Source: Citrobacter sp. MGH106
GTDB taxonomy: Bacteria; Pseudomonadota; Gammaproteobacteria; Enterobacterales; Enterobacteriaceae
DNA: 64,000 nucleotides
Direction: 5' to 3'
NCBI RefSeq assembly: GCF_001037495.1
Contig: NZ_KQ089822.1
Span: 1,860,001 to 1,924,000, forward strand
Positions 1 to 64,000 of this stretch are shown in pieces (the first letter of the stretch is position 1; every line of letters starts with the position of its first letter). The notes beneath the pieces were generated by a model. That model saw nothing but the letters and a program-made list of their open reading frames with translations. It was not told the origin of the DNA and did not search any database. Made by a program: the position numbers and the translations under genes.

Positions 1-1589
1 ACCACACACTGATACAGATCGATCTTATGATCGCGAATCGACGCCCAGTGCCCTAATGCTCCGCGAGGCGCTTCGGTAAAACCGATACCGCGACAGTGTT
101 GCGGCCAGCTTGCAGGTTCCCACTTATCGGTATTGGCAGTAGCCAGATTGCCGTTTTTCAGGTTGGTCATCAGTTTGTCGAAGAAGTATTGCAGTTTACT
201 CGCGGCCCACTGTGCTTCATGTGCGCGACACAGGATGCGACCCAGCGTTGACTGAATACCCGATAATGGCAGGTTGAGCGCGGACATCATTCGATCTACT
301 GATTCAATCGTGGCGGCATCTCCTTTGTGGTAGGCAATCAGCGTGCGCGCTAACGGTCCAACTTCCATGGCGTGACCACGCCAGCGAGGCGCTTTAATCC
401 AGGAGTAGCGTTCTTGCTCGTTGAGTTGCTGGATATGAATATCACTGCCTTTGACGTCGCCCGGGTTATACCAGGGCTCTGTGATACCTTCGAACGGATG
501 GCGGCCCAGTTGATCGTCAGGGTAACGATACCAGGCGTGATCTACGAATTCCTGAATCTGTTGCTGATCGGCCAGATCTACTGGCATCACGTTATTAAAA
601 TCGCCATTAATGACAGCGCCACCAGGCATCAGCAGACTCTTCTGGCTGAAGTCGTTAGCGATGTCCGGGAAAGCGCCGTAGCTCAATACGCATTTATCAG
701 ACAGTCCGGTACCAATTTGACTCCACGCCTTATTGAACTGGCCGATGGCCAGTGCGTCAGGGACCATCACATTGTTGATGAAGTCGGCTGTGCGGGTGAT
801 GATCGACTGAACCAGGTTGAGACGTTCCATATCGACAGCGCCTACCGCGCCGCTCTGATCGATGTTGATAGCGCATGGCATGCCGCCGACAATCCAGTTA
901 GGATGGGGATTCTTACCGCCAAACACGGTATGGATTTTGATAATCTCGCGCTGAAAATCGAGGGCTTCCAGATAGTGGGCAAAACCCATCAGGTTGGCCT
1001 CCGGCGACAGTTTGTACTGAGGGTGTCCCCAATAACCGTTACGGAAGATCCCCAACTGACCACCTTCGACAAATTTCTTCAGACGGTTTTGTACGTCAAA
1101 GAAGTAGCCAGGTGATGACATCGGCCACGAAGAGAGACTCTGTGCCAGTTGTGATGTTGCGCGCGGATCGGCTTTCAGGGCGTTCAGGACGTCAATACAG
1201 TCCATTCCGGCTAACTGATAAAAGTGCACCAGGTGGTCATGGCACCACAGTGTGGCCAGCATGATGTTACGAATGATGTTGGCGTTATCGGGCACTTTGA
1301 TGCCAATGGCATCTTCAATGGCATAGACCGATGCAAGCGCATGTACGCCGGTACATACTCCGCAAATACGTTCGACAAACGCCCAGGCGTCACGCGGGTC
1401 GCGTCCCTGAAGAATAATCTCCAGGCCCCGAAACATGGTGCCGCAGGAAACTGCATTAGTAATGATGTTTTGCTCATCAATGTTTACCTCGCATCGCATG
1501 TGTCCTTCGATACGGGTAATGGGGTCTACAACCAGACGACGACCGGCATTATTTACTGTATATCCCTGGGTTTGATACTGGTTACTCAT
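1..1589 (-). CDS. hyaB: Hydrogenase-1 large subunit HyaB (partial, 3' end outside window)
   Basis: NiFe uptake hydrogenase large subunit, which carries the Ni-Fe active site and oxidises H2 at the periplasmic side of the inner membrane. The reverse strand reads from ATG at 1589 for about 529 codons and runs off the left edge still open, as the roughly 597-residue family requires. The N-terminal nickel-binding motif [11 protein letters not shown] is readable around 1335-1375. The second, C-terminal Cys pair lies outside the window. The start overlaps the hyaA stop (ATGA), so the two are translationally coupled. Confidence 0.95.
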
Positions 1590-2707
1590 GCCTGTTTGTC
1601 CTCTTTGTCTGACTGCTGTTGTCCGGCTTCTGCTAATTGCTGTTTATGTCGGTTGTGTTGATTCACGGCGCTGGCGACAGCATGCACGCCCACACTTGCG
1701 GCTACGACACCGAGGGCGGTGAGACCCACGGTATCGGCGGTAGAGTGAGTACCCATCTGTGGAATATCGACCACACGGCTATAGAACGAACCGCGATCCC
1801 AGAAACCGTTCTCTGAACATCCCAGACAACCGTGACCAGACTGGATCGGGAAGGAGACACCACCATTCCAGCGGGTGGTAGAACAGGCGTTATAGGTGGT
1901 TGGCCCTTTACAGCCCATTTTGTACAGGCAGTATCCTTTACGGGCGGCGTCATCATCCCAACTCTCGACGAACTCACCGGCATCAAAATGCGCGCGGCGG
2001 TAGCATTTGTCGTGAATGCGCTGGCCATAAAACATGAGTGGGCGTCCCAGACGATCCAGGTCAGGCAGACGATCAAAGGTCACCATATAAGTAATGATGG
2101 CGCTCATGACATCCGGGATGGGGGGGCAACCGGGGACCTTGACGATCGGTTTGTCGGTGATCACTTTATCGATAGGTGTCGCCTGGGTTGGATTAGGCCG
2201 GGCCGCCTGAACGCAGCCCCAGGACGCGCAGGTTCCCCAGGCGATAATCGCGCTGGCTCCCGCAGCGGCTCTCTTTAATTTCTCGATAAATGGGCGTCCG
2301 CCGCTGATGCAGAACATGCCTTGCTCACCCAGAGGAGGGTTACCTTCTACTGCCAATATATATCTGCCGTGGTAGCGGTTGAGGATGTCATCAAATACCT
2401 CTTCGGCCTGCGTACCGGCGGCGGCCATCAGGGTGTCGTCATAATCGAGGGAAATCAGTGAGAGGATGACATCTTTGGCGAGAGGGTGAGAGGAGCGGAT
2501 AAACGATTCGGTGCAGCAGGTACATTCCAGGCCATGGATCCAGACAACCGGAATTCTGGGTTTATTCTCCAGTGCCCAGGCTATTTTCGGCGTCATTCCG
2601 GCACCGAGACCCAGCGATGTGGCTGCAAGGCTACAATATTTGAGAAAACTGCGTCGGCTTACTCCCTTACGACGCATGGCTTGATAAAAAGTCTCCTCGT
2701 TATTCAT
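1586..2707 (-). CDS. hyaA: Hydrogenase-1 small subunit HyaA
   Basis: Iron-sulfur electron-transfer subunit of the membrane-bound uptake hydrogenase. I start it at MNNEETF (2707), the start used in E. coli, giving 373 residues; upstream in-frame codons lack family similarity. A twin-arginine signal with SRRSFLK is near residue 15, followed by a hydrophobic stretch, so the folded HyaAB pair goes out by Tat. Cys motifs ECTCC, CASWGC and the C-terminal GCLGCSENG ligate the three Fe-S clusters. A C-terminal membrane helix (about residues 325-345) anchors it. First gene of the hya operon; hyaB follows with overlap. Confidence 0.96.
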
Positions 2708-3305
2708 ATTCATAACGCGCGTTTCTTCTCCTTTCTGCACCGCACTCCACCAGTGGCATACGGTGCATTTGCGAACCCGCCGACGTTCTACTGACAAGGA
2801 AAATTATCGCATTGCACACCACATGTGCAGCGCGATTGCACTCCATCCTGTACTGGCAAACGCCGCCAGAGATAATGTGAAAAAAGAGTATCCGATCAGC
2901 GGTAAGAAACAATGCAATGGGTGTGGTTATATCTTATTGCGATATATTCGTGCCTGTTTTCTACTTTGCGGTCATGAAAGTGGTGCAAACAAGCTAACCG
3001 TAGAAAACGTAACCGGATCCATCGGGGCAAAAGCGATAAGTGGTAAAAGCGGAGATGGGCTGGCAAGTCTCAAAGAAATCCACGCAAGTGCGTGGGTTTT
3101 TAAAACTGTAATACGACGTTTGTACACAAGGTCCAATGTAGCGCTCCACTTTTTTTATGTGTGGATGCGCTTCTCCTTTTTACCTGATATGCAGTTGTCA
3201 GGAAAATATTACTGATACCACCTGTTATCGCTCAGTGATGAGATGTTTTCGTTATTATTTTTAGTAAGTTTAAAAAATATCATCATAAAATTTAGAATGT
3301 TTATT
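2708..3305. other. Intergenic region upstream of hya; left junction of the island
   Basis: About 600 bp without a supported gene. It must hold the hya promoter (minus strand) close to 2708-2950. At 3076-3101 there is a hairpin-forming sequence nearly identical to the one downstream of ychF (see repeat entry). The AT-rich part from about 3200 onward leads into the fimbrial adhesin 3' end. ORFs here look accidental. Confidence 0.7.
3076..3101 (+). repeat. Left att-like direct repeat / hairpin
   Basis: 26 bp containing the inverted repeat CCACGCAA-TGCGTGG. It matches 20730-20755 at 23 of 26 positions in the same orientation. The right copy sits where the ychF terminator is expected, next to a broken integrase. 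I read the pair as remnants of attL and attR flanking a 17.7-kb island. Two unrelated terminator hairpins that look alike remain possible. Confidence 0.55.
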
Positions 3306-4367
3306 TTATGGATAAATAATATTTAATGTGGCGGATGTGTTTATTTTACCCTGGGTAATGTTTTCTTTATCCCATGCGTAATAGTATACTGTCATCGGAA
3401 TTGAAAAATTATCGCTTATAGAGTGTCCAGCCGTAACATTATAAAGCAGCGTTGCCATACCCCTGCTGGTGTTTGAGGTGGAAATCATAACTGGTGTTTG
3501 CGGTTTACTCTGTAGAGTCAAACGCAATCCAATGCCTTTTATTCCAGATGCGCTGTTGTCCACGAGTACTGAATTATCAGAGGAGTGTAACGTATTGCTT
3601 GACAAAAACATTTCGATTGCCCGGTCTGAAGTGCCAGCTATGCTTATATCCTGACATCGCATATTCAATATAAAAGGTGTTAATCCGGGCTGGTTTGAAG
3701 AGTTAATCTGGTTTACTCCCAGGGTAGGGAGACTGACCGTCAACCCAGCATTAATAAATGAACAAGTAGTCTGTTTCGGTGAGTATTTAATTATCATGGG
3801 TTGACCAAACATGTCGCGCGTATCATATGGCCACCTGAAACCGTTGAATAGCCATGTGAATATTTTTTGTACCTGATTTAATGGCCATAATATGATTTCT
3901 GAAAAGGACAATCCACTAAGATCACTCACAAACAAAACATCATAAAGTTTCACTGTTTCTCCTGTGATAGCCATTCCTCCCTGGTTTACCAGCGAAAATC
4001 GTATGTTGAAACGGGTATTCAACTCTGAAGCAGAGTGCAATCCATTCGATTTCAAAGTAACTGTTGAATGAGTACTCGTTATTTCTGCAAGTATCATGTG
4101 TTTATTATTGTTGAATCCAAGAATGGTTGCGTATTTTATGTTATTTGAGAGTATCGGAGTATACGCAAAATCACTATTATATGTTGTACAGTTAAAAGTG
4201 CCAGCATACTGAGTAGTGAACGTCCCCGTCCATTCTGGCGTAGCCGTGCTTAGTTTGTCTGATAAATCGACATTTATGGGGGCGGCATAGCTTATACCAT
4301 TACCGGAGCAGGTTGCGTAGCTAGTGCTGCTGACAAAAGCTAACAACATGAGAAGGAGCCACTTCAT
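3306..4367 (-). CDS. Fimbrial tip adhesin-like protein
   Basis: Predicted two-domain fimbrial tip protein of 353 residues, last gene of the chaperone-usher operon. An N-terminal signal peptide (residues 1-18, ending SYA) is followed by a receptor-binding-type domain with an early Cys pair (ATCSG and NCTTY). The C-terminal third, from about TCSFINAG on, looks like a pilin domain with one Cys pair, a conserved beta-zipper pattern and a hydrophobic end closing ATLNIIYP. Start lies 17 bp after the usher stop. Receptor unknown; family assignment rests on position, length and domain layout. Confidence 0.85.
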   Translation of the reverse strand: MKWLLLMLLAFVSSTSYATCSGNGISYAAPINVDLSDKLSTATPEWTGTFTTQYAGTFNCTTYNSDFAYTPILSNNIKYATILGFNNNKHMILAEITSTHSTVTLKSNGLHSASELNTRFNIRFSLVNQGGMAITGETVKLYDVLFVSDLSGLSFSEIILWPLNQVQKIFTWLFNGFRWPYDTRDMFGQPMIIKYSPKQTTCSFINAGLTVSLPTLGVNQINSSNQPGLTPFILNMRCQDISIAGTSDRAIEMFLSSNTLHSSDNSVLVDNSASGIKGIGLRLTLQSKPQTPVMISTSNTSRGMATLLYNVTAGHSISDNFSIPMTVYYYAWDKENITQGKINTSATLNIIYP

Positions 4368-4384
4368 TATTATTGATCCTGTTT

Positions 4385-6877
4385 TTATTTACAAATAGCA
4401 GTAGGTGAATTCAAACTGAATACGGGATATGTTATGTCACAGTAACTATCACGCATCCTGACTCTCAGGCGTTTTGGTGGATGTTCTGCACGCAAATAAA
4501 GCATGCTTGCCTGGCCGACATAACCAACAGAGATATTCTCTTCATTAAAGACTTCAGTACCGAAAGGTAGGGGAGAAGCATCAGACCGTGTTGCGTGAAG
4601 TTCCCATGTTTGTCGCTTATCTGTTTCAAAATATAGATAATTAATTGCACCATCGTATGGTGCGCTATTTGCCATATTTCCTATTATTTCTGCTCCTGAA
4701 TGGGTGTCTGTTTCTGCTAACGTAATTGAATTTTTGCGATAAGGCGTAGCATAAGGTACAAGTGCCAGGCCCTTATTGTTTGTAATGATGCTTTCATCAC
4801 CATTTATCATTAACCCTGAGGCTGCAGGTGCTTCTACGATAGTCATCGTATTGCTTATTTCATTCGAGGTGAGAATACTCCATGGGAACGCTACAATGCT
4901 TCCTCGACTGCTCATACCTGACTGCCGAAAATTCGCTGATTTGCTGTATGATGTCCCCAGGGTAGAATAGTTGGACCTGTATGTGGCATTAAGACTCGCC
5001 ATATTATCACCATTATTTGAGTGGCTTTCGGACAGGGAATAAGTTAACCGGTTAGAAGCCATTGCGGTCCCGCTTATACTAATGTTGCTTTGTTCATAAT
5101 GTGTATCACTGGCAGAAACACTGGAACTTATCCAGGCTGTCTCTTCAAATAATGAAAATGGCAAACTTAATGAAGCATACATACGCGTTTCTTCTTTTCC
5201 TTGAATATCCCTTACGCGGCTGGAAGAGATGGAATAGCTGGTTTTTCCCACCGAATTTGAATATCCCATTTGATATTCAAGTTTTTTTTGTCCTGAATCC
5301 CAGTAATCGCTCTGTGTACCCGATAAAAATATAGTCCCCCATGAGTCAGTCAAACGCTGGTTTAAGTTGAGCGTAAATGTATTTTTAGGACGTGTAGTGT
5401 ATGTTGCCTCTTTAGTATTAAAAGGCATATCTGTTGCATTGTAAACATTATCCGCATAGTCTTCATGGCTTATTTTCAGAAGATGATAACTCTCATGTGA
5501 ATAAAGTGCATCGTTGAAACTATAATATCCTTTAGTTGAATAATGATAAGCCGCCACAGTAAAGTTTGTGGCAGTGGAATCGATAAATTTGCTGTAGGAT
5601 ATCCTGTAGCTTTGCCCACTATTTGTAGCATTCTCTAGCTTAGTGTTTGCGTGGGTAACATCTATTGAAACTGCGCCGAAAGGAAGGTTCCAGCCAGAAC
5701 CGAACAAACTAGCCTGGTAGTTATCACTAATGATCGCCCCGGTGTAACCCGTAATTAGGTTATTGATGCCATAACTGAAAGTCCCCTGAACAAAAGAGGG
5801 AGTGGTATCAATAGTGGTCTGGTTAACTTTCCCTGCAATAATACCGTATTGAGTTACCCCTGCTTTTAGCATGCCAGGCACAGATGAAAAAGGCACGGTG
5901 AAAGATTGCTCTGTCCCATCGGCTTCACGAATGACCACCAGGAGATCACCTGCGGAACCTGTTGGCTGAATACTGTCCAGGGAAAATTGGCCCGGTGGTA
6001 CATTCTCCTGGTAAATGATATTGCCGCTTTGGATTACTTTAACGAGAGCGTTTGTCTGCGCGATACCATGTATCACTGGAGAAAAACCTTGTTGAGAATT
6101 AGGCCGCATTTTCATCTCAGAATTAATTGAAAACCCTCGGATCCTAAGGGAGTCAAAGAGATCTCCGGGTGTATAGAAATCACCGAAAGTCAGATTTGAT
6201 TTCAGTCCGGCAATGGGTTTGCGAAAGTAACGGGTATTATTTTCCCACTGGCCTTCGTTACTGGTGCGCTTACTCCATGTGCTGTTATCACGAAATTGCC
6301 AACCGAGCAGATTAACCCCGGAATTAAGACCAGCGTAGAAATCATCATTGTTGACTTTTGGGGGTGTTTTAGTTTGCGTGTTGTAGTAGGTCATGTTGTA
6401 TGAAAGTGTTATTGCAGAGATACCTTCATCCCAAAATTGTGGGGCAACATAACCTTCTTCTGTACGAATTATCGCGGCCTGAGGAACAGTAAGTTTTACA
6501 CTTAACGAACCTGGATCCGTTTCAATACGTCCTCCCTGTACCAAATCATACAATTGCACCTGAGCGGATTCAGTTGCAGGTGTAGGGATATTTTGAGTAT
6601 TAATTCCTAGTAGTTGTGAATCTTTCCAGTCGAGACGGATATCATCTCGTTCTTTGCCGTATATGACATCATAGCAGCCTTTCCAGTTACCATTTACGTA
6701 GATATTTAATGGATGTTTACCAACTGGCATTTCATTATTTTCATAAAAGCGAGAAAGATCAGACTTGCCAGATGCTCCTGCAAGTATAGAAGTATCGAAA
6801 GTCAGGGCGCTCGATCTGTACGAAAATAGAAGCGGACATATAACCAATAGATAAAACTTGTTTTGTGTAATTTGCAT
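4385..6877 (-). CDS. Fimbrial outer-membrane usher
   Basis: Outer-membrane usher (FimD/PapC family) of 830 residues that receives chaperone-subunit complexes and threads the growing pilus through the outer membrane. It has a signal peptide (about residues 1-24), then the typical usher N-terminal domain (LSRFYENNEMPVGKH), a long beta-barrel region with a plug, and C-terminal domains ending with a Cys pair (SYCDI ... AICK). Family length is normal. Placed between chaperone and adhesin with 15-17 bp gaps. No frameshift seen, so it is probably functional. Confidence 0.95.
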   Translation of the reverse strand: MQITQNKFYLLVICPLLFSYRSSALTFDTSILAGASGKSDLSRFYENNEMPVGKHPLNIYVNGNWKGCYDVIYGKERDDIRLDWKDSQLLGINTQNIPTPATESAQVQLYDLVQGGRIETDPGSLSVKLTVPQAAIIRTEEGYVAPQFWDEGISAITLSYNMTYYNTQTKTPPKVNNDDFYAGLNSGVNLLGWQFRDNSTWSKRTSNEGQWENNTRYFRKPIAGLKSNLTFGDFYTPGDLFDSLRIRGFSINSEMKMRPNSQQGFSPVIHGIAQTNALVKVIQSGNIIYQENVPPGQFSLDSIQPTGSAGDLLVVIREADGTEQSFTVPFSSVPGMLKAGVTQYGIIAGKVNQTTIDTTPSFVQGTFSYGINNLITGYTGAIISDNYQASLFGSGWNLPFGAVSIDVTHANTKLENATNSGQSYRISYSKFIDSTATNFTVAAYHYSTKGYYSFNDALYSHESYHLLKISHEDYADNVYNATDMPFNTKEATYTTRPKNTFTLNLNQRLTDSWGTIFLSGTQSDYWDSGQKKLEYQMGYSNSVGKTSYSISSSRVRDIQGKEETRMYASLSLPFSLFEETAWISSSVSASDTHYEQSNISISGTAMASNRLTYSLSESHSNNGDNMASLNATYRSNYSTLGTSYSKSANFRQSGMSSRGSIVAFPWSILTSNEISNTMTIVEAPAASGLMINGDESIITNNKGLALVPYATPYRKNSITLAETDTHSGAEIIGNMANSAPYDGAINYLYFETDKRQTWELHATRSDASPLPFGTEVFNEENISVGYVGQASMLYLRAEHPPKRLRVRMRDSYCDITYPVFSLNSPTAICK

Positions 6878-6892
6878 GATGAAACATTCCTA

Positions 6893-7588
6893 TCACTGAC
6901 TGGTGATAGTGTGGCGTTTATATGCCCCCAGGTCATCAACATACATAATCCAGTATTTTTGACCCGGGTTGATAGTTTTTGTTGTTAAGGTGATTTCATG
7001 TGCAAATGGCGAAATCATCAACGGCTCATTCAGTAATTTATCTTTTTGAATATTTTCAATATTAGCGATAGTAATATTAAAAGGACTTTCATTAATGATA
7101 CGTAGCTGCTTATGTTCTGCGATAAATTTTAGCCTGGACAATGCACTATCCACAGAACCATTTAAAGCGGCAGGGCGATAAAATAGTTTGATACGAGTCT
7201 TGATAGCAAGTTGTATTGTATTCTGACCATGTAAATTTTCAGGGGTCGGTGGAATATCCAGTACATTGAGAAAGAAAACGGATTCACGATCTGTCGGCAG
7301 ATTCGCCGGTATCTTTTTGATGCGAAGATGTTGACCATTATTAGGGTTAACCTTTATTACTGGGGGGGAAAGCAGAAAGGGAACATTTGCAGTTTCTGGG
7401 GTTGATTTTATGTTCCCATCATCAATCCATGATTGAACTAAAGAAGGAGCATCGCCATTATTAATTAATTGAACGATAACTTCTTTACTCTTTTCAGGAT
7501 AAAGAATTCGCGTGCCATTGATCACTATATTAGCATGTGTATTGCTAATGCTTAGAAAAAACACAGTCAGTAAAGTTGCTTTAAGCAT
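6893..7588 (-). CDS. Periplasmic fimbrial chaperone (PapD family)
   Basis: 231-residue periplasmic chaperone that donates a beta strand to fimbrial subunits. Signal peptide residues 1-19 (ends THA), then the conserved start of the first Ig domain (NIVINGTRILYPEKSKE), the subunit-binding arginine/lysine region, and the diagnostic ESVFFLNVLDIPP motif around residue 105-117. The F1-G1 loop is short, as in FGS-type chaperones that assemble rod-like pili. Second gene of the operon; the usher starts 15 bp after it ends. Confidence 0.94.
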   Translation of the reverse strand: MLKATLLTVFFLSISNTHANIVINGTRILYPEKSKEVIVQLINNGDAPSLVQSWIDDGNIKSTPETANVPFLLSPPVIKVNPNNGQHLRIKKIPANLPTDRESVFFLNVLDIPPTPENLHGQNTIQLAIKTRIKLFYRPAALNGSVDSALSRLKFIAEHKQLRIINESPFNITIANIENIQKDKLLNEPLMISPFAHEITLTTKTINPGQKYWIMYVDDLGAYKRHTITSQ

Positions 7589-7602
7589 GATTATAACCTT
7601 TA

Positions 7603-7632
7603 ATTCAGACTCTGCTTTTGCAGAGTCTGAAT
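7603..7632 (-). terminator. Intercistronic hairpin after the major fimbrial subunit
   Basis: Perfect 13-bp stem (attcagactctgc / gcagagtctgaat) with a TTTT loop, lying between the major subunit stop and the chaperone start, with no good U run after it. In fimbrial operons such hairpins usually attenuate or stabilise mRNA so that the main pilin is made in excess. That role is inferred. Confidence 0.7.
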
Positions 7633-7641
7633 GGGTGAGAC

Positions 7642-8229
7642 TTACAGGTATGAAATGGTATAAGTAACGTTCGAACTTAATGCCCCCACAGTGGCGGCAG
7701 TGGTATTTGTCTTATAGTAGTAAACATCCAGAGTGAGTGTCTCTTCGTCAGATAATTTTGCGGCTTCTGTAATCGAGGTTGTATATGGTTGGTTTAGAAT
7801 AATTGGTGCGGTAGCACCCGGCTCTACAAGTGAGAAGCCAACATTACGTGCAACGCTTGGGTCGTTTTCGTTGACGGAGTTATTTAATAAATATTTCCCA
7901 TCAGTTGAAATATTATCAGCAGAAAAGAAATTAATTTTCAAAAAATGGATGCCTGAGGTACTAACTGCTGGTGTACAATCAGAGAATGTCATTGAAAATG
8001 ACTTTTTATTTTTGTTGATAAGGCCTACAGTATTTCCTGCTTCCGTAATTGTAATAGGAGAGAGCGCTACAGTAAAGTCAGCACTTTTACCTCCATTAAT
8101 TGTACAAGTTGTATCTGTAATAGCACCACTAAAGTTGATAACGCCACCAGCAGTATCGTCGGCAGCAATCGTACTTGCTGAAGTGGTAACTGCTGCAAAT
8201 GCAGATACGATCATGACCTTTTTAATCAT
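7642..8229 (-). CDS. Major fimbrial subunit (FimA-like pilin)
   Basis: Main structural pilin, 195 residues. I start it at MIKKVMIV (8229) because an RBS-like CGGAG sits 8 bases upstream and the signal peptide begins there; the longer open frame to 8295 adds residues with no signal character. The signal ends around ASTIAA, followed by the pilin hallmarks: GGVINFSGAITDTTCTING (first Cys), second Cys in FSDCTPA, and the penultimate tyrosine and hydrophobic end VTYTISYL. First gene of the operon chaperone-usher-adhesin, promoter in 8230-8643. Confidence 0.93.
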   Translation of the reverse strand: MIKKVMIVSAFAAVTTSASTIAADDTAGGVINFSGAITDTTCTINGGKSADFTVALSPITITEAGNTVGLINKNKKSFSMTFSDCTPAVSTSGIHFLKINFFSADNISTDGKYLLNNSVNENDPSVARNVGFSLVEPGATAPIILNQPYTTSITEAAKLSDEETLTLDVYYYKTNTTAATVGALSSNVTYTISYL

Positions 8230-8643
8230 AATAAACTCCGTTTGATTGATATCAAATAATATGGGTATGTAGCGGGGGAGTTGATTCTTTCGCACAGATT
8301 TACCATTGAATTAAATACGTGACTAAAATTTTCTAATCAGAAACATCAGAGGTATATGTATGTCGATGAAACGACTCTGCTTCAACGTGAGTATCATGCA
8401 ACAAAAAGACACATATCAAAACATTATACTGATTAATGGCGATAAACGACATTATAATCTTCTTTGCTGGGCTGAATTATTTTTACTATCTACTACGCCT
8501 GATATATCTATGCATAATAATCATTTAATAATTCTTAATTAACCAGGATATATAACTTCATTGCGGTTAATTAGTTGGCTTTACTTGACGCATAATATTT
8601 TGTGGGTATTATTTCTCTTATGTACTAGCTCGTAAGGATACTT
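8230..8643. promoter_or_regulatory. Divergent AT-rich control region between fimbriae and regulator
   Basis: About 410 bp between the fimbrial operon (minus) and the ToxR-like regulator (plus). Very AT rich, a typical place for H-NS silencing and for the binding site of the adjacent regulator. A 60-codon ORF at 8360-8542 has no recognisable features. I see no invertible element with clear terminal repeats, so phase switching by inversion is not supported. Confidence 0.6.
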
Positions 8644-9453
8644 ATGAAGTACCTCATTGATCTTACAATGCTTTACGAAGTCGATAGCGGAATTATTATG
8701 ATTAATGGTGAGGAAGAATCATCGATTCATTTATCTAATCAAGGTGCAAGATTATTATACGTATTAATCATTAATAATGGACACGTAGTAGAACGTGAAG
8801 ATTTGATAAAGAAAGTGTGGGAAGATCATGGATTCACAGGTTCTTCAGTGAGTCTGAATGTAGCTGTAAGTGAAATAAGAAAAGCGTTTCGTTATCTCGG
8901 ATGTGACCCCATGCTGATAAGGACCATCCGTGGCAAGGGTTTCTGTCTTGAGGCGAATATTGATCATCACACACTGAGAGTTTCTGATAGTCAAAAACAG
9001 GTGGCAGAAAAAATACCCCGCAATAAAATTTTCCTCATGAATACCCGTTGGCATTTTTGTTCTCAATTTTCACGACAGCATGTATGGAAGTTGAGGGTGT
9101 TTTTTATCAGTATTTTTATAGGGATAACTACATTTTTGCTACTAATCCGAAAAGACGATTACCCGCACCCGTATTCAGAAGGTATTCATCAACATTTTCT
9201 CGGTAAAATTAGTGAATGTGCAGTTTATTTTGTTGGGAAAAACAAAGTTGAGCCAGTAAATCATTATCTGGACAGGATACGAAATATGATTGTTGATGAG
9301 CATGTCAATTGTCAATTACCCGGTGCTGATGTCTACTATTCAAACTTTGGACAACACCAGATTGAAATTGTTTTTTTAGGTGTGTGCTATTGGAATAAAG
9401 AGGCCGACGATTATAAAAATTGTATATCTTACAGGAACATGACAGGAACTTAG
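8644..9453 (+). CDS. Membrane-anchored winged-helix regulator (CadC/ToxR type, MarT-like)
   Basis: 269 residues. Residues about 25-105 form an OmpR-type winged helix (REDLIKKVWED, SVSLNVAVSEIRKAFRYLG, IRTIRGKGF). A single membrane helix spans about 151-168, then a roughly 100-residue periplasmic tail. Such proteins bind DNA from the inner membrane and sense periplasmic signals. Followed without a gap by a FidL-like partner, as in the Salmonella marT-fidL pair, and divergent from a fimbrial operon that it probably controls. Target and signal are inferred. GTA/AT-rich codon use points to horizontal origin. Confidence 0.85.
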   Translation: MKYLIDLTMLYEVDSGIIMINGEEESSIHLSNQGARLLYVLIINNGHVVEREDLIKKVWEDHGFTGSSVSLNVAVSEIRKAFRYLGCDPMLIRTIRGKGFCLEANIDHHTLRVSDSQKQVAEKIPRNKIFLMNTRWHFCSQFSRQHVWKLRVFFISIFIGITTFLLLIRKDDYPHPYSEGIHQHFLGKISECAVYFVGKNKVEPVNHYLDRIRNMIVDEHVNCQLPGADVYYSNFGQHQIEIVFLGVCYWNKEADDYKNCISYRNMTGT

Positions 9454-9945
9454 ATGATGACTGATAAGTTGTTAAAGATAATATTTGTCATAATTATGTT
9501 GATTGCCACTGGTTGTGTGATTTTTTATTACTTTATCCGGGATGAACATCATCTTGATGATTTTCGGTGTCAATCAGATGTCGTTGTACGTAAAGCTGAT
9601 TCATCTGGTGAAGATGCAGAGATCCGTGTGACATCTTTTTTTATCTTTAATAGTTCTGGCGCTGTTACTATCATTCATAAAGGAATAATGACTCAGAAGG
9701 GGGAAAGTTATCTGATTAATAGAGATTATCAGGTTAGTGTAGATAAGGTCGTTGGTTCAAATATTTTTAATATAACGGATGTGAAAATGACTAAAACTCC
9801 AGAGGATTTAGCGCCTGAGGTTATGTTAAATGAAATGGTACTTGGAGGTACAAACTTCTTCTCTGTCTCTCAGATCAAGGGGCAGGTGAGGCTTATCCAG
9901 GGACTTGTACTACCTGTTATGGTTTGCGTTGATATGCATTCGTGA
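9454..9945 (+). CDS. FidL-like membrane protein
   Basis: 163 residues with one N-terminal membrane helix (about 7-28) and a periplasmic domain. The layout, size and position directly after a ToxR-like regulator (its ATG follows the previous stop codon) match FidL, the partner of MarT. By analogy with ToxS it may stabilise the regulator's periplasmic part. A second ATG follows the first immediately; either could be used. Similarity is by recall and context, not by an alignment. Confidence 0.75.
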   Translation: MMTDKLLKIIFVIIMLIATGCVIFYYFIRDEHHLDDFRCQSDVVVRKADSSGEDAEIRVTSFFIFNSSGAVTIIHKGIMTQKGESYLINRDYQVSVDKVVGSNIFNITDVKMTKTPEDLAPEVMLNEMVLGGTNFFSVSQIKGQVRLIQGLVLPVMVCVDMHS

Positions 9946-10194
9946 ATTTTATTTGGCCGTTTCAATACGGAGATTTCCATCACGGATAATTGCAGTTGTT
10001 TGAGTTGCTGTAGTTAGCTAACCAAAGTTTAAATGATTTCCTTAGAGATTTAATCCCTTATGCCGATGCTGGGGAAAATGACTCTTTATCGTTTTTCATC
10101 TGCGCCCACTCTCTGACTATAAACTCAAAGGTGTTAGATACGCCACCGATCTTGCGGCTGGAATAGCGTCAGCGAGTACAGGGTCACCACATTG
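9946..10194. other. Intergenic region between FidL-like gene and permease gene
   Basis: 250 bp. The convergent 3' ends meet here. A minus-strand reading around 10030-10170 (with KIGGVSNTFEFIVREWAQ) looks like a protein fragment but I cannot name it. There is no room for the ABC ATPase that would normally follow the permease. Confidence 0.4.
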
Positions 10195-11202
10195 CTATTT
10201 GGTCGTTCTGGATATCAGGAACAAGAAGACAGGGACGCCTAAAAGCGCGGTTAAGATCCCCACGGGTAATTCACGTGGGGCAAGTATCGTGCGTGCCAGT
10301 GTATCGGCCAGTACGGCGAAGATAGCCCCCGACAGTATGGCTGCAGGCAGCAGCGTCCGATGCCGATGGCCGATAAGCATCCGTGCGATATGCGGGACGG
10401 TCAGGCCGATGAACCCGATAGCGCCACAGCAGGCGACGACAACCCCCGTCAGCAGCGTAAGCAGGCAGAACATTACCAGTTTGATCTGGCCGACTTCCAC
10501 ACCCAGGGATTGCGCGGTAATGCTCCCGAAGGTCATAACATCCAGCTCCACAGCGCGCCACCAGCAGAATAGCCCGACAGGCAGCAGCACCAGCGCACAC
10601 AACAGCACCTGCATCCAGCTTGCCTGAGCGAAACTGCCCAGCAGCCAGAACATTACCCCACGGGTGGTATCCGCGTCGGTCTTCCAGAGCGTGATAAGCG
10701 AGGTGAGCGCCGACAGCAGTTGCGTGACGGCCACGCCTGTCAGGATGAAGCGGCTGGAGGAACCGGAAAGGGATTTTCCCGCCATCGACAGCACCAGCAC
10801 AAAGGCCAGCACCGCACCACAAAATGCCCCTGCCGGGACAGCCGCCCAGCCCACACTGAGACCGAGCGCGATAACCAGCACCGCCCCAGCGCCAGCGCCG
10901 GAGGAAATACCCAGCACCCATGGATCAGCCAGTGGGTTGCGCGTCAGCGACTGAAGCACGGTTCCAGCCAGCGCCAGGGATGCGCCTGCCAGCGTGGCCA
11001 GCAGGGCGCGGGGCAATCGCAGCGACCATACAATCCGCTGGTGCAGTGTTCCTTCCGTATCGCTATGCCAGTAACCCGCCATCACGGCGTTCACCACCTC
11101 ATCAAGTGAGAAGGTGACAGGGCCGAATTTAATGGCAACACACAGCACTAGCAGTAACGCTGGCACCAGAATCAAAACACGGATGACGGAGGAACGTAGC
11201 AT
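10195..11202 (-). CDS. FecCD/BtuC-type ABC transporter permease
   Basis: 335-residue inner-membrane permease with about ten hydrophobic helices and the family motifs LRLPRALLATLAGASLALAG and GFIGLTVPHIAR. It would move a metal chelate or similar ligand from its binding protein into the cytoplasm. Last gene of the operon receptor-binding protein-methyltransferase-permease. No ATP-binding subunit gene follows, so it must borrow an ATPase encoded elsewhere or be inactive. Start ATG at 11202 lies 2 bp after the methyltransferase stop. Confidence 0.9.
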   Translation of the reverse strand: MLRSSVIRVLILVPALLLVLCVAIKFGPVTFSLDEVVNAVMAGYWHSDTEGTLHQRIVWSLRLPRALLATLAGASLALAGTVLQSLTRNPLADPWVLGISSGAGAGAVLVIALGLSVGWAAVPAGAFCGAVLAFVLVLSMAGKSLSGSSSRFILTGVAVTQLLSALTSLITLWKTDADTTRGVMFWLLGSFAQASWMQVLLCALVLLPVGLFCWWRAVELDVMTFGSITAQSLGVEVGQIKLVMFCLLTLLTGVVVACCGAIGFIGLTVPHIARMLIGHRHRTLLPAAILSGAIFAVLADTLARTILAPRELPVGILTALLGVPVFLFLISRTTK

Positions 11203-11204
11203 GG

Positions 11205-11954
11205 TTATTTCCAGCCAGCGATAACGTAATCATCCAGGAACTGCCAGACGGTGCCAGTCTCGTCAAAGCCAGCCTGACGCAGCATGGCGAGCTGGAATTC
11301 TATCGGCGTCGGCAACGGCATCGGACGGCCAGCAAAGATAGCGGTACGTTCATCCATTTTTTCGGCAAGTTCAGGGTGGCGGGTTGCTGCTTCAAACCAG
11401 GTATCCCAGTCCTGCGCGCCCGCCGCCCAGCCTTGTTCCTGCGTCAGCTCATCGTGCATTTGCGCCATCAGTTTCTGGCGTGGGTTGCGGTTATCAAAAC
11501 GCTGGTGGTCGGCATTCATGAACAGGCCGCCCTGATCCAGAGAGTGATAGATATTGCGGTAAAGCACAGTCTGCTGTTCCGGTAACAGCCAGTGAATGGC
11601 CGTACTGGATACCATGGCCTGCGGTTTTCCTTCAACGGAATCAAAACAGGTCGGTAGCGCGATATCAGCATGAATGAACTGGATACGGTCTTTGTGCTCG
11701 ATCATGGCTTCTTTTGCCAGGGTCAGCAGCAGTGGATCAAGATCGATGGCCGTCACCCGAGCGTTCGGGAAGCGGTTTAACAGGCGCAGGCTAAAGGAGC
11801 CTGGGCCACAGGCCACATCGACAACGTGAAAATCATCACCAAAGGTCATTGCCAGTACATCGAGAGCGGCGGCGAAACGTTCTTCGCGGTGCGCAATGTA
11901 GGCGTTTTGTTGCTGATCCCAGTTATTCAGTAAATCGCGGGCTGGAAAAGTCAT
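11205..11954 (-). CDS. Class I SAM-dependent methyltransferase
   Basis: 249 residues. Motif I VVDVACGPGSFS (about residues 44-55), motif II acidic end AIDLDPLLL and a following HADIALP give a standard AdoMet-binding Rossmann fold, resembling trans-aconitate-methyltransferase-type small-molecule enzymes. Embedded in a metallophore uptake operon, overlapping the binding-protein gene by 4 bp, so a role in modifying or releasing the imported ligand is plausible. Substrate unknown. Confidence 0.85.
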   Translation of the reverse strand: MTFPARDLLNNWDQQQNAYIAHREERFAAALDVLAMTFGDDFHVVDVACGPGSFSLRLLNRFPNARVTAIDLDPLLLTLAKEAMIEHKDRIQFIHADIALPTCFDSVEGKPQAMVSSTAIHWLLPEQQTVLYRNIYHSLDQGGLFMNADHQRFDNRNPRQKLMAQMHDELTQEQGWAAGAQDWDTWFEAATRHPELAEKMDERTAIFAGRPMPLPTPIEFQLAMLRQAGFDETGTVWQFLDDYVIAGWK

Positions 11955-12904
11955 TGTGGTTCCTTGGTAAAAGACTGCATTTGCGTGACAAGTCGATGCA
12001 AGGCCAGTACAGAACGCGCAGAAGCGTCCATGTCGTAGCCTGGCAAGATGATGTAGTGCCTTGCTTTGACGGCTTTCATGCTGGCCGTAAGCGGGTTGTG
12101 CTCCAGAAACTCAATTTTGCTTTTGGCGCTGTCACCTGGGCCGCCACGGTTTAAGTCGCCCAGCACCAGAAAATCAGGATCGAGAACCGCTATTACTTCC
12201 CAGTTCATCGCGGGCCACAGCTCACGATAACCATCAAAGATGTTTTTACTGCCAATGGTCTGCGTAAGCAGCTCGGATGCACCGTAACCGCCTGCCACAT
12301 AAGGCGTGGCGGTATTGGAGTACCACCACATCAGTGTTTTGGGCGGGAGCTTCACGCGAGTATCGGCAGCTACCTGCGCTTTCAGCCTGGTTATCAGAGC
12401 GTCAGCGCGGGGGGCAACGTCATAGATACGGGCGAGATTGCGCAGCTCATCGTAAATCCCCTCGAAGGTGACGGGGGCAGGGGTTGCACCTTGCTGCCCG
12501 TTGCACATGCTTTCGATAAGCCAGCTCCCGATTCGCCATTCCTCCAGGCGTTCGCGGTTAGCGGTTTCAGGGCTGTTAAACCAGTAATAGCTCCCTGAGT
12601 AGATAAAGTCCGGCCGGGAGGCTAACAGCGCCTCGCCAGACCAGGCCGCGTCATCGAGCTGGGCTTTTAGTGGAGCAGCCCAGGGCGACGGCGCGGTATC
12701 TTCATCTGGCCGATACCCCACCGCGCTGATGATGGAATCCCCCAGATGCAGAGCGAGCATGTTTTCTATCGCGGTCGGCATGTAGGCGATAGCCCGTTTC
12801 GGTGGGTGTGCGAACGTCCAGCGCTTGCCGCAGTTTTCAAGCGTTACCGGATGGGCAAAGCTGTTGCAAGCAACCAGAAGCGGAAGAATGGCGAGACGAA
12901 GCAT
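11951..12904 (-). CDS. Periplasmic metallophore-binding protein (FepB/BtuF family)
   Basis: 317 residues with an N-terminal signal (about 1-17, ends SFA). The start of the mature protein (HPVTLENCGKRWTF) and the PPKRAIAYMPTAIENMLALHLGD block are typical of helical-backbone binding proteins for siderophores and cobalamin. It would collect the ligand brought in by the TonB-dependent receptor and pass it to the permease. The start codon overlaps the receptor stop (TGATG). Ligand not deducible. Confidence 0.88.
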   Translation of the reverse strand: MLRLAILPLLVACNSFAHPVTLENCGKRWTFAHPPKRAIAYMPTAIENMLALHLGDSIISAVGYRPDEDTAPSPWAAPLKAQLDDAAWSGEALLASRPDFIYSGSYYWFNSPETANRERLEEWRIGSWLIESMCNGQQGATPAPVTFEGIYDELRNLARIYDVAPRADALITRLKAQVAADTRVKLPPKTLMWWYSNTATPYVAGGYGASELLTQTIGSKNIFDGYRELWPAMNWEVIAVLDPDFLVLGDLNRGGPGDSAKSKIEFLEHNPLTASMKAVKARHYIILPGYDMDASARSVLALHRLVTQMQSFTKEPQ

Positions 12905-15006
12905 CAGAACTTCATGTTCACGTAGGCTTCATAGGTACGGCCTGGTGCGATCATTTCCTGGCCTGCGTAGGTGCGCTGCCAGGTGTAGAAGCGATCGGTC
13001 AGGTTGCGCACGCGGGTGCCCACCACAACATCTTTCACCAGCTCGTAATCAGCGCCCAGATCAACGGTGGTGTAATCACTCATCTTGTTGGTGTTCGCAT
13101 CATCGTTGTAGCTGCTGCCCACGTAGTGGAGTTGCGCGTCTAAGCCCAGTTTCTCGGTCGGCATGTAGCGCCCAAACAGGTTGGCCGTCCATTCCGGTAC
13201 GTAGCGCGGCTGGTTGCCAGACAGGTCTTTAGTGCCTTGCTTGAACTCATCAAAGCGGGCGTGGGTGTACGCCACATTACCGGCAAGCGTGACGCTATCA
13301 ACTGGCTTCATTGCGCCGCTTAACTCAACACCGCGTGAAGTCTGTTTGCCGACCGCGTTCCATACTCCTGCTTGCGTAGCAGATTGCTGGTAGAGGTTGG
13401 TTTTCTGGAGATCGTAAACGGACAGTTTCATTTCGCCGCGTTTATCCCAGAAAGCACCCTTCACGCCTGCTTCATACTGGCGAACATCGGTGAGCGGCAG
13501 GGATGTCTGTTCCGGGCTGATAAAGAAGATATCGCTGCCAGGTTCTTTCCCGGTGGAGTAGTTTGTGTACACCGTCCAGTCATCGTTGATAGCCCAGCTC
13601 GGGCCCACGCCCACACTCATGAAATTATAACCACGGTCGATGACTTTCCCCGCCTGCTGGTAGTTCCAGTGCATATCCATATTGGTGTAGCGGAGCTGGG
13701 TAAGCAGGGCGACGGAATCCGTTACGTTAAGGTTGTCTTCCAGCAACAGGGCGTACTGGTTCTGGATAATGTGACGAACTGGGGCGCGCATCTTGCCACC
13801 CGCGCCAGCGCGGAAGGTGTTAGAGGCCGGGTTAGTCAGGGATACATCTTCACCACCAGGGAAGCCGTTCGAGTAATACTGGAATTCACGCTTGCTGAAG
13901 TCCACGCCTGCGGTCACACGGTTATCCATGGAGGCGATGGAGTGATCCCAGGTCACCATGGTGCGGTTGCCCGCCAGCTTGTCATCGTGCGCGATTGCGC
14001 CGTAGGAATCGCGGGTGGTGGTGCCTGCTGCCTGCGTCTTCGACTGGAAATAGCGCTCGGCGTTCTGCCACTCGCGGAAGCCTTTGTAATAGTAAAACTG
14101 GTTATCAAAGGTTAGGTCTTCCGTGGCGCGCCAGGTCTGGGTGGACTGGATAGAGTTGGCCTGGCTGCGGATGAATGCGTCCTGAATGTTGTTGTAGTTC
14201 ACATGGCGCAAGCCTTTATCGATTTTGCCATCAATTACCGGCGTACCAAAATACGGGTTGTGCTGGTCGGTCAGGCTGCGGTCAAGATCAAGCGTAACCT
14301 CGGTGGTGTCGGTCGGGGTCAGCAGCAGGTTGGCCGTCACGCGTTCTGGACGGCTGCGTTCTTTTTCGACCTGAGTTCCGGTATTGGATGCGCTCACATC
14401 CACACGGCCAGCGGCCAGACCGTCTACCAGAGTACCGCCTGCGCCTACATGGGCGCGATGGCTGTTATGGCTGGAATAGCCATAATCCACTTCAACAGGC
14501 TGCGGTATGAAGGAGGCCTTGCGGGAAACCAGGTTTACGCTGCCGCCTGCATTACTAAGCCCGTTCAGCACAGAACCCGTGCCGTAGAGGATATCGACGT
14601 TTTCATAGTGCGCCGGATCGGCAATCTGGATGGTACTGCCTGGAACGGCTACGCCATTCAGCAGCCAGGACACACCGGAGAAACCGCGCAGGGATACCGA
14701 GTTAGACAGAGTAGGGGAACTGGTGCCCGACAGACCTGGCGCTGTTTCCACCACTTCAGTCAGGGTGCGTTTGCCTTTCTTCTTCAGGGTTTCTTGGCTG
14801 ATGGTTTCCGTATGGCGTGGCGTCTGTTTGTCGGTTAAACCCAGACGGGAGCCGGAGCCTACGGCAAGCAGTTTAGAATCCGTCTGCTCGGAAAAACTGC
14901 TGCCATTGCTGGTGGCCGTAACCACCAGTGTTTCTTCAGCGGCATGAGCGAAGGATGAAAGACTGGCAAAAACGCTAAGTGCGATAAGGGAGGGTGTAAA
15001 TTTCAT
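12904..15006 (-). CDS. TonB-dependent outer-membrane receptor
   Basis: 700-residue receptor. Signal peptide residues 1-22 (ends AHA), TonB box EETLVVTA right after it, plug domain with the LTEVVETAPGLSG and VDILYGTGSVLNG motifs, and a barrel ending in a phenylalanine (AYVNMKF) as required for outer-membrane insertion. Family members take up ferric siderophores, zinc or other chelates. First gene of the operon, with a possible Zur box 21-39 bp upstream of the start. No internal damage seen. Confidence 0.95.
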   Translation of the reverse strand: MKFTPSLIALSVFASLSSFAHAAEETLVVTATSNGSSFSEQTDSKLLAVGSGSRLGLTDKQTPRHTETISQETLKKKGKRTLTEVVETAPGLSGTSSPTLSNSVSLRGFSGVSWLLNGVAVPGSTIQIADPAHYENVDILYGTGSVLNGLSNAGGSVNLVSRKASFIPQPVEVDYGYSSHNSHRAHVGAGGTLVDGLAAGRVDVSASNTGTQVEKERSRPERVTANLLLTPTDTTEVTLDLDRSLTDQHNPYFGTPVIDGKIDKGLRHVNYNNIQDAFIRSQANSIQSTQTWRATEDLTFDNQFYYYKGFREWQNAERYFQSKTQAAGTTTRDSYGAIAHDDKLAGNRTMVTWDHSIASMDNRVTAGVDFSKREFQYYSNGFPGGEDVSLTNPASNTFRAGAGGKMRAPVRHIIQNQYALLLEDNLNVTDSVALLTQLRYTNMDMHWNYQQAGKVIDRGYNFMSVGVGPSWAINDDWTVYTNYSTGKEPGSDIFFISPEQTSLPLTDVRQYEAGVKGAFWDKRGEMKLSVYDLQKTNLYQQSATQAGVWNAVGKQTSRGVELSGAMKPVDSVTLAGNVAYTHARFDEFKQGTKDLSGNQPRYVPEWTANLFGRYMPTEKLGLDAQLHYVGSSYNDDANTNKMSDYTTVDLGADYELVKDVVVGTRVRNLTDRFYTWQRTYAGQEMIAPGRTYEAYVNMKF

Positions 15007-15026
15007 AAATCTTCTTCTATTTTTAG

Positions 15027-15045
15027 GTTATGTTATAACATAACA
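15027..15045 (-). promoter_or_regulatory. Candidate Zur operator before the TonB receptor
   Basis: An 18-bp perfect palindrome GTTATGTTATAACATAAC occupies 15027-15044. The stretch TGTTATAACATAACA (15031-15045) fits the core TGTTAT-N3-ATAACA of known Zur boxes exactly. It lies just upstream of the receptor RBS, where a repressor would block transcription. A Fur box is not evident. Assignment is by pattern only. Confidence 0.6.
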
Positions 15046-15206
15046 TTATTCATAATAAAAAGAATCACCCTAAGTGGTTTAAGTCGAAAAAAACTGCATG
15101 GCATGCCAAATGGTTCCATGACGGAATGCGTTTCAGTGGTATTACTTCCCCTGCCAGGAGAGTTAGAACGGGTAGGTTGCGTCTGTAACAGCCTGATCGT
15201 CGGTAG

Positions 15207-15395
15207 CTATGTCGTCAGATTATCAACGGCACTCAGGGCGATGCCGCGTAAATTGCGAGTCGGTGCCGGGTTGAGAAACGTTGTATTGCCCAAACCCTTC
15301 GCTTTTCGTAGTCCGTCGCGTGCGGTTTCCAGAGGGATTTCAAAGTGTGCGAGTGCAACGGTACTTTGCTTGAGTTCTGGCAAACAGCATGCCAT
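15207..15395 (-). pseudogene. PfkB/ribokinase-like fragment
   Basis: A 62-codon piece whose translation (VALAHFEIPLETARDGLRKA and FLNPAPTRNL) matches the middle of ribokinase-like sugar kinases, where ...LEIPLE... and LNPAPA are conserved. Both ends are missing and the frame stops soon after AVDNLTT. Non-functional remnant. Confidence 0.55.
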
Positions 15396-15569
15396 ATGAC
15401 AACGGATACCAACGGGAGGTTACCACTAAACTTATTTGCTGGATAAATCGCAGCTCAGCCAAAAATAGGGATACTGAAATCGCTGCAAGAAGGGCTGGCT
15501 TTTTGCTCTGGCATCTATCTTCAGTGGTTATTCAAACAGTACACAGCTATGACTCTTCACTGATATATC

Positions 15570-15755
15570 AAAATTGTCCGTCTGGACCATGCTGAAATTG
15601 ATCTGATTAAGAAAGGAGCATCTGTCATTGATATTGCTGTTCAATAGGGTTACGAATCTCAACAGACATTCCCCCGTGCAATGAAATGCCATACCGGTCT
15701 TAATCCCGGCACCATATGGAGGAAAAATAGAAGATCTAATAGCGTCAGTCCGTAG
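15570..15755 (+). pseudogene. AraC-family regulator fragment
   Basis: Reading from about 15570 gives a stretch with AEIDLIKKGASVIDIAVQ, an in-frame TAG, then GYESQQTFPRAMKCHTGLNP. This is the second helix-turn-helix of MarA/SoxS/Rob-like AraC proteins (IA...GYESQQTFxRAxK...G..P). The N-terminal part is gone and the amber codon splits the rest. Confidence 0.7.
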
Positions 15756-15834
15756 TAATGCAGGCTTGTTTATGTCTGTCCCAGATAATCGCCTTCTGCA
15801 CTGGCGTGTAGTTAATCCGAGTTATTCGCTTCAT
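15745..15834 (-). mobile_element. IS30-family transposase N-terminal remnant
   Basis: 29 codons from ATG at 15834, beginning MKRITRINYTPVQKAIIWDR, which resembles the start of IS30-type transposases. It stops at 15745 where it runs into the AraC remnant. No terminal repeats or remaining transposase were found nearby. Confidence 0.5.
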
Positions 15835-15880
15835 GGCAACGTCCCCCTTGATTAGGTATAGCGTTGCATCGACCCGTTGA

Positions 15881-15900
15881 ACTCACAGCGAGGAGCGGAC
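15881..15900 (+). repeat. Intergenic motif copy 1
   Basis: actcacagcgaggagcggac, a diverged copy of the motif GTGAGCGAGGAGCGGA that recurs between orphan genes of this island. Confidence 0.45.
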
Positions 15901-15964
15901 ATGGACAGGAGGATGCTGATAATATTTCCACCAGTGGGTTATTGTTTCCAACAGGGGGATACGA

Positions 15965-16522
15965 ATGGAATACCAAACGTCATTGCAGAAAATATTGTCA
16001 GATGACCCTGTAAGAATGAAGATCCTATATGCAGTTCGAGCACTGGAACTCAATGATGGTTGGATCGGAGCGGGATTTGTACGAGACGCTGTTTGGGATC
16101 ACTTACATGGATATGGGCTAAGTCCAATTTCTGGTGATGTAGATGTCGTCTGGTTTGACTGTGAGCACTGTAGCCCAGACCATGATCGCTTCCTTGAAGA
16201 CAGGCTTAGGCAACAATTACCTTCGTTATACTGGTCAGTGAAGAATCAAGCCAGAATGCATCAACGTAATGGTGATCATCCCTATACCTCAACAGGAAAT
16301 GCTTTACTGCACTGGCCTGAAACAGCTACGGCCGTGGCTGTCAGATTGGGGAAGGAAGGTCTCGATATCACTGCGCCTTATGGACTTTCTGACTTATTTG
16401 AACTGCGTTTACGACCGACTCCTGCATTTGAACGTGAAAAGTTGGACTCTTTCAAACAACGGGTCACTACAAAGCAATGGTTGGAACGTTATCCCAGATT
16501 ACAGCTCATCGTTTCCTTATAA
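15965..16522 (+). CDS. Nucleotidyltransferase-fold protein (NTP_transf_6 type)
   Basis: 185 residues. GAGFVRDAVWD (about 36-46) and the SGDVDVVWFD acidic pair (about 56-65) are the nucleotide-binding and metal-binding elements of a nucleotidyltransferase fold, consistent with the DUF925/COG3575 family. A purine-rich RBS (aggggga) precedes ATG at 15965. Stands alone between hairpin repeats. Substrate unknown; family members are often accessory genes. Confidence 0.75.
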   Translation: MEYQTSLQKILSDDPVRMKILYAVRALELNDGWIGAGFVRDAVWDHLHGYGLSPISGDVDVVWFDCEHCSPDHDRFLEDRLRQQLPSLYWSVKNQARMHQRNGDHPYTSTGNALLHWPETATAVAVRLGKEGLDITAPYGLSDLFELRLRPTPAFEREKLDSFKQRVTTKQWLERYPRLQLIVSL

Positions 16523-16572
16523 CCTCTATACGCAGATATCCCGGCTATTGCAGTTCGATTGTATGATTGACA

Positions 16573-16596
16573 GTCCGATGTGAGCGAGGAGCGGAA
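16573..16596 (+). repeat. Intergenic motif copy 2
   Basis: Contains gtgagcgaggagcggaa just after the nucleotidyltransferase gene. Confidence 0.55.
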
Positions 16597-16662
16597 GTTC
16601 GCAACTCCCACAACTACATGACTTACCTTGAGGTGTCGTAATCAACGGAGAGCAGGTCATCG

Positions 16663-17052
16663 TCACTTTAGCTGCTTCAAGGGATAAGAGTTCGTGGTAC
16701 TGGAACCGTCACTGTAGAGCTCGGTAATAATTATTTTTTTACCATCAATAGCATATTTGACTGTACTGTCTGCAGGATCATCACGCCAGCGACCGGTACT
16801 GTCAGGATTGTCAGATGCCCACATAACTTGATCACCTATAAGTTTGCACTTAATTGCCCAACGGGTGCTATCGTTCTGTCGGATATAATGTACGTAGGCA
16901 ATACCTGATTCGACTTTATCCAGTTGCATGATCTTATGGTCACGTCCAAACATCGCAGCAGAAGCAGCCTTGCAAACCTGACCTACCGTGACTTCAGAAG
17001 CCTGTACCGGCGCAGTAAACACCAGCGGAAAAAGAAGTAAGAGTTTCTTCAT
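16663..17052 (-). CDS. Small secreted protein of unknown function
   Basis: I start at MKKLLLLF (17052), where a clean signal peptide begins and ends at VQA; the longer open frame adds 19 residues without a role. Mature protein about 110 residues with Cys near VCKAASAAMFG and AIKCKLIG, possibly a disulfide. Probably periplasmic. I do not recognise the family. Confidence 0.65.
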   Translation of the reverse strand: MKKLLLLFPLVFTAPVQASEVTVGQVCKAASAAMFGRDHKIMQLDKVESGIAYVHYIRQNDSTRWAIKCKLIGDQVMWASDNPDSTGRWRDDPADSTVKYAIDGKKIIITELYSDGSSTTNSYPLKQLK

Positions 17053-17213
17053 ACGGATCAATCCATTTTGTTTATTTTCAGGAATTACGCTAAATGTACA
17101 TTTCGGCAATCTAAAGCGTTTCTTGACGCTAATTTAGCGTTGCGATGAAAGGACTGATTAACTTAGTCCCTAGCGTAATCTCAAGCTCTGCCTGACTGTC
17201 AGCTTGGTTCCTG

Positions 17214-17624
17214 CTATGCGTCCTCAGCATGGTAAGCAAATAAAAGATCAGGCATGAGACCAGTTTTCTCTATGGTTGTCAGCACGGACTGAGTAGATAC
17301 TTCAGCGATAACCTTCATTGCCTCATCACGGATTTCAACATACGCAGGGTTATCTCGGGGCACAAATGGCTCAAGGAGGTGGCCAATCGCTTTACCGTTA
17401 ACAGAGAGGCTGAACGTGCCAGCAACACGATCCACATTCCAGATATAAATGAGAGGACCTAGCCCAATATCCTCACAATCATCTTCGTTACGGATCCCCG
17501 GGAGATAGACAGGCATAGACAGCTTTTCATCACTCAGCGTCAGCGCAATAAACTGTTTTGCCGTGATTGAGGAACCCTGTCCGGGCTCAGTTTCAGGTCT
17601 TTTCTTTCTAAAGAATCCGAACAT
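17214..17624 (-). CDS. Hypothetical protein, 136 residues
   Basis: Starts MFGFFRKKRPETEP with an RBS (aaggaaaagg) just upstream of ATG at 17624. No signal peptide or membrane helix; acidic, mixed alpha/beta composition. Not recognised. Stands alone on the minus strand between two other orphan genes, as expected for accessory or immunity-like cargo, but there is no toxin beside it to support that. Confidence 0.65.
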   Translation of the reverse strand: MFGFFRKKRPETEPGQGSSITAKQFIALTLSDEKLSMPVYLPGIRNEDDCEDIGLGPLIYIWNVDRVAGTFSLSVNGKAIGHLLEPFVPRDNPAYVEIRDEAMKVIAEVSTQSVLTTIEKTGLMPDLLFAYHAEDA

Positions 17625-17778
17625 ACCTTTTCCTTGTTAATGGTGAATCAGAAAGATAATTAGCAATCCTACAGTACTAAGTGTTCAGGTCAATGGAATG
17701 GCCCGTTCCCCGTTGAACTACACAGATTGTTGTAAGCCATTTCCGCACCTAGACACAGAAGAAATTCATGCTCAGCAA

Positions 17779-17803
17779 GGTCTGTAGTGAGCGAGAAGCG
17801 GAA
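17779..17803 (+). repeat. Intergenic motif copy 3
   Basis: Contains gtgagcgagaagcggaa upstream of the alpha/beta hydrolase. Confidence 0.55.
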
Positions 17804-17926
17804 GATACCGATGCACATCGATTGGGCAAGAGGTCGACCAAAGCAGTGGCGATTCAATCTGACATTGCATGGTGAGATCGGGTTTGATACAACGAATAAA
17901 TCGTTACTCCAAAAACACATACGCAG

Positions 17927-18622
17927 ATGATTTCTAGTCACTATTTCCAGGTCCCGTTTCATGGCAAAACGATTCACGCTGAAAGCACATTTGGATGCAA
18001 TGGACATGTCCTTATGCTTCATGGCGGCGGTAAAGATCGGACCGTTTTCTACAAATACCGAAATCTTCTGGATACCTTAGGCTTTGGAACGACGATATTT
18101 GACTTTTTAGGTCATGGTGAGACTGGGGGGGACATTCACGAATCTTCTCTTTTTAATCGCACGATGCAAGCAGAGGCGGTGATTGCTTCCCAGGGACTGG
18201 TGCTTACAGGTTGTATGGGCGTCAGTATGGGAGCCTACAATGCACTTCAGCTTAGTAAAGCGATTCAGTTCCAATCTCTCATCCTCATGGTTCCCGGTGT
18301 CTACTCAACACCTGCATATAAGGTTAAGTTTGGTCCTGATTTTTCTGCAATCATACGCAAACACCGGAGCTGGGAACATACAGATGCATGGGACATAGCT
18401 GCTGAGTTTAACGGGAATTTACTGGTTATTGCTGCCGAAAATGATGCAATCATCCCCTCAGAAATACCAGAAAAACTGCTGTCTTCTGCATCATGCTGTT
18501 GTCAAAAGCAACTTCTGATCATTCCCGAGGCTGGACATAATAATATTTGGGAAAATTTAATGCTCACACCTGTGCTATATGAAAACGTACGCTCGGCCTT
18601 TAAGCATTGTTTATCTAATTGA
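17927..18622 (+). CDS. Alpha/beta hydrolase
   Basis: 231 residues. HGGG at 32-35 (oxyanion region), nucleophile elbow GVSMG with Ser100, likely acid Asp173 in AENDAIIP, and catalytic His204 in AGHNN complete the hydrolase triad. No signal peptide, so cytoplasmic. Substrate unknown. A minus-strand frame over its start (17690-18022) is a shadow. Confidence 0.82.
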   Translation: MISSHYFQVPFHGKTIHAESTFGCNGHVLMLHGGGKDRTVFYKYRNLLDTLGFGTTIFDFLGHGETGGDIHESSLFNRTMQAEAVIASQGLVLTGCMGVSMGAYNALQLSKAIQFQSLILMVPGVYSTPAYKVKFGPDFSAIIRKHRSWEHTDAWDIAAEFNGNLLVIAAENDAIIPSEIPEKLLSSASCCCQKQLLIIPEAGHNNIWENLMLTPVLYENVRSAFKHCLSN

Positions 18623-18737
18623 ATAGAGCAATATATCGTACGATCCCTATGCCGATTTAAAGTCGATTTTAATAAAAAAGAGAGCGTGCAGGCTACGTCC
18701 GCTGTTGGCACGAAGCGGGCAAGCTAACTGAGTTGAA

Positions 18738-18761
18738 GGTCCGCTGTGAGCGAGGAGCGAC
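18738..18761 (+). repeat. Intergenic motif copy 4, hairpin-forming
   Basis: Reads ggtccgct-gtgagcgagg-agcgacc, so the ends can pair. It is preceded at 18698-18720 by a related hairpin gtccgct-gttggcacga-agcgggc. Confidence 0.55.
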
Positions 18762-18903
18762 CTTATTGTACAAAGCATATAGCCAGATTACAGTGAAGCC
18801 ACTGATTGACAAGTGAGCCAAACCAGACAAGCAGCCAATGAAACAAAACTTCGCCAACGTAACCAAATCTGGATAACTGATCGGTTCATGAGGACAACAA
18901 ATA

Positions 18904-19785
18904 ATGTCATTCAATAATAACAAACTGTTAATTACTCTCTTATCCCTCTGCACATTTCAGACTTATGCAGCACAATGCACTGCGGAAACCTTCGCTAAAA
19001 ACAAACTGAACAACTTCATCCTTCTGAGTGAGCCGACAAGAACTGAAATTCCCAAATCTGTATCAATCACTATTGATAGTCCTGACGGGTATCTCCGCAC
19101 ATCGGTTCAAAGCAACTTCAGTCAATGCGGTGAAGTAATTGGCGGCCGTATGAAAGAGGTCAAAACCTCAACAGGCCAGAAAGCAGTTTTCACGGCAACC
19201 TCTGAAATTCAGTTGAATAAAACGGAATTTGGCTGGCGCATCCAGGTGGACTCAAACGGCGTCATAGCCGATAAAAACAGTCAGAAAACCACGCAGGCAT
19301 ATCGGCAGACTCTTGAGGGAATGTACCTGCTTAACGATAAAGGAATTATCAGCCGTGCAGTTAATCGTTCGGTTATCGCGGCCACAAAACCAGAAGATAA
19401 AGACAAAACCGTAGTGGGCACAATCGACTACGCCTTCAATTCATCAGGATTACTGGCAAGCGCGGCAAGCAAAGGAAGTATGGCGATAGATAATAATACG
19501 ATTGTATATAGTTATGATGGCAATCATCGCCTAATCAAAACCCAATCACCCTCAACCATAGAAGAGTATGGCTATGATAACGAGGGCCGTGAGTTGACCC
19601 TGAGCAAGACCCAGACGTATTTCACCATCGAAAAAAATCTGACCACCTGCGAGGAGTGGAACTCACATGGAGAATGCACACATGCCAATATAGATATCAC
19701 AATCACCCCAACTGATCGGACAGGTAAACAGTATGTAGACAAACATAACGCAGTAATGACGGCGAAATATGAATACTGGAACTGA
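18904..19785 (+). CDS. Secreted protein of unknown function with YD-like segments
   Basis: 293 residues with a signal peptide (about 1-22, ends TYA) and Cys at QCTAE, SQCGE, TTCEEW and GECTH, probably disulfide-bonded in the periplasm or outside. Segments such as YSYDGNHRLIKTQ and YGYDNEGRELTLSKT resemble YD-repeat strands of Rhs-type proteins, though too few to call it Rhs. Weakly preceded by an RBS. Not otherwise recognised. Confidence 0.65.
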   Translation: MSFNNNKLLITLLSLCTFQTYAAQCTAETFAKNKLNNFILLSEPTRTEIPKSVSITIDSPDGYLRTSVQSNFSQCGEVIGGRMKEVKTSTGQKAVFTATSEIQLNKTEFGWRIQVDSNGVIADKNSQKTTQAYRQTLEGMYLLNDKGIISRAVNRSVIAATKPEDKDKTVVGTIDYAFNSSGLLASAASKGSMAIDNNTIVYSYDGNHRLIKTQSPSTIEEYGYDNEGRELTLSKTQTYFTIEKNLTTCEEWNSHGECTHANIDITITPTDRTGKQYVDKHNAVMTAKYEYWN

Positions 19786-19843
19786 CCATTTGTAAGTATC
19801 CCTGCAAAACGAACCATCAACTTTTAGGGAGTCTCTGGCACTC

Positions 19844-19872
19844 CAACTTCCGTTCCTGGCACAAAGCGGACA
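19844..19872 (+). repeat. Related TCCGxx-ggcaca-AGCGGAC hairpin
   Basis: aacttccgttcctggcacaaagcggac resembles the element at 18698-18720 and lies just after the secreted-protein gene. Confidence 0.45.
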
Positions 19873-19918
19873 TTGAGGAAGGAGTTCAATCCTCGAGGTT
19901 TACTAAGTGCAATAAGTT

Positions 19919-20642
19919 CTACTCGAATCCTGCTACCCCTTTGCCCAGCTTATCAGCCCATTCCTGCATCATAACCTTTCACTCATCGAGATAAGTTACA
20001 TGGTTGTATGTGCGACGAACATTGTTGGTATCAGCGAACGCAAGTTGGACCTCTATAGCGTCGGGTTGATAGCCCATCTCGTTTAAACGTGTTCTTCCTG
20101 TAGTTCTGGTATATAGGTACCACTCCAGCCGAGGCTTTTAAGTAGCCGACACAGAGAGTGCGATGTCATTGGACTTAGCTGATTATCCCTGCCCGGAAAA
20201 AGGTGCTGCCGATGCCCGGTTAATCCCTGTAGTGTTCTGAGCTTTTTGACATCTTGGGAGGGCAGGGGAATACCGTGTTCTCTACAAACTTTCATTCGCG
20301 CTGCCGGAATGGTCCACAGGGCGCTATCAAGATCGATTCTGCCCATTCTGCTTCGGTAACTTCAGCGGGACGCGCAAGTGTCCACCACATTAACCACATG
20401 CAATAGTTAACCTGGTACGAGCCATGACTATTGTCAAAACAACTCAATAATCTCCCGATTTGCTGTGGGTTTAATGCCTGTTTGTGTTTTATTAGCAGGA
20501 AGGGGCTTGCGCGCAGGCCAGACGGGATCGCTATCAGCTCCAGGCGTCGCGACTGCCAACTCGAAAATTGATGAAACGGTGCGGCGAGCTTCCGCAGCAA
20601 CTGTCGGGGCTCCCCGTTTAGCTGTTTCCTGAAGAATTTCAA
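19919..20642 (-). pseudogene. P4-type tyrosine integrase, truncated and frameshifted
   Basis: Catalytic half of a P4-like integrase spread over at least three frames. 20642-20292 covers the core start (LNPQQIGRLLSCFD, TLARPAEVTEAEW); 20346-20083 continues with LWTIPAARMKVCREHGIPLP and TGHRQHLFPG; then LNEMGYQPDAIEVQLA and NVRRTYNHVTYLDE carry the active-site tyrosine, followed by an in-frame TGA and EWADKLGKGVAGFE. About 170 N-terminal residues are missing on the side facing the att-like repeat. Dead, so the island is probably fixed. Confidence 0.85.
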
Positions 20643-20729
20643 GGATGAAGATGGAAGAATGTTGTACTCATCCGCGCACTCATTTTTGACTGCGTTGCTA
20701 CGAGATGAATTGAGACGTTATGAAAAGAA

Positions 20730-20755
20730 AAATCCACGCAATTGCGTGGATTTTA
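20730..20755 (+). repeat. Right att-like direct repeat / ychF terminator
   Basis: Contains the hairpin CCACGCAATTGCGTGG followed on the minus strand by a T run, placed 58 bp beyond the ychF stop, so it serves as the ychF terminator. It also matches 3076-3101 (23/26) and lies next to the integrase remnant, suggesting an integration site within the terminator. Confidence 0.65.
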
Positions 20756-20812
20756 TGGTTTTTTGCGATTTTTATGAGATTCAGCGAAACCTCATGAGAC
20801 AACCAATTTTAT

Positions 20813-21907
20813 TTAGACGTTGAACAGGAAGTTCATTACGTCGCCATCTTTAACGATGTAATCTTTACCTTCTGCACGCATTTTACCGGCTTCTTTCGCG
20901 CCTTGCTCACCCTTGTAGGTGATGAAATCTTCAAACGCGATGGTTTGTGCGCGGATAAAGCCTTTCTCGAAGTCGGTATGGATTTTACCGGCAGCCTGTG
21001 GCGCGGTGGCGCCAACAGGGATTGTCCATGCGCGGACTTCTTTCACACCAGCGGTGAAGTAGGTCTGCAGGTTAAGTAGTTCGTAACCGGCACGGATCAC
21101 GCGGTTCAGGCCCGGTTCTTCCAGACCCAGTTCAGCCATAAATTCGTCACGATCGGCATCGTCAAGTTCTGCGATATCGGATTCAACTGCAGCACAAACG
21201 GCAACGACCACAGAACCTTCAGTGGCGGCGATTTCACGCACTTTATCGAGATATGGGTTGTTCTCAAAACCATCTTCGTTGACGTTGGCAATATACATAG
21301 TTGGCTTCAGGGTCAGGAAGCTCAGGTATTTGATAGCCGCTTTGTCTTCGTCAGTCAGGTTTTTCAGTGCACGTAACATACCGGCGTTTTCCAGCTGTGG
21401 CAGGCATTTTTCCAGTGCAGCCAGTTCTGCTTTAGCGTCTTTGTCGCCACCTTTGGCTTTCTTCTGCACGCGGTGGATAGCGCGCTCACAGGTATCAAGG
21501 TCGGATAAAGCCAGTTCGGTGTTGATAACGTCGATATCGTCAGCCGGATCCACTTTATTATTAACATGGATAATGTTGTCGTTTTCGAAGCAGCGAACTA
21601 CGTGACCGATAGCTTCTGTTTCACGGATGTTGGTCAGGAACTGGTTGCCCAGACCTTCACCTTTGGACGCGCCTTTTACCAGGCCCGCGATATCCACAAA
21701 TTCCATTGTGGTTGGCAGGATACGCTGTGGTTTTACGATTTCGGCCAGTTGATCCAGACGCGGATCGGGCATCGGAACAACACCGGTGTTCGGCTCGATA
21801 GTACAGAACGGGAAGTTTGCCGCTTCAATACCCGCTTTTGTGAGCGCGTTGAACAGGGTGGATTTGCCTACGTTTGGCAAACCGACGATACCGCATTTGA
21901 ATCCCAT
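20813..21907 (-). CDS. ychF: Redox-regulated ATPase YchF (OLA1 family)
   Basis: 364 residues, the usual length. P-loop GLPNVGKST at residues 8-16, a G-domain that prefers ATP in this family, coiled-coil region, and C-terminal TGS domain ending [11 protein letters not shown]. Ribosome-associated, linked to stress responses. In enterics it follows pth in the same direction, as here (115-bp gap). Confidence 0.97.
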
Positions 21908-22022
21908 GTTTAAATCACCTTAATCTTTTGATATTCAACCTGTTATAGAAAACAGATTGTAGAAAAGTAAATAACTCTGCCTATTATACACAGCACGCGA
22001 GAAAAATGCCGCACATCACTGC

Positions 22023-22607
22023 TTATTGAGCTTTAAAGGTATGTAAGCGGCTCGTTGCTTTCGTCAGGCCATCTTTGAATAAAATCTCGGTACAACGAGC
22101 CGCTTCGTCAATAGCTTCATCAATTAACTTCTGTTCTGAAACAGGCGGTTTACCTAAAACAAAGCCGACAACTTTGTTTTTATCGCCAGGATGGCCAATT
22201 CCGACGCGTAAACGATGAAAGTTCGGGTTATTGCCTAACTTGCTGATGATGTCCTTCAGGCCATTGTGCCCACCATGACCACCGCCAAGCTTAAATTTTG
22301 CGACGCCCGGGGGCAGATCCAATTCGTCGTGGGCGACTAAAATTTCATCGGGGTTAATGCGATAAAAACTGGCCATCGCGCCGACGGCCTTGCCGCTTAG
22401 ATTCATAAATGTGGTCGGCACCAGCAAACGGACATCTTCACCTTCGAGCGTCACTCTGGAGGTGTAACCGAAGAATTTCGGCTCATCGCGCAGGGGGGCT
22501 CGTAATCTCTCTGCCAGTAGATCGACGTACCATGCGCCTGCATTATGTCGCGTTGCCGCATACTCTGCGCCGGGGTTCGCCAGGCCGACAATCAATTTAA
22601 TCGTCAC
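22023..22607 (-). CDS. pth: Peptidyl-tRNA hydrolase
   Basis: Cleaves peptidyl-tRNA released from stalled ribosomes. 194 residues from GTG at 22607, the start used in E. coli (M-T-I-K-L-I-V-G); the longer open frame to 22712 is upstream leader. Catalytic His in RHNAGAW, NLSGKAV and the [13 protein letters not shown] motif are intact. Confidence 0.97.
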
Positions 22608-22779
22608 GTATTTTGTCCTGAGTGTGTCTATAACCGGCGTGTAGTTTACTGTCTGTCGGTGCGCTTGACAAAAAACTGCGTGCGTAACTGCAAAATCTGA
22701 ATAATTGCCCAAATGGACTATTAGAAAATGAGGTTGTTCAGTAGCTTATTTGTAAAGTTTTGTTGCATTGGTGTTTGTA

Positions 22780-22801
22780 ATTGTGATCGCTCCCGCACAT
22801 G
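22780..22801 (+). promoter_or_regulatory. Possible CRP site before ychH
   Basis: attgtgatcgctcccgcacatg keeps the TGTGA half and a weak second half, 81 bp before the ychH ATG. E. coli ychH is described as CRP-activated; the match here is partial. Confidence 0.35.
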
Positions 22802-22881
22802 CAAACGGCAGTGTTGTCTATACTTTACACATAAGGATTAGGGGTATTCCCTGTAGCAACCCAAAGTTCCGGAGGTGACAC

Positions 22882-23160
22882 ATGAAACGCAAAAATGCTT
22901 CGTTACTCGGTAACGTGCTCATGGCTTTAGGGTTGGTGGTGATGGTTGTCGGTGTTGGCTATTCTATTTTAAATCAGTTGCCGCAATTTAATCTGCCACA
23001 GTTTTTCGCACATGGTGCTGTGCTCAGTATTTTTGTTGGTGGTGTTCTCTGGCTGGCGGGGGCCCGCGTCGGTGGGCATGAACAAATCAGCGACCGCTAC
23101 TGGTGGGTTCGTCATTACGACAAACGCTGTCGCCGGAATAACAGCCAACGCCACAGCTAA
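22882..23160 (+). CDS. ychH: Inner-membrane stress protein YchH
   Basis: 92 residues with two membrane helices (about 8-27 and 42-60) and a basic C-terminus. Strong RBS ggaggtgac before ATG at 22882. In E. coli it has been linked to stress resistance and biofilm. It faces the convergent bc1 operon across a shared terminator. Confidence 0.93.
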   Translation: MKRKNASLLGNVLMALGLVVMVVGVGYSILNQLPQFNLPQFFAHGAVLSIFVGGVLWLAGARVGGHEQISDRYWWVRHYDKRCRRNNSQRHS

Positions 23161-23178
23161 GCGGTGACGTTATTGTAG

Positions 23179-23203
23179 ACCAGTCAGCTTTATGCTGACT
23201 GGT
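23179..23203. terminator. Bidirectional terminator between ychH and the bc1 operon
   Basis: Perfect 10-bp stem accagtcagc / gctgactggt with a TTTAT loop, between two converging genes. Confidence 0.8.
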
Positions 23204-23205
23204 TG

Positions 23206-24015
23206 TTAGTTCGCCTTGTTTCTGCGCGAGCGGGAACGGATACGCTGTAATAACGCGACTAGCGCCAAAACAACCGCCAGATATCCCATAGCATACATTC
23301 CCTGATGCTTTCTCGACTCCAGCTGCGGATCGGCTACCCACGCCAGAAATGCGGTGACATCGCGTGCGTACTGTTCTTCCGTTTGGGGTATGTGTGTTTG
23401 CGTAGCCCAGATTACCTCACCGTCTGTCAGTGGTTTTGGCATATTGATAATCCCGCCCGGGAAATACCGGTTAGCCTTCATCTCAGGATCATCGGGAACA
23501 TACCCCGTCAGCAATGCATAAATATAATCAGCCCCTTGTTCGGAATAAGGAATAAACGCATCCAGTAAAAATTGTGGAAATCCGCGATCGTAGGTTCGTG
23601 CCCGAACGATATAGCTCAAATCTACCGGCAGCGCGCCATTGTTGAGGTATTTGGCTTCCTGCTCATTGAGATAAGGGGAAGCAAAGACATCATTCAGATT
23701 GCCATCCCGTTCGCCGGGTTGCCCGTCGTCCTCCACGGTTGCAAAGACGTAACCGCTCGCCATTGTTTTAGCTTCAGCCTGACTCAGCTCCGGCCCTCCC
23801 GGTTTGGTCAGCGTTCGGAACGTCAGATATTTCATGCTGTGGCAGGCCCGACATTTTTCTTCGTAAACCTGCAGACCGCGTCGTAACTGCTCTGTGTCGT
23901 ATTTGCCGTTCGCACCGCTAAAAGACCACGTCTGCGGTGGCGGTTGCTGCGCACTGAGTACGTTGCTGAAGAACAGACCCAGACTGAGGGTGGTGTACGT
24001 TAAAAATCGGCCCAT
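23206..24015 (-). CDS. petC: Cytochrome c1 of a bc1 complex
   Basis: Membrane-anchored c-type cytochrome that takes electrons from the Rieske protein. Start chosen at MGRFLTY (24015), preceded by AGGAC and followed by a signal peptide (ends SAQ around residue 22); the longer frame to 24060 overlaps cytochrome b. Heme motif C55-R-A-C58-H59, then the family regions SMKYLTF and FPGGIINMPKPL with a candidate distal Met. One C-terminal helix (about 240-258) anchors it. 269 residues. Third bc1 gene, 4 bp after petB. Confidence 0.93.
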   Translation of the reverse strand: MGRFLTYTTLSLGLFFSNVLSAQQPPPQTWSFSGANGKYDTEQLRRGLQVYEEKCRACHSMKYLTFRTLTKPGGPELSQAEAKTMASGYVFATVEDDGQPGERDGNLNDVFASPYLNEQEAKYLNNGALPVDLSYIVRARTYDRGFPQFLLDAFIPYSEQGADYIYALLTGYVPDDPEMKANRYFPGGIINMPKPLTDGEVIWATQTHIPQTEEQYARDVTAFLAWVADPQLESRKHQGMYAMGYLAVVLALVALLQRIRSRSRRNKAN

Positions 24016-24019
24016 AATG

Positions 24020-25192
24020 TCAGTCCTGTTTTTCCAGTAAGCGTCGACACGGCAGAACAATCAGAAACCATGCGAAATAGACCAGCGTTGAAAGCTGAGA
24101 TGCTGCACGGATCCAGCCCTCGTCATGATTAAACCCATCAACTAAATCCGGACCAACCAGCGCTTTTGATCCCAGCCAGCCTAAAAAGAAGGCGTTGACT
24201 ACCCAAATCCAGAAGCTGACTTTAACCAGCTTGCTATAGTTGCGAAACCGCGCACGTGACGTATCCAGCCAGGGGAGAAAATAGAAAATCAGTACCGAGG
24301 CGCACATCGCAGTAATACCCGCCAGCTCATTGGGAAAGCAGCGCAAAATAGAGAAGAAGGGCAGAAAGTACCATTCCGGTGCGACGATGGCCGGCGTGAC
24401 TGTCGGATCGGCGGGAATAAAGTTATCGGCGCTGCTGAGATAATGGGGCGCGAAGAAGAGAAACCAGGTAAACAACATTAAAAAGAGAGTGAGTTTAATG
24501 GCATCGCTCTCGGTGACGCGAAAATCAAACAGCAGCCGTTGAGACTCTTGTGCGGAAAATGTTTTCTTCATCGCATGGGCAAAAGCCGACTGAACGGTGC
24601 GTACATGCCATATCGTCACCGCGACAATCGCGAATGGAATAATAAAGTGAAGCACATAAAAACGCCCAATTGTTGGTGTACCGGGCGCATATCCACCGAC
24701 TAAATAGGTATACAGCGAATCCCCGATAAACGGAATTGCCCGGGCAAAACTGGTAATAACCGTGGCGGCCCAGTAGCTTTTTTGCCCCCAAATAAGGCTA
24801 TAGCCCAGAAAAGCAGTGATCATCAGCAGCACATATAACGTCACGCTGATGGTCCACATCTTCAGATAGGGTTTGCGGTAAACGTTGTAATACATCGCGC
24901 GGAAAATATGCAAATAACAGGCAAAGAAAAAGAGTGAAGCGCCAGTTGCATGCATGTTGCGCACCAGTTCACCGTGCCTGACTGAACGCATAATATGAAT
25001 AATGGAATCAAATGCGGACTCCGCCGTAGGTACGTAGAACATTGCCAGTACAATGCCCGACAGGATTTGGACACCCAGCATCACTAGTAATATCAAACCG
25101 ATAGCAAATACCCACAGCCCGGAAACGGAGCGGGGAAGCGGAAGGCGCAACTGAAAGTTGCGCCATGACGTCGTTATATCAGAAGTGCTCAT
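24020..25192 (-). CDS. petB: Cytochrome b of a bc1 complex
   Basis: Membrane core of quinol:cytochrome c oxidoreductase. I start at MSTSD (25192), directly after the Rieske stop. Heme ligands H81/H95 and H182/H196 keep the 14-residue spacing of bc1 complexes. The Qo-site motif PEWY is at 273-276 and GQKSYWAATVIT matches the cd-helix region. About eight membrane helices, full-length at 390 residues (fused form, not b6 plus subunit IV). All catalytic features are intact. Confidence 0.95.
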   Translation of the reverse strand: MSTSDITTSWRNFQLRLPLPRSVSGLWVFAIGLILLVMLGVQILSGIVLAMFYVPTAESAFDSIIHIMRSVRHGELVRNMHATGASLFFFACYLHIFRAMYYNVYRKPYLKMWTISVTLYVLLMITAFLGYSLIWGQKSYWAATVITSFARAIPFIGDSLYTYLVGGYAPGTPTIGRFYVLHFIIPFAIVAVTIWHVRTVQSAFAHAMKKTFSAQESQRLLFDFRVTESDAIKLTLFLMLFTWFLFFAPHYLSSADNFIPADPTVTPAIVAPEWYFLPFFSILRCFPNELAGITAMCASVLIFYFLPWLDTSRARFRNYSKLVKVSFWIWVVNAFFLGWLGSKALVGPDLVDGFNHDEGWIRAASQLSTLVYFAWFLIVLPCRRLLEKQD

Positions 25193-25193
25193 A

Positions 25194-25745
25194 TCAGGCA
25201 TCCTTTGCACCAATACGTACGCTCAGACCATCGGCAGACAAGGTATAGTCCGGGATTGCCAGATTCGCAGTGGCCGGACCGCGCGTCACACGTCCGGAGG
25301 TATCAAACTCTGAACCATGACACGGACAGATCCATCCCTGGCCACTGGGGTTGGCGTTAGGAACACACCCCGCGTGAGGGCAATAGCCCTGTATAACCAG
25401 CCACTGTGGATGTGCCGCTGTAACCCGTTCGCTATCTGCCTGAGGAGCCAGCAGTAATCGATTATCTGCCTGTTGCGCCGCTGCAATCTCTTGCGGAGTT
25501 CGGTGGTGAATGAGGATCAGTTTTCCCTGCCAGATACGCTTCACTGTCTGGCCTGCTGCTACGCCTGCAAGAGAGACATCAATTGGCTCATTTTCTGCCT
25601 CGGTTTTATCATCCGGGCCCAGTGCTGAGATGAGCGGCCAGACGGCGGCAGTGACACCCGCCGCGCCGACAAATTTTGTCAGTTTGCACAGGCAGTCACG
25701 TCGCCCGGTCTGGATCGTTTCACTATCGGGTTTTTTATCCACCAC
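25194..25745 (-). CDS. petA: Rieske iron-sulfur protein of a bc1 complex
   Basis: 183 residues from a GTG at 25745 (RBS gggag). N-terminal twin-arginine-type sequence GRRDCLCKL and a hydrophobic anchor (about 22-42). Cluster ligands C122, H124, C140 and H143, with C127 and C142 for the disulfide. The first box reads CPHAGC instead of the usual CTHLGC, a mild variation. Order Rieske-b-c1 is the standard petABC/fbcFBC order. Confidence 0.95.
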   Translation of the reverse strand: MVDKKPDSETIQTGRRDCLCKLTKFVGAAGVTAAVWPLISALGPDDKTEAENEPIDVSLAGVAAGQTVKRIWQGKLILIHHRTPQEIAAAQQADNRLLLAPQADSERVTAAHPQWLVIQGYCPHAGCVPNANPSGQGWICPCHGSEFDTSGRVTRGPATANLAIPDYTLSADGLSVRIGAKDA

Positions 25746-25769
25746 CAGTATTCTCCCTTTATCGTGGCG

Positions 25770-26210
25770 TTACTGTTTATCGATGCGGGTATAAATATCC
25801 TGAAAGCGTTTATCCGCAAGGCCCGGTGCTTTAAACGCGCGGTAGCTGTCGGGCAATACGGCGTCACCGACTTTGATCAGCATGATCATGCCCTGGGCAT
25901 AGTGGGGTGAGCACTTGATGCCGTAGAAGCCTGCGTTGTCGTATTTGACTTCAATCTCTTCATCGATTTTGCCAATGAAACCGGGATAGCCTGCGGGTGA
26001 GAGTTCGGCAATCGAGGCTGCATTGTGGCTCTTATGTTTGCGGATAAACTTCACGCTATCGCCCGGTTGGATCGCCAGATAGTCCGGCTCGTAGACCATT
26101 GGCCCACCAGCACCTCGGTTTTTCATCAGCACTTCATGCGTTTGTGCGAGAGCCGTGGAGGTGAAGGCTAACAGGCACAGGATTTGCAGACTTTGCTTAA
26201 TACATTTCAT
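25770..26210 (-). CDS. Pseudoazurin (type 1 copper protein)
   Basis: 146 residues with a signal peptide (ends ALA at 22). Copper ligands H62, C100, H103 and M108 in the pattern KSHNAAS ... KCSPHYAQGM match pseudoazurins, which shuttle electrons in the periplasm, typically to copper nitrite reductase or nitrous oxide reductase. Lies 17 bp after the ABC ATPase and 24 bp before the Rieske gene, so probably the electron acceptor of the encoded bc1 complex. The terminal acceptor is not in this window. Confidence 0.92.
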   Translation of the reverse strand: MKCIKQSLQILCLLAFTSTALAQTHEVLMKNRGAGGPMVYEPDYLAIQPGDSVKFIRKHKSHNAASIAELSPAGYPGFIGKIDEEIEVKYDNAGFYGIKCSPHYAQGMIMLIKVGDAVLPDSYRAFKAPGLADKRFQDIYTRIDKQ

Positions 26211-26227
26211 ATCAGTTCCTTTGGTAT

Positions 26228-27049
26228 TTACGCTGGTCGTTGGTAGCGGATGAAGCAGCTCGCCCCATCAGGTGGACGTTCGACAATTGCATCGATGCCA
26301 AACCAGCAGTTAAGGTTTTCTCGGGTGAACACTGCAGAAGGATTGCCCTGCATCGCCAGTTGTCCGGCTTTCATCACCATGATGCGATCGCAGAACATTG
26401 CGGCATGATTCAGGTCGTGCAGGGCAGCAATAACGGTAAGTTTCTCGCGTTTGACAAGGTTGAGCAGGCCAATCTGATGTTGGATATCGAGATGATTTGT
26501 CGGCTCATCCATCAGCAGTACCTGCGGTTGTTGCGCCAACGCCCTGGCTATATGCAGGCGCTGGCGTTCGCCCCCGGAGAATGTATGCCAGCAGCGATGC
26601 TGTACGTTTTGCATGGAGACTTTTTCCAGCATCGCTTGCACAATCTCATCGTCAGAACGCGACCATGGCGACAACAGGCTTAGAAATGGTGTGCGGCCAA
26701 GAGAAACGGCCTGAATGGCGGTAAGACGCTCGCTGGTTTCTGCCTGTTGTTCAACAAGAGCCACTTTTTGCGCCAAATGGCGCCGCGAATAGCGGTGAAC
26801 GTCTTTGTTGTTCAGCAAAACCTTGCCTGCGGAGGGTTTCAGTAAACCGGCCAGAAGCGAAATCAGTGATGTTTTCCCGGAACCATTGGGGCCGATAATC
26901 CCAACAAACTCCCCGGGAGAAACCTGAAAAGAGACATCATTTACAATTGCCTTGCCTTTCACTTCCCAGTGCAGATTTTGCGCGCAAACCACATGATTAG
27001 CCGCATTCGCTCTGCGTAGAGGTGATGTAAAGCATGGGTTAACGGTCAT
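26228..27049 (-). CDS. ABC transporter ATP-binding protein (FepC/BtuD type)
   Basis: 273 residues. Walker A GPNGSGKT at 53-60, signature SGGERQR around 158, Walker B VLLMDEP and switch His in ALHDLNHAA. Energises the adjacent FecCD permease; its start overlaps the permease stop by 4 bp. It could in principle also serve the ATPase-less permease of the island at 10.2-11.2 kb. Confidence 0.93.
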   Translation of the reverse strand: MTVNPCFTSPLRRANAANHVVCAQNLHWEVKGKAIVNDVSFQVSPGEFVGIIGPNGSGKTSLISLLAGLLKPSAGKVLLNNKDVHRYSRRHLAQKVALVEQQAETSERLTAIQAVSLGRTPFLSLLSPWSRSDDEIVQAMLEKVSMQNVQHRCWHTFSGGERQRLHIARALAQQPQVLLMDEPTNHLDIQHQIGLLNLVKREKLTVIAALHDLNHAAMFCDRIMVMKAGQLAMQGNPSAVFTRENLNCWFGIDAIVERPPDGASCFIRYQRPA

Positions 27050-28110
27050 TTGCTCGGATTCCCTCGTATCAATATGAGTGAAAATGCGGGAGCGCCGACC
27101 AGGGCGGTGATCACGCCGATTGGCAACACTTGCCCTGGAAGCAGGGTTCGGGAGATGACATCCGCCACGATGAGAAAAATAGCGCCAATAAAGGCGCTTA
27201 CGGGCAATAAGCGGTGATGCTGGTTTCCCACCAGTAAACGGGCGGCATGAGGAATGACCAGCCCGACAAAACCAATAGCGCCTACAATCGATACCATAAT
27301 GGCCGTCATTCCCGTCACTGCGGTAATCAGTACGACGCGGGTGCGTTTAACCGGAATACCCAGCGATGCGGCCGATTCAGCGCCAAAGGAAAATGCATCA
27401 AGATGGCGGGCGTAGCAAAAGCAGATAATTATGCCGACCAGCGCAGTTGGGATAGCCAGAACCACATCTGGCCAGCGAACGCCGCTAAGGTTGCCCAGTA
27501 GCCAGAACATAATGCCGCGAGCCTGCTCGGCATTGGCTGAGCGGGTGATAATCAGTGAAGTGATGGCATTGAACAACTGTGAGCTGGCAATCCCGGCGAG
27601 AATGATTTGCGTGGTGGCGGAACCGTGTTTTCCCCGCGCAGCCATCGCCAGCAGTGCGACAAACAAAAACGCCGTCAAGGCGCCGATAAAGGCGCCGAGA
27701 GACATGCTGACGATCCCTGCACCCAGTCCGGTTAATGCAATGAGCACGGCTCCGGTTGACGCTCCGGCGGAAATCCCCAGCAGATAGGGTTCGGCCAGCG
27801 CATTACGTAGCAGTGACTGTAACACTACCCCGGAAACCGCCAGACATGCGCCGCAACAGGCGGAAACCAGCGCGCGAGTCAGACGGTAGTTCCAGATAAT
27901 CCCGGCATCCAACGCGTCCACCATATACTGGGTGTCAAACAGTCGGTTTGCCAGCGTATGGATAACGTGCTGCCACGGAATAAATGTTTCACCGATGGAG
28001 ATCCCTGCCAGAAGAACGCCACACATCACCACACTGACCCACAGGCTGTGTAGCACTGCCCGGTTTGTTAATTGACGAATGGCCTGGCGCGTCCTGCGTA
28101 ATTCACTCAT
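27046..28110 (-). CDS. FecCD/BtuC-type ABC permease
   Basis: Start taken at MSELRRTRQ (28110), since the longer frame runs into the upstream hairpin. About 354 residues, ten helices, with GFVGLVIPHAAR and LRNALAEPYLLGISAGAS motifs of the BtuC/FepD family. RBS is weak; expression may depend on read-through from the binding-protein gene. Ligand: a corrinoid is suggested by the riboswitch, otherwise a siderophore. Confidence 0.92.
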   Translation of the reverse strand: MSELRRTRQAIRQLTNRAVLHSLWVSVVMCGVLLAGISIGETFIPWQHVIHTLANRLFDTQYMVDALDAGIIWNYRLTRALVSACCGACLAVSGVVLQSLLRNALAEPYLLGISAGASTGAVLIALTGLGAGIVSMSLGAFIGALTAFLFVALLAMAARGKHGSATTQIILAGIASSQLFNAITSLIITRSANAEQARGIMFWLLGNLSGVRWPDVVLAIPTALVGIIICFCYARHLDAFSFGAESAASLGIPVKRTRVVLITAVTGMTAIMVSIVGAIGFVGLVIPHAARLLVGNQHHRLLPVSAFIGAIFLIVADVISRTLLPGQVLPIGVITALVGAPAFSLILIRGNPSK

Positions 28111-28139
28111 TATTTTACGGCTGCCCTGAGTACAAAAGG

Positions 28140-28166
28140 GCGTTATGCCTGCAAAAGGCATAACGC
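28140..28166 (-). terminator. Intercistronic hairpin after the binding-protein gene
   Basis: Perfect 10-bp stem gcgttatgcc / ggcataacgc with a 7-nt loop and a short following T stretch. Likely a weak terminator or mRNA stabiliser that gives more binding protein than permease, as seen in many ABC operons. Confidence 0.65.
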
Positions 28167-28176
28167 GCGACGAGGA

Positions 28177-29229
28177 TTAATGAGTGGCTTTTGGATGTGC
28201 CAGGCCGTACTGCACCAGCGCATCAGCGAGTTTCTCAAGACCATCGATAGTTCTTATCCCGGCATTCATGGTTTGCACGTCGATCACTGGCAGGTGGTTT
28301 TCTTTAACCGCCGGGATCAGGCTGGTGACAGGATCAGACTTGAGGTATTCCATTTTGACTTTCCAGTCATCAGCTGGGAAACGGCGACGTCCCATTTCGC
28401 CCAGAACGATAACCGATGGATCCGCTTTGGCGATGGTCTCCCAGCCTACAGTTGGCCACTCTTCGGCGGAATCAATGACGTTTTTCACCCCAAGTGATTG
28501 GGCGATCCACGCGGCGGGGCCAAATTTTCCTGCGACATACGGGTCAAGTTGCAGATCGGCGCTGGAGAACCAAAAGACGGCGGAAACGTTGTTGTCCATA
28601 CCGGTAATTTTGGACTTTGCCGCAGCCTCACGTGCTTTGAGGCTGGCAATCAGTTCATCACCTTTGTCCTGAACATCGAAAATTTTTGCCAGATCTGCGA
28701 CTTCCTGGTAAACCATGGCGATATCAAACATCCCCTTACGTACACCATCTCCGCCGTCTTCGTTATCTTTGGCACAATCGGCGGGAGCGGTATAAACCGG
28801 AACTTTCAATTCGCTGAATTGTTCGTAGGACGCGACCGTACCGGCAGGGCCAATTTGCCATTCAAACTGGCTGGCTACTAAATCTGGCTTTTTAGCAATA
28901 ATCCCTTCAAAGCTCGGGATGTTCTGTGCAATGACCGCAATTTTATCATTCACCGCCTTGTACTGTTCCGGGACGGGACCGAACCAGAGTGACGTTCCGA
29001 CAACGCGATCGGCCAGACCCAGAGAATAGAGTATTTCAGTGCTATTTTGCCCTACGGTGGTAACTCGCTGGGGAGCTTTATTAAAAGTAATATCCCGGCC
29101 ACAGTTTTTGATAGTCAGTGGATATTCTGTTTTGGCCGCAGAAGCCATATTACTGGCCAGGAAAAGTGCGGCGCCAGTCAAGGCCAGAAGTGAAAGTTTG
29201 GAATAAGAAGAGGTAATGTCAACGTGCAT
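28177..29229 (-). CDS. Periplasmic binding protein (BtuF/FepB family)
   Basis: 350 residues starting MHVDITSSY at 29229, chosen because AAAGGGA lies 9 bp upstream; an alternative ATG is at 29247. Signal peptide ends ASA near residue 31. Mature start (YPLTIKNCGRDITFNKAPQRVTTVGQ) and a C-terminal lobe separated by a long helix are typical of the family. First gene behind a cobalamin riboswitch. Confidence 0.92.
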   Translation of the reverse strand: MHVDITSSYSKLSLLALTGAALFLASNMASAAKTEYPLTIKNCGRDITFNKAPQRVTTVGQNSTEILYSLGLADRVVGTSLWFGPVPEQYKAVNDKIAVIAQNIPSFEGIIAKKPDLVASQFEWQIGPAGTVASYEQFSELKVPVYTAPADCAKDNEDGGDGVRKGMFDIAMVYQEVADLAKIFDVQDKGDELIASLKAREAAAKSKITGMDNNVSAVFWFSSADLQLDPYVAGKFGPAAWIAQSLGVKNVIDSAEEWPTVGWETIAKADPSVIVLGEMGRRRFPADDWKVKMEYLKSDPVTSLIPAVKENHLPVIDVQTMNAGIRTIDGLEKLADALVQYGLAHPKATH

Positions 29230-29434
29230 TATAATTGTCCCTTTCATGCCAGAATCTGATCGTCTGGTATATAATTTCGGGACAGGCGCATGACGATAGA
29301 TGACATCGAATCATGATGTACAGACAAGATAATATGAAAAAAAAGTATATTCTCGTCTACCAGGTCAGTAATCACGATCATTAGTTCGTCAAATAAATCA
29401 CCCCATGGACCATCCCGTCCACTCAATGTATACA

Positions 29435-29610
29435 ACCTTGACAGTAGGTCTCCTGGCTCGCGGCAATCAGAATATCGGCCTTCCCATAAATAAATCTTTA
29501 CAGTGACCTATGGTGATTTATTACCATACGAAGATATTCTGTATCCGCTTACAGTTGCGGGGGCAGCTATGGCATAAGATTGAAATAATCCGCACCATAT
29601 TCCGTTTCAA
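29435..29610 (-). ncRNA. Cobalamin riboswitch
   Basis: On the minus strand the conserved blocks appear in order: GGTGCGG, then GCTGCCCCCGCAACTGTAA (29549-29567), CACTG, GGGAAGGC, and the B12 box GAGCCAGGAGACCTAC (29445-29459). The GATACAGAATATC and GATATTCTG arms can pair. This matches the btuB-type aptamer layout. It ends about 200 bp before the binding-protein ATG, leaving space for an expression platform. It normally turns expression down when adenosylcobalamin is plentiful. Confidence 0.9.
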
Positions 29611-29886
29611 AATAATAAGTACATTCTGAAATACTGTCATCGGCGAATGTATCGGCATCCAATTATCGCGTCAACCGCTTGAATAAGTAGGGGTATTTGT
29701 TTTGCTATTGTTAATTCCTTTAAAAACAGATGGTTATGAGAATATTTTTTAGTGTGTTCTATGTTGATGGTGAATATCAGATAAATTAAATGAGAATTAT
29801 TTGATTCTGATCAATTAATTTTGCTGCGATAAAAATGACCGGAATTAATAGTGCGGATGCACAATTATTTAATTATTTGCACAATG
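29611..29886. other. AT-rich promoter region upstream of the riboswitch
   Basis: About 275 bp with no gene; must hold the promoter of the riboswitch operon unless it is read through from the acetyltransferase gene. No clear operator found. Confidence 0.45.
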
Positions 29887-30411
29887 TCACATTCCGATAG
29901 CATATTTCTCCATATGCACAATTTGTTGTTCTCCGCCTTCATCTAAAAACTCGGTGAAATGATGGCGTAGCCAAAACGGATAACCGCCAGGTAAAAAGTG
30001 ATGGGTGTGCAGGTAGAGTGTTTTATATTGTTGACGCAGGCAAAATTGTTCTGCCAATGAAACTAACTGACCGCCTATTCCCTGGCGACGATAATTTTGT
30101 TCAACGTAACAACGACAAATCTCAGCGGTTGTAGATAAATTATAACGCCCACGTAATGTCGATATTCTGTCATCGTACTGGCATACCGCCAGCGTGGCGA
30201 TAAGCTGTTGTTGTTCATCCCATACGCCGATCAACAGATTTCGTGGCTGGTGAATGTATTGTGAACGTAACGCTAACACATCCTGACTTGAGTCGGGGAG
30301 TGGCCTGTTGGCATTAAAATAGAGATTCAGATGCCGGATAATAAACGATTGCACGGCTGGAATATCAGTCTCGGTGATTTCGCGATAGACAAATGTAGAG
30401 TCAGATTTCAT
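29887..30411 (-). CDS. GNAT-family N-acetyltransferase
   Basis: 174 residues. The acetyl-CoA-binding motif A QNYRRQGIGGQLVSLAEQF (about 109-127) and preceding beta strand AEICRCYV mark a GNAT fold. Substrate unknown. Lies between dauA and the riboswitch operon, same strand as both; likely part of the inserted segment. Confidence 0.85.
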   Translation of the reverse strand: MKSDSTFVYREITETDIPAVQSFIIRHLNLYFNANRPLPDSSQDVLALRSQYIHQPRNLLIGVWDEQQQLIATLAVCQYDDRISTLRGRYNLSTTAEICRCYVEQNYRRQGIGGQLVSLAEQFCLRQQYKTLYLHTHHFLPGGYPFWLRHHFTEFLDEGGEQQIVHMEKYAIGM

Positions 30412-30479
30412 GGCTACAGGTATCGTCAGAGAGCAGGAGAGATGATGATAACAACTCAGACGTGTTTACAGAAGAGAAG

Positions 30480-30509
30480 TGTTACCGGCAGGCAAGAGCA
30501 TGCCGGTAA
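30480..30509 (-). terminator. Terminator-like hairpin after dauA
   Basis: gttaccggca ... tgccggtaac, a perfect 10-bp stem with a 10-nt loop just beyond the dauA stop. No long T run. Confidence 0.55.
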
Positions 30510-30519
30510 CAGATGAACA

Positions 30520-32199
30520 TTAAATATCCGCCAACGCTGCGTCGCGGTTCGGGAAGAATGCCAGACGGCCCGGGATCGGTTGGATGCCCGCGCGCGCCAT
30601 CGTGCGCAGCGGCTGGAATTCCAGATTGCTGATGCGTAATTCACAGCCTTCCGGAAGACGTTTTACAAAACGCTGGAAGGCGTCAAGGCCACCAGCATCC
30701 AGTACCGGTACGGCGTCCCATTTCAGCACCACAATGCGTTTGCCTTCAATACGAGACTCGAGATCGGTAAATAGTCCCTCAGCTGCGGCAAAGAACAGTG
30801 GGCCAATCACGCGCAGTACCAGCACATCATCCGGTACAACTACGTTCACTGGTGCCAGACGTGTCATGCGGGCAATACGGCGCATAAACAACAGGGAGGC
30901 AAGAACGATACCGACGCTGATGGCGACCACCATATCGAACAGAACTGTCAGCGACATACACATCAGCATGACGATGATGTCGTCTTTCGGTGCGTGGCGC
31001 AGCAGATCCACCACTTTATGGGCTTCGCTCATGTTCCACGCCACCATCAACAGCAGTGCAGCCATTGCCGAGAGGGGTAACCAGGAGAGCAACGGCGCTA
31101 ACACCAGCAGAGCGAGGATCACAAGAATTGCGTGGATGACTGCGGAAACTGGTGAGGTTGCCCCGGCACGGACGTTAGCCGCAGAGCGGGCAATAGCAGC
31201 GGTAGCCGTTATGCCACCAAAGAACGGTGCGACAATATTCCCCAGGCCCTGACCAATCAGTTCACTGTTGGCTTTGTGTTTGGTTCCGGTCATACCGTCG
31301 AGCACCACGGCGCACAACAGGGATTCAATAGCCCCCAGCATCGCCATAGAGAAAGCCGCGGGTAACAGTGCCTGTAATGAACTCCAGCTTAGCGTGAAGT
31401 CTGAATCTGGCAGGTTCCACGGCAATACCAGTTGCGGCAATAGTTGTGGGATACCGTTACCCTGGGAACCGTCAGCCAGAATATAGTGGAACTGAGAACC
31501 GATGGTCGCCACATGGCCGCCCATCAGGTTAACAATGCCCATCACCGCACAACCGGCCAGCAGTGCAGGAAGATGGCCTGGCAGACGGATCCCCAGACGA
31601 GGCCAGAAAATCAGGATCCCAAGCGTGACCACACCAATAGCGGCATCGCCGAGGTTGATGGTCGGTAATGCCATAAACAGTGCACCTACCTTTTGCAGGT
31701 AGTGCTCCGGTACATGAGCCATTTGCAGACCAAGAAAGTCTTTAATCTGCATGGTACCGATGGTGATACCAATACCGGACGTAAAACCTAAGGTGACAGA
31801 TACGGGAATATATTCGATCAGGCGACCAAAGCGGGCGAGGCCGAAAAGGATCAGAAATATCCCGGACATGAGCGTGGCAACCAACAGGCCTGCCAATCCG
31901 AACTGCTGCGATACCGGATACAGGATCACCACGAAGGCGGCGGTCGGACCAGAAACGCTAAAGCGTGACCCCCCGGTGAGGGCAATAACAATCCCAGCAA
32001 CGGCTGAGGTATACAAGCCGTACTGTGGCGCAACGCCGCTGCCAATTGCCAGTGCCATCGCCAGCGGGATAGCAATGATCCCAACGGTTATCCCGGCGAT
32101 CAAATCACGGGTAAAGCGTGAGACGGTATATTTTTCTTTCCAGCAAGCGTCGATGAGAGCGCGGAAAGGCATCACATGTGAGGAAAATAATCTGTTCAC
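30520..32199 (-). CDS. dauA: C4-dicarboxylate transporter DauA (SulP family)
   Basis: 559 residues, same length as the E. coli protein (formerly YchM). N-terminal SulP membrane domain with [15 protein letters not shown] and the [12 protein letters not shown] signature, then a cytoplasmic STAS domain from about 440 ([14 protein letters not shown]). Imports succinate and other C4 acids aerobically at acidic pH. In E. coli its neighbour is ychH; here a 7-kb insert separates them. Confidence 0.96.
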
Positions 32200-32286
32200 A
32201 ATAATGTTTCATCCATGAGCGCATCATCTGTCAACTAAATGGCAGGTGAAGGAGGCATAAGTCATACAAATAAATGTTGCAGATAA

Positions 32287-32310
32287 AAAAACCCGCCGCA
32301 GCGGGTTTTT
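32287..32310 (-). terminator. prs terminator
   Basis: On the minus strand aacccgctgcggcgggttttttt: GC-rich stem with T run, 14 bp after the prs stop. Confidence 0.85.
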
Positions 32311-32323
32311 GAGCCGGGCTCGA

Positions 32324-33533
<1,210 letters not shown>

Positions 33534-34385
33534 TTAGAGTAACGCTCTGTGCAATGGGGAGAGGTTGACACCTTTCGCCACAAAGCCTTGGAGCCATTCC
33601 GGGGCTTGCTCAAGCACCTGGCGAGCACGGGACTCTGTGTCAAATTCAGCAAAGACACAAGCCCCTGTACCAGTCAGGCGCGACGGCGCGTATTCTAACA
33701 GCCAGGAAAGCGCTGCATCAACCTCGCGAAAACGTTTTCTTGCGATAACCTCGCAATCATTGCTGAATTCACATTTTAGTAACGTTTCTATTGACCTTTT
33801 TGGCGTGTTGCGCGGCAGTTGCGGATCTTTAAAAATAACCGGTGTTGGAATGCTGACGCCAGGATGGGCGACCAGATACCATTTTTCGGGGGGATTAACC
33901 GGTGTAAGGACTTCGCCTACACCTTCGGCGAAAGCGGCCTGTCCGCGCACGAATACCGGTACGTCGGCGCCTAACGTTAATCCAATCGCCGCCAACTCAT
34001 CTTGTGACAGCCCACAACCCCAAAGATGATTTAGCGCAACCAGCACGGTAGCGGCATTCGATGAGCCACCTCCAAGACCGCCGCCCATCGGCAGACGTTT
34101 CTTAATACTGATGTCAGCGCCGCTTCCTGTGGGCAGGCGCCCACTCCCAGCGGCGGTTTTCATCAGTAAACGTGCTGCGCGAACGATTAGGTTATCTTCA
34201 TGCTCCACGCCTTCAACTGCGGTTAGCAGGTGAATTTCACCGTCGCTACGCACATCAATAGTGATGTCGTCACCATAATCGAGAAACTGGAACAGCGTCT
34301 GTAGCGTGTGGTAACCATCTGCACGTTGTCCAGTAATGTACAAAAACAGATTCAGCTTTGCCGGGGAGGGCCAGTGGGTCATCAT
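33534..34385 (-). CDS. ispE: 4-diphosphocytidyl-2-C-methylerythritol kinase
   Basis: MEP-pathway kinase (GHMP family), 283 residues, phosphorylating CDP-ME. N-terminal [10 protein letters not shown] and the ATP loop [15 protein letters not shown] (about 93-107) are intact. Its start overlaps the lolB stop by 4 bp, so lolB and ispE are coupled. Confidence 0.97.
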
Positions 34386-35005
34386 TTCACAATCCAGTTA
34401 TCCATTTTCAACTTAATGCGTTGAGCGCCGTCCGACAGTTCCATATTAGCGGGCATAGCGGGCTGCGTTTTACTGTCATAGCTGCTATAGACCACTTTCC
34501 AATTCTTACCGTCCTGACTGTAGTTCACTTCACTCAGACGGTATTTCTCATCAAGTTTGTAATCAGTAGCCTCGCCAGGCAGACCGAGGATCCACTGACG
34601 CAGACTGTTTAAAGGAATTGGCATTCCGGTCAATTTACCGATCATCTCTTCGGCGTCGTCAGCGGTGTAATGCTTACCTTTGTTATCGACAAGCTCTACA
34701 TTGCCTGGCTGGGCATTCAGCTCCAGTTCGGTGCTGCCCAGTGGGTTAGTCAACAAAAGACGATAGCGATCCTGACCGGTTTGCTGCCAGAAAAAGCGGG
34801 CATAGACTTTCTGCTGGTCGGAAATGTAGGCAAACGCGCCGCGCGTCTGATACTGATGTAGTGCGCGCACTTCCTGCTGGTGTTGACGCCATTCTGGGGA
34901 GTCGGGGCTTTTGCCAGGACCTTTCGGCGCGTTGAGCGTACAGGCGGTGAGGACCAGACTTGCCAGCGGCAGCAGGCGGATCAAGCGAAAATCAGGCAGG
35001 GTCAT
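34382..35005 (-). CDS. lolB: Outer-membrane lipoprotein receptor LolB
   Basis: 207 residues. Lipobox LVLTAC with Cys22 gives the acylated N-terminus. Receives lipoproteins from LolA and inserts them into the outer membrane. Divergent from hemA as in E. coli. Confidence 0.96.
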
Positions 35006-35034
35006 AATGATGACAAATCCTTGTAGTACGGTGC

Positions 35035-35125
35035 AATAATTGCCTGATGGCGCTACGACTCATCAGGCCTACAAACTCAACCCGTAGGCCGGATAAGGCT
35101 AATTTTTAGCCATCCGGCAAAATCT
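35035..35125. repeat. BIME/REP element between lolB and hemA
   Basis: Contains ttgcctgatggcgctacgactcatcaggcctac and gtaggccggataaggc ... gccatccggca, two opposed REP units typical of enteric genomes. Confidence 0.85.
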
Positions 35126-35310
35126 TGCCATCGGTTGCAGTTATAACCCTTAATGCTAGCGCCGAGCGGGTATATCGTCTACGTTCACGTTATCTTAATT
35201 TAAACCGTAAGCTATTACTCCAAAAGGGGGCTGTCTCTTTTATTGACCGCACGCATCCTGTATGATGCCCCCAGTCTAACCTTATCAACGCTGGTACTAT
35301 TCCCGCACAC

Positions 35311-36567
35311 ATGACCCTTTTAGCGCTTGGTATTAACCATAAAACGGCACCTGTATCGCTGCGAGAACGCGTAACGTTTTCGCCGGACACGCTCGATCAG
35401 GCGCTGGACAGCCTGCTTGCGCAGCCAATGGTGCAGGGCGGGGTGGTGCTGTCGACGTGTAACCGTACGGAGCTTTACCTCAGCGTCGAGGAGCAGGATA
35501 ACCTGCAAGAGGCGCTGATTCGTTGGTTGTGCGAATACCATAATCTGAATGAAGACGATCTGCGCAGCAGCCTTTACTGGCACCAGGACAACGACGCAGT
35601 CAGCCATTTGATGCGTGTTGCCAGCGGCCTGGATTCGCTGGTGCTCGGTGAGCCACAAATACTGGGTCAAGTGAAAAAAGCGTTTGCGGATTCGCAAAAA
35701 GGTCACTTGAATGCCAGTGCGCTGGAACGCATGTTCCAGAAATCCTTCTCGGTTGCCAAGCGCGTTCGAACTGAAACCGATATCGGCGCCAGCGCGGTAT
35801 CCGTTGCTTTTGCCGCCTGTACACTGGCGCGTCAGATATTTGAATCTCTTTCCACGGTGACCGTGCTGTTGGTCGGCGCAGGTGAAACCATCGAGCTGGT
35901 GGCGCGTCATCTGCGTGAACACAAAGTGAAGAAGATGATTATTGCCAACCGCACGCGTGAACGCGCACAGGTTCTGGCAGATGAGGTCGGTGCCGAGGTG
36001 ATCTCACTGAGTGAAATCGACGAGCGTTTGCAGGACGCCGATATCATTATTAGTTCCACAGCCAGTCCACTACCGATTATCGGTAAAGGAATGGTGGAAC
36101 GCGCGCTTAAAAATCGCCGCAATCAGCCGATGCTGCTGGTCGATATCGCTGTACCGCGCGATGTTGAGCCGGAAGTTGGCAAACTGTCTAACGCCTACCT
36201 GTATAGCGTTGACGACCTGCAAAGTATCATTTCGCATAACCTGGCGCAGCGCAAAGCGGCGGCAGTGGAGGCTGAGACGATCGTTGAGCAGGAAACCAGC
36301 GAGTTTATGGCCTGGCTGCGCGCCCAGAGCGCAAGTGAAACCATCCGCGAATACCGCAGTCAGTCAGAACAGGTTCGTGATGAACTGACCGCCAAAGCGT
36401 TGGCTGCTCTTGAACAGGGCGGTGATGCGCAAGCTATTATGCAGGATCTGGCCTGGAAACTGACTAACCGCCTGATCCATGCACCAACCAAATCACTTCA
36501 ACAGGCTGCCCGTGACGGGGATAGTGAACGCCTGAATATTCTGCGCGACAGCCTCGGGCTGGAGTAG
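35311..36567 (+). CDS. hemA: Glutamyl-tRNA reductase
   Basis: First enzyme of C5 heme synthesis. 418 residues starting [20 protein letters not shown]. Catalytic Cys in VLSTCNRTE (about residue 50), NADPH-binding [14 protein letters not shown]-terminal KR-type degradation signal region is that of E. coli. Followed by prfA as usual. Confidence 0.97.
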
Positions 36568-36608
36568 CAGCACACCAATCTCATTTTTTACAGGGTGCAT
36601 TTACGCCT

Positions 36609-37691
36609 ATGAAGCCTTCTATCGTTGCCAAACTGGAAGCCCTGCATGAACGCCATGAAGAAGTTCAGGCGCTGCTCGGCGATGCGGGAACTATCGCAGA
36701 CCAGGAACGCTTTCGTGCATTGTCGCGCGAATATGCCCAATTAAGCGATGTATCTCGCTGTTTTACGGACTGGCAACAGGTTCAGGATGATATCGAAACG
36801 GCACAGATGATGCTCGACGATCCTGAAATGCGTGAGATGGCGCAGGATGAACTGCGCGAAGCAAAAGAAAAATGTGAACAGTTGGAACAGCATCTGCAGG
36901 TTCTGCTGCTGCCAAAAGATCCGAATGACGAACGCAACGCGTTCCTGGAAGTTCGCGCGGGTACCGGCGGCGATGAGGCCGCACTGTTTGCCGGCGATCT
37001 GTTCCGTATGTACAGCCGTTACGCTGAATCACGCCGTTGGCGCGTTGAGATCATGAGCGCCAATGAAGGTGAACATGGCGGTTACAAAGAGATTATTGCC
37101 AAGGTGAGCGGCGACGGTGTGTATGGTCGTCTGAAGTTCGAGTCTGGTGGCCACCGTGTACAGCGCGTACCGGCCACTGAATCGCAGGGGCGTATTCATA
37201 CCTCCGCCTGTACGGTAGCGGTGATGCCGGAACTGCCAGAGGCCGAACTGCCGGACATCAACCCGGCCGATTTGCGTATTGACACCTTCCGTTCATCGGG
37301 TGCGGGTGGTCAGCACGTTAACACCACCGACTCGGCAATTCGTATTACCCACTTGCCGACCGGTATTGTGGTGGAGTGCCAGGACGAACGTTCGCAGCAT
37401 AAAAACAAAGCGAAAGCGATGTCGGTGCTGGGGGCGCGTATTCGTGCAGCCGAAGTGGCAAGACGTCAGCAGGCAGAAGCTTCTGAGCGTCGTAACCTCT
37501 TGGGTAGCGGCGATCGCAGCGATCGTAACCGCACCTATAACTTCCCGCAGGGGCGCGTGACAGACCATCGCATCAATCTGACGCTTTACCGTCTGGACGA
37601 AGCGATGGAAGGTAAGCTGGACATGCTAATTGAGCCAATTGTCCAGGAATATCAAGCCGACCAACTGGCGGCATTGTCCGAGCAGGATTAA
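36609..37691 (+). CDS. prfA: Peptide chain release factor 1
   Basis: 360 residues. PAT tripeptide (in [12 protein letters not shown]) recognises UAG/UAA, and GGQ in [12 protein letters not shown] triggers peptide release. The prmC start overlaps its stop (TAATGG); PrmC methylates the GGQ glutamine. Confidence 0.97.
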
Positions 37692-38524
37692 TGGACTATC
37701 AGCACTGGCTGCGTGAGGCGATAAGCCAATTACAGGACAGCGAAAGCCCGCGCCGTGACGCCGAGATCATACTCGAGCATGTCACTGGCAAGGGGCGGAC
37801 TTTTATTCTGGCATTTGGCGAAACGGAATTAACCGAGGCGCAGCGTGAACAGCTGGACTCTCTGGTGGCGCGCCGCCAGCGGGGAGAGCCTGTGGCGCAC
37901 TTGACCGGTATTCGCGAGTTCTGGTCGCTGCCGCTGTTTGTTTCTCCGGCAACGCTAATACCGCGCCCGGATACCGAATGTCTGGTTGAACAGGCGTTGG
38001 CGCGTCTACCGGCCTCGCCGTGTCGTATTCTTGATTTGGGTACCGGCACGGGGGCAATTGCGCTGGCGTTGGCTACCGAGCGCCCGGATTGCGCGGTAAC
38101 TGCAGTTGACCGCATGCCAGATGCTGTTGATCTGGCGACGCGTAACGCACAGCACCTGACCGTCAGTAATGTTCGCGTATTGCAAAGCAACTGGTTTAGC
38201 GCCCTGCAGGGGGAACAGTTTGACATGATTGTCAGCAATCCGCCGTATATCGATGAGCAGGACCCGCACCTGGCGCAAGGCGATGTGCGCTTTGAGCCGT
38301 TATCAGCACTGGTGGCGGGCGATCATGGTCTTGCAGATATTGTGCATATCATCGACCAGTCGCGCAGCGTATTAATTCCCGGTGGTTACCTGTTACTGGA
38401 ACATGGCTGGCAGCAGGGGCAGGCAGTGCGCGATGCTTTTCTTCGCGCGGGTTACCAGGCTGTTGAAACCTGTCGCGACTACGGCGGCAACGAACGAATT
38501 ACGTTCGGACACACCGCATTATGA
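37691..38524 (+). CDS. prmC: Release-factor glutamine methyltransferase
   Basis: 277 residues. AdoMet motif LDLGTGTGAIAL and the catalytic NPPY (in IVSNPPYID) are present. Methylates Gln of GGQ in RF1 and RF2. Overlaps sirB2 by 4 bp. Confidence 0.97.
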   Translation: MDYQHWLREAISQLQDSESPRRDAEIILEHVTGKGRTFILAFGETELTEAQREQLDSLVARRQRGEPVAHLTGIREFWSLPLFVSPATLIPRPDTECLVEQALARLPASPCRILDLGTGTGAIALALATERPDCAVTAVDRMPDAVDLATRNAQHLTVSNVRVLQSNWFSALQGEQFDMIVSNPPYIDEQDPHLAQGDVRFEPLSALVAGDHGLADIVHIIDQSRSVLIPGGYLLLEHGWQQGQAVRDAFLRAGYQAVETCRDYGGNERITFGHTAL

Positions 38525-38913
38525 CTACATTCAGCGTGCTACTTAGCATTCATCTTATCAGCATCGCGCTTTCTGTCGGTCTGTTAACGTTACGTTTCTG
38601 GTGGCGTTATACCGACGCAAGCCTTGCGTCTGCGCGCTGGTCGCGTATTGTGCCACCGATCATTGATACCGTTTTATTACTTAGCGGCGTGGCGTTGATC
38701 GTTAAAACGCACATCCTGCCATTCACCGGGCAGGGGACATGGCTGACTGAAAAGCTGTTTGGGGTTATCATTTACATCGTTTTGGGTTTTATTGCGCTCG
38801 ATTATCGTCGGGCGCGCAGCCAGCAGGCGCGATTAATCGCTTTTCCGCTGGCGCTGGTGGTGCTGTACATCATCATTAAACTCGCCACCACAAAAATACC
38901 GTTACTGGGGTAA
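38521..38913 (+). CDS. sirB2: SirB2 family membrane protein
   Basis: 130 residues, four predicted membrane helices. Equivalent to E. coli ychQ. Function not settled despite the name (reported as an invasion regulator in Salmonella). Confidence 0.92.
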   Translation: MTTFSVLLSIHLISIALSVGLLTLRFWWRYTDASLASARWSRIVPPIIDTVLLLSGVALIVKTHILPFTGQGTWLTEKLFGVIIYIVLGFIALDYRRARSQQARLIAFPLALVVLYIIIKLATTKIPLLG

Positions 38914-38916
38914 GTC

Positions 38917-39726
38917 ATGAGGTCGTTAGCTGATTTCGAATTTAATAAAGCGCCATTGTGCGAAGGAATGATCCTGGCATCGGAATCTATCCGCCTGGAT
39001 TTCCCTACACAGTCTGTCTATGCCGAACTGGAACGTCTGGCAAGTCTGGCGCATGAAGAAATTAGCCAGCTCCTGTCTCAGGATGAGCAACTGGAAAAAC
39101 TGCTGGCACTTTTTTACGGCGAATGGGGGTTTACGGATACCCGCGGCGTCTATCGTCTTTCTGATGCACTATGGCTCGACCAGGTTCTGAAAAATCGCCA
39201 GGGTAGCGCCGTGTCGCTTGGCGCAATCTTATTGTGGATTGCCAATCGGCTTGATCTCCCGCTGGTCCCGGTGATTTTCCCGACGCAGTTAATTCTGCGT
39301 ATTGAATCGCTGGATGGCGAAATGTGGCTGATCAATCCGTTCAATGGCGAAACGTTAAATGAGCACACTCTGGAAGTGTGGCTGAAGGGGAATATCAGCC
39401 CGGTTGCTGAGTTATTTAACGAAGATCTGGATGAAGCGGATAATGCGGAAGTGATCCGCAAACTGCTCGATACGCTGAAATCTTCGCTAATGGAAGAGCG
39501 TCAAATGGAGCTGGCACTACGCGCCAGCGAAGCGTTATTGCAGTTTAATCCTGAAGACCCGTATGAAATACGCGATCGCGGATTGATTTACGCGCAACTG
39601 GAATGTGAACATGTTGCATTAAATGATTTAAGTTATTTCGTTGAGCAGTGTCCGGAAGACCCGATCAGCGAAATGATCCGTGCGCAGATCAATACTATTT
39701 CGCACAAACAAATTGTATTGCATTGA
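38917..39726 (+). CDS. sirB1: SirB1 family protein (transglutaminase-like/TPR)
   Basis: 269 residues, equivalent to E. coli ychA. N-terminal transglutaminase-like fold region and a C-terminal TPR-like part. Molecular role unknown. 3 bp after sirB2. Confidence 0.92.
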   Translation: MRSLADFEFNKAPLCEGMILASESIRLDFPTQSVYAELERLASLAHEEISQLLSQDEQLEKLLALFYGEWGFTDTRGVYRLSDALWLDQVLKNRQGSAVSLGAILLWIANRLDLPLVPVIFPTQLILRIESLDGEMWLINPFNGETLNEHTLEVWLKGNISPVAELFNEDLDEADNAEVIRKLLDTLKSSLMEERQMELALRASEALLQFNPEDPYEIRDRGLIYAQLECEHVALNDLSYFVEQCPEDPISEMIRAQINTISHKQIVLH

Positions 39727-39752
39727 TTAATGACACTTTACCTACCGTTTAA

Positions 39753-40616
<864 letters not shown>

Positions 40617-40631
40617 ACTGCGGTTTTTGTC

Positions 40632-40718
40632 TGCCGGATAACACGCCTGAGCGTTTTATCCGGTCTGCAAAACCAGGCATGTAAGCCCGATATGCGTTAA
40701 CGCTTATCGGGCTTTTTT
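40632..40718. terminator. REP-like unit and terminator between kdsA and chaA
   Basis: A REP-like piece (gccggataacacgcctgagcg...) is followed by the stem aagcccgat ... atcgggctt with a T run ending at 40718, terminating kdsA and, on the other strand, chaA. Confidence 0.75.
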
Positions 40719-40724
40719 ACACGG

Positions 40725-41825
40725 TCAGGCAAATATCGTCATCAGATAGGCGATGAAAAGTGCCAGATGTGCCGCACCGTTTAGCACGTTAGTGCGCCCC
40801 GTTGAGAAGGAAATATGGCACAGCACCAACGAAGAAACCATCACGATCATCTCTGGCGCGCCTAAGCCAAATACCAGATCGTTCCCCGTCGCCCATGCAA
40901 TCAGTGTCACCACCGGTACTGTCAGTGAGATGGTGGCTAATACTGAGCCGAAGAACAAATTCATCGCACGCTGTACTTGATTGCTGAGCACCGCTTTTAG
41001 TGCTCCCAGCCCTTCCGGGGAGAGGATCAACAGAGCAACCAGGAAACCGGTAAAGGCGACCGGTGCATTCAACTCAGTTAACAGAGTCTCCAGAGGATTG
41101 GCATTCATTTTGGTCACGGCGATGACCGCAATTAAATGGATGATAAGCCAGGCAGCATGCCACATATTGCTGTGTGCTGATGGTTTACCGTGATGCGGAT
41201 CGTCGTCGTCGCTTTCATCCTCATGCTCGTAAATAAACAAGCTCTGGTGTGTTTTGGTCTGAATCAGCAGAAATACGCCATACATTGCCGCAGAGATTAA
41301 CGCTACCAGCAGCGCTTGCGCGGTAGTGAAGTTTGCTTCCGGCAATGCCATCGGGAAGACCAACACAATAATAGCCAGCGGGAACAAAGCAATTAAATAC
41401 TGCTTAATTCCAAACAGGTTCATATACTGAGTGGCAAATTTTTGTCCACCCAGCAGTAATGAAAAACCGACCAGACCGCCGGTAACAATCATAATGATGG
41501 AGTAGAGCGTATCGCGCATTAGCGTCGGTGCGGCATCACCAGTTGCCATTAATGCGGAAATTAAACTAACTTCAAGAATAACTACCGAAAGGCTCAGGAT
41601 TAACGAGCCATAAGGTTCGCCCAGACGGTGGGCTAATACGTCAGCATGACGGACAACGCTAAAAGCGCTGCTTAATATACCAACAAGGGCAAGAGCATTA
41701 ATGCCGATGACCACTGGTAGTGACTGACTGCTCCCCCATAAGAACAGGACTACCAGCGCCAAAATCGGGAAGACGAGCGAGGTCTCCTTGTGGCGGGTTT
41801 TAACCGCCTCATGTGCATGTGTCAT
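40725..41825 (-). CDS. chaA: Sodium-potassium/calcium:proton antiporter ChaA
   Basis: 366 residues, 11 membrane helices, with two Ca/cation antiporter repeats (SVVILEVSLISALMA and SPEGLGALKAVLSNQ). A His/Asp-rich cytoplasmic loop (DESDDDDPHHGK) sits in the middle. Uses the proton gradient to expel Na, K or Ca at alkaline pH. Confidence 0.96.
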   Translation of the reverse strand: MTHAHEAVKTRHKETSLVFPILALVVLFLWGSSQSLPVVIGINALALVGILSSAFSVVRHADVLAHRLGEPYGSLILSLSVVILEVSLISALMATGDAAPTLMRDTLYSIIMIVTGGLVGFSLLLGGQKFATQYMNLFGIKQYLIALFPLAIIVLVFPMALPEANFTTAQALLVALISAAMYGVFLLIQTKTHQSLFIYEHEDESDDDDPHHGKPSAHSNMWHAAWLIIHLIAVIAVTKMNANPLETLLTELNAPVAFTGFLVALLILSPEGLGALKAVLSNQVQRAMNLFFGSVLATISLTVPVVTLIAWATGNDLVFGLGAPEMIVMVSSLVLCHISFSTGRTNVLNGAAHLALFIAYLMTIFA

Positions 41826-42226
41826 TTAATTAATTCTCCATCTCTGCAGGTATTTATAATTATAAATGTATTAAAGAATGTAAAAAATAACAGATCTCTC
41901 GGTATTTCCGATCTGTTTTTACGTAATTTTACGGCATGAGTCAGTTTTTGCCTCAAAGTGAGTAAAATCGTTTATCTTGTTTATAGAGTGTTTAAATAAC
42001 AAAGTGTTAGCTTCCATTGGGCACAAAAATTGACAATGATAATGATGCAAATACTCGGACAATTGGGGTCATCGGAACAGGATATAAAGTGCCGTTGAGC
42101 CTTTGTTGTCTTGCAAGCTGTCGGTGAATTGCCTATTGTCCTGGTATTGGTTTCAAAATGAGCAGTAAAAAAGCCCGGAAGGCGTCAAAAGTTGTCGCAG
42201 GGAAGTCGCAGTGGCGGAGGTGTAAG
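41826..42226. other. chaA-chaC gap without chaB
   Basis: 400 bp where E. coli and Salmonella have chaB (76 residues). I found no frame resembling ChaB. A short open stretch in frame with chaC begins at ATG 42158, but the chaC start is better placed at 42227. The region contains a promoter for chaA (minus) and one for chaC. Confidence 0.6.
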
Positions 42227-42922
42227 GTGTTAACGCGTGATTTTTTGTTGAATGCCGACTGTAAAACGGCATTTGGTACAATTGAAGAATCACTACTCTG
42301 GTCAGCGGAACAACGGGCAGCCTCACTGGCAGCCACGCTTTCTTGCCGACCTGATGATGGACCGGTGTGGATCTTTGGTTATGGATCGTTGATGTGGAAC
42401 CCGGCTTTAGAGTTTGAAGAGTCCTGTACCGGGACGTTGGTTGGCTGGCATCGGGCTTTTTGTCTGCGTCTGACGGCGGGGCGAGGAACGGCGTGTCAGC
42501 CAGGACGTATGCTGGCTCTGAAGGAGGGCGGGCGCACGACCGGTGTCGCATATCGCTTACCGGATGCCACCCTGGAACAAGAGCTTTCCCTGCTGTGGAA
42601 GCGTGAAATGATTACTGGCTGTTATCTTCCAACCTGGTGTCAGCTGGCGCTGGATGATGGCAGGACGGTCAATGCGCTGGTCTTTATTATGGATCCGCGT
42701 CACCCACTGTTTGAGTCAGATACCCGAGCGCAGGTCATCGCGCCGCTTATCGCTGCCGCCAGTGGGCCATTAGGGACTAACGCACAGTATTTGTTCTCGC
42801 TGGAACAAGAGCTTTCCAGATTGGGAATGAAGGATGATTGTCTTAACGATCTGGTGATAACCGTCAAAAGATTGTTGGGTGAGGATCTGCCGGAAGGAGT
42901 TATGCGACCAGGATATGCGTAA
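42227..42922 (+). CDS. chaC: Glutathione-specific gamma-glutamylcyclotransferase
   Basis: 231 residues from GTG at 42227, with ggagg 6 bp upstream; this gives V-L-T-R-D-F, matching the E. coli start. The longer frame from 42158 adds 23 basic residues. GCT motif VWIFGYGSLMWNP is intact. Degrades glutathione to 5-oxoproline and Cys-Gly. Confidence 0.95.
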   Translation: MLTRDFLLNADCKTAFGTIEESLLWSAEQRAASLAATLSCRPDDGPVWIFGYGSLMWNPALEFEESCTGTLVGWHRAFCLRLTAGRGTACQPGRMLALKEGGRTTGVAYRLPDATLEQELSLLWKREMITGCYLPTWCQLALDDGRTVNALVFIMDPRHPLFESDTRAQVIAPLIAAASGPLGTNAQYLFSLEQELSRLGMKDDCLNDLVITVKRLLGEDLPEGVMRPGYA

Positions 42923-42947
42923 GCGAGGACCCGGTTACCTGTAAGAT

Positions 42948-42974
42948 GCCCGATAAGCGTATGCGCTATCGGGC
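42948..42974. terminator. chaC terminator
   Basis: gcccgataagcg / cgctatcgggc stem followed by ctttta; faces also the small DUF1883 gene on the other strand. Confidence 0.75.
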
Positions 42975-42983
42975 CTTTTACAA

Positions 42984-43229
42984 TCAGGCTGCAATATAAC
43001 TGATTGAGTGCTCCAGCGACTGGCTGTGGCTGTCGATCAGCACATTCCAGACGCCTGTGTACGGTACGGTCAGCCACGCGTTATCACGATCCTGCACGCT
43101 TAAAATGTCAGTCTGCATGTCTTTGACGTGATTTTTCTCGCTCATCAGGTGGATGTGACAGCGCTCAGAGCAGCGCACAACCACCGTATCTCCACCAAAT
43201 AACTTTAAACTTGCCTTCACTAATGCCAT
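42984..43229 (-). CDS. DUF1883-type small protein
   Basis: 81 residues, with GDTVVVRCSERCHIHLM and a C-terminal YTGVWNVLIDSHSQ. Resembles DUF1883 family proteins found in Salmonella and Citrobacter at this spot; function unknown. Single-gene unit between chaC and ychN. Confidence 0.75.
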   Translation of the reverse strand: MALVKASLKLFGGDTVVVRCSERCHIHLMSEKNHVKDMQTDILSVQDRDNAWLTVPYTGVWNVLIDSHSQSLEHSISYIAA

Positions 43230-43492
43230 TTTTCACCCCGTTCTTGAAAACAACGTACTCTCTTTCGAAAGTGCTGCGTGATGTTGTTCACATTTCACTC
43301 ATTGCATAACACCAAAGGGGGAGTAACAGGATGCTGATTTTGATCAAAAAATGGCATAACGATTAAACAAAAATGACAAAATCCCTCAGAAGCGTTGAAA
43401 GGGCGTGCTAACTTTCAGTGAAACCACGCCCATGTAAGATTAAATCGGGGAATAGCTGCTCCTGGTAGTGCGCTTGCCTGAAACTTAGCGAA

Positions 43493-43846
43493 TCAGAAGG
43501 TCAGAACCTTATCTGCCGCCAGCGTCCACTGTGCCAGTTCTACCAGCGTACCGACTTCCACTCCGTCGATTAATGGCAATGCGGTGATCCCGCGTCCATC
43601 GGTGCAGGTTTTGCAGAGTTTTACCGGCACATTTTGTGCGGTCAGAATTTCCAGCATTTGCTGAATATTGTAGCCTTCCGCGGGTTTTTGCCCACGTAAC
43701 CCAGCTGTCACTGCGTCCGACATCAAAAACAGACGTAGCTCCAGGCTACTCTCCTGTTCACGCAGCGCAATGGCCAGACGCAGACTATTGAATAACGATT
43801 CGCTTCCATAGGCCGCACCGTTCGCGATGATCACAATCTTTTGCAT
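43493..43846 (-). CDS. ychN: DsrE-like protein YchN
   Basis: 117 residues, DsrE/F-like fold, with Cys pair LCKTCTDGRG. E. coli homologue forms a hexamer; sulfur-transfer role is suspected, not shown. Ends in KVLTF as the E. coli protein. Confidence 0.94.
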   Translation of the reverse strand: MQKIVIIANGAAYGSESLFNSLRLAIALREQESSLELRLFLMSDAVTAGLRGQKPAEGYNIQQMLEILTAQNVPVKLCKTCTDGRGITALPLIDGVEVGTLVELAQWTLAADKVLTF

Positions 43847-44069
43847 TTTGACTCCGGTTGTCAGGGGACAGGATTACTTATCAGCATCTATGTTACTCCG
43901 TGTTGTTTGTATGGAAAAGGAAGCATGAGTGAAGGGGCGGGTCACAAGTACTTTTCGTCCAGGGATAATCCGGAAAAGAGAGAGCAGGGCTGCAAATATT
44001 GCGTGAAAACGCTATGGTTTAGGATATGTATGCCGCTGTAATTTATTGATGTAAGAAACAACTGACGTT

Positions 44070-45455
44070 TTGAGCCGTATAGTCTGTAGTCCGCTGTATC
44101 TCCTCCTACTCTTGCCGCCGGCAGGCGGTATTGCCAGCGCACACCCTTCCTTTCTTCAGAAAGCTGAAAACCCTTTCGACAATAATGATGATGGTCTGCC
44201 TGACCTTGGCATGGCACCGGAGTCCAGGGCAGGAGAAAAGCATTTTGCTGAAATGGTTAAAGCGTTTGGCGAAGCCAGTATGACCGACAACGGGCTTGAT
44301 ACGGGCGAGCAGGCGAAGCAGTTCGCGTTTGGCCAGGTGCGTGACACGGTGAGTGAACAGGTTAATCAGCAGCTTGAATCATGGCTTTCTCCCTGGGGAC
44401 GAGCCAGCGTTGGGCTCCAGATTGATAATGAGGGCAGTTTTAGCGGCAGTCGTGGTAACTGGTTTATACCCTGGCAGGATAATCAGCGTTACCTTACCTG
44501 GAGCCAGTTGGGGCTGACTCAACAGGATGAGGGATTAGTCAGTAATGTGGGTATCGGACAACGCTGGGTGCGGGACGGTTGGTTGCTGGGCTACAACACC
44601 TTTTACGATAACCTGTTGGATGAAAATCTGTCCCGGGGCGGATTGGGGGCAGAAGCGTGGGGAGAGTATCTGCGCTTATCCGCGAATTACTATCAACCGT
44701 TCTCTGCCTGGCAGGAGCGTTCAGCGACGCAAGAGCAGCGGATGGCGCGTGGGTATGACCTTACCGCGCTGATGCGGGTGCCATTTTATGAGCACCTCAA
44801 TACCAGTGTCAGCGTTGAACAATATTTCGGCGATCGGGTGGATCTGTTTCATTCCGGAGCCGGATACCACAACCCTGTAGCGGTCAAACTGGGGCTAAGC
44901 TATACGCCGGTCCCACTGATAACATTGACCGCACAGCACAAGCAGGGGGAAAGTGGAGTGAGTCAAAATAACCTTGGATTAAACCTCAATTATCGTTTTG
45001 GCGTCCCGCTGAAAAAACAGCTGATGGTCAGTGAAGTGGCGAGCAGCCAGTCACTGCGTGGCAGTCGTTATGACTTTCCGCAACGTGATAATCTGCCAAC
45101 GATGGAATATCGCCAACGCAAATCTCTTTCCGTCTTTTTGGCAACGCCGCCCTGGGATCTCAAACCGGGTGAAACGGTGGTACTGAAGCTTGAGGTCCGT
45201 AGTCTGCATGGTATTCGCCATCTGGCGTGGCAGGGGGATACGCAGGCACTGAGCTTAACGGCCGGGACAAATACCCGCAGTGCGGAAGGCTGGACGATTA
45301 TTATGCCGAAGTGGGACGGTAGCGAAGGGGCAACAAACCGCTGGCGGTTGTCAGTGGTAGTGGAAGACGGGCAGGGCCAGCGTGTCTCTTCCAATGAGAT
45401 CACGCTATCGCTGGCCGAACCGTTCATCACCGTGTCGGAAAATGATCCTCGTTAA
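44070..45455 (+). CDS. ychO: Invasin-like outer-membrane protein YchO
   Basis: 461 residues. Signal peptide (ends ASA, about residue 24), then an inverse-autotransporter beta barrel (WLSPWGRASVGLQIDNEG ...) and one Ig-like C-terminal domain (about 355-455). The short passenger suggests a modest role in adhesion or biofilm. Start codon may be a non-ATG; a TTG/GTG upstream cannot be excluded. Confidence 0.9.
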   Translation: MSRIVCSPLYLLLLLPPAGGIASAHPSFLQKAENPFDNNDDGLPDLGMAPESRAGEKHFAEMVKAFGEASMTDNGLDTGEQAKQFAFGQVRDTVSEQVNQQLESWLSPWGRASVGLQIDNEGSFSGSRGNWFIPWQDNQRYLTWSQLGLTQQDEGLVSNVGIGQRWVRDGWLLGYNTFYDNLLDENLSRGGLGAEAWGEYLRLSANYYQPFSAWQERSATQEQRMARGYDLTALMRVPFYEHLNTSVSVEQYFGDRVDLFHSGAGYHNPVAVKLGLSYTPVPLITLTAQHKQGESGVSQNNLGLNLNYRFGVPLKKQLMVSEVASSQSLRGSRYDFPQRDNLPTMEYRQRKSLSVFLATPPWDLKPGETVVLKLEVRSLHGIRHLAWQGDTQALSLTAGTNTRSAEGWTIIMPKWDGSEGATNRWRLSVVVEDGQGQRVSSNEITLSLAEPFITVSENDPR

Positions 45456-45475
45456 AATACTTCAGGAACTCATTA

Positions 45476-46126
45476 TCAGAATATACGTTCCTGATGCACC
45501 CACACCGCTGCTTCAACGCGTGATTTGAGTTTCATCTTCTTCAGCATATGCTTAACATGCACTTTTACCGTGCTTTCGGTGATGTCCAGACGACGGGCAA
45601 TCATCTTGTTTGGTAGGCCCTGGGCAATCAGCTTCAGAATGTCGCGCTCGCGTGGCGTCAACTGGGTAACGTCCCGGTCGGAAGTCGCACGGTTCGCCCG
45701 CAGACTGGCAGCCAGAACAGGTGTCAGGGCTTCGCTTAGTACCATTTCACCTGCTGCTGCCTGCTGCAACGCTTTCAGCAGATCTTCCGGTTCCATGTCT
45801 TTTAGCAGATAGCCATCTGCGCCGCGTTTCAGTGCGGTAACAACGTCTTCTTCATGGTTAGATACGCTGAAAACCACGATGCGGCCGGAAAGTGATTTTT
45901 CTCGCAACTTATCGAGTGTTTCCAGACCGTTCATTCCGGGCATGTTCAGATCCAGCAGAATCAGATCCGGATCAAGGGATTCAGCCAGCTCGATACCCTG
46001 CTCGCCATTACTGGCTTCACCGACCACGGTAATATCGGGCGCCATGCTGACAAGCTGTTTTACACCGGTTCGTAGCATCGGATGATCGTCGATCAACAGG
46101 ATGGTTGCCGGTTCCTGATTACTCAT
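45476..46126 (-). CDS. narL: Nitrate/nitrite response regulator NarL
   Basis: 216 residues from MSNQEPATI (46126), overlapping narX by 8 bp. Receiver with Asp59 in [12 protein letters not shown]; LuxR-type helix-turn-helix at the C-terminus ([29 protein letters not shown]). The longer frame to 46246 lies inside narX. Activates narG and narK and represses other anaerobic genes. Confidence 0.97.
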
Positions 46127-47915
46127 GGGTATCTCCTTGGACATCTGTGAAGTTTGTTTCGGGAATAAAAGTGACAGTAACTTCAGTACCGCCTGTCTCG
46201 CGACGGCGAACGCGGCAATCGCCGCGCAAGCTCTGCGCACGGTCACGCATTATTATCATGCCGTAGTGGTTACTGCGTTCGGCGTTTTCCGGTACGCCGC
46301 AGCCGTTATCTTGTACAGTCAGCTTGACCTGCTTGCCATTTTGCACCACCGTCACGATAACGTCATCGGCCTGGGAGTGTTTAAGGGCATTACTCAGGGC
46401 TTCGCGGGCAATTTGCAGCAAGTGGATCGCCTGATGGGAAGGCACCAGACGTGGCGGCAATTGATAATCCAGCTTCACCGTAAAGCCAAAGCGGGCGCTG
46501 TATTCCTGACAGCTGGCTTCCAGCGCAGGCCGCAATCCAGGTTCCGTTAGCTGCAAACGGAAGGTGGTTAACAGTTCGCGCAACTGCGCCCACGAGGCGT
46601 TCAGTTCGTTACGTATTTGACTCAACAGCTCGCGGCTGTTTTCTGGTAGCGCGTCACCCTGCATCTGCAAGCAACTGACCTGCATTTTCATACAAGAGAG
46701 AGATTGTGCAATAGAATCATGCAGTTCGCGAGCAATGGTGGCACGCTCCTCCATAACAATCAACTGCTGCTGGCGCTCCTGGTGCCTGTCCAGCGCCAGC
46801 GTAGCGGTCAGTTGTTCAACCAGCGTGTCCACCAGTTGCTGTTGGTCGTGGCTGAGATGGCGTCCGTATGGCAAGGTGGCGAGCAGAATACCGTACTGGG
46901 TATGTGCATCGGTTAGCCGCCATTTCAGCGTAATTCCCCCGTCAATTGCGGGTTGAATGCCGCGTGGACACAGGTGACACCCTTTTTCATCACAGCTGAC
47001 AGTAGACTGACAGGTAAACTCCTGATGGTTATCTTCATCCTCCAGATCGTAAACCCGCAGTTCAATATCATGCAGCAATGTTAAATTTTGCAGGCCGTTG
47101 AGTACCGGGGAAAGGCGTTCACAAAGTGGTATCTGGGAGTGCAGACGACGATTAGCTTGCCACAGGAAAGAGAGGATCTGATTTTTATGTTCCAGACCTG
47201 CTGTTTTCTCCTGGACCCGCTGTTCCAGTACCGCGTAACTTTCGGCCAGTTCCTCTGACATATTATTCAGTGCCGATCCCAGTGCGGCCATTTCATTACG
47301 GCCACTGATGTGTGCGCGTTGGGTGAAGTCGCGCTGACTCACTGCACGAGCCATCGCCAGCAGTTGTTTCCACGGCTGCAACAGGCGCACGCGTAGCCAG
47401 ATAATGGTGAAGACCAGCAGCAATGCCATAAATATCGCCATCAGGCGATGCAGCATGACCACGCGTTCAATACGCAGTTCGGTGGTGTGGTCGAAGGCCG
47501 TGACCAGTTGATCCAACCCTGTCACGAAACGTGAAACGTCCCCGGCCACCGCTGCGCCATTTTGTGCATGCGCGAGCCCTGGCGCCAGTTCGGTGTGCCA
47601 GTAATTCTGCAATGCTTTCAACTGTTCCTGCCGCCCGTCACGGAGCGCGGCGCGAGTCAGTTCCGGGCTAAACGCGGTTTTTTCCATCTCTTCCAGCAGC
47701 GGTTGGTCGTCGGCATCCAGTGGCACCGCTGCCAGCAGGCGATAGCTTTGCATTCGCAGTGAACCCGCTTTGTTGATCGCATGGGCGCTGCCCTGAACCC
47801 CCTGAACCAGCCAGCCGGAGACAGCCATACCCGCCACGCCAATAGCAGTGGACAGTAAAACAATAAGCGCCACCTGGTTGACCAGCGTAAGCGGTGAGAG
47901 ACAACGTTTAAACAT
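46119..47915 (-). CDS. narX: Nitrate/nitrite sensor kinase NarX
   Basis: 598 residues. Two membrane helices flank a periplasmic sensor with the P-box region [14 protein letters not shown] that binds nitrate; then HAMP, Cys-rich central module (CHLCPRG), and HisKA_3 kinase with phospho-His in [13 protein letters not shown] and ATP site DNGCGVPE. Forms the two-component pair with narL. Confidence 0.97.
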
Positions 47916-48255
47916 GGTGACTTCTTCCTTCGGGTTTTCATTGAGCAGAAAACCTTATTGAATGACGATTCTGCTGCAGGCAGTGGCGTTATTCTCAGCT
48001 ATACACTGGAGTATACCCATACCTCAAACGGGCTACCCCTTAATTGCCACTGGTGGGAGCGATTCCTGACAGAGGGGAGTAGCGTGCGACAGAAGCGTGA
48101 AAAACCACATCTTTTTTACCGATGTTAGCTACTCATTTGGGGTAATGATAAATTTTAAGCATCAATAATGACACCTTTTCCTTTGATTTATATCAACTTA
48201 CCACCGGCTGTAAACCCTAATGTGGCAGGCATCGAAACAAGTATCAGAGGTGTCT
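47916..48255. promoter_or_regulatory. narX-narK divergent control region
   Basis: 340 bp. NarL-type heptamers TACCCAT (48014), TACCCCT (48034) and TACTCAT (48130), the last followed by an inverted TGGGGTA (48138), precede an FNR site. The arrangement is that of the E. coli narK promoter. Confidence 0.75.
48183..48196 (+). promoter_or_regulatory. FNR site of narK
   Basis: TTGATTTATATCAA, a full match to TTGAT-N4-ATCAA, 60 bp before the narK ATG. Confidence 0.9.
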
Positions 48256-49647
48256 ATGAGTCACTCATCTGCCCCGGAAAGGGCATCTGGAGCTGTAATT
48301 ACAGAATGGCGGCCGGAAGATCCCGTCTTCTGGCAACAGCGTGGTCAACGAGTTGCCAGCCGTAACCTGTGGATTTCCGTCCCTTGTCTGCTGCTGGCGT
48401 TTTGTGTGTGGATGTTATTCAGCGCTGTTGCGGTGAATCTGCCGAAGGTCGGTTTCGACTTCACAACCGAACAGCTGTTTATGCTGACGGCGTTACCATC
48501 GGTTTCCGGCGCACTGTTGCGCGTACCGTACTCCTTTATGGTTCCACTATTTGGTGGACGCCGCTGGACGGCATTCAGCACCGGTATCCTGATCATCCCT
48601 TGCGTATGGTTAGGTTTTGCCGTGCAGGATACCACCACGCCTTTTAGTACCTTTATTGTGATCTCCTTGTTGTGCGGTTTTGCGGGTGCAAACTTTGCTT
48701 CCAGCATGGCAAACATCAGTTTCTTCTTTCCAAAACAGAAACAGGGTGGTGCGCTGGGTCTGAATGGCGGTTTGGGCAATATGGGCGTCAGCGTGATGCA
48801 ACTGGTTGCGCCGCTGGTGGTTTCGTTGTCCATTTTCGCCGTATTTGGCAGTCATGGCGTGGAACAACCGGATGGTACGCAATTGTATCTGGCAAACGCT
48901 GCATGGGTTTGGGTACCGTTCCTGGCGGTGTTCACGCTGGCGGCATGGTTCGGTATGAACGAACTGGCAACCTCGAAAGCGTCGCTGAAAGAGCAACTTC
49001 CGGTGCTGAAACGTGGGCATCTGTGGATTATGAGCCTGCTGTATCTGGCGACCTTTGGCTCCTTCATCGGCTTCTCTGCCGGTTTCGCGATGCTGTCAAA
49101 AACTCAGTTTCCGGATGTGCAGATCCTGCATTACGCCTTCTTTGGTCCGCTGATTGGTGCCTTGGCTCGTTCTGCGGGCGGTGCAATTTCTGACCGACTG
49201 GGCGGGACGCGCGTTACGCTGGTGAACTTTGTATTGATGGCAGTTTTCAGCGCCTTGCTGTTCCTGACCTTGCCTGTAAACGGTGAGGGTGGCAACTTTA
49301 TGGCCTTCTTCGTCGTGTTCCTGGCGTTGTTCCTGACAGCCGGTCTGGGCAGTGGCTCTACCTTCCAGATGATCTCTGTCATCTTCCGTAAGCTGACGAT
49401 GGACAGGGTTAAAGCGGAAGGTGGTTCTGAAGAGAAAGCGATGCGTGAAGCGGCAACTGATACAGCGGCAGCGTTGGGCTTTATCTCAGCCATTGGCGCA
49501 ATTGGCGGCTTTTTTATTCCAAAAGCATTTGGTACTTCTCTGGCGTTAACCGGTTCGCCTGTGGGGGCGATGAAAGTCTTTCTAATCTTCTATGTCGCCT
49601 GCGTGGTAATCACCTGGGTGGTATACGGACGGCATTCTAAAAAGTAA
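48256..49647 (+). CDS. narK: Nitrate/nitrite antiporter NarK
   Basis: 463 residues from MSHSSAPER (48256), the E. coli start. Twelve helices, MFS nitrate signature motifs GLNGGLGNMGVS and GLGSGSTFQM, and the conserved Arg residues of the pore. Brings nitrate in and exports nitrite. Confidence 0.97.
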   Translation: MSHSSAPERASGAVITEWRPEDPVFWQQRGQRVASRNLWISVPCLLLAFCVWMLFSAVAVNLPKVGFDFTTEQLFMLTALPSVSGALLRVPYSFMVPLFGGRRWTAFSTGILIIPCVWLGFAVQDTTTPFSTFIVISLLCGFAGANFASSMANISFFFPKQKQGGALGLNGGLGNMGVSVMQLVAPLVVSLSIFAVFGSHGVEQPDGTQLYLANAAWVWVPFLAVFTLAAWFGMNELATSKASLKEQLPVLKRGHLWIMSLLYLATFGSFIGFSAGFAMLSKTQFPDVQILHYAFFGPLIGALARSAGGAISDRLGGTRVTLVNFVLMAVFSALLFLTLPVNGEGGNFMAFFVVFLALFLTAGLGSGSTFQMISVIFRKLTMDRVKAEGGSEEKAMREAATDTAAALGFISAIGAIGGFFIPKAFGTSLALTGSPVGAMKVFLIFYVACVVITWVVYGRHSKK

Positions 49648-49671
49648 AAAAGTAACAATTGATTATCCATT

Positions 49672-49698
49672 GCGCGGTGTTAGACCGCGCTTTTTTTT
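49672..49698 (+). terminator. narK terminator
   Basis: gcgcggt-gttag-accgcgc followed by eight T. Confidence 0.9.
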
Positions 49699-50038
49699 GT
49701 CTGGGTTTAGTTACAACATACTAATGAGTTATTTCAAGGTGACCGCCTGAGATAGTGTGCATGCAATATGCCAGGCAGGGGGCATACCCCTTAATACCCA
49801 CTTGTAAAGAAATTAACATTTGCATGATGAGCGTTATTGGAAATATTATTTAATATCAATTAGTTAGATTCAATAAAAATATCCCACTTAGGGGGTATAT
49901 GAAAATTAACCTCCATTTTTCATCCCTGTCTGCCTTGATCGTTATCAATTCCTACGTGCTTTCAGAGCGTTAACTTCGCAGGCAATCAAGCAATGTCGAT
50001 TTATCAGAGAGCCGTCAGGCTCCTACAGGAGACAACCG
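49699..50038 (+). promoter_or_regulatory. narG control region
   Basis: 340 bp. NarL heptamers TACCCCT (49785) and TACCCAC (about 49796) form the upstream cluster; a further gggggta lies near 49890; an AT-rich middle likely binds IHF. The FNR site is listed separately. RBS caggaga precedes narG. Confidence 0.75.
49935..49948 (+). promoter_or_regulatory. FNR site of narGHJI
   Basis: TTGATCGTTATCAA, full consensus and the same sequence as recalled for E. coli narG. Confidence 0.9.
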
Positions 50039-53000
50039 ATGAGTAAATTCCTGGACCGGTTTCGCTACTTCAAACAGAAGGGCGAAACCTTTGCCGATGG
50101 GCACGGCCAGCTTCTCGATACTAACAGGGACTGGGAGGATGGATACCGCCAGCGTTGGCAGCATGACAAAGTCGTGCGCTCAACCCATGGGGTAAACTGC
50201 ACCGGTTCATGCAGCTGGAAAATCTACGTGAAGAATGGTCTGGTGACCTGGGAAACTCAGCAAACTGACTACCCGCGTACCCGTCCTGATCTGCCGAACC
50301 ACGAACCACGCGGCTGCCCGCGCGGTGCGAGCTATTCCTGGTATCTCTACAGCGCTAACCGTCTCAAATATCCGCTGATGCGCAAACGTCTGATGAAGAT
50401 GTGGCGTGAAGCGAAAAGACTGCACAGCGATCCGGTAGACGCATGGGCATCCATCATTGAAGACGCCGATAAAGCAAAAAGCTTCAAACAAGCGCGTGGT
50501 CGTGGTGGGTTTGTCCGTTCTTCCTGGCAGGAAGTGAATGAACTGATTGCGGCTTCCAACGTTTACACGGTCAAAACCTACGGTCCTGACCGTGTCGCTG
50601 GTTTCTCTCCGATCCCGGCAATGTCGATGGTTTCTTACGCTTCCGGCGCACGCTACCTGTCCCTGATTGGCGGTACCTGCCTGAGCTTCTACGACTGGTA
50701 CTGCGACCTGCCGCCTGCGTCTCCACAGACCTGGGGTGAACAGACCGACGTACCTGAATCTGCTGACTGGTACAACTCCAGCTATATCATCGCCTGGGGT
50801 TCTAACGTTCCGCAGACCCGTACTCCGGACGCCCACTTCTTCACGGAAGTTCGTTACAAAGGCACCAAAACCGTTGCGATTACGCCGGACTATGCAGAAA
50901 TCGCCAAGCTGTGCGACTTGTGGCTGGCGCCGAAGCAGGGTACCGATGCCGCGATGGCACTGGCGATGGGCCACGTTATGTTGCGTGAGTTCCACCTCGA
51001 TAATCCGAGCCAGTATTTTACCGACTACGTGCGTCGTTATACCGACATGCCGATGCTGGTAATGCTTGAAGAGCGTGACGGCTACTATGCTGCGGGCCGT
51101 ATGCTGCGTGCTGCGGATCTTGTTGATTCTCTGGGTCAGGAAAACAACCCTGAATGGAAAACTGTCGCGATTAATACCAACGGCGATATGGTCGCGCCAA
51201 ACGGCTCAATCGGTTTCCGTTGGGGCGAAAAAGGTAAATGGAATCTTGAGCAGCGTGACGGCACGTCTGGTGAAGAAACCGAACTGCAGCTCAGCCTGCT
51301 GGGTAGTCAGGATGATATCGCTGAAGTTGGTTTCCCGTACTTCGGCGGTGAAGGTACTGAACACTTCAATAAAGTCGAACTGGAAAATGTTCTGCTGCAT
51401 AAACTGCCGGTGAAACGCCTGCGTCTGGCAGATGGTTCTACTGCACTGGTGACTACCGTTTACGATCTGACCATGGCTAACTACGGTCTGGAACGCGGTC
51501 TGAACGATGAAAACTGTGCGACCAGCTACGATGACATCAAAGCGTATACCCCAGCGTGGGCAGAAAAAATCACCGGTGTTTCCCGCTCACAGATCGTCCG
51601 TATCGCGCGTGAATTTGCCGATAACGCGGATAAAACGCACGGTCGTTCGATGATTATCGTCGGTGCGGGTCTGAACCACTGGTATCACCTTGATATGAAC
51701 TATCGTGGTCTGATCAATATGCTGGTGTTCTGCGGCTGTGTCGGCCAGAGCGGTGGCGGTTGGGCACACTACGTCGGCCAGGAAAAACTGCGTCCGCAGA
51801 CTGGCTGGCAACCACTGGCGTTTGGTCTGGACTGGCAACGTCCGGCGCGTCATATGAACAGCACCTCGTACTTCTATAACCACTCCAGCCAATGGCGCTA
51901 CGAGTCGGTTACGGCGCAAGAACTGCTGTCACCGCTGGCGGATAAATCCCGTTACACCGGCCATCTGCTGGATTTCAACGTTCGCGCAGAACGTATGGGG
52001 TGGTTGCCGTCTGCACCGCAGTTAGGCACTAACCCACTGCGTATCGCCGATGAAGCGGAAAAAGCCGGAATGACACCGGTAGACTACACCGTCAAAGCGT
52101 TGAAAGAGGGCACTATTCGCTTTGCGGCCGAGCAGCCTGAAAACGGTAAAAACCATCCACGTAACCTGTTTATCTGGCGTTCAAACCTGCTGGGCTCATC
52201 CGGTAAAGGCCATGAATATATGCTGAAGTACCTGCTGGGTACCGAGCACGGTATTCAGGGGCTGGATCTGGGCAAACAGGGCGGTGTGAAGCCGGAAGAA
52301 GTGGAATGGCAGGATAACGGTCTCGACGGCAAACTGGATCTGGTGGTGACGTTGGACTTCCGTCTGTCAAGCACCTGCCTCTATTCCGACATCGTGCTGC
52401 CAACCGCGACCTGGTACGAAAAAGACGACATGAATACCTCGGATATGCATCCGTTTATTCATCCGTTGTCTGCCGCCGTTGACCCGGCATGGGAATCGAA
52501 AAGCGACTGGGAAATCTATAAAGCCATCGCGAAGAAATTCTCTGAAGTTTGTGTTGGCCATCTCGGTAAAGAAACTGATGTGGTTACACTGCCTATCCAG
52601 CACGACTCTGCCGCCGAACTGGCGCAGCCGCTGGATGTAAAAGACTGGAAGAAAGGCGAATGTGATCTGATACCAGGCGTAACTGCACCGCACATCATGA
52701 CCGTTGAGCGTGATTATCCGGCCACCTACGAGCGTTTCACCTCTATTGGCCCGCTGATGGATAAAGTCGGTAACGGTGGTAAAGGGATTGCCTGGAACAC
52801 CCAGAGTGAAATGGATCTGCTGCGTAAGCTCAATTACACCAAGGCAGAAGGTCCGGCTAAAGGCCAGCCTATGCTGAATACGGCGATTGATGCGGCAGAG
52901 ATGATCCTCACCCTAGCGCCGGAAACGAACGGTCAGGTGGCGGTGAAAGCCTGGGCGGCGCTGAGCGAGTTTACCGGTCGGGACCATACGCACCTGGCTC

Positions 53001-53782
53001 TCAATAAAGAAGACGAGAAAATCCGCTTCCGTGATATTCAGGCGCAGCCGCGCAAAATTATCTCCAGTCCGACATGGTCTGGTCTGGAAGATGAACACGT
53101 TTCTTACAATGCCGGTTATACCAACGTTCACGAGCTGATCCCATGGCGTACGCTGACGGGTCGCCAGCAACTGTATCAGGATCATCAGTGGATGCGCGAC
53201 TTCGGTGAAAGCCTGCTGGTCTATCGTCCGCCAATCGATACCCGTTCGGTGAAAGAGGTGATGGGTGAGAAATCCAATGGCAACCCGGAAAAAGCGCTCA
53301 ACTTCCTGACGCCACACCAGAAGTGGGGTATCCACTCCACCTACAGTGACAACCTGCTGATGCTGACTTTAGGCCGCGGTGGTCCGGTCGTATGGATGAG
53401 TGAAGAGGATGCCAAAGAGATTGGTATTGAAGACAACGACTGGATTGAAGTCTTCAACAGCAATGGTGCGCTGACTGCTCGTGCTGTAGTAAGCCAGCGT
53501 GTCCCTGCCGGGATGACCATGATGTACCACGCACAGGAACGTATCGTTAACCTGCCTGGCTCTGAAATTACCGGTCAACGTGGTGGTATCCATAACTCGG
53601 TGACCCGCATTACGCCGAAACCGACCCATATGATTGGCGGTTATGCGCACCTGGCATATGGCTTTAACTACTACGGTACCGTAGGTTCAAACCGTGATGA
53701 GTTCGTGGTTGTACGTAAGATGAAGAACATTAACTGGTTGGATGGCGAAGGCAATGACCAGGTACAGGAGAGCGTAAAATGA
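50039..53782 (+). CDS. narG: Respiratory nitrate reductase alpha subunit
   Basis: 1247 residues, same as E. coli. Mo-bis-MGD catalytic subunit on the cytoplasmic face. N-terminal HGVNCTGSCSWKIYVKNG ligates the FS0 cluster; Asp ligand region within WGSNVPQTRTPDAH follows. Reduces nitrate to nitrite with electrons from NarH. Overlaps narH by 4 bp. Confidence 0.98.
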   Translation: MSKFLDRFRYFKQKGETFADGHGQLLDTNRDWEDGYRQRWQHDKVVRSTHGVNCTGSCSWKIYVKNGLVTWETQQTDYPRTRPDLPNHEPRGCPRGASYSWYLYSANRLKYPLMRKRLMKMWREAKRLHSDPVDAWASIIEDADKAKSFKQARGRGGFVRSSWQEVNELIAASNVYTVKTYGPDRVAGFSPIPAMSMVSYASGARYLSLIGGTCLSFYDWYCDLPPASPQTWGEQTDVPESADWYNSSYIIAWGSNVPQTRTPDAHFFTEVRYKGTKTVAITPDYAEIAKLCDLWLAPKQGTDAAMALAMGHVMLREFHLDNPSQYFTDYVRRYTDMPMLVMLEERDGYYAAGRMLRAADLVDSLGQENNPEWKTVAINTNGDMVAPNGSIGFRWGEKGKWNLEQRDGTSGEETELQLSLLGSQDDIAEVGFPYFGGEGTEHFNKVELENVLLHKLPVKRLRLADGSTALVTTVYDLTMANYGLERGLNDENCATSYDDIKAYTPAWAEKITGVSRSQIVRIAREFADNADKTHGRSMIIVGAGLNHWYHLDMNYRGLINMLVFCGCVGQSGGGWAHYVGQEKLRPQTGWQPLAFGLDWQRPARHMNSTSYFYNHSSQWRYESVTAQELLSPLADKSRYTGHLLDFNVRAERMGWLPSAPQLGTNPLRIADEAEKAGMTPVDYTVKALKEGTIRFAAEQPENGKNHPRNLFIWRSNLLGSSGKGHEYMLKYLLGTEHGIQGLDLGKQGGVKPEEVEWQDNGLDGKLDLVVTLDFRLSSTCLYSDIVLPTATWYEKDDMNTSDMHPFIHPLSAAVDPAWESKSDWEIYKAIAKKFSEVCVGHLGKETDVVTLPIQHDSAAELAQPLDVKDWKKGECDLIPGVTAPHIMTVERDYPATYERFTSIGPLMDKVGNGGKGIAWNTQSEMDLLRKLNYTKAEGPAKGQPMLNTAIDAAEMILTLAPETNGQVAVKAWAALSEFTGRDHTHLALNKEDEKIRFRDIQAQPRKIISSPTWSGLEDEHVSYNAGYTNVHELIPWRTLTGRQQLYQDHQWMRDFGESLLVYRPPIDTRSVKEVMGEKSNGNPEKALNFLTPHQKWGIHSTYSDNLLMLTLGRGGPVVWMSEEDAKEIGIEDNDWIEVFNSNGALTARAVVSQRVPAGMTMMYHAQERIVNLPGSEITGQRGGIHNSVTRITPKPTHMIGGYAHLAYGFNYYGTVGSNRDEFVVVRKMKNINWLDGEGNDQVQESVK

Positions 53783-55317
53783 AAATTCGTTCACAAGTCG
53801 GCATGGTGCTGAATCTCGATAAGTGCATCGGCTGTCATACCTGCTCAGTCACCTGTAAAAACGTCTGGACCAGCCGTGAAGGGACCGAGTATGCGTGGTT
53901 CAACAATGTTGAAACCAAGCCGGGTACCGGTTTCCCAACTGACTGGGAAAACCAGGAGAAAATGAAAGGCGGTTGGGTTCGTAAGATCAACGGCAAACTG
54001 CAGCCGCGTATGGGTAACCGCGCGATGCTTCTGGGTAAAATCTTTGCCAACCCGCACCTGCCGGGCCTGGATGATTACTACGAACCGTTTGATTTCGACT
54101 ACCAGACGCTGCATAACACGCCAGCTGACAGCAAGGCGCAGCCGATTGCTCGTCCTCGTTCGCTGATCACCGGCAAGCGTATGGATAAAATCACCAAGGG
54201 TCCGAACTGGGAAGATGACCTGGGTGGTGAATTTGAGAAGCTGTCGAAAGACAAAAACTTCGAGAACATGCAGAAGGCGATGTACGGTCAGTTCGAGAAC
54301 ACCTTCATGATGTATCTGCCGCGTCTGTGTGAGCATTGCCTTAACCCGGCGTGCGTGGCGACCTGCCCAAGCGGCGCCATCTACAAGCGTGAAGAAGATG
54401 GCATCGTACTGATTGACCAGGATAAGTGCCGTGGCTGGCGTATGTGCATCACAGGTTGTCCGTACAAAAAAATCTACTTCAACTGGAAGAGCGGCAAATC
54501 CGAGAAATGCATTTTCTGCTACCCGCGTATCGAAGCTGGTCAGCCGACCATTTGTTCCGAAACCTGCGTAGGTCGTATTCGCTACCTCGGCGTGCTGTTG
54601 TATGACGCGGACGCGATTGAAAGCGCGGCAAGCACGGAAAACGAGAAAGACCTGTACCAGCGTCAACTGGATGTATTCCTCGATCCGAACGATCCGGCGA
54701 TCATTGAACAGGCGCTGAAAGATGGCATCCCACTGAGCGTGATTGACGCGGCACAGCAGTCTCCGGTGTACAAAATGGCGATGGACTGGAAACTGGCACT
54801 GCCGCTACATCCGGAGTATCGCACATTGCCAATGGTCTGGTATGTGCCGCCATTGTCACCGATTCAGTCAGCGGCTGACGCGGGCGAACTGGGCAGCAAT
54901 GGCATTCTGCCGGATGTAGACAGCCTGCGTATTCCGGTTCAGTACCTGGCAAACCTGCTGACTGCCGGCGATACCCAGCCGGTGCTGTTGGCACTGAAAC
55001 GTATGCTGGCGATGCGTCACTACAAACGTGCGGAAACGGTTGACGGTAAAGTCGACACCCGTGCGCTGGAAGAGGTCGGACTGACTGAAGCTCAGGCACA
55101 GGAGATGTATCGTTACCTGGCGATTGCTAACTACGAAGATCGTTTCGTCGTGCCGAGCAGCCATCGTGAACTGGCGCGCGAAGCGTTCCCGGAGAAAGGG
55201 GGTTGCGGCTTTAGCTTTGGTGATGGTTGTCATGGTTCTGACACAAAATTCAATCTGTTCAACAGCCGCCGCATCGATGCTGTCGATGTGACCAGTAAAA
55301 CGGAGCCGCACCAATGA
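53779..55317 (+). CDS. narH: Nitrate reductase beta subunit
   Basis: 512 residues. Four Cys clusters: CIGCHTCSVTCKN, CEHCLNPACVATCP, CRGWRMCITGCPYKK (Trp in place of one Cys, the 3Fe-4S site) and CIFCYPR with CSETC. Passes electrons from NarI to NarG. Confidence 0.98.
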   Translation: MKIRSQVGMVLNLDKCIGCHTCSVTCKNVWTSREGTEYAWFNNVETKPGTGFPTDWENQEKMKGGWVRKINGKLQPRMGNRAMLLGKIFANPHLPGLDDYYEPFDFDYQTLHNTPADSKAQPIARPRSLITGKRMDKITKGPNWEDDLGGEFEKLSKDKNFENMQKAMYGQFENTFMMYLPRLCEHCLNPACVATCPSGAIYKREEDGIVLIDQDKCRGWRMCITGCPYKKIYFNWKSGKSEKCIFCYPRIEAGQPTICSETCVGRIRYLGVLLYDADAIESAASTENEKDLYQRQLDVFLDPNDPAIIEQALKDGIPLSVIDAAQQSPVYKMAMDWKLALPLHPEYRTLPMVWYVPPLSPIQSAADAGELGSNGILPDVDSLRIPVQYLANLLTAGDTQPVLLALKRMLAMRHYKRAETVDGKVDTRALEEVGLTEAQAQEMYRYLAIANYEDRFVVPSSHRELAREAFPEKGGCGFSFGDGCHGSDTKFNLFNSRRIDAVDVTSKTEPHQ

Positions 55318-56024
55318 TTGAACTCGTCATTGTTTCGCGCCTGCTCGAATACCCGGATGCTGCCCTGTGGCAGCATCAGCAGGAACTTTTCGATGCACTC
55401 GCATCATCTGAGAACCTGGACAAAGAGGATGCTCAGACCCTGGGCGTCTTCCTGCGTGATTTAACCGCGCAGGATATGCTGGATGTGCAGGCAAGCTACA
55501 GCGAGCTGTTCGACCGTGGTCGTGCAACCTCTCTGCTGTTGTTTGAACATGTTCATGGAGAATCCCGCGATCGCGGCCAGGCGATGGTAGACCTGATGGC
55601 TCAGTACGAGCAACACGGTTTACAGCTCGACAGCCGCGAACTGCCAGATCATCTTCCGTTATATCTGGAATATCTGGCTCAGTTGCCGAAGGAAGAAGCG
55701 TTGGGCGGCTTGCAGGATATCGCACCGATTCTGGCGCTGCTCAGTGCGCGTCTGCAACAGCGCGAGAGCCGCTACGCCGTGCTGTTCGATCTGTTGTTGA
55801 AACTGGCTAACGCTGCTATCGACAGCAACAAAGTGGCTGAAAAAATTGCGGATGAAGTTCGTGACGACACTCCGCAGGCGCTGGATGCGGTCTGGGAAGA
55901 AGAGCAGGTGAAATTCTTTGCCGACCAGGGGTGCGGCGAATCTGAAATCTCCGCTCACCAGCGTCGTTTTGCCGGGGCCGTTGCGCCGCAGTACCTGAAT
56001 ATCACCACCGGAGGACAGCAATAA
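55314..56024 (+). CDS. narJ: Nitrate reductase assembly chaperone NarJ
   Basis: 236 residues, all-helical TorD-like chaperone needed to insert the cofactors into NarG. Overlaps both neighbours. Confidence 0.97.
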
Positions 56025-56701
56025 TGCACTTCCTGAATACGTTCTTCTTTGACATCTATCCGTACATCGCGGGTTCTGTCTTCCTGATTGGTAGTTGGCT
56101 GCGTTATGACTACGGTCAGTACACCTGGCGCGCGGCTTCCAGCCAGATGCTGGATCGTAAAGGAATGAACCTGGCGTCAAACCTGTTCCACATCGGGATC
56201 CTGGGTATTTTCGCTGGTCACTTCCTTGGTATGCTGACGCCGCACTGGATGTACGAAGCGTGGCTGCCTTTGGAAGTAAAACAAAAGATGGCAATGTTTG
56301 CTGGCGGTGCATCCGGTGTGATGTGCCTGGTGGGGGGCGTATTACTGCTTAAACGCCGTCTGTTCAGCCCACGCGTACGCGCAACCACTACTGGCGCGGA
56401 TATTCTGGTGCTATCTGTCCTGGTTATCCAGTGTGCGTTGGGTCTGCTGACTATCCCATTCTCTGCCCAGCATATGGACGGCAGCGAGATGATGAAGCTG
56501 GTGAACTGGGCACAGTCCGTGGTGACTTTCCACGGCGGCGCTTCTCAATATCTGGACGGTGTGGCGTTCATCTTCCGTATGCACCTGGTGCTCGGTATGA
56601 CGTTGTTCCTGTTGTTCCCGTTCTCGCGTCTGGTGCATATCTGGAGCGTTCCTGTCGAGTATCTGACGCGTAAATACCAGATTGTGCGTGCACGTCACTA
56701 A
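56024..56701 (+). CDS. narI: Nitrate reductase gamma subunit (cytochrome b)
   Basis: 225 residues, five helices, with heme-ligand His in [13 protein letters not shown] and [20 protein letters not shown]. Oxidises quinol. Note that this quinol route competes with the bc1 complex encoded at 23-25 kb. Confidence 0.98.
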
Positions 56702-56723
56702 TCCGTTATTTCCGTAAGACAAA

Positions 56724-56747
56724 ACCCTGCTTCGGCGGGGTTTTTTT
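56724..56747 (+). terminator. narGHJI terminator
   Basis: ccctgc-ttcg-gcgggg stem followed by seven T; may also stop the tRNA transcript from the other side. Confidence 0.88.
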
Positions 56748-56890
56748 ATGGGGGACATCTGCATTGTCGGAGAGCGGTTCGCTTATTCGACCTACAGAAC
56801 AGGGACGTTATAGGTATGATAAGGTCATGCTGGACGGGCAGAATGTAAGGCAGTGTGGCTCTATTTGGGGAAGATGCTTTCAGAAGAAAA

Positions 56891-57065
56891 TGGTGGTGGG
56901 GGAAGGATTACTCAGCGCTGCGCGCTTCGCCCTTCGGGTCGTTGCCTGCGGCAACGCTTTCTCGCTACGCTCGAATCGAACCTTAGTCGAAGATTCTCGT
57001 CCTTCCCCAAGGGCAGGACATTAAGCAGCAGTTTTTGAGTTGATTATTGTGCTTCAGGGAAGTGA
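56891..57065 (-). repeat. rtT-type repeat downstream of the tyrosine tRNA genes
   Basis: 175-bp unit ending in a copy of the 19 nt tRNA 3' end (56891-56909), preceded in reading direction by the same 67-nt insert found in the last tRNA gene (56910-56976) and by a unique part with a stem (tccttcccc/ggggaagga type). In E. coli tyrT the 3' flank has about 178-bp repeats that also start with the terminal 19 bp of the tRNA and yield rtT RNA. Confidence 0.75.
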
Positions 57066-57217
<152 letters not shown>

Positions 57218-57252
57218 AGGGGTAATTCAAATTGTAGGACGATACTTTGAAA

Positions 57253-57337
<85 letters not shown>

Positions 57338-57372
57338 AGGGGTAATTCAAATTGTAGGACGATACTTTGAAA

Positions 57373-57457
<85 letters not shown>

Positions 57458-57492
57458 AGGGGTAATTCAAATTGTAGGACGATACTTTGAAA

Positions 57493-57577
<85 letters not shown>

Positions 57578-57624
57578 ACGGGGTAATGCTTGTACTGGCC
57601 TGCTTCCAGTAGGAAGCGGGGCGC

Positions 57625-57652
57625 ATCATATCAAATGACGCGCCGCTGTAAA
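57625..57652 (-). promoter_or_regulatory. tRNA-Tyr operon promoter
   Basis: TTTACA (57652-57647), 16-bp spacer, TATGAT (57630-57625), then the GC-rich discriminator GCGCCCC typical of stringently controlled stable RNA promoters; matches the classical tyrT promoter. Confidence 0.92.
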
Positions 57653-57733
57653 GTATTCCGTTGATAAAAAAGAACTGGTTGCCTGATTTTTACGCGTAAA
57701 GATGTAAAGGTAACCAATTTAATTATCAATCGA

Positions 57734-58576
57734 TTACAGAATAATCGTTCGGTTACCGTAGACAAAGACTCGCTGGGCCAGAACCTGATACAAGGCCCGG
57801 CTTAAAACATTTTTTTCTACGTCGCGGCCCGCACGCATCATATCTTCTGCGGTATAGGTGTGATCCACATGAATCACGTCCTGCATAATAATTGGGCCTT
57901 CATCGAGGTTATCATTCACATAGTGAGCCGTTGCACCGATAATTTTAACACCGCGCTCATAAGCCTGATGGTACGGACGTGCACCAATAAAGGCTGGCAG
58001 GAACGAGTGGTGAATATTAATGATCTTATTCGGAAAGCGTGAAACAAATTCTGGGGTCAAAACACGCATATATTTCGCCAATACAACATAGTCTGGCTGA
58101 TGTGCGTCGATGGCATCGGCCATTTTCTGATCGTGTTCTTCGCGTGTTAATCCTTCGTGGCTGACCAGCTCAAAGGGAATATCAAAACGCTCAACCAGAG
58201 AACGTAGCGTATCGTGGTTGCCAATAACCGCAGCAATTTCAACATCGAGTCCGCCATAATTGGCTTTCATTAACAGGTCACCCAGACAATGTGCTTCCTT
58301 GGTGACCAATATAACGATGCGGCGACGTCCTGCCGGCGTTAGTTCGCGAATTGAACCTTCTGGTAAGGCGCTGTCCAGATCGGTCAGTAGTGTGACATCA
58401 TTAAAAATACCTTCCAGTTCCGTGCGCATAAAAAAGCGCCCGGTGCGATGGTCAACAAATTCATTGTTTTGCACGATGTTCAGTTCATGCTTGTAACAAA
58501 TATTGGTGATCCGTGCGATCAAACCTTTCTGATCGGGACAGATAGTGCGAAGAACTTTACGTTGTTGTGAATGCAT
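57734..58576 (-). CDS. purU: Formyltetrahydrofolate deformylase
   Basis: 280 residues from MHSQQRKVL (58576), the E. coli start; longer frame to 58645 overlaps ychJ. N-terminal ACT domain (CPDQKGLIARITN), then a formyltransferase-like domain with NIHHSFLPAF. Supplies formate for PurT by hydrolysing 10-formyl-THF. Confidence 0.97.
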   Translation of the reverse strand: MHSQQRKVLRTICPDQKGLIARITNICYKHELNIVQNNEFVDHRTGRFFMRTELEGIFNDVTLLTDLDSALPEGSIRELTPAGRRRIVILVTKEAHCLGDLLMKANYGGLDVEIAAVIGNHDTLRSLVERFDIPFELVSHEGLTREEHDQKMADAIDAHQPDYVVLAKYMRVLTPEFVSRFPNKIINIHHSFLPAFIGARPYHQAYERGVKIIGATAHYVNDNLDEGPIIMQDVIHVDHTYTAEDMMRAGRDVEKNVLSRALYQVLAQRVFVYGNRTIIL

Positions 58577-58632
58577 TGCCGGGGTAATCCTGTTGAGAAT
58601 GTTTGCATCATTGATGCGCTGTCGGGCATTGG

Positions 58633-59088
58633 CTAGCCGCAGCACTTTTTAAATTTTTTACCTGACCCGCAAGGGCAGGGATCGTTTCGGCCTGGTTGAG
58701 GGCGCGTACCATCAATATAATACCACTGGCCGTTTTCCTTTAAAAAACGAGATCGCTCGATAATTGCGCCTGTTTTCCCCTGTTCAGAAAAACGCGCAAC
58801 GAAGCTGACATATCCGACATTGTCTGTGTCTGACGTCGCCTGTTCAAAAATGGTCAGTCCGAGCCATTCGGTATGGGCAAACCCTGCGATAATATCATCC
58901 CGATAAGCGGCTGCATTACAGTCCGGGTGCCAGGTTTTAATCAGGTAATCTGCGTCTTTCATCACAAAAGCACAGTAACGAGAACGCATGAGGTGTGACG
59001 GCGTAGGTGCTACTTGCGCGCCGGACACATAACGGTAGCAACATAGGCTATACTCGACAGCGCTACCGCAGGGACAAAGCTGAGACAC
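58633..59088 (-). CDS. ychJ: SEC-C domain protein YchJ
   Basis: 151 residues with two SEC-C zinc motifs, N-terminal [13 protein letters not shown] and C-terminal [16 protein letters not shown], around an NTF2-like core. Function unknown. Confidence 0.95.
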
Positions 59089-59199
59089 AAATTACTCCCT
59101 GGAATAAAAAAACGGCGTAAAAACGCCACGGTGGCACTATGTTAACTGAGCCGTGGCGATGTTGCTACGTCTGCAAGCCAGGGGAAGTCTGTAGGTACA

Positions 59200-60105
59200 A
59201 TGAGAAAAATTAAAATTGGGCTGGCGCTAGGTTCCGGCGCAGCACGAGGCTGGTCGCACATCGGTGTGATTAAGGCCCTTAAACACATGGGCATTGATAT
59301 TGATATTGTGGCAGGGTGTTCCATCGGTTCGCTGGTCGGGGCCGCCTACGCTTGCAACAAATTACCCGCCCTTGAGCAGTGGGTCTGCTCATTTAGCTAC
59401 TGGGATGTGTTACGTCTGATGGATCTCTCGTGGCGCAGGGGGGGATTACTGCGCGGTGAACGGGTATTTAACCAGTATCGTAATGTCATGCCGGTGGAAG
59501 CCATCGAACAATGCTCTCGCCGTTTTGCAACTGTTGCGACTAATTTGAGTACTGGCCGGGAGCTATGGTTTACGGAAGGTGACTTGCACCTTGCAGTCCG
59601 AGCCTCCTGCAGTATTCCTGGCCTGATGTCTCCAGTTGCACATAATGGCTACTGGTTGGTTGATGGCGCAGTAGTTAACCCCGTGCCCGTCTCTCTCACG
59701 CGAGCGATGGGCGCTGATATCGTCATTGCAGTCGATCTGCAACATGATGCGCATCTCATGCAACAAGATCTGCTCTCCTTCAACGTCAGCAATGACACAG
59801 AGTCGAGTGATGATGAGCTTTCGTGGCATGCTCGCCTGAAAGAGCGGTTGAGTAATATTACTGCGCGACGTGCAGTAACCGCGCCGACGGCGATGGAGAT
59901 CATGACGACCTCAATTCAGGTTCTGGAAAACCGTCTTAAACGCAACCGCATGGCCGGTGATCCGCCAGATATCCTTATTCAGCCATTTTGTCCGCAAATA
60001 TCCACGCTGGATTTTCACCGCGCAAGCGCCGCGATTGCTGCCGGGCAGTTAGCGGTAGAGAAGAAAATGGATGAACTTTTGCCCCTGGTGAAGACCAACG
60101 TTTAA
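59200..60105 (+). CDS. rssA: Patatin-like protein RssA
   Basis: 301 residues. Oxyanion GSGAARG near 12-18, nucleophile GCSIGS (Ser about 42) and DGAVVNP aspartate: the patatin dyad. Co-located with rssB; biological role unclear. Confidence 0.95.
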   Translation: MRKIKIGLALGSGAARGWSHIGVIKALKHMGIDIDIVAGCSIGSLVGAAYACNKLPALEQWVCSFSYWDVLRLMDLSWRRGGLLRGERVFNQYRNVMPVEAIEQCSRRFATVATNLSTGRELWFTEGDLHLAVRASCSIPGLMSPVAHNGYWLVDGAVVNPVPVSLTRAMGADIVIAVDLQHDAHLMQQDLLSFNVSNDTESSDDELSWHARLKERLSNITARRAVTAPTAMEIMTTSIQVLENRLKRNRMAGDPPDILIQPFCPQISTLDFHRASAAIAAGQLAVEKKMDELLPLVKTNV

Positions 60106-60195
60106 CGCATTTTTTATCAACACTTAAGTAAATTCTGACAGGCGTGAGTAGCAATAGCATGCCACTATTTATTAAAGCCAGTCAGGGGGGAGAAT

Positions 60196-61209
60196 ATGAC
60201 GCAGCCATTGGTCGGAAAACAGATTCTTATTGTTGAAGATGAGCCTGTATTTCGCTCGCTTCTGGATTCATGGTTTTCCTCTTTGGGAGCGACAACGGCT
60301 GTAGCAGGCGATGGGCTTGATGCGCTGGAGTTACTTGGACACTTCACACCTGATTTGATGATCTGCGATCTTGCTATGCCGAGAATGAACGGTCTTAAAC
60401 TGGTCGAATATCTGCGTAATCACGGCGATCAAACGCCGATTCTGGTTATCTCTGCAACGGAAAATATGGCTGATATTGCCAAAGCGCTGCGACTCGGTGT
60501 GGACGATGTACTGCTAAAGCCAGTAAAGGACCTCAACCGCCTGCGTGAAACGGTCTTTGCGTGCCTCTATCCCAACATGTTTAACTCGCGTGTAGAAGAA
60601 GAGGAGCGGTTGTTCCGTGACTGGGATGCAATGGTAGATGATCCTGCGGCTGCTGCAAAACTGCTGCAGGAGTTACAGCCTCCGGTTCAGCAAGTTATTT
60701 CTCAATGTCGAATTAATTATCGACAACTGGTTGCCGCCGATCAACCGGGGTTGGTGCTTGATATCGCGCCGCTGTCAGACCACGACCTCGCTTTCTATTG
60801 TCTGGATGTGACTCGAGCGGGGGACAATGGTGTTTTGGCCGCACTGTTATTGCGTGCATTGTTTAATGGACTGCTGCAGGAACAACTGGCACATCAAAAT
60901 CAACGGTTGCCGGAACTGGGAACATTATTGAAACAGGTTAACCATCTGCTGCGACAGGCCAACTTACCGGGTCAGTTTCCGTTGCTGGTGGGGTATTATC
61001 ATAGTGGATTAAAAAATCTGATACTGGTATCCGCGGGTCTGAATGCGACATTAAATACAGGCTCACATCACGTACAAATCAGTAATGGTGTTCCCCTGGG
61101 GACATTAGGTAATACTTATCTTAACCAGCTAAGTCAACGCTGTGAGTCCTGGCAGTGCCAAATTTGGGGGGCTGGAGGACGCCTGCGTCTGATGTTGTCT
61201 GCGGAATGA
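60196..61209 (+). CDS. rssB: RpoS-recruiting response regulator RssB
   Basis: 337 residues. Receiver domain with phospho-Asp in LMICDLAMPRMNG (about 58), then a PP2C-like domain without phosphatase activity. Delivers sigma-S to ClpXP. Confidence 0.96.
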   Translation: MTQPLVGKQILIVEDEPVFRSLLDSWFSSLGATTAVAGDGLDALELLGHFTPDLMICDLAMPRMNGLKLVEYLRNHGDQTPILVISATENMADIAKALRLGVDDVLLKPVKDLNRLRETVFACLYPNMFNSRVEEEERLFRDWDAMVDDPAAAAKLLQELQPPVQQVISQCRINYRQLVAADQPGLVLDIAPLSDHDLAFYCLDVTRAGDNGVLAALLLRALFNGLLQEQLAHQNQRLPELGTLLKQVNHLLRQANLPGQFPLLVGYYHSGLKNLILVSAGLNATLNTGSHHVQISNGVPLGTLGNTYLNQLSQRCESWQCQIWGAGGRLRLMLSAE

Positions 61210-61413
61210 ACAATCGAATAGGAGGAGAATAAAATTACTTCACCTCCTTGTCTGCGTGAGTGCTACTATCAGCGCCAGATTTATTGGTAATTGTCTTAAT
61301 TATTCCGACCCGCGTCCTTTTCAGACCTGATGCTTGTCGCGGTACTGATATACTCGGATGCGATACAGATTAATGAACACGTTCAATACATGAACAGTCC
61401 AGGAGAGTTTTAA

Positions 61414-62322
61414 ATGGCTGCCCTAAATTCAAAAGTCAAAAAGGCCGTTATCCCGGTAGCGGGATTAGGAACCAGGATGCTACCGGCTACGAAAGCAATC
61501 CCGAAAGAGATGCTTCCACTGGTTGATAAGCCATTAATTCAGTACGTCGTAAACGAATGTATTGCTGCGGGTATCACTGAAATTGTGCTGGTGACTCATT
61601 CGTCTAAAAATTCAATCGAAAACCACTTCGATACAAGCTTTGAACTTGAAGCTATGCTGGAAAAACGTGTAAAACGTCAGCTTCTCGAAGAGGTTCAATC
61701 TATTTGCCCGCCACACGTGACTATTATGCAAGTTCGTCAAGGGCTGGCTAAAGGTCTGGGCCACGCGGTATTGTGCGCGCATCCGGTTGTTGGCGATGAA
61801 CCCGTTGCGGTCATTCTGCCAGATGTTATTCTTGATGAATACGAATCTGATTTATCCCGCGATAACCTCGCTGAAATGATCCACCGTTTCGATGAAACTG
61901 GCAGCAGTCAGATTATGGTGGAACCTGTAGCGGATGTGACGGCTTACGGTGTTGTTGATTGTAAAGGCGTTGAATTAACACCGGGTGAGAGCGTACCGAT
62001 GGTTGGTGTAGTTGAAAAACCAAAAGCCGATGTTGCACCTTCTAATCTTGCTGTTGTCGGACGTTATGTTCTCAGCGCAGATATCTGGCCTCTGCTGGCA
62101 AAAACACCTCCGGGAGCCGGTGATGAAATTCAGTTGACCGATGCCATCGATATGCTGATTGAAAAAGAAACAGTTGAAGCCTACCATATGAAGGGCAAAA
62201 GCCATGACTGTGGTAATAAGCTAGGTTATATGCAGGCGTTCGTTGAATATGGTATTCGCCATAATACGCTTGGCGCTGAATTTAAAGCCTGGCTCGAAGA
62301 CGAGATGGGTATTAAGAAGTAA
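61414..62322 (+). CDS. galU: UTP-glucose-1-phosphate uridylyltransferase
   Basis: 302 residues. Nucleotide loop [20 protein letters not shown], sugar site VVEKPK. Makes UDP-glucose for LPS, trehalose and galactose use. Confidence 0.97.
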
Positions 62323-62346
62323 CAGTCCGGTATTAATCAGGACGAA

Positions 62347-62376
62347 ACGGCGCTGTTAATCCAGCGCCGTTTTTTT
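62347..62376 (+). terminator. galU terminator
   Basis: acggcgctg-ttaatc-cagcgccgt followed by T run. Confidence 0.92.
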
Positions 62377-62413
62377 ATACCTAATCCGGGTGGGGTGTTG
62401 TACGAAGTACAGA

Positions 62414-62440
62414 TAAAAAAAATCCCGCCACAGGCGGGAT
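62414..62440 (-). terminator. hns terminator
   Basis: On the minus strand atcccgcc-tgt-ggcgggat followed by eight T. Confidence 0.92.
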
Positions 62441-62461
62441 TTTAAGCAAACTAATTCTGAA

Positions 62462-62875
62462 TTAATCCTTGATCAGGAAATCGTCCAGTTGTTTACCTTG
62501 TTCTTCCATTGCTTTCTTGATCACAGCCGGTGTACGACCCTGACCAGTCCAGGTTTTGGTTTCACCATTTTCGTCTACATAGCTATATTTAGCCGGACGT
62601 GCTGCGCGCTTAGCTTTGGTGCCAGATTTAACAGCAGCCATGCTATTCAGCAGTTCGTTAGGGTCAATACCGTCAGCAATCAGCATTTCACGATATTGTT
62701 GCAGTTTACGAGTACGCTCTTCAACTTCAGCAGCGGCAGCGCTTTCTTCTTCGCGACGCTCGCTAACGACAACTTCTAATTTTTCCAGCATTTCTTCAAG
62801 CGTTTCCAGAGTACATTCTCTTGCCTGCGCACGAAGAGTACGGATGTTGTTCAGAATTTTAAGTGCTTCGCTCAT
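62462..62875 (-). CDS. hns: Nucleoid protein H-NS
   Basis: 137 residues. N-terminal coiled-coil oligomerisation domain, linker, and C-terminal DNA-binding motif [16 protein letters not shown]. Silences AT-rich foreign DNA, presumably including the island at 3-20 kb. Confidence 0.98.
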
Positions 62876-63519
62876 TTTAGTAATCTCAAACTTATATTGG
62901 GGTGGTTTGTTGAGCTAATAATAGAGCTATAAATTCAGTTGTGCAATAGCCAGGAATGTAAGGAATTCAAAATTGCGCTTTATTTAGTATCATTATTTAT
63001 TCTCCAGTCTTAAATTTTACCTGATGAACGGCATAAAAAAGGCTTATTGGTGAGGGGGCTTCTCATCAGGGGAGAGTAAAAATTCAGGATTCAGGTCACA
63101 TTTTTACCGTGTTGTAATAGTATCTCTTTGCAGCAATTTCAACCTTTTGTATTAGTTTTGCTTACGGAAATTCGCTATTACGATGTTGTCACAGCGAGTG
63201 GCAATAACAATAAGAGCAAGGGTTCTTTATTGATCTGTGACGATAAGTAGCATTGATGAATTTTGTTAGCACTATTTGTGAAAGAGTGTGTATATACGCG
63301 TCATACTTCATGTCACTTGCACTTTGGTTGTGCGCATTTACACCATTACACACTTAAGAATGCTCCCGCGAACACTTACTGTACCCACATTATTTAGGGG
63401 GAGGAGGGTGATGAGTGTCCGCTCTTTTATACCTTCTGGTGACGACGAACACCGACAAGTTTGCGAGTTATGCTACAATCCTGCGCATATTTATTTCCCC
63501 AGGTGAGGGCTTACGGTCA
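62876..63519. promoter_or_regulatory. hns-tdk divergent region
   Basis: 640 bp, AT-rich, no supported gene. Must hold the hns promoter (minus, auto-repressed and bent in E. coli) near 62880-63050 and the tdk promoter near 63450. No ORF here resembles a known protein. Confidence 0.6.
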
Positions 63520-64000
63520 ATGGCACAGCTATATTTTTACTATTCTGCAATGAATGCAGGTAAGTCGACTGCATTGCTGCAATCTTCGTACAATTATCAG
63601 GAACGCGGTATGCGTGCTGTTGTATATACAGCGGAAATTGATGATCGCTTTGGTGCGGGAAAAGTAAGTTCACGTATAGGACTGTCGTCACCTGCAAAAT
63701 TGTTTAACCAAAATTCATCATTGTTCGAAGAGATTCGTGCGGAGAATGCGCAGCAAAGAATACATTGTGTGCTGGTGGACGAGTCTCAGTTTTTGACACG
63801 ACAACAGGTTTATGAATTATCAGAGGTGGTCGATCAGCTCGATATTCCTGTTTTATGTTACGGTTTACGCACCGATTTTCGTGGTGAATTATTTGGTGGC
63901 AGCGAATACCTGCTCGCATGGTCAGATAAGCTGGTTGAATTAAAGACCATTTGCTTCTGTGGCCGCAAGGCGAGCATGGTATTACGACTTGATCAGGCTG
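63520..64000 (+). CDS. tdk: Thymidine kinase (partial, 3' end outside window)
   Basis: Starts [17 protein letters not shown] with the P-loop AMNAGKST; 160 codons in view. VLVDESQFL (Walker B) and the zinc site start CFCGRKA are present. Salvages thymidine. Preceded by ggtgaggg. Confidence 0.95.

Follow-up and report, generated by a model that had tools for sequence, protein, structure and literature searches.

The window analyzed here, a 64,000-nucleotide stretch of the genome of Citrobacter sp. MGH106, contains a tight seven-gene unit on the minus strand—encoding, in order, a binding protein, permease, ATPase, pseudoazurin, Rieske protein, cytochrome b, and cytochrome c1—with a riboswitch in its leader and a possible companion gene upstream:

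29887..30411, minus strand: GNAT acetyltransferase gene preceding the riboswitch, a possible companion of the operon (PF00583, 3.8e-12)
29426..29653, minus strand: cobalamin (B12) riboswitch aptamer, operon leader (RF00174, 83.5 bits, E 7e-21)
28177..29247, minus strand: class III substrate-binding protein of the importer, start perhaps at 29229 (PF01497, 4.9e-31)
27046..28161, minus strand: FecCD/BtuC-type permease (PF01032, 4.8e-89)
26228..27049, minus strand: ABC ATPase of the importer (PF00005, 3.5e-38)
25770..26210, minus strand: pseudoazurin-like type 1 copper protein with a signal-like N-terminus (PF00127, Copper-bind, 1e-12)
25194..25745, minus strand: Rieske Fe-S subunit of bc1 (TIGR01416, Rieske_proteo, 148.4 bits, over cut-off; Pfam Rieske, 4.4e-10)
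24020..25192, minus strand: cytochrome b of bc1 (PF00033/PF00032; Cytochrome_B 8.3e-52, C-terminal domain 2.2e-28)
23206..24015, minus strand: cytochrome c1 of bc1 (PF02167, Cytochrom_C1, 1.4e-69)

The binding protein and permease genes are spaced by 15 bp, the ATPase and permease genes overlap by 4 bp, the ATPase and pseudoazurin genes are spaced by 17 bp, and the spacings from pseudoazurin through cytochrome c1 are 1 to 24 bp. A sequence-only reading had described a full bc1 complex plus pseudoazurin in one tight operon; the proteins are borne out by open frames, Pfam domains, and intact heme, Fe-S, and copper ligands, and the operon holds for these four genes, but its extent was drawn too short, with the three importer genes (to 29247) and the riboswitch omitted. 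The riboswitch clears its gathering threshold (31.5 bits) by a wide margin and is one of three cobalamin riboswitches in the genome, the other two preceding a cbiA-type gene and btuB. Repression of the operon by B12 is expected from the riboswitch family, and the operon and its regulation as read here can be held with high confidence. Because the leader is a B12 riboswitch and the first three genes encode an importer, the arrangement points to the acquisition of B12 or cobalt.

All three bc1 subunits match Pfam models, whereas among NCBIfam models only the Rieske protein reaches a cut-off, cytochrome b staying below that of every model and cytochrome c1 having no match. Cytochrome b contains the heme ligands His81, His95, His182, and His196 and a PEWY motif at position 272; the Rieske protein contains CPHAGC and CPCHGS motifs, and cytochrome c1 a heme-binding CRACH. 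Judged by its subunits and ligands, the complex is a bc1 complex, with a predicted quinol:cytochrome c (or cupredoxin) oxidoreductase activity. The copper ligands of the pseudoazurin (His62, Cys100, His103, and Met108) are invariant in all 12 enteric copies aligned, and solved pseudoazurins are its best profile matches (top match 9.5e-29). With the NCBIfam pseudoazurin model, the protein scores 104.2 bits, just under the cut-off of 109.85, and a unit member from Shinella scores 140.3 bits, over it.

The operon lies between ychH and dauA, which are 54 bp apart in E. coli ATCC 8739 and about 7.4 kb apart in the window, so that its gain, as first proposed, is upheld. The accompanying views that bc1 is no core trait here and that E. 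coli lacks it also proved sound: a cytochrome c1 gene turned up in 10 of 17 genomes from the genus and in 8 of 392 from the family, the E. coli control giving no signal, and 80% of the region was found in none of 5426 E. coli genomes by megablast. The same eight family genomes carry both cytochrome c1 and a binding protein of at least 76% identity, the remaining binding-protein matches among the 392 having 48% identity or less. Each of 13 further enteric loci, which lie at several places in the chromosome, has all seven genes, and the riboswitch precedes the operon in all 13 loci scanned (L078 and L079 were left out, being taken as repeats of L020 and L019). As a control, 12 enteric importers of 40–48% identity were scanned, and none has the riboswitch. 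In two Klebsiella loci, cytochrome c1 is followed by ccm (heme-attachment) genes.

Outside the enterics, the riboswitch-importer unit occurs on alpha- and betaproteobacterial plasmids, the hosts of the form with pseudoazurin being rhizobia, Paracoccus, Thioclava, and Comamonadaceae, and its proteins are 45–69% identical to those of the window. In 15 non-enteric loci drawn from the top matches, the riboswitch is always present, and pseudoazurin adjoins the ATPase in 12; it is missing from the other three, two of them from S. meliloti, and is thus not strictly required for transport. Judging from the sequences, the enteric operon is akin to this unit, having the same riboswitch and the same gene order, but no adjoining bc1 was found in the non-enteric units read. 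Four plasmid bc1 neighborhoods contained no close importer relative, with ATPase matches of 27–28% in two. A methyltransferase or OprD porin gene sometimes lies downstream of the non-enteric unit. The usual annotation of the plasmid unit is an ABC transporter, often with the word "iron."

In a tree of 54 pseudoazurins (L193 left out, L125 and L127 dropped as duplicates, and L111–L121 left out as repeats of rows already included), the unit-linked copies cluster together, L190 being the single stray row among them, and nearly all unlinked pseudoazurins fall outside this cluster; the enteric protein groups with the Sinorhizobium and Shinella unit copies. In a cytochrome b (petB) tree, named as a check in the sequence-only reading, the enteric protein, in which Qo-site residues are altered, groups with Hyphomicrobiales, less firmly than in the case of pseudoazurin, and lies on a long branch of 2.0 changes per column. 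Such a branch reflects relaxed or shifted constraint after capture, in keeping with the bc1 genes being passengers captured downstream of the importer and pseudoazurin, sharing their promoter but having no functional tie to them, and forming an ordinary, poorly connected bc1 complex. The non-enteric units read without an adjoining bc1, and an operon dN/dS several-fold higher than in neighboring housekeeping genes, fit this account. However, dN/dS is 0.03–0.10 over all seven genes in two Citrobacter comparisons, by which measure the operon genes are under purifying selection; the seven genes have also remained a unit in all 14 loci, counting that of the window, at different chromosomal positions, and ccm genes have been added behind the operon in two Klebsiella loci. 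A passenger bc1 is, on this evidence, very improbable.

The importer resembles the enteric BtuB-BtuCDF system in its cobalamin riboswitch (that of btuB) and as a type II ABC importer with a periplasmic binding protein, but it is distant from BtuF (25.1 bits; cut-off 234) and falls under the cut-offs for BtuC (215.3 of 334 bits) and BtuD (129.4 of 281 bits), and is therefore not classed as BtuCDF; its operon is also distinct from btuB, which has a riboswitch of its own in this genome, and contains pseudoazurin and bc1. In a PDB sequence search, vitamin B12-binding proteins matched the binding protein with E 0.056 or weaker. The best NCBIfam matches are to the siderophore importer EitABC, with scores well under cut-off (EitA, 306.9 of 640 bits for the binding protein; EitC, 287.7 of 485 bits for the ATPase), so that assignment to this system was likewise rejected; the 12 riboswitch-free enteric relatives mentioned above mark a further difference. 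Among the best 50 of 981 fold matches, siderophore-, heme-, and unnamed binding proteins appear, mostly of the siderophore and heme kinds, and vitamin B12-binding proteins do not; from this weak predicted structure (pLDDT 61.5), the protein is a class III binding protein, and no more.

These likenesses raise the alternative that the cargo is a cobalt (or iron) metallophore, with pseudoazurin freeing the metal by reduction of its inert Co(III) or Fe(III) chelate, by analogy with periplasmic ferric-siderophore reduction, and the riboswitch gauging cobalt supply. In addition to the EitA and EitC scores and the fold matches of the weak model, the neighborhoods are in line with it: the importer adjoins cobW-cobN in Comamonas and cobO, cobW, and cobN in Paracoccus yeei, each with a further riboswitch, and in Diaphorobacter the unit sits among TonB siderophore-receptor genes. 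By contrast, scores with the named siderophore families fall far short of the cut-offs, and inspection by eye of seven enteric loci (L012–L017 excluded) revealed beside the operon neither a TonB receptor gene nor genes for the synthesis of a metallophore. A metallophore cargo thus appears quite unlikely.

The sequence-only reading had called a bc1-cupredoxin branch of anaerobic respiration possible, pseudoazurin being a typical donor to NirK or NosZ and the Nar nitrate reductase lying in the window. In Paracoccus, pseudoazurin is the donor to the nitrite, NO, and N2O reductases, and an action of N2O via B12 riboswitches has been reported (PMC12848317); both statements are compatible with bc1 and pseudoazurin feeding nitrite or nitrous oxide reduction, or with a variant in which N2O damage to B12 opens the riboswitch and pseudoazurin feeds NosZ. 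The bc1-pseudoazurin chains of denitrifying alphaproteobacteria use the same carriers (PMC12848317), but the window system differs in its B12 riboswitch, its altered Qo-site residues, and the lack of a NirK or NosZ acceptor in the searches. These searches covered NirK, NosZ, NorB, heme-copper oxidases, and cytochrome c peroxidases (CCP). NosZ was found in none of the 14 bc1-carrying enteric genomes, the control of 12 pseudoazurin-bearing genomes of other classes giving three positives; in this genome, NirK gave only two matches (25.8 and 20.4 bits; cut-off 296.3), as E. coli also does, and no NirK, NosZ, or NorB acceptor was identified. The denitrification branch is thus unsupported, the Nar genes being nearby in the window and nothing more. 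With the unit pseudoazurins also standing apart from nearly all unlinked ones, such a role is exceedingly improbable. The suggested hunt for a cbb3 or aa3 oxidase fared no better, the one heme-copper oxidase gene found in the genome being of CyoB size and no cytochrome c oxidase being found as an alternative acceptor; its peroxidase part succeeded, in that the genome has one YhjA-like (CCP-family) gene, whose product could accept electrons.

That gene lends some weight to a further alternative, in which bc1 and pseudoazurin carry electrons during B12 starvation to an acceptor encoded elsewhere, such as the YhjA-like peroxidase or a periplasmic enzyme that has escaped recognition, and share the riboswitch with the importer but take no part in uptake. 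Cobalamin riboswitches also control replacements of B12-dependent enzymes, such switches being shared by nrdAB and metE, and in Sinorhizobium fredii L108 nrdAB-like frames with their own riboswitch lie directly before the importer. However, no acceptor gene was seen traveling with the operon, and E. coli YhjA probably draws its electrons directly from quinol. Furthermore, the gene after that of the ATPase is the pseudoazurin gene in 12 of 15 non-enteric loci and, counting the window, in 14 of 14 enteric ones, suggesting a tie to the importer itself. An unlinked acceptor is considered fairly unlikely.

Overall, the evidence suggests a role for the electron chain in the uptake of vitamin B12 or cobalt and not in ordinary respiration. 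When adenosylcobalamin is scarce, the riboswitch would permit expression of the seven-gene unit, and the binding protein, permease, and ATPase would take up a corrinoid, whether vitamin B12, cobinamide, or some other cobamide, with a different cobalt chelate as the less probable cargo. Electrons would pass from ubiquinol through bc1 (via cytochrome c1) to pseudoazurin, which would reduce the incoming compound's Co(III) to Co(II) in the periplasm, loosening tight upper ligands so that a uniform form is handed to the binding protein. A corrinoid is the putative substrate, and bc1 the putative reductant of the operon pseudoazurin. The corrinoid as electron acceptor, and with it the redox chemistry, is the most conjectural step, with a chance of being correct somewhat below one half; the same holds for the view that bc1 and pseudoazurin supply the redox function of an uptake operon for corrinoids (or cobalt chelates) that cobalamin represses. 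A general bc1 is common in alphaproteobacteria, so that importer and pseudoazurin would suffice there, and enterics, having none of their own, would need the version that brings one, plus ccm in the two Klebsiella loci. This reading draws support from the riboswitch and gene content shared by the enteric loci, the pairing of importer and pseudoazurin elsewhere, the cob neighbors with their further riboswitches in Comamonas and P. yeei, the ccm genes in the two Klebsiella loci, the low dN/dS, and the failure of the searches to find NosZ, NirK, or a cytochrome c oxidase. Against it stand the binding protein, which is no clear BtuF, the siderophore-receptor genes around the Diaphorobacter unit, the three non-enteric units that lack pseudoazurin, the YhjA-like peroxidase as a possible acceptor, and E. 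coli BtuCDF, which is not known to need such a chain.

Complexes of the bc1 type are usually regarded as respiratory or photosynthetic machinery; the one described here shares an operon with an importer and is preceded by a vitamin riboswitch, and most relatives of its hosts have no bc1. It may tentatively be proposed that this complex III works in nutrient uptake and not in respiration: with pseudoazurin, it would act in the periplasm as a cobalt reductase that is driven by quinol, repressed by B12, and coupled to a corrinoid importer. The enteric form of this system would be a transferable module bringing its own bc1 and, in some cases, its own heme-attachment genes. The FpvG-FpvCDEF pyoverdine system is a precedent for a metal complex being chemically changed during import; to our knowledge, neither it nor BtuM of Thiobacillus denitrificans uses a bc1 complex or cupredoxin. 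BtuM is a second such precedent (PMC8123684). Literature searches returned no description of the riboswitch-importer-pseudoazurin-bc1 combination, a result valid for these searches only. If the proposal is true, the B12 economy would include a new step, in which corrinoids (or cobalt chelates) are processed by redox chemistry in the periplasm; this step would have relevance to gut competition for B12 and to rhizobia, and would account for the cupredoxin accompanying B12-regulated importers in alpha- and betaproteobacteria.

The upstream GNAT gene may also belong to this system, a homologue adjoining the operon in 11 of the 13 other enteric loci (missing in L020 and L021) and a weak relative (31–33%) adjoining the importer in Comamonas and Diaphorobacter.

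The four genes read from the sequence as a bc1 complex with a pseudoazurin were found to be real and intact, and to belong to a longer, seven-gene operon led by a cobalamin riboswitch:

23206-24015, -, cytochrome c1, with a CRACH motif
24020-25192, -, cytochrome b, with haem His 81, 95, 182 and 196 and PEWY at 272
25194-25745, -, Rieske protein, with both cluster motifs
25770-26210, -, pseudoazurin-like copper protein, with copper ligands and solved pseudoazurins as top matches
26228-27049, -, ABC ATPase, upstream of pseudoazurin
27046-28161, -, FecCD/BtuC-type permease, upstream of the ATPase
28177-29247, -, class III binding protein (the substrate-binding part of the importer), upstream of the permease
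29426-29653, -, cobalamin riboswitch (Rfam RF00174; 83.5 bits, E 7e-21), operon leader

The seven genes overlap by at most 4 bp and lie at most 24 bp apart, and their order is identical in all 13 enteric loci read besides the window (L012-L021, L069, L077, and L080); from this spacing and conservation, we infer that they would form a single transcript. The riboswitch precedes the operon in each of these 13 loci when scanned, and was found in none of 12 control enteric importers, with binding proteins 40-48% identical, over about 1.5 kb upstream. Two further RF00174 matches in the genome lie upstream of a cbiA-type gene (for a cobyrinic acid a,c-diamide synthase, above cut-off) and of btuB (776.8 bits against a cut-off of 836, the gene being truncated at the locus end). 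The binding protein was not identified as a BtuF by family cut-off, PDB sequence search, or the listed fold matches, so that a cobalt or iron chelate is also a possible substrate. In Intestinirhabdus alba (L019, 4217-7038), the binding-protein gene is duplicated in tandem behind one riboswitch. Elsewhere in the window (10195-15006, -), genes for a TonB siderophore-type receptor, a binding protein 31% identical to that of the operon, a SAM methyltransferase, and a FecCD permease are clustered, with no cobalamin riboswitch placed there by the genome search.

The pseudoazurin scores 104.2 bits with its family model, slightly below the NCBI cut-off of 109.85, its best matches being solved pseudoazurins, and its copper ligands show no variation in the 12 enteric copies. 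For the seven genes, dN/dS (Nei-Gojobori) between the window and Citrobacter loci L012 and L015 is 0.03-0.10, with dS near 1, compared with 0.005-0.022 for dauA, pth, and ychF on the flanks; with loci further removed, saturation was reached in several comparisons. By these values, the operon genes are kept functional, under looser constraint than their neighbors. At the Qo site of cytochrome b (residues about 133-146), all 12 enteric rows read LI/V-WGQKSYWAAT and 10 outgroup rows LP-W/Y-G-Q/N-M/L-S-x-WGA; the Qo-helix changes of P to I/V, M/L to K, and G to A occur in 12/12 enteric and 0/10 outgroup rows, which fits an altered quinol site. The alanine occupies what we take to be the place of G143A in fungal cytochrome b, a substitution known to make that protein insensitive to inhibitors of the strobilurin type. 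An inhibitor test of the kind proposed in the sequence-only reading could therefore be falsely negative.

A related unit, comprising the riboswitch and importer, mostly with pseudoazurin, was found on alpha- and betaproteobacterial plasmids. The 15 non-enteric loci (L105-L110, L153, L154, L187-L189, L191, L192, L194, and L195) are top hits obtained when plasmids were searched with the binding protein and with pseudoazurin, rather than a random sample; S. fredii, Shinella, Paracoccus, and S. meliloti are each represented repeatedly or alongside close relatives. The riboswitch lies ahead of the binding protein in all 15, pseudoazurin directly behind the ATPase in 12 (it is absent in L107 and in the S. 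meliloti loci L153 and L195), and a cytochrome b match in none, over 11-25 kb read in each. The importer was absent around 12/12 unlinked pseudoazurins (L141-L152; 16-18 kb) and its ATPase around 29/29 (L112-L140; 3.3 kb, 12 of these being the genes of L141-L152); L190 and L193 lack importer and riboswitch, and no riboswitch was found in L141-L145. The unit adjoins cobW-cobN in Comamonas antarctica, and cobO and cobW-cobN in Paracoccus yeei, in both cases with a further riboswitch, and is directly preceded in S. fredii by frames reading as nrdAB with their own riboswitch. In Diaphorobacter, it lies between TonB siderophore-receptor genes on either side, which counts against a purely B12 reading. 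In a 2024 S. meliloti proteome paper, the proteins assigned to B12 transport include BtuF and BtuC (PMC11302038), which may be products of the L195 genes.

Other genes also follow pseudoazurin. A SAM methyltransferase lies directly behind it in Shinella (L105, 15237-16046) and Ensifer (L109, 12408-13214), its best NCBIfam match, below cut-off, being a corrinoid-protein-associated methyltransferase; some rhizobial units, like the 10195-15006 cluster, have a methyltransferase. An OprD-type porin, possibly an outer-membrane path for the substrate, is found in Comamonas (L188, 6417-7748) and Diaphorobacter (L189, 6456-7796), and a cytochrome bd operon (two oxidase subunits, cydD, and cydC) in Thioclava (L187, 6863-12390).

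In the pseudoazurin tree (n = 54), the 24 rows of the unit require 2 label changes, against a mean of 17.9 in shuffles; the stray L190 falls inside the unit group, and the unlinked L141 is the sister of that group. The 12 enteric rows share one clade with Sinorhizobium/Shinella unit rows L105, L106, L108, and L154 (99/96). In the cytochrome b tree (n = 55), the 11 enteric rows fall into a single clade (100/100), which has a very long branch (2.0) and adjoins a group that includes Rhizobium, Pannonibacter, and Nitratireductor rows (94/80, just below full support), a placement to be read with long-branch caution. Among 398 genomes of the phylum, the best cytochrome b scores were 1.5e-67 in the same order, 1.7e-69 in the same class, and 8.6e-101 in other classes; the better scores outside its own order and class make vertical descent unlikely, bearing out the earlier view that the bc1 was gained.

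Cytochrome c1 was found in 10/17 genomes of the genus and 8/392 of the family, the latter being the same eight with a binding protein of at least 76% identity (other matches, at most 48%). Carriers include Citrobacter, Klebsiella spallanzanii, K. indica, Klebsiella sp. BIGb0407, and Intestinirhabdus alba; by megablast, none of 5426 E. coli genomes contained at least 80% of the region, and in E. coli ATCC 8739 ychH adjoins dauA, with 54 bp between. These two genes flank the window's operon and that of 8 other loci (L012-L017, L019, and L077); the remaining 5 of the 13 (L018, L020, L021, L069, and L080) have it at other sites. Cytochrome b of L069, from genome G003 of the window's own genus, joins three Klebsiella rows (99/89). 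From these sequences, the operon looks to have moved between enterics by transfer. Beside ychF (20083-20642, -), two short frames resemble integrase fragments by eye; the one tested had no Pfam match.

The proposed denitrification branch to NirK or NosZ found no support: NosZ was detected in 0/14 carriers, the same search being positive in 3/12 control genomes, and the NirK model (TIGR02376) gave just two matches in this genome, far under cut-off. PF00115 identified one gene, of CyoB size, and PF03150 one YhjA-like peroxidase, of a family also present in E. coli. Among the usual bc1-cupredoxin acceptors covered (NosZ in the 14 carriers; oxidase, peroxidase, and NirK in this genome), none was found except the peroxidase. 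It would be surprising for a bc1 serving bulk respiration to share a unit with an importer and to lie behind a B12 switch. Bacteria with the importer-pseudoazurin unit commonly own a bc1; the enteric unit supplies its own. The simplest account would be that pseudoazurin has to stay reduced for a job linked to import. Given potentials of about +0.25 V for pseudoazurin, +0.2 V for aquocobalamin Co(III)/Co(II), and +0.5 V for aquocobinamide, aquo-corrinoids would be open to reduction by pseudoazurin and cyanocobalamin would not. This role and these potentials together suggest that a Co(III) corrinoid may be reduced in the periplasm, driven by quinol; some of the units lack pseudoazurin, which counts against such reduction. 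The operon joins two known kinds of system, a B12-riboswitch importer and a bc1 chain; were the chemistry shown, complex III would have a function of a new kind.

No ccm cluster was seen behind the operon in the K. indica, G003, and G049 loci. In K. spallanzanii (L018), cytochrome c1 is followed by ccmA, ccmB, ccmC, ccmE, ccmF/nrfE, and dsbE, each above at least one model cut-off, and by an nrfF/ccmH-like gene below cut-off. In BIGb0407 (L020), an nrfF-like gene is likewise below cut-off, ccmB, ccmC, ccmE, ccmF/nrfE, and dsbE after cytochrome c1 are above at least one model cut-off, and the frame at 11895-12569 resembles ccmA by eye.
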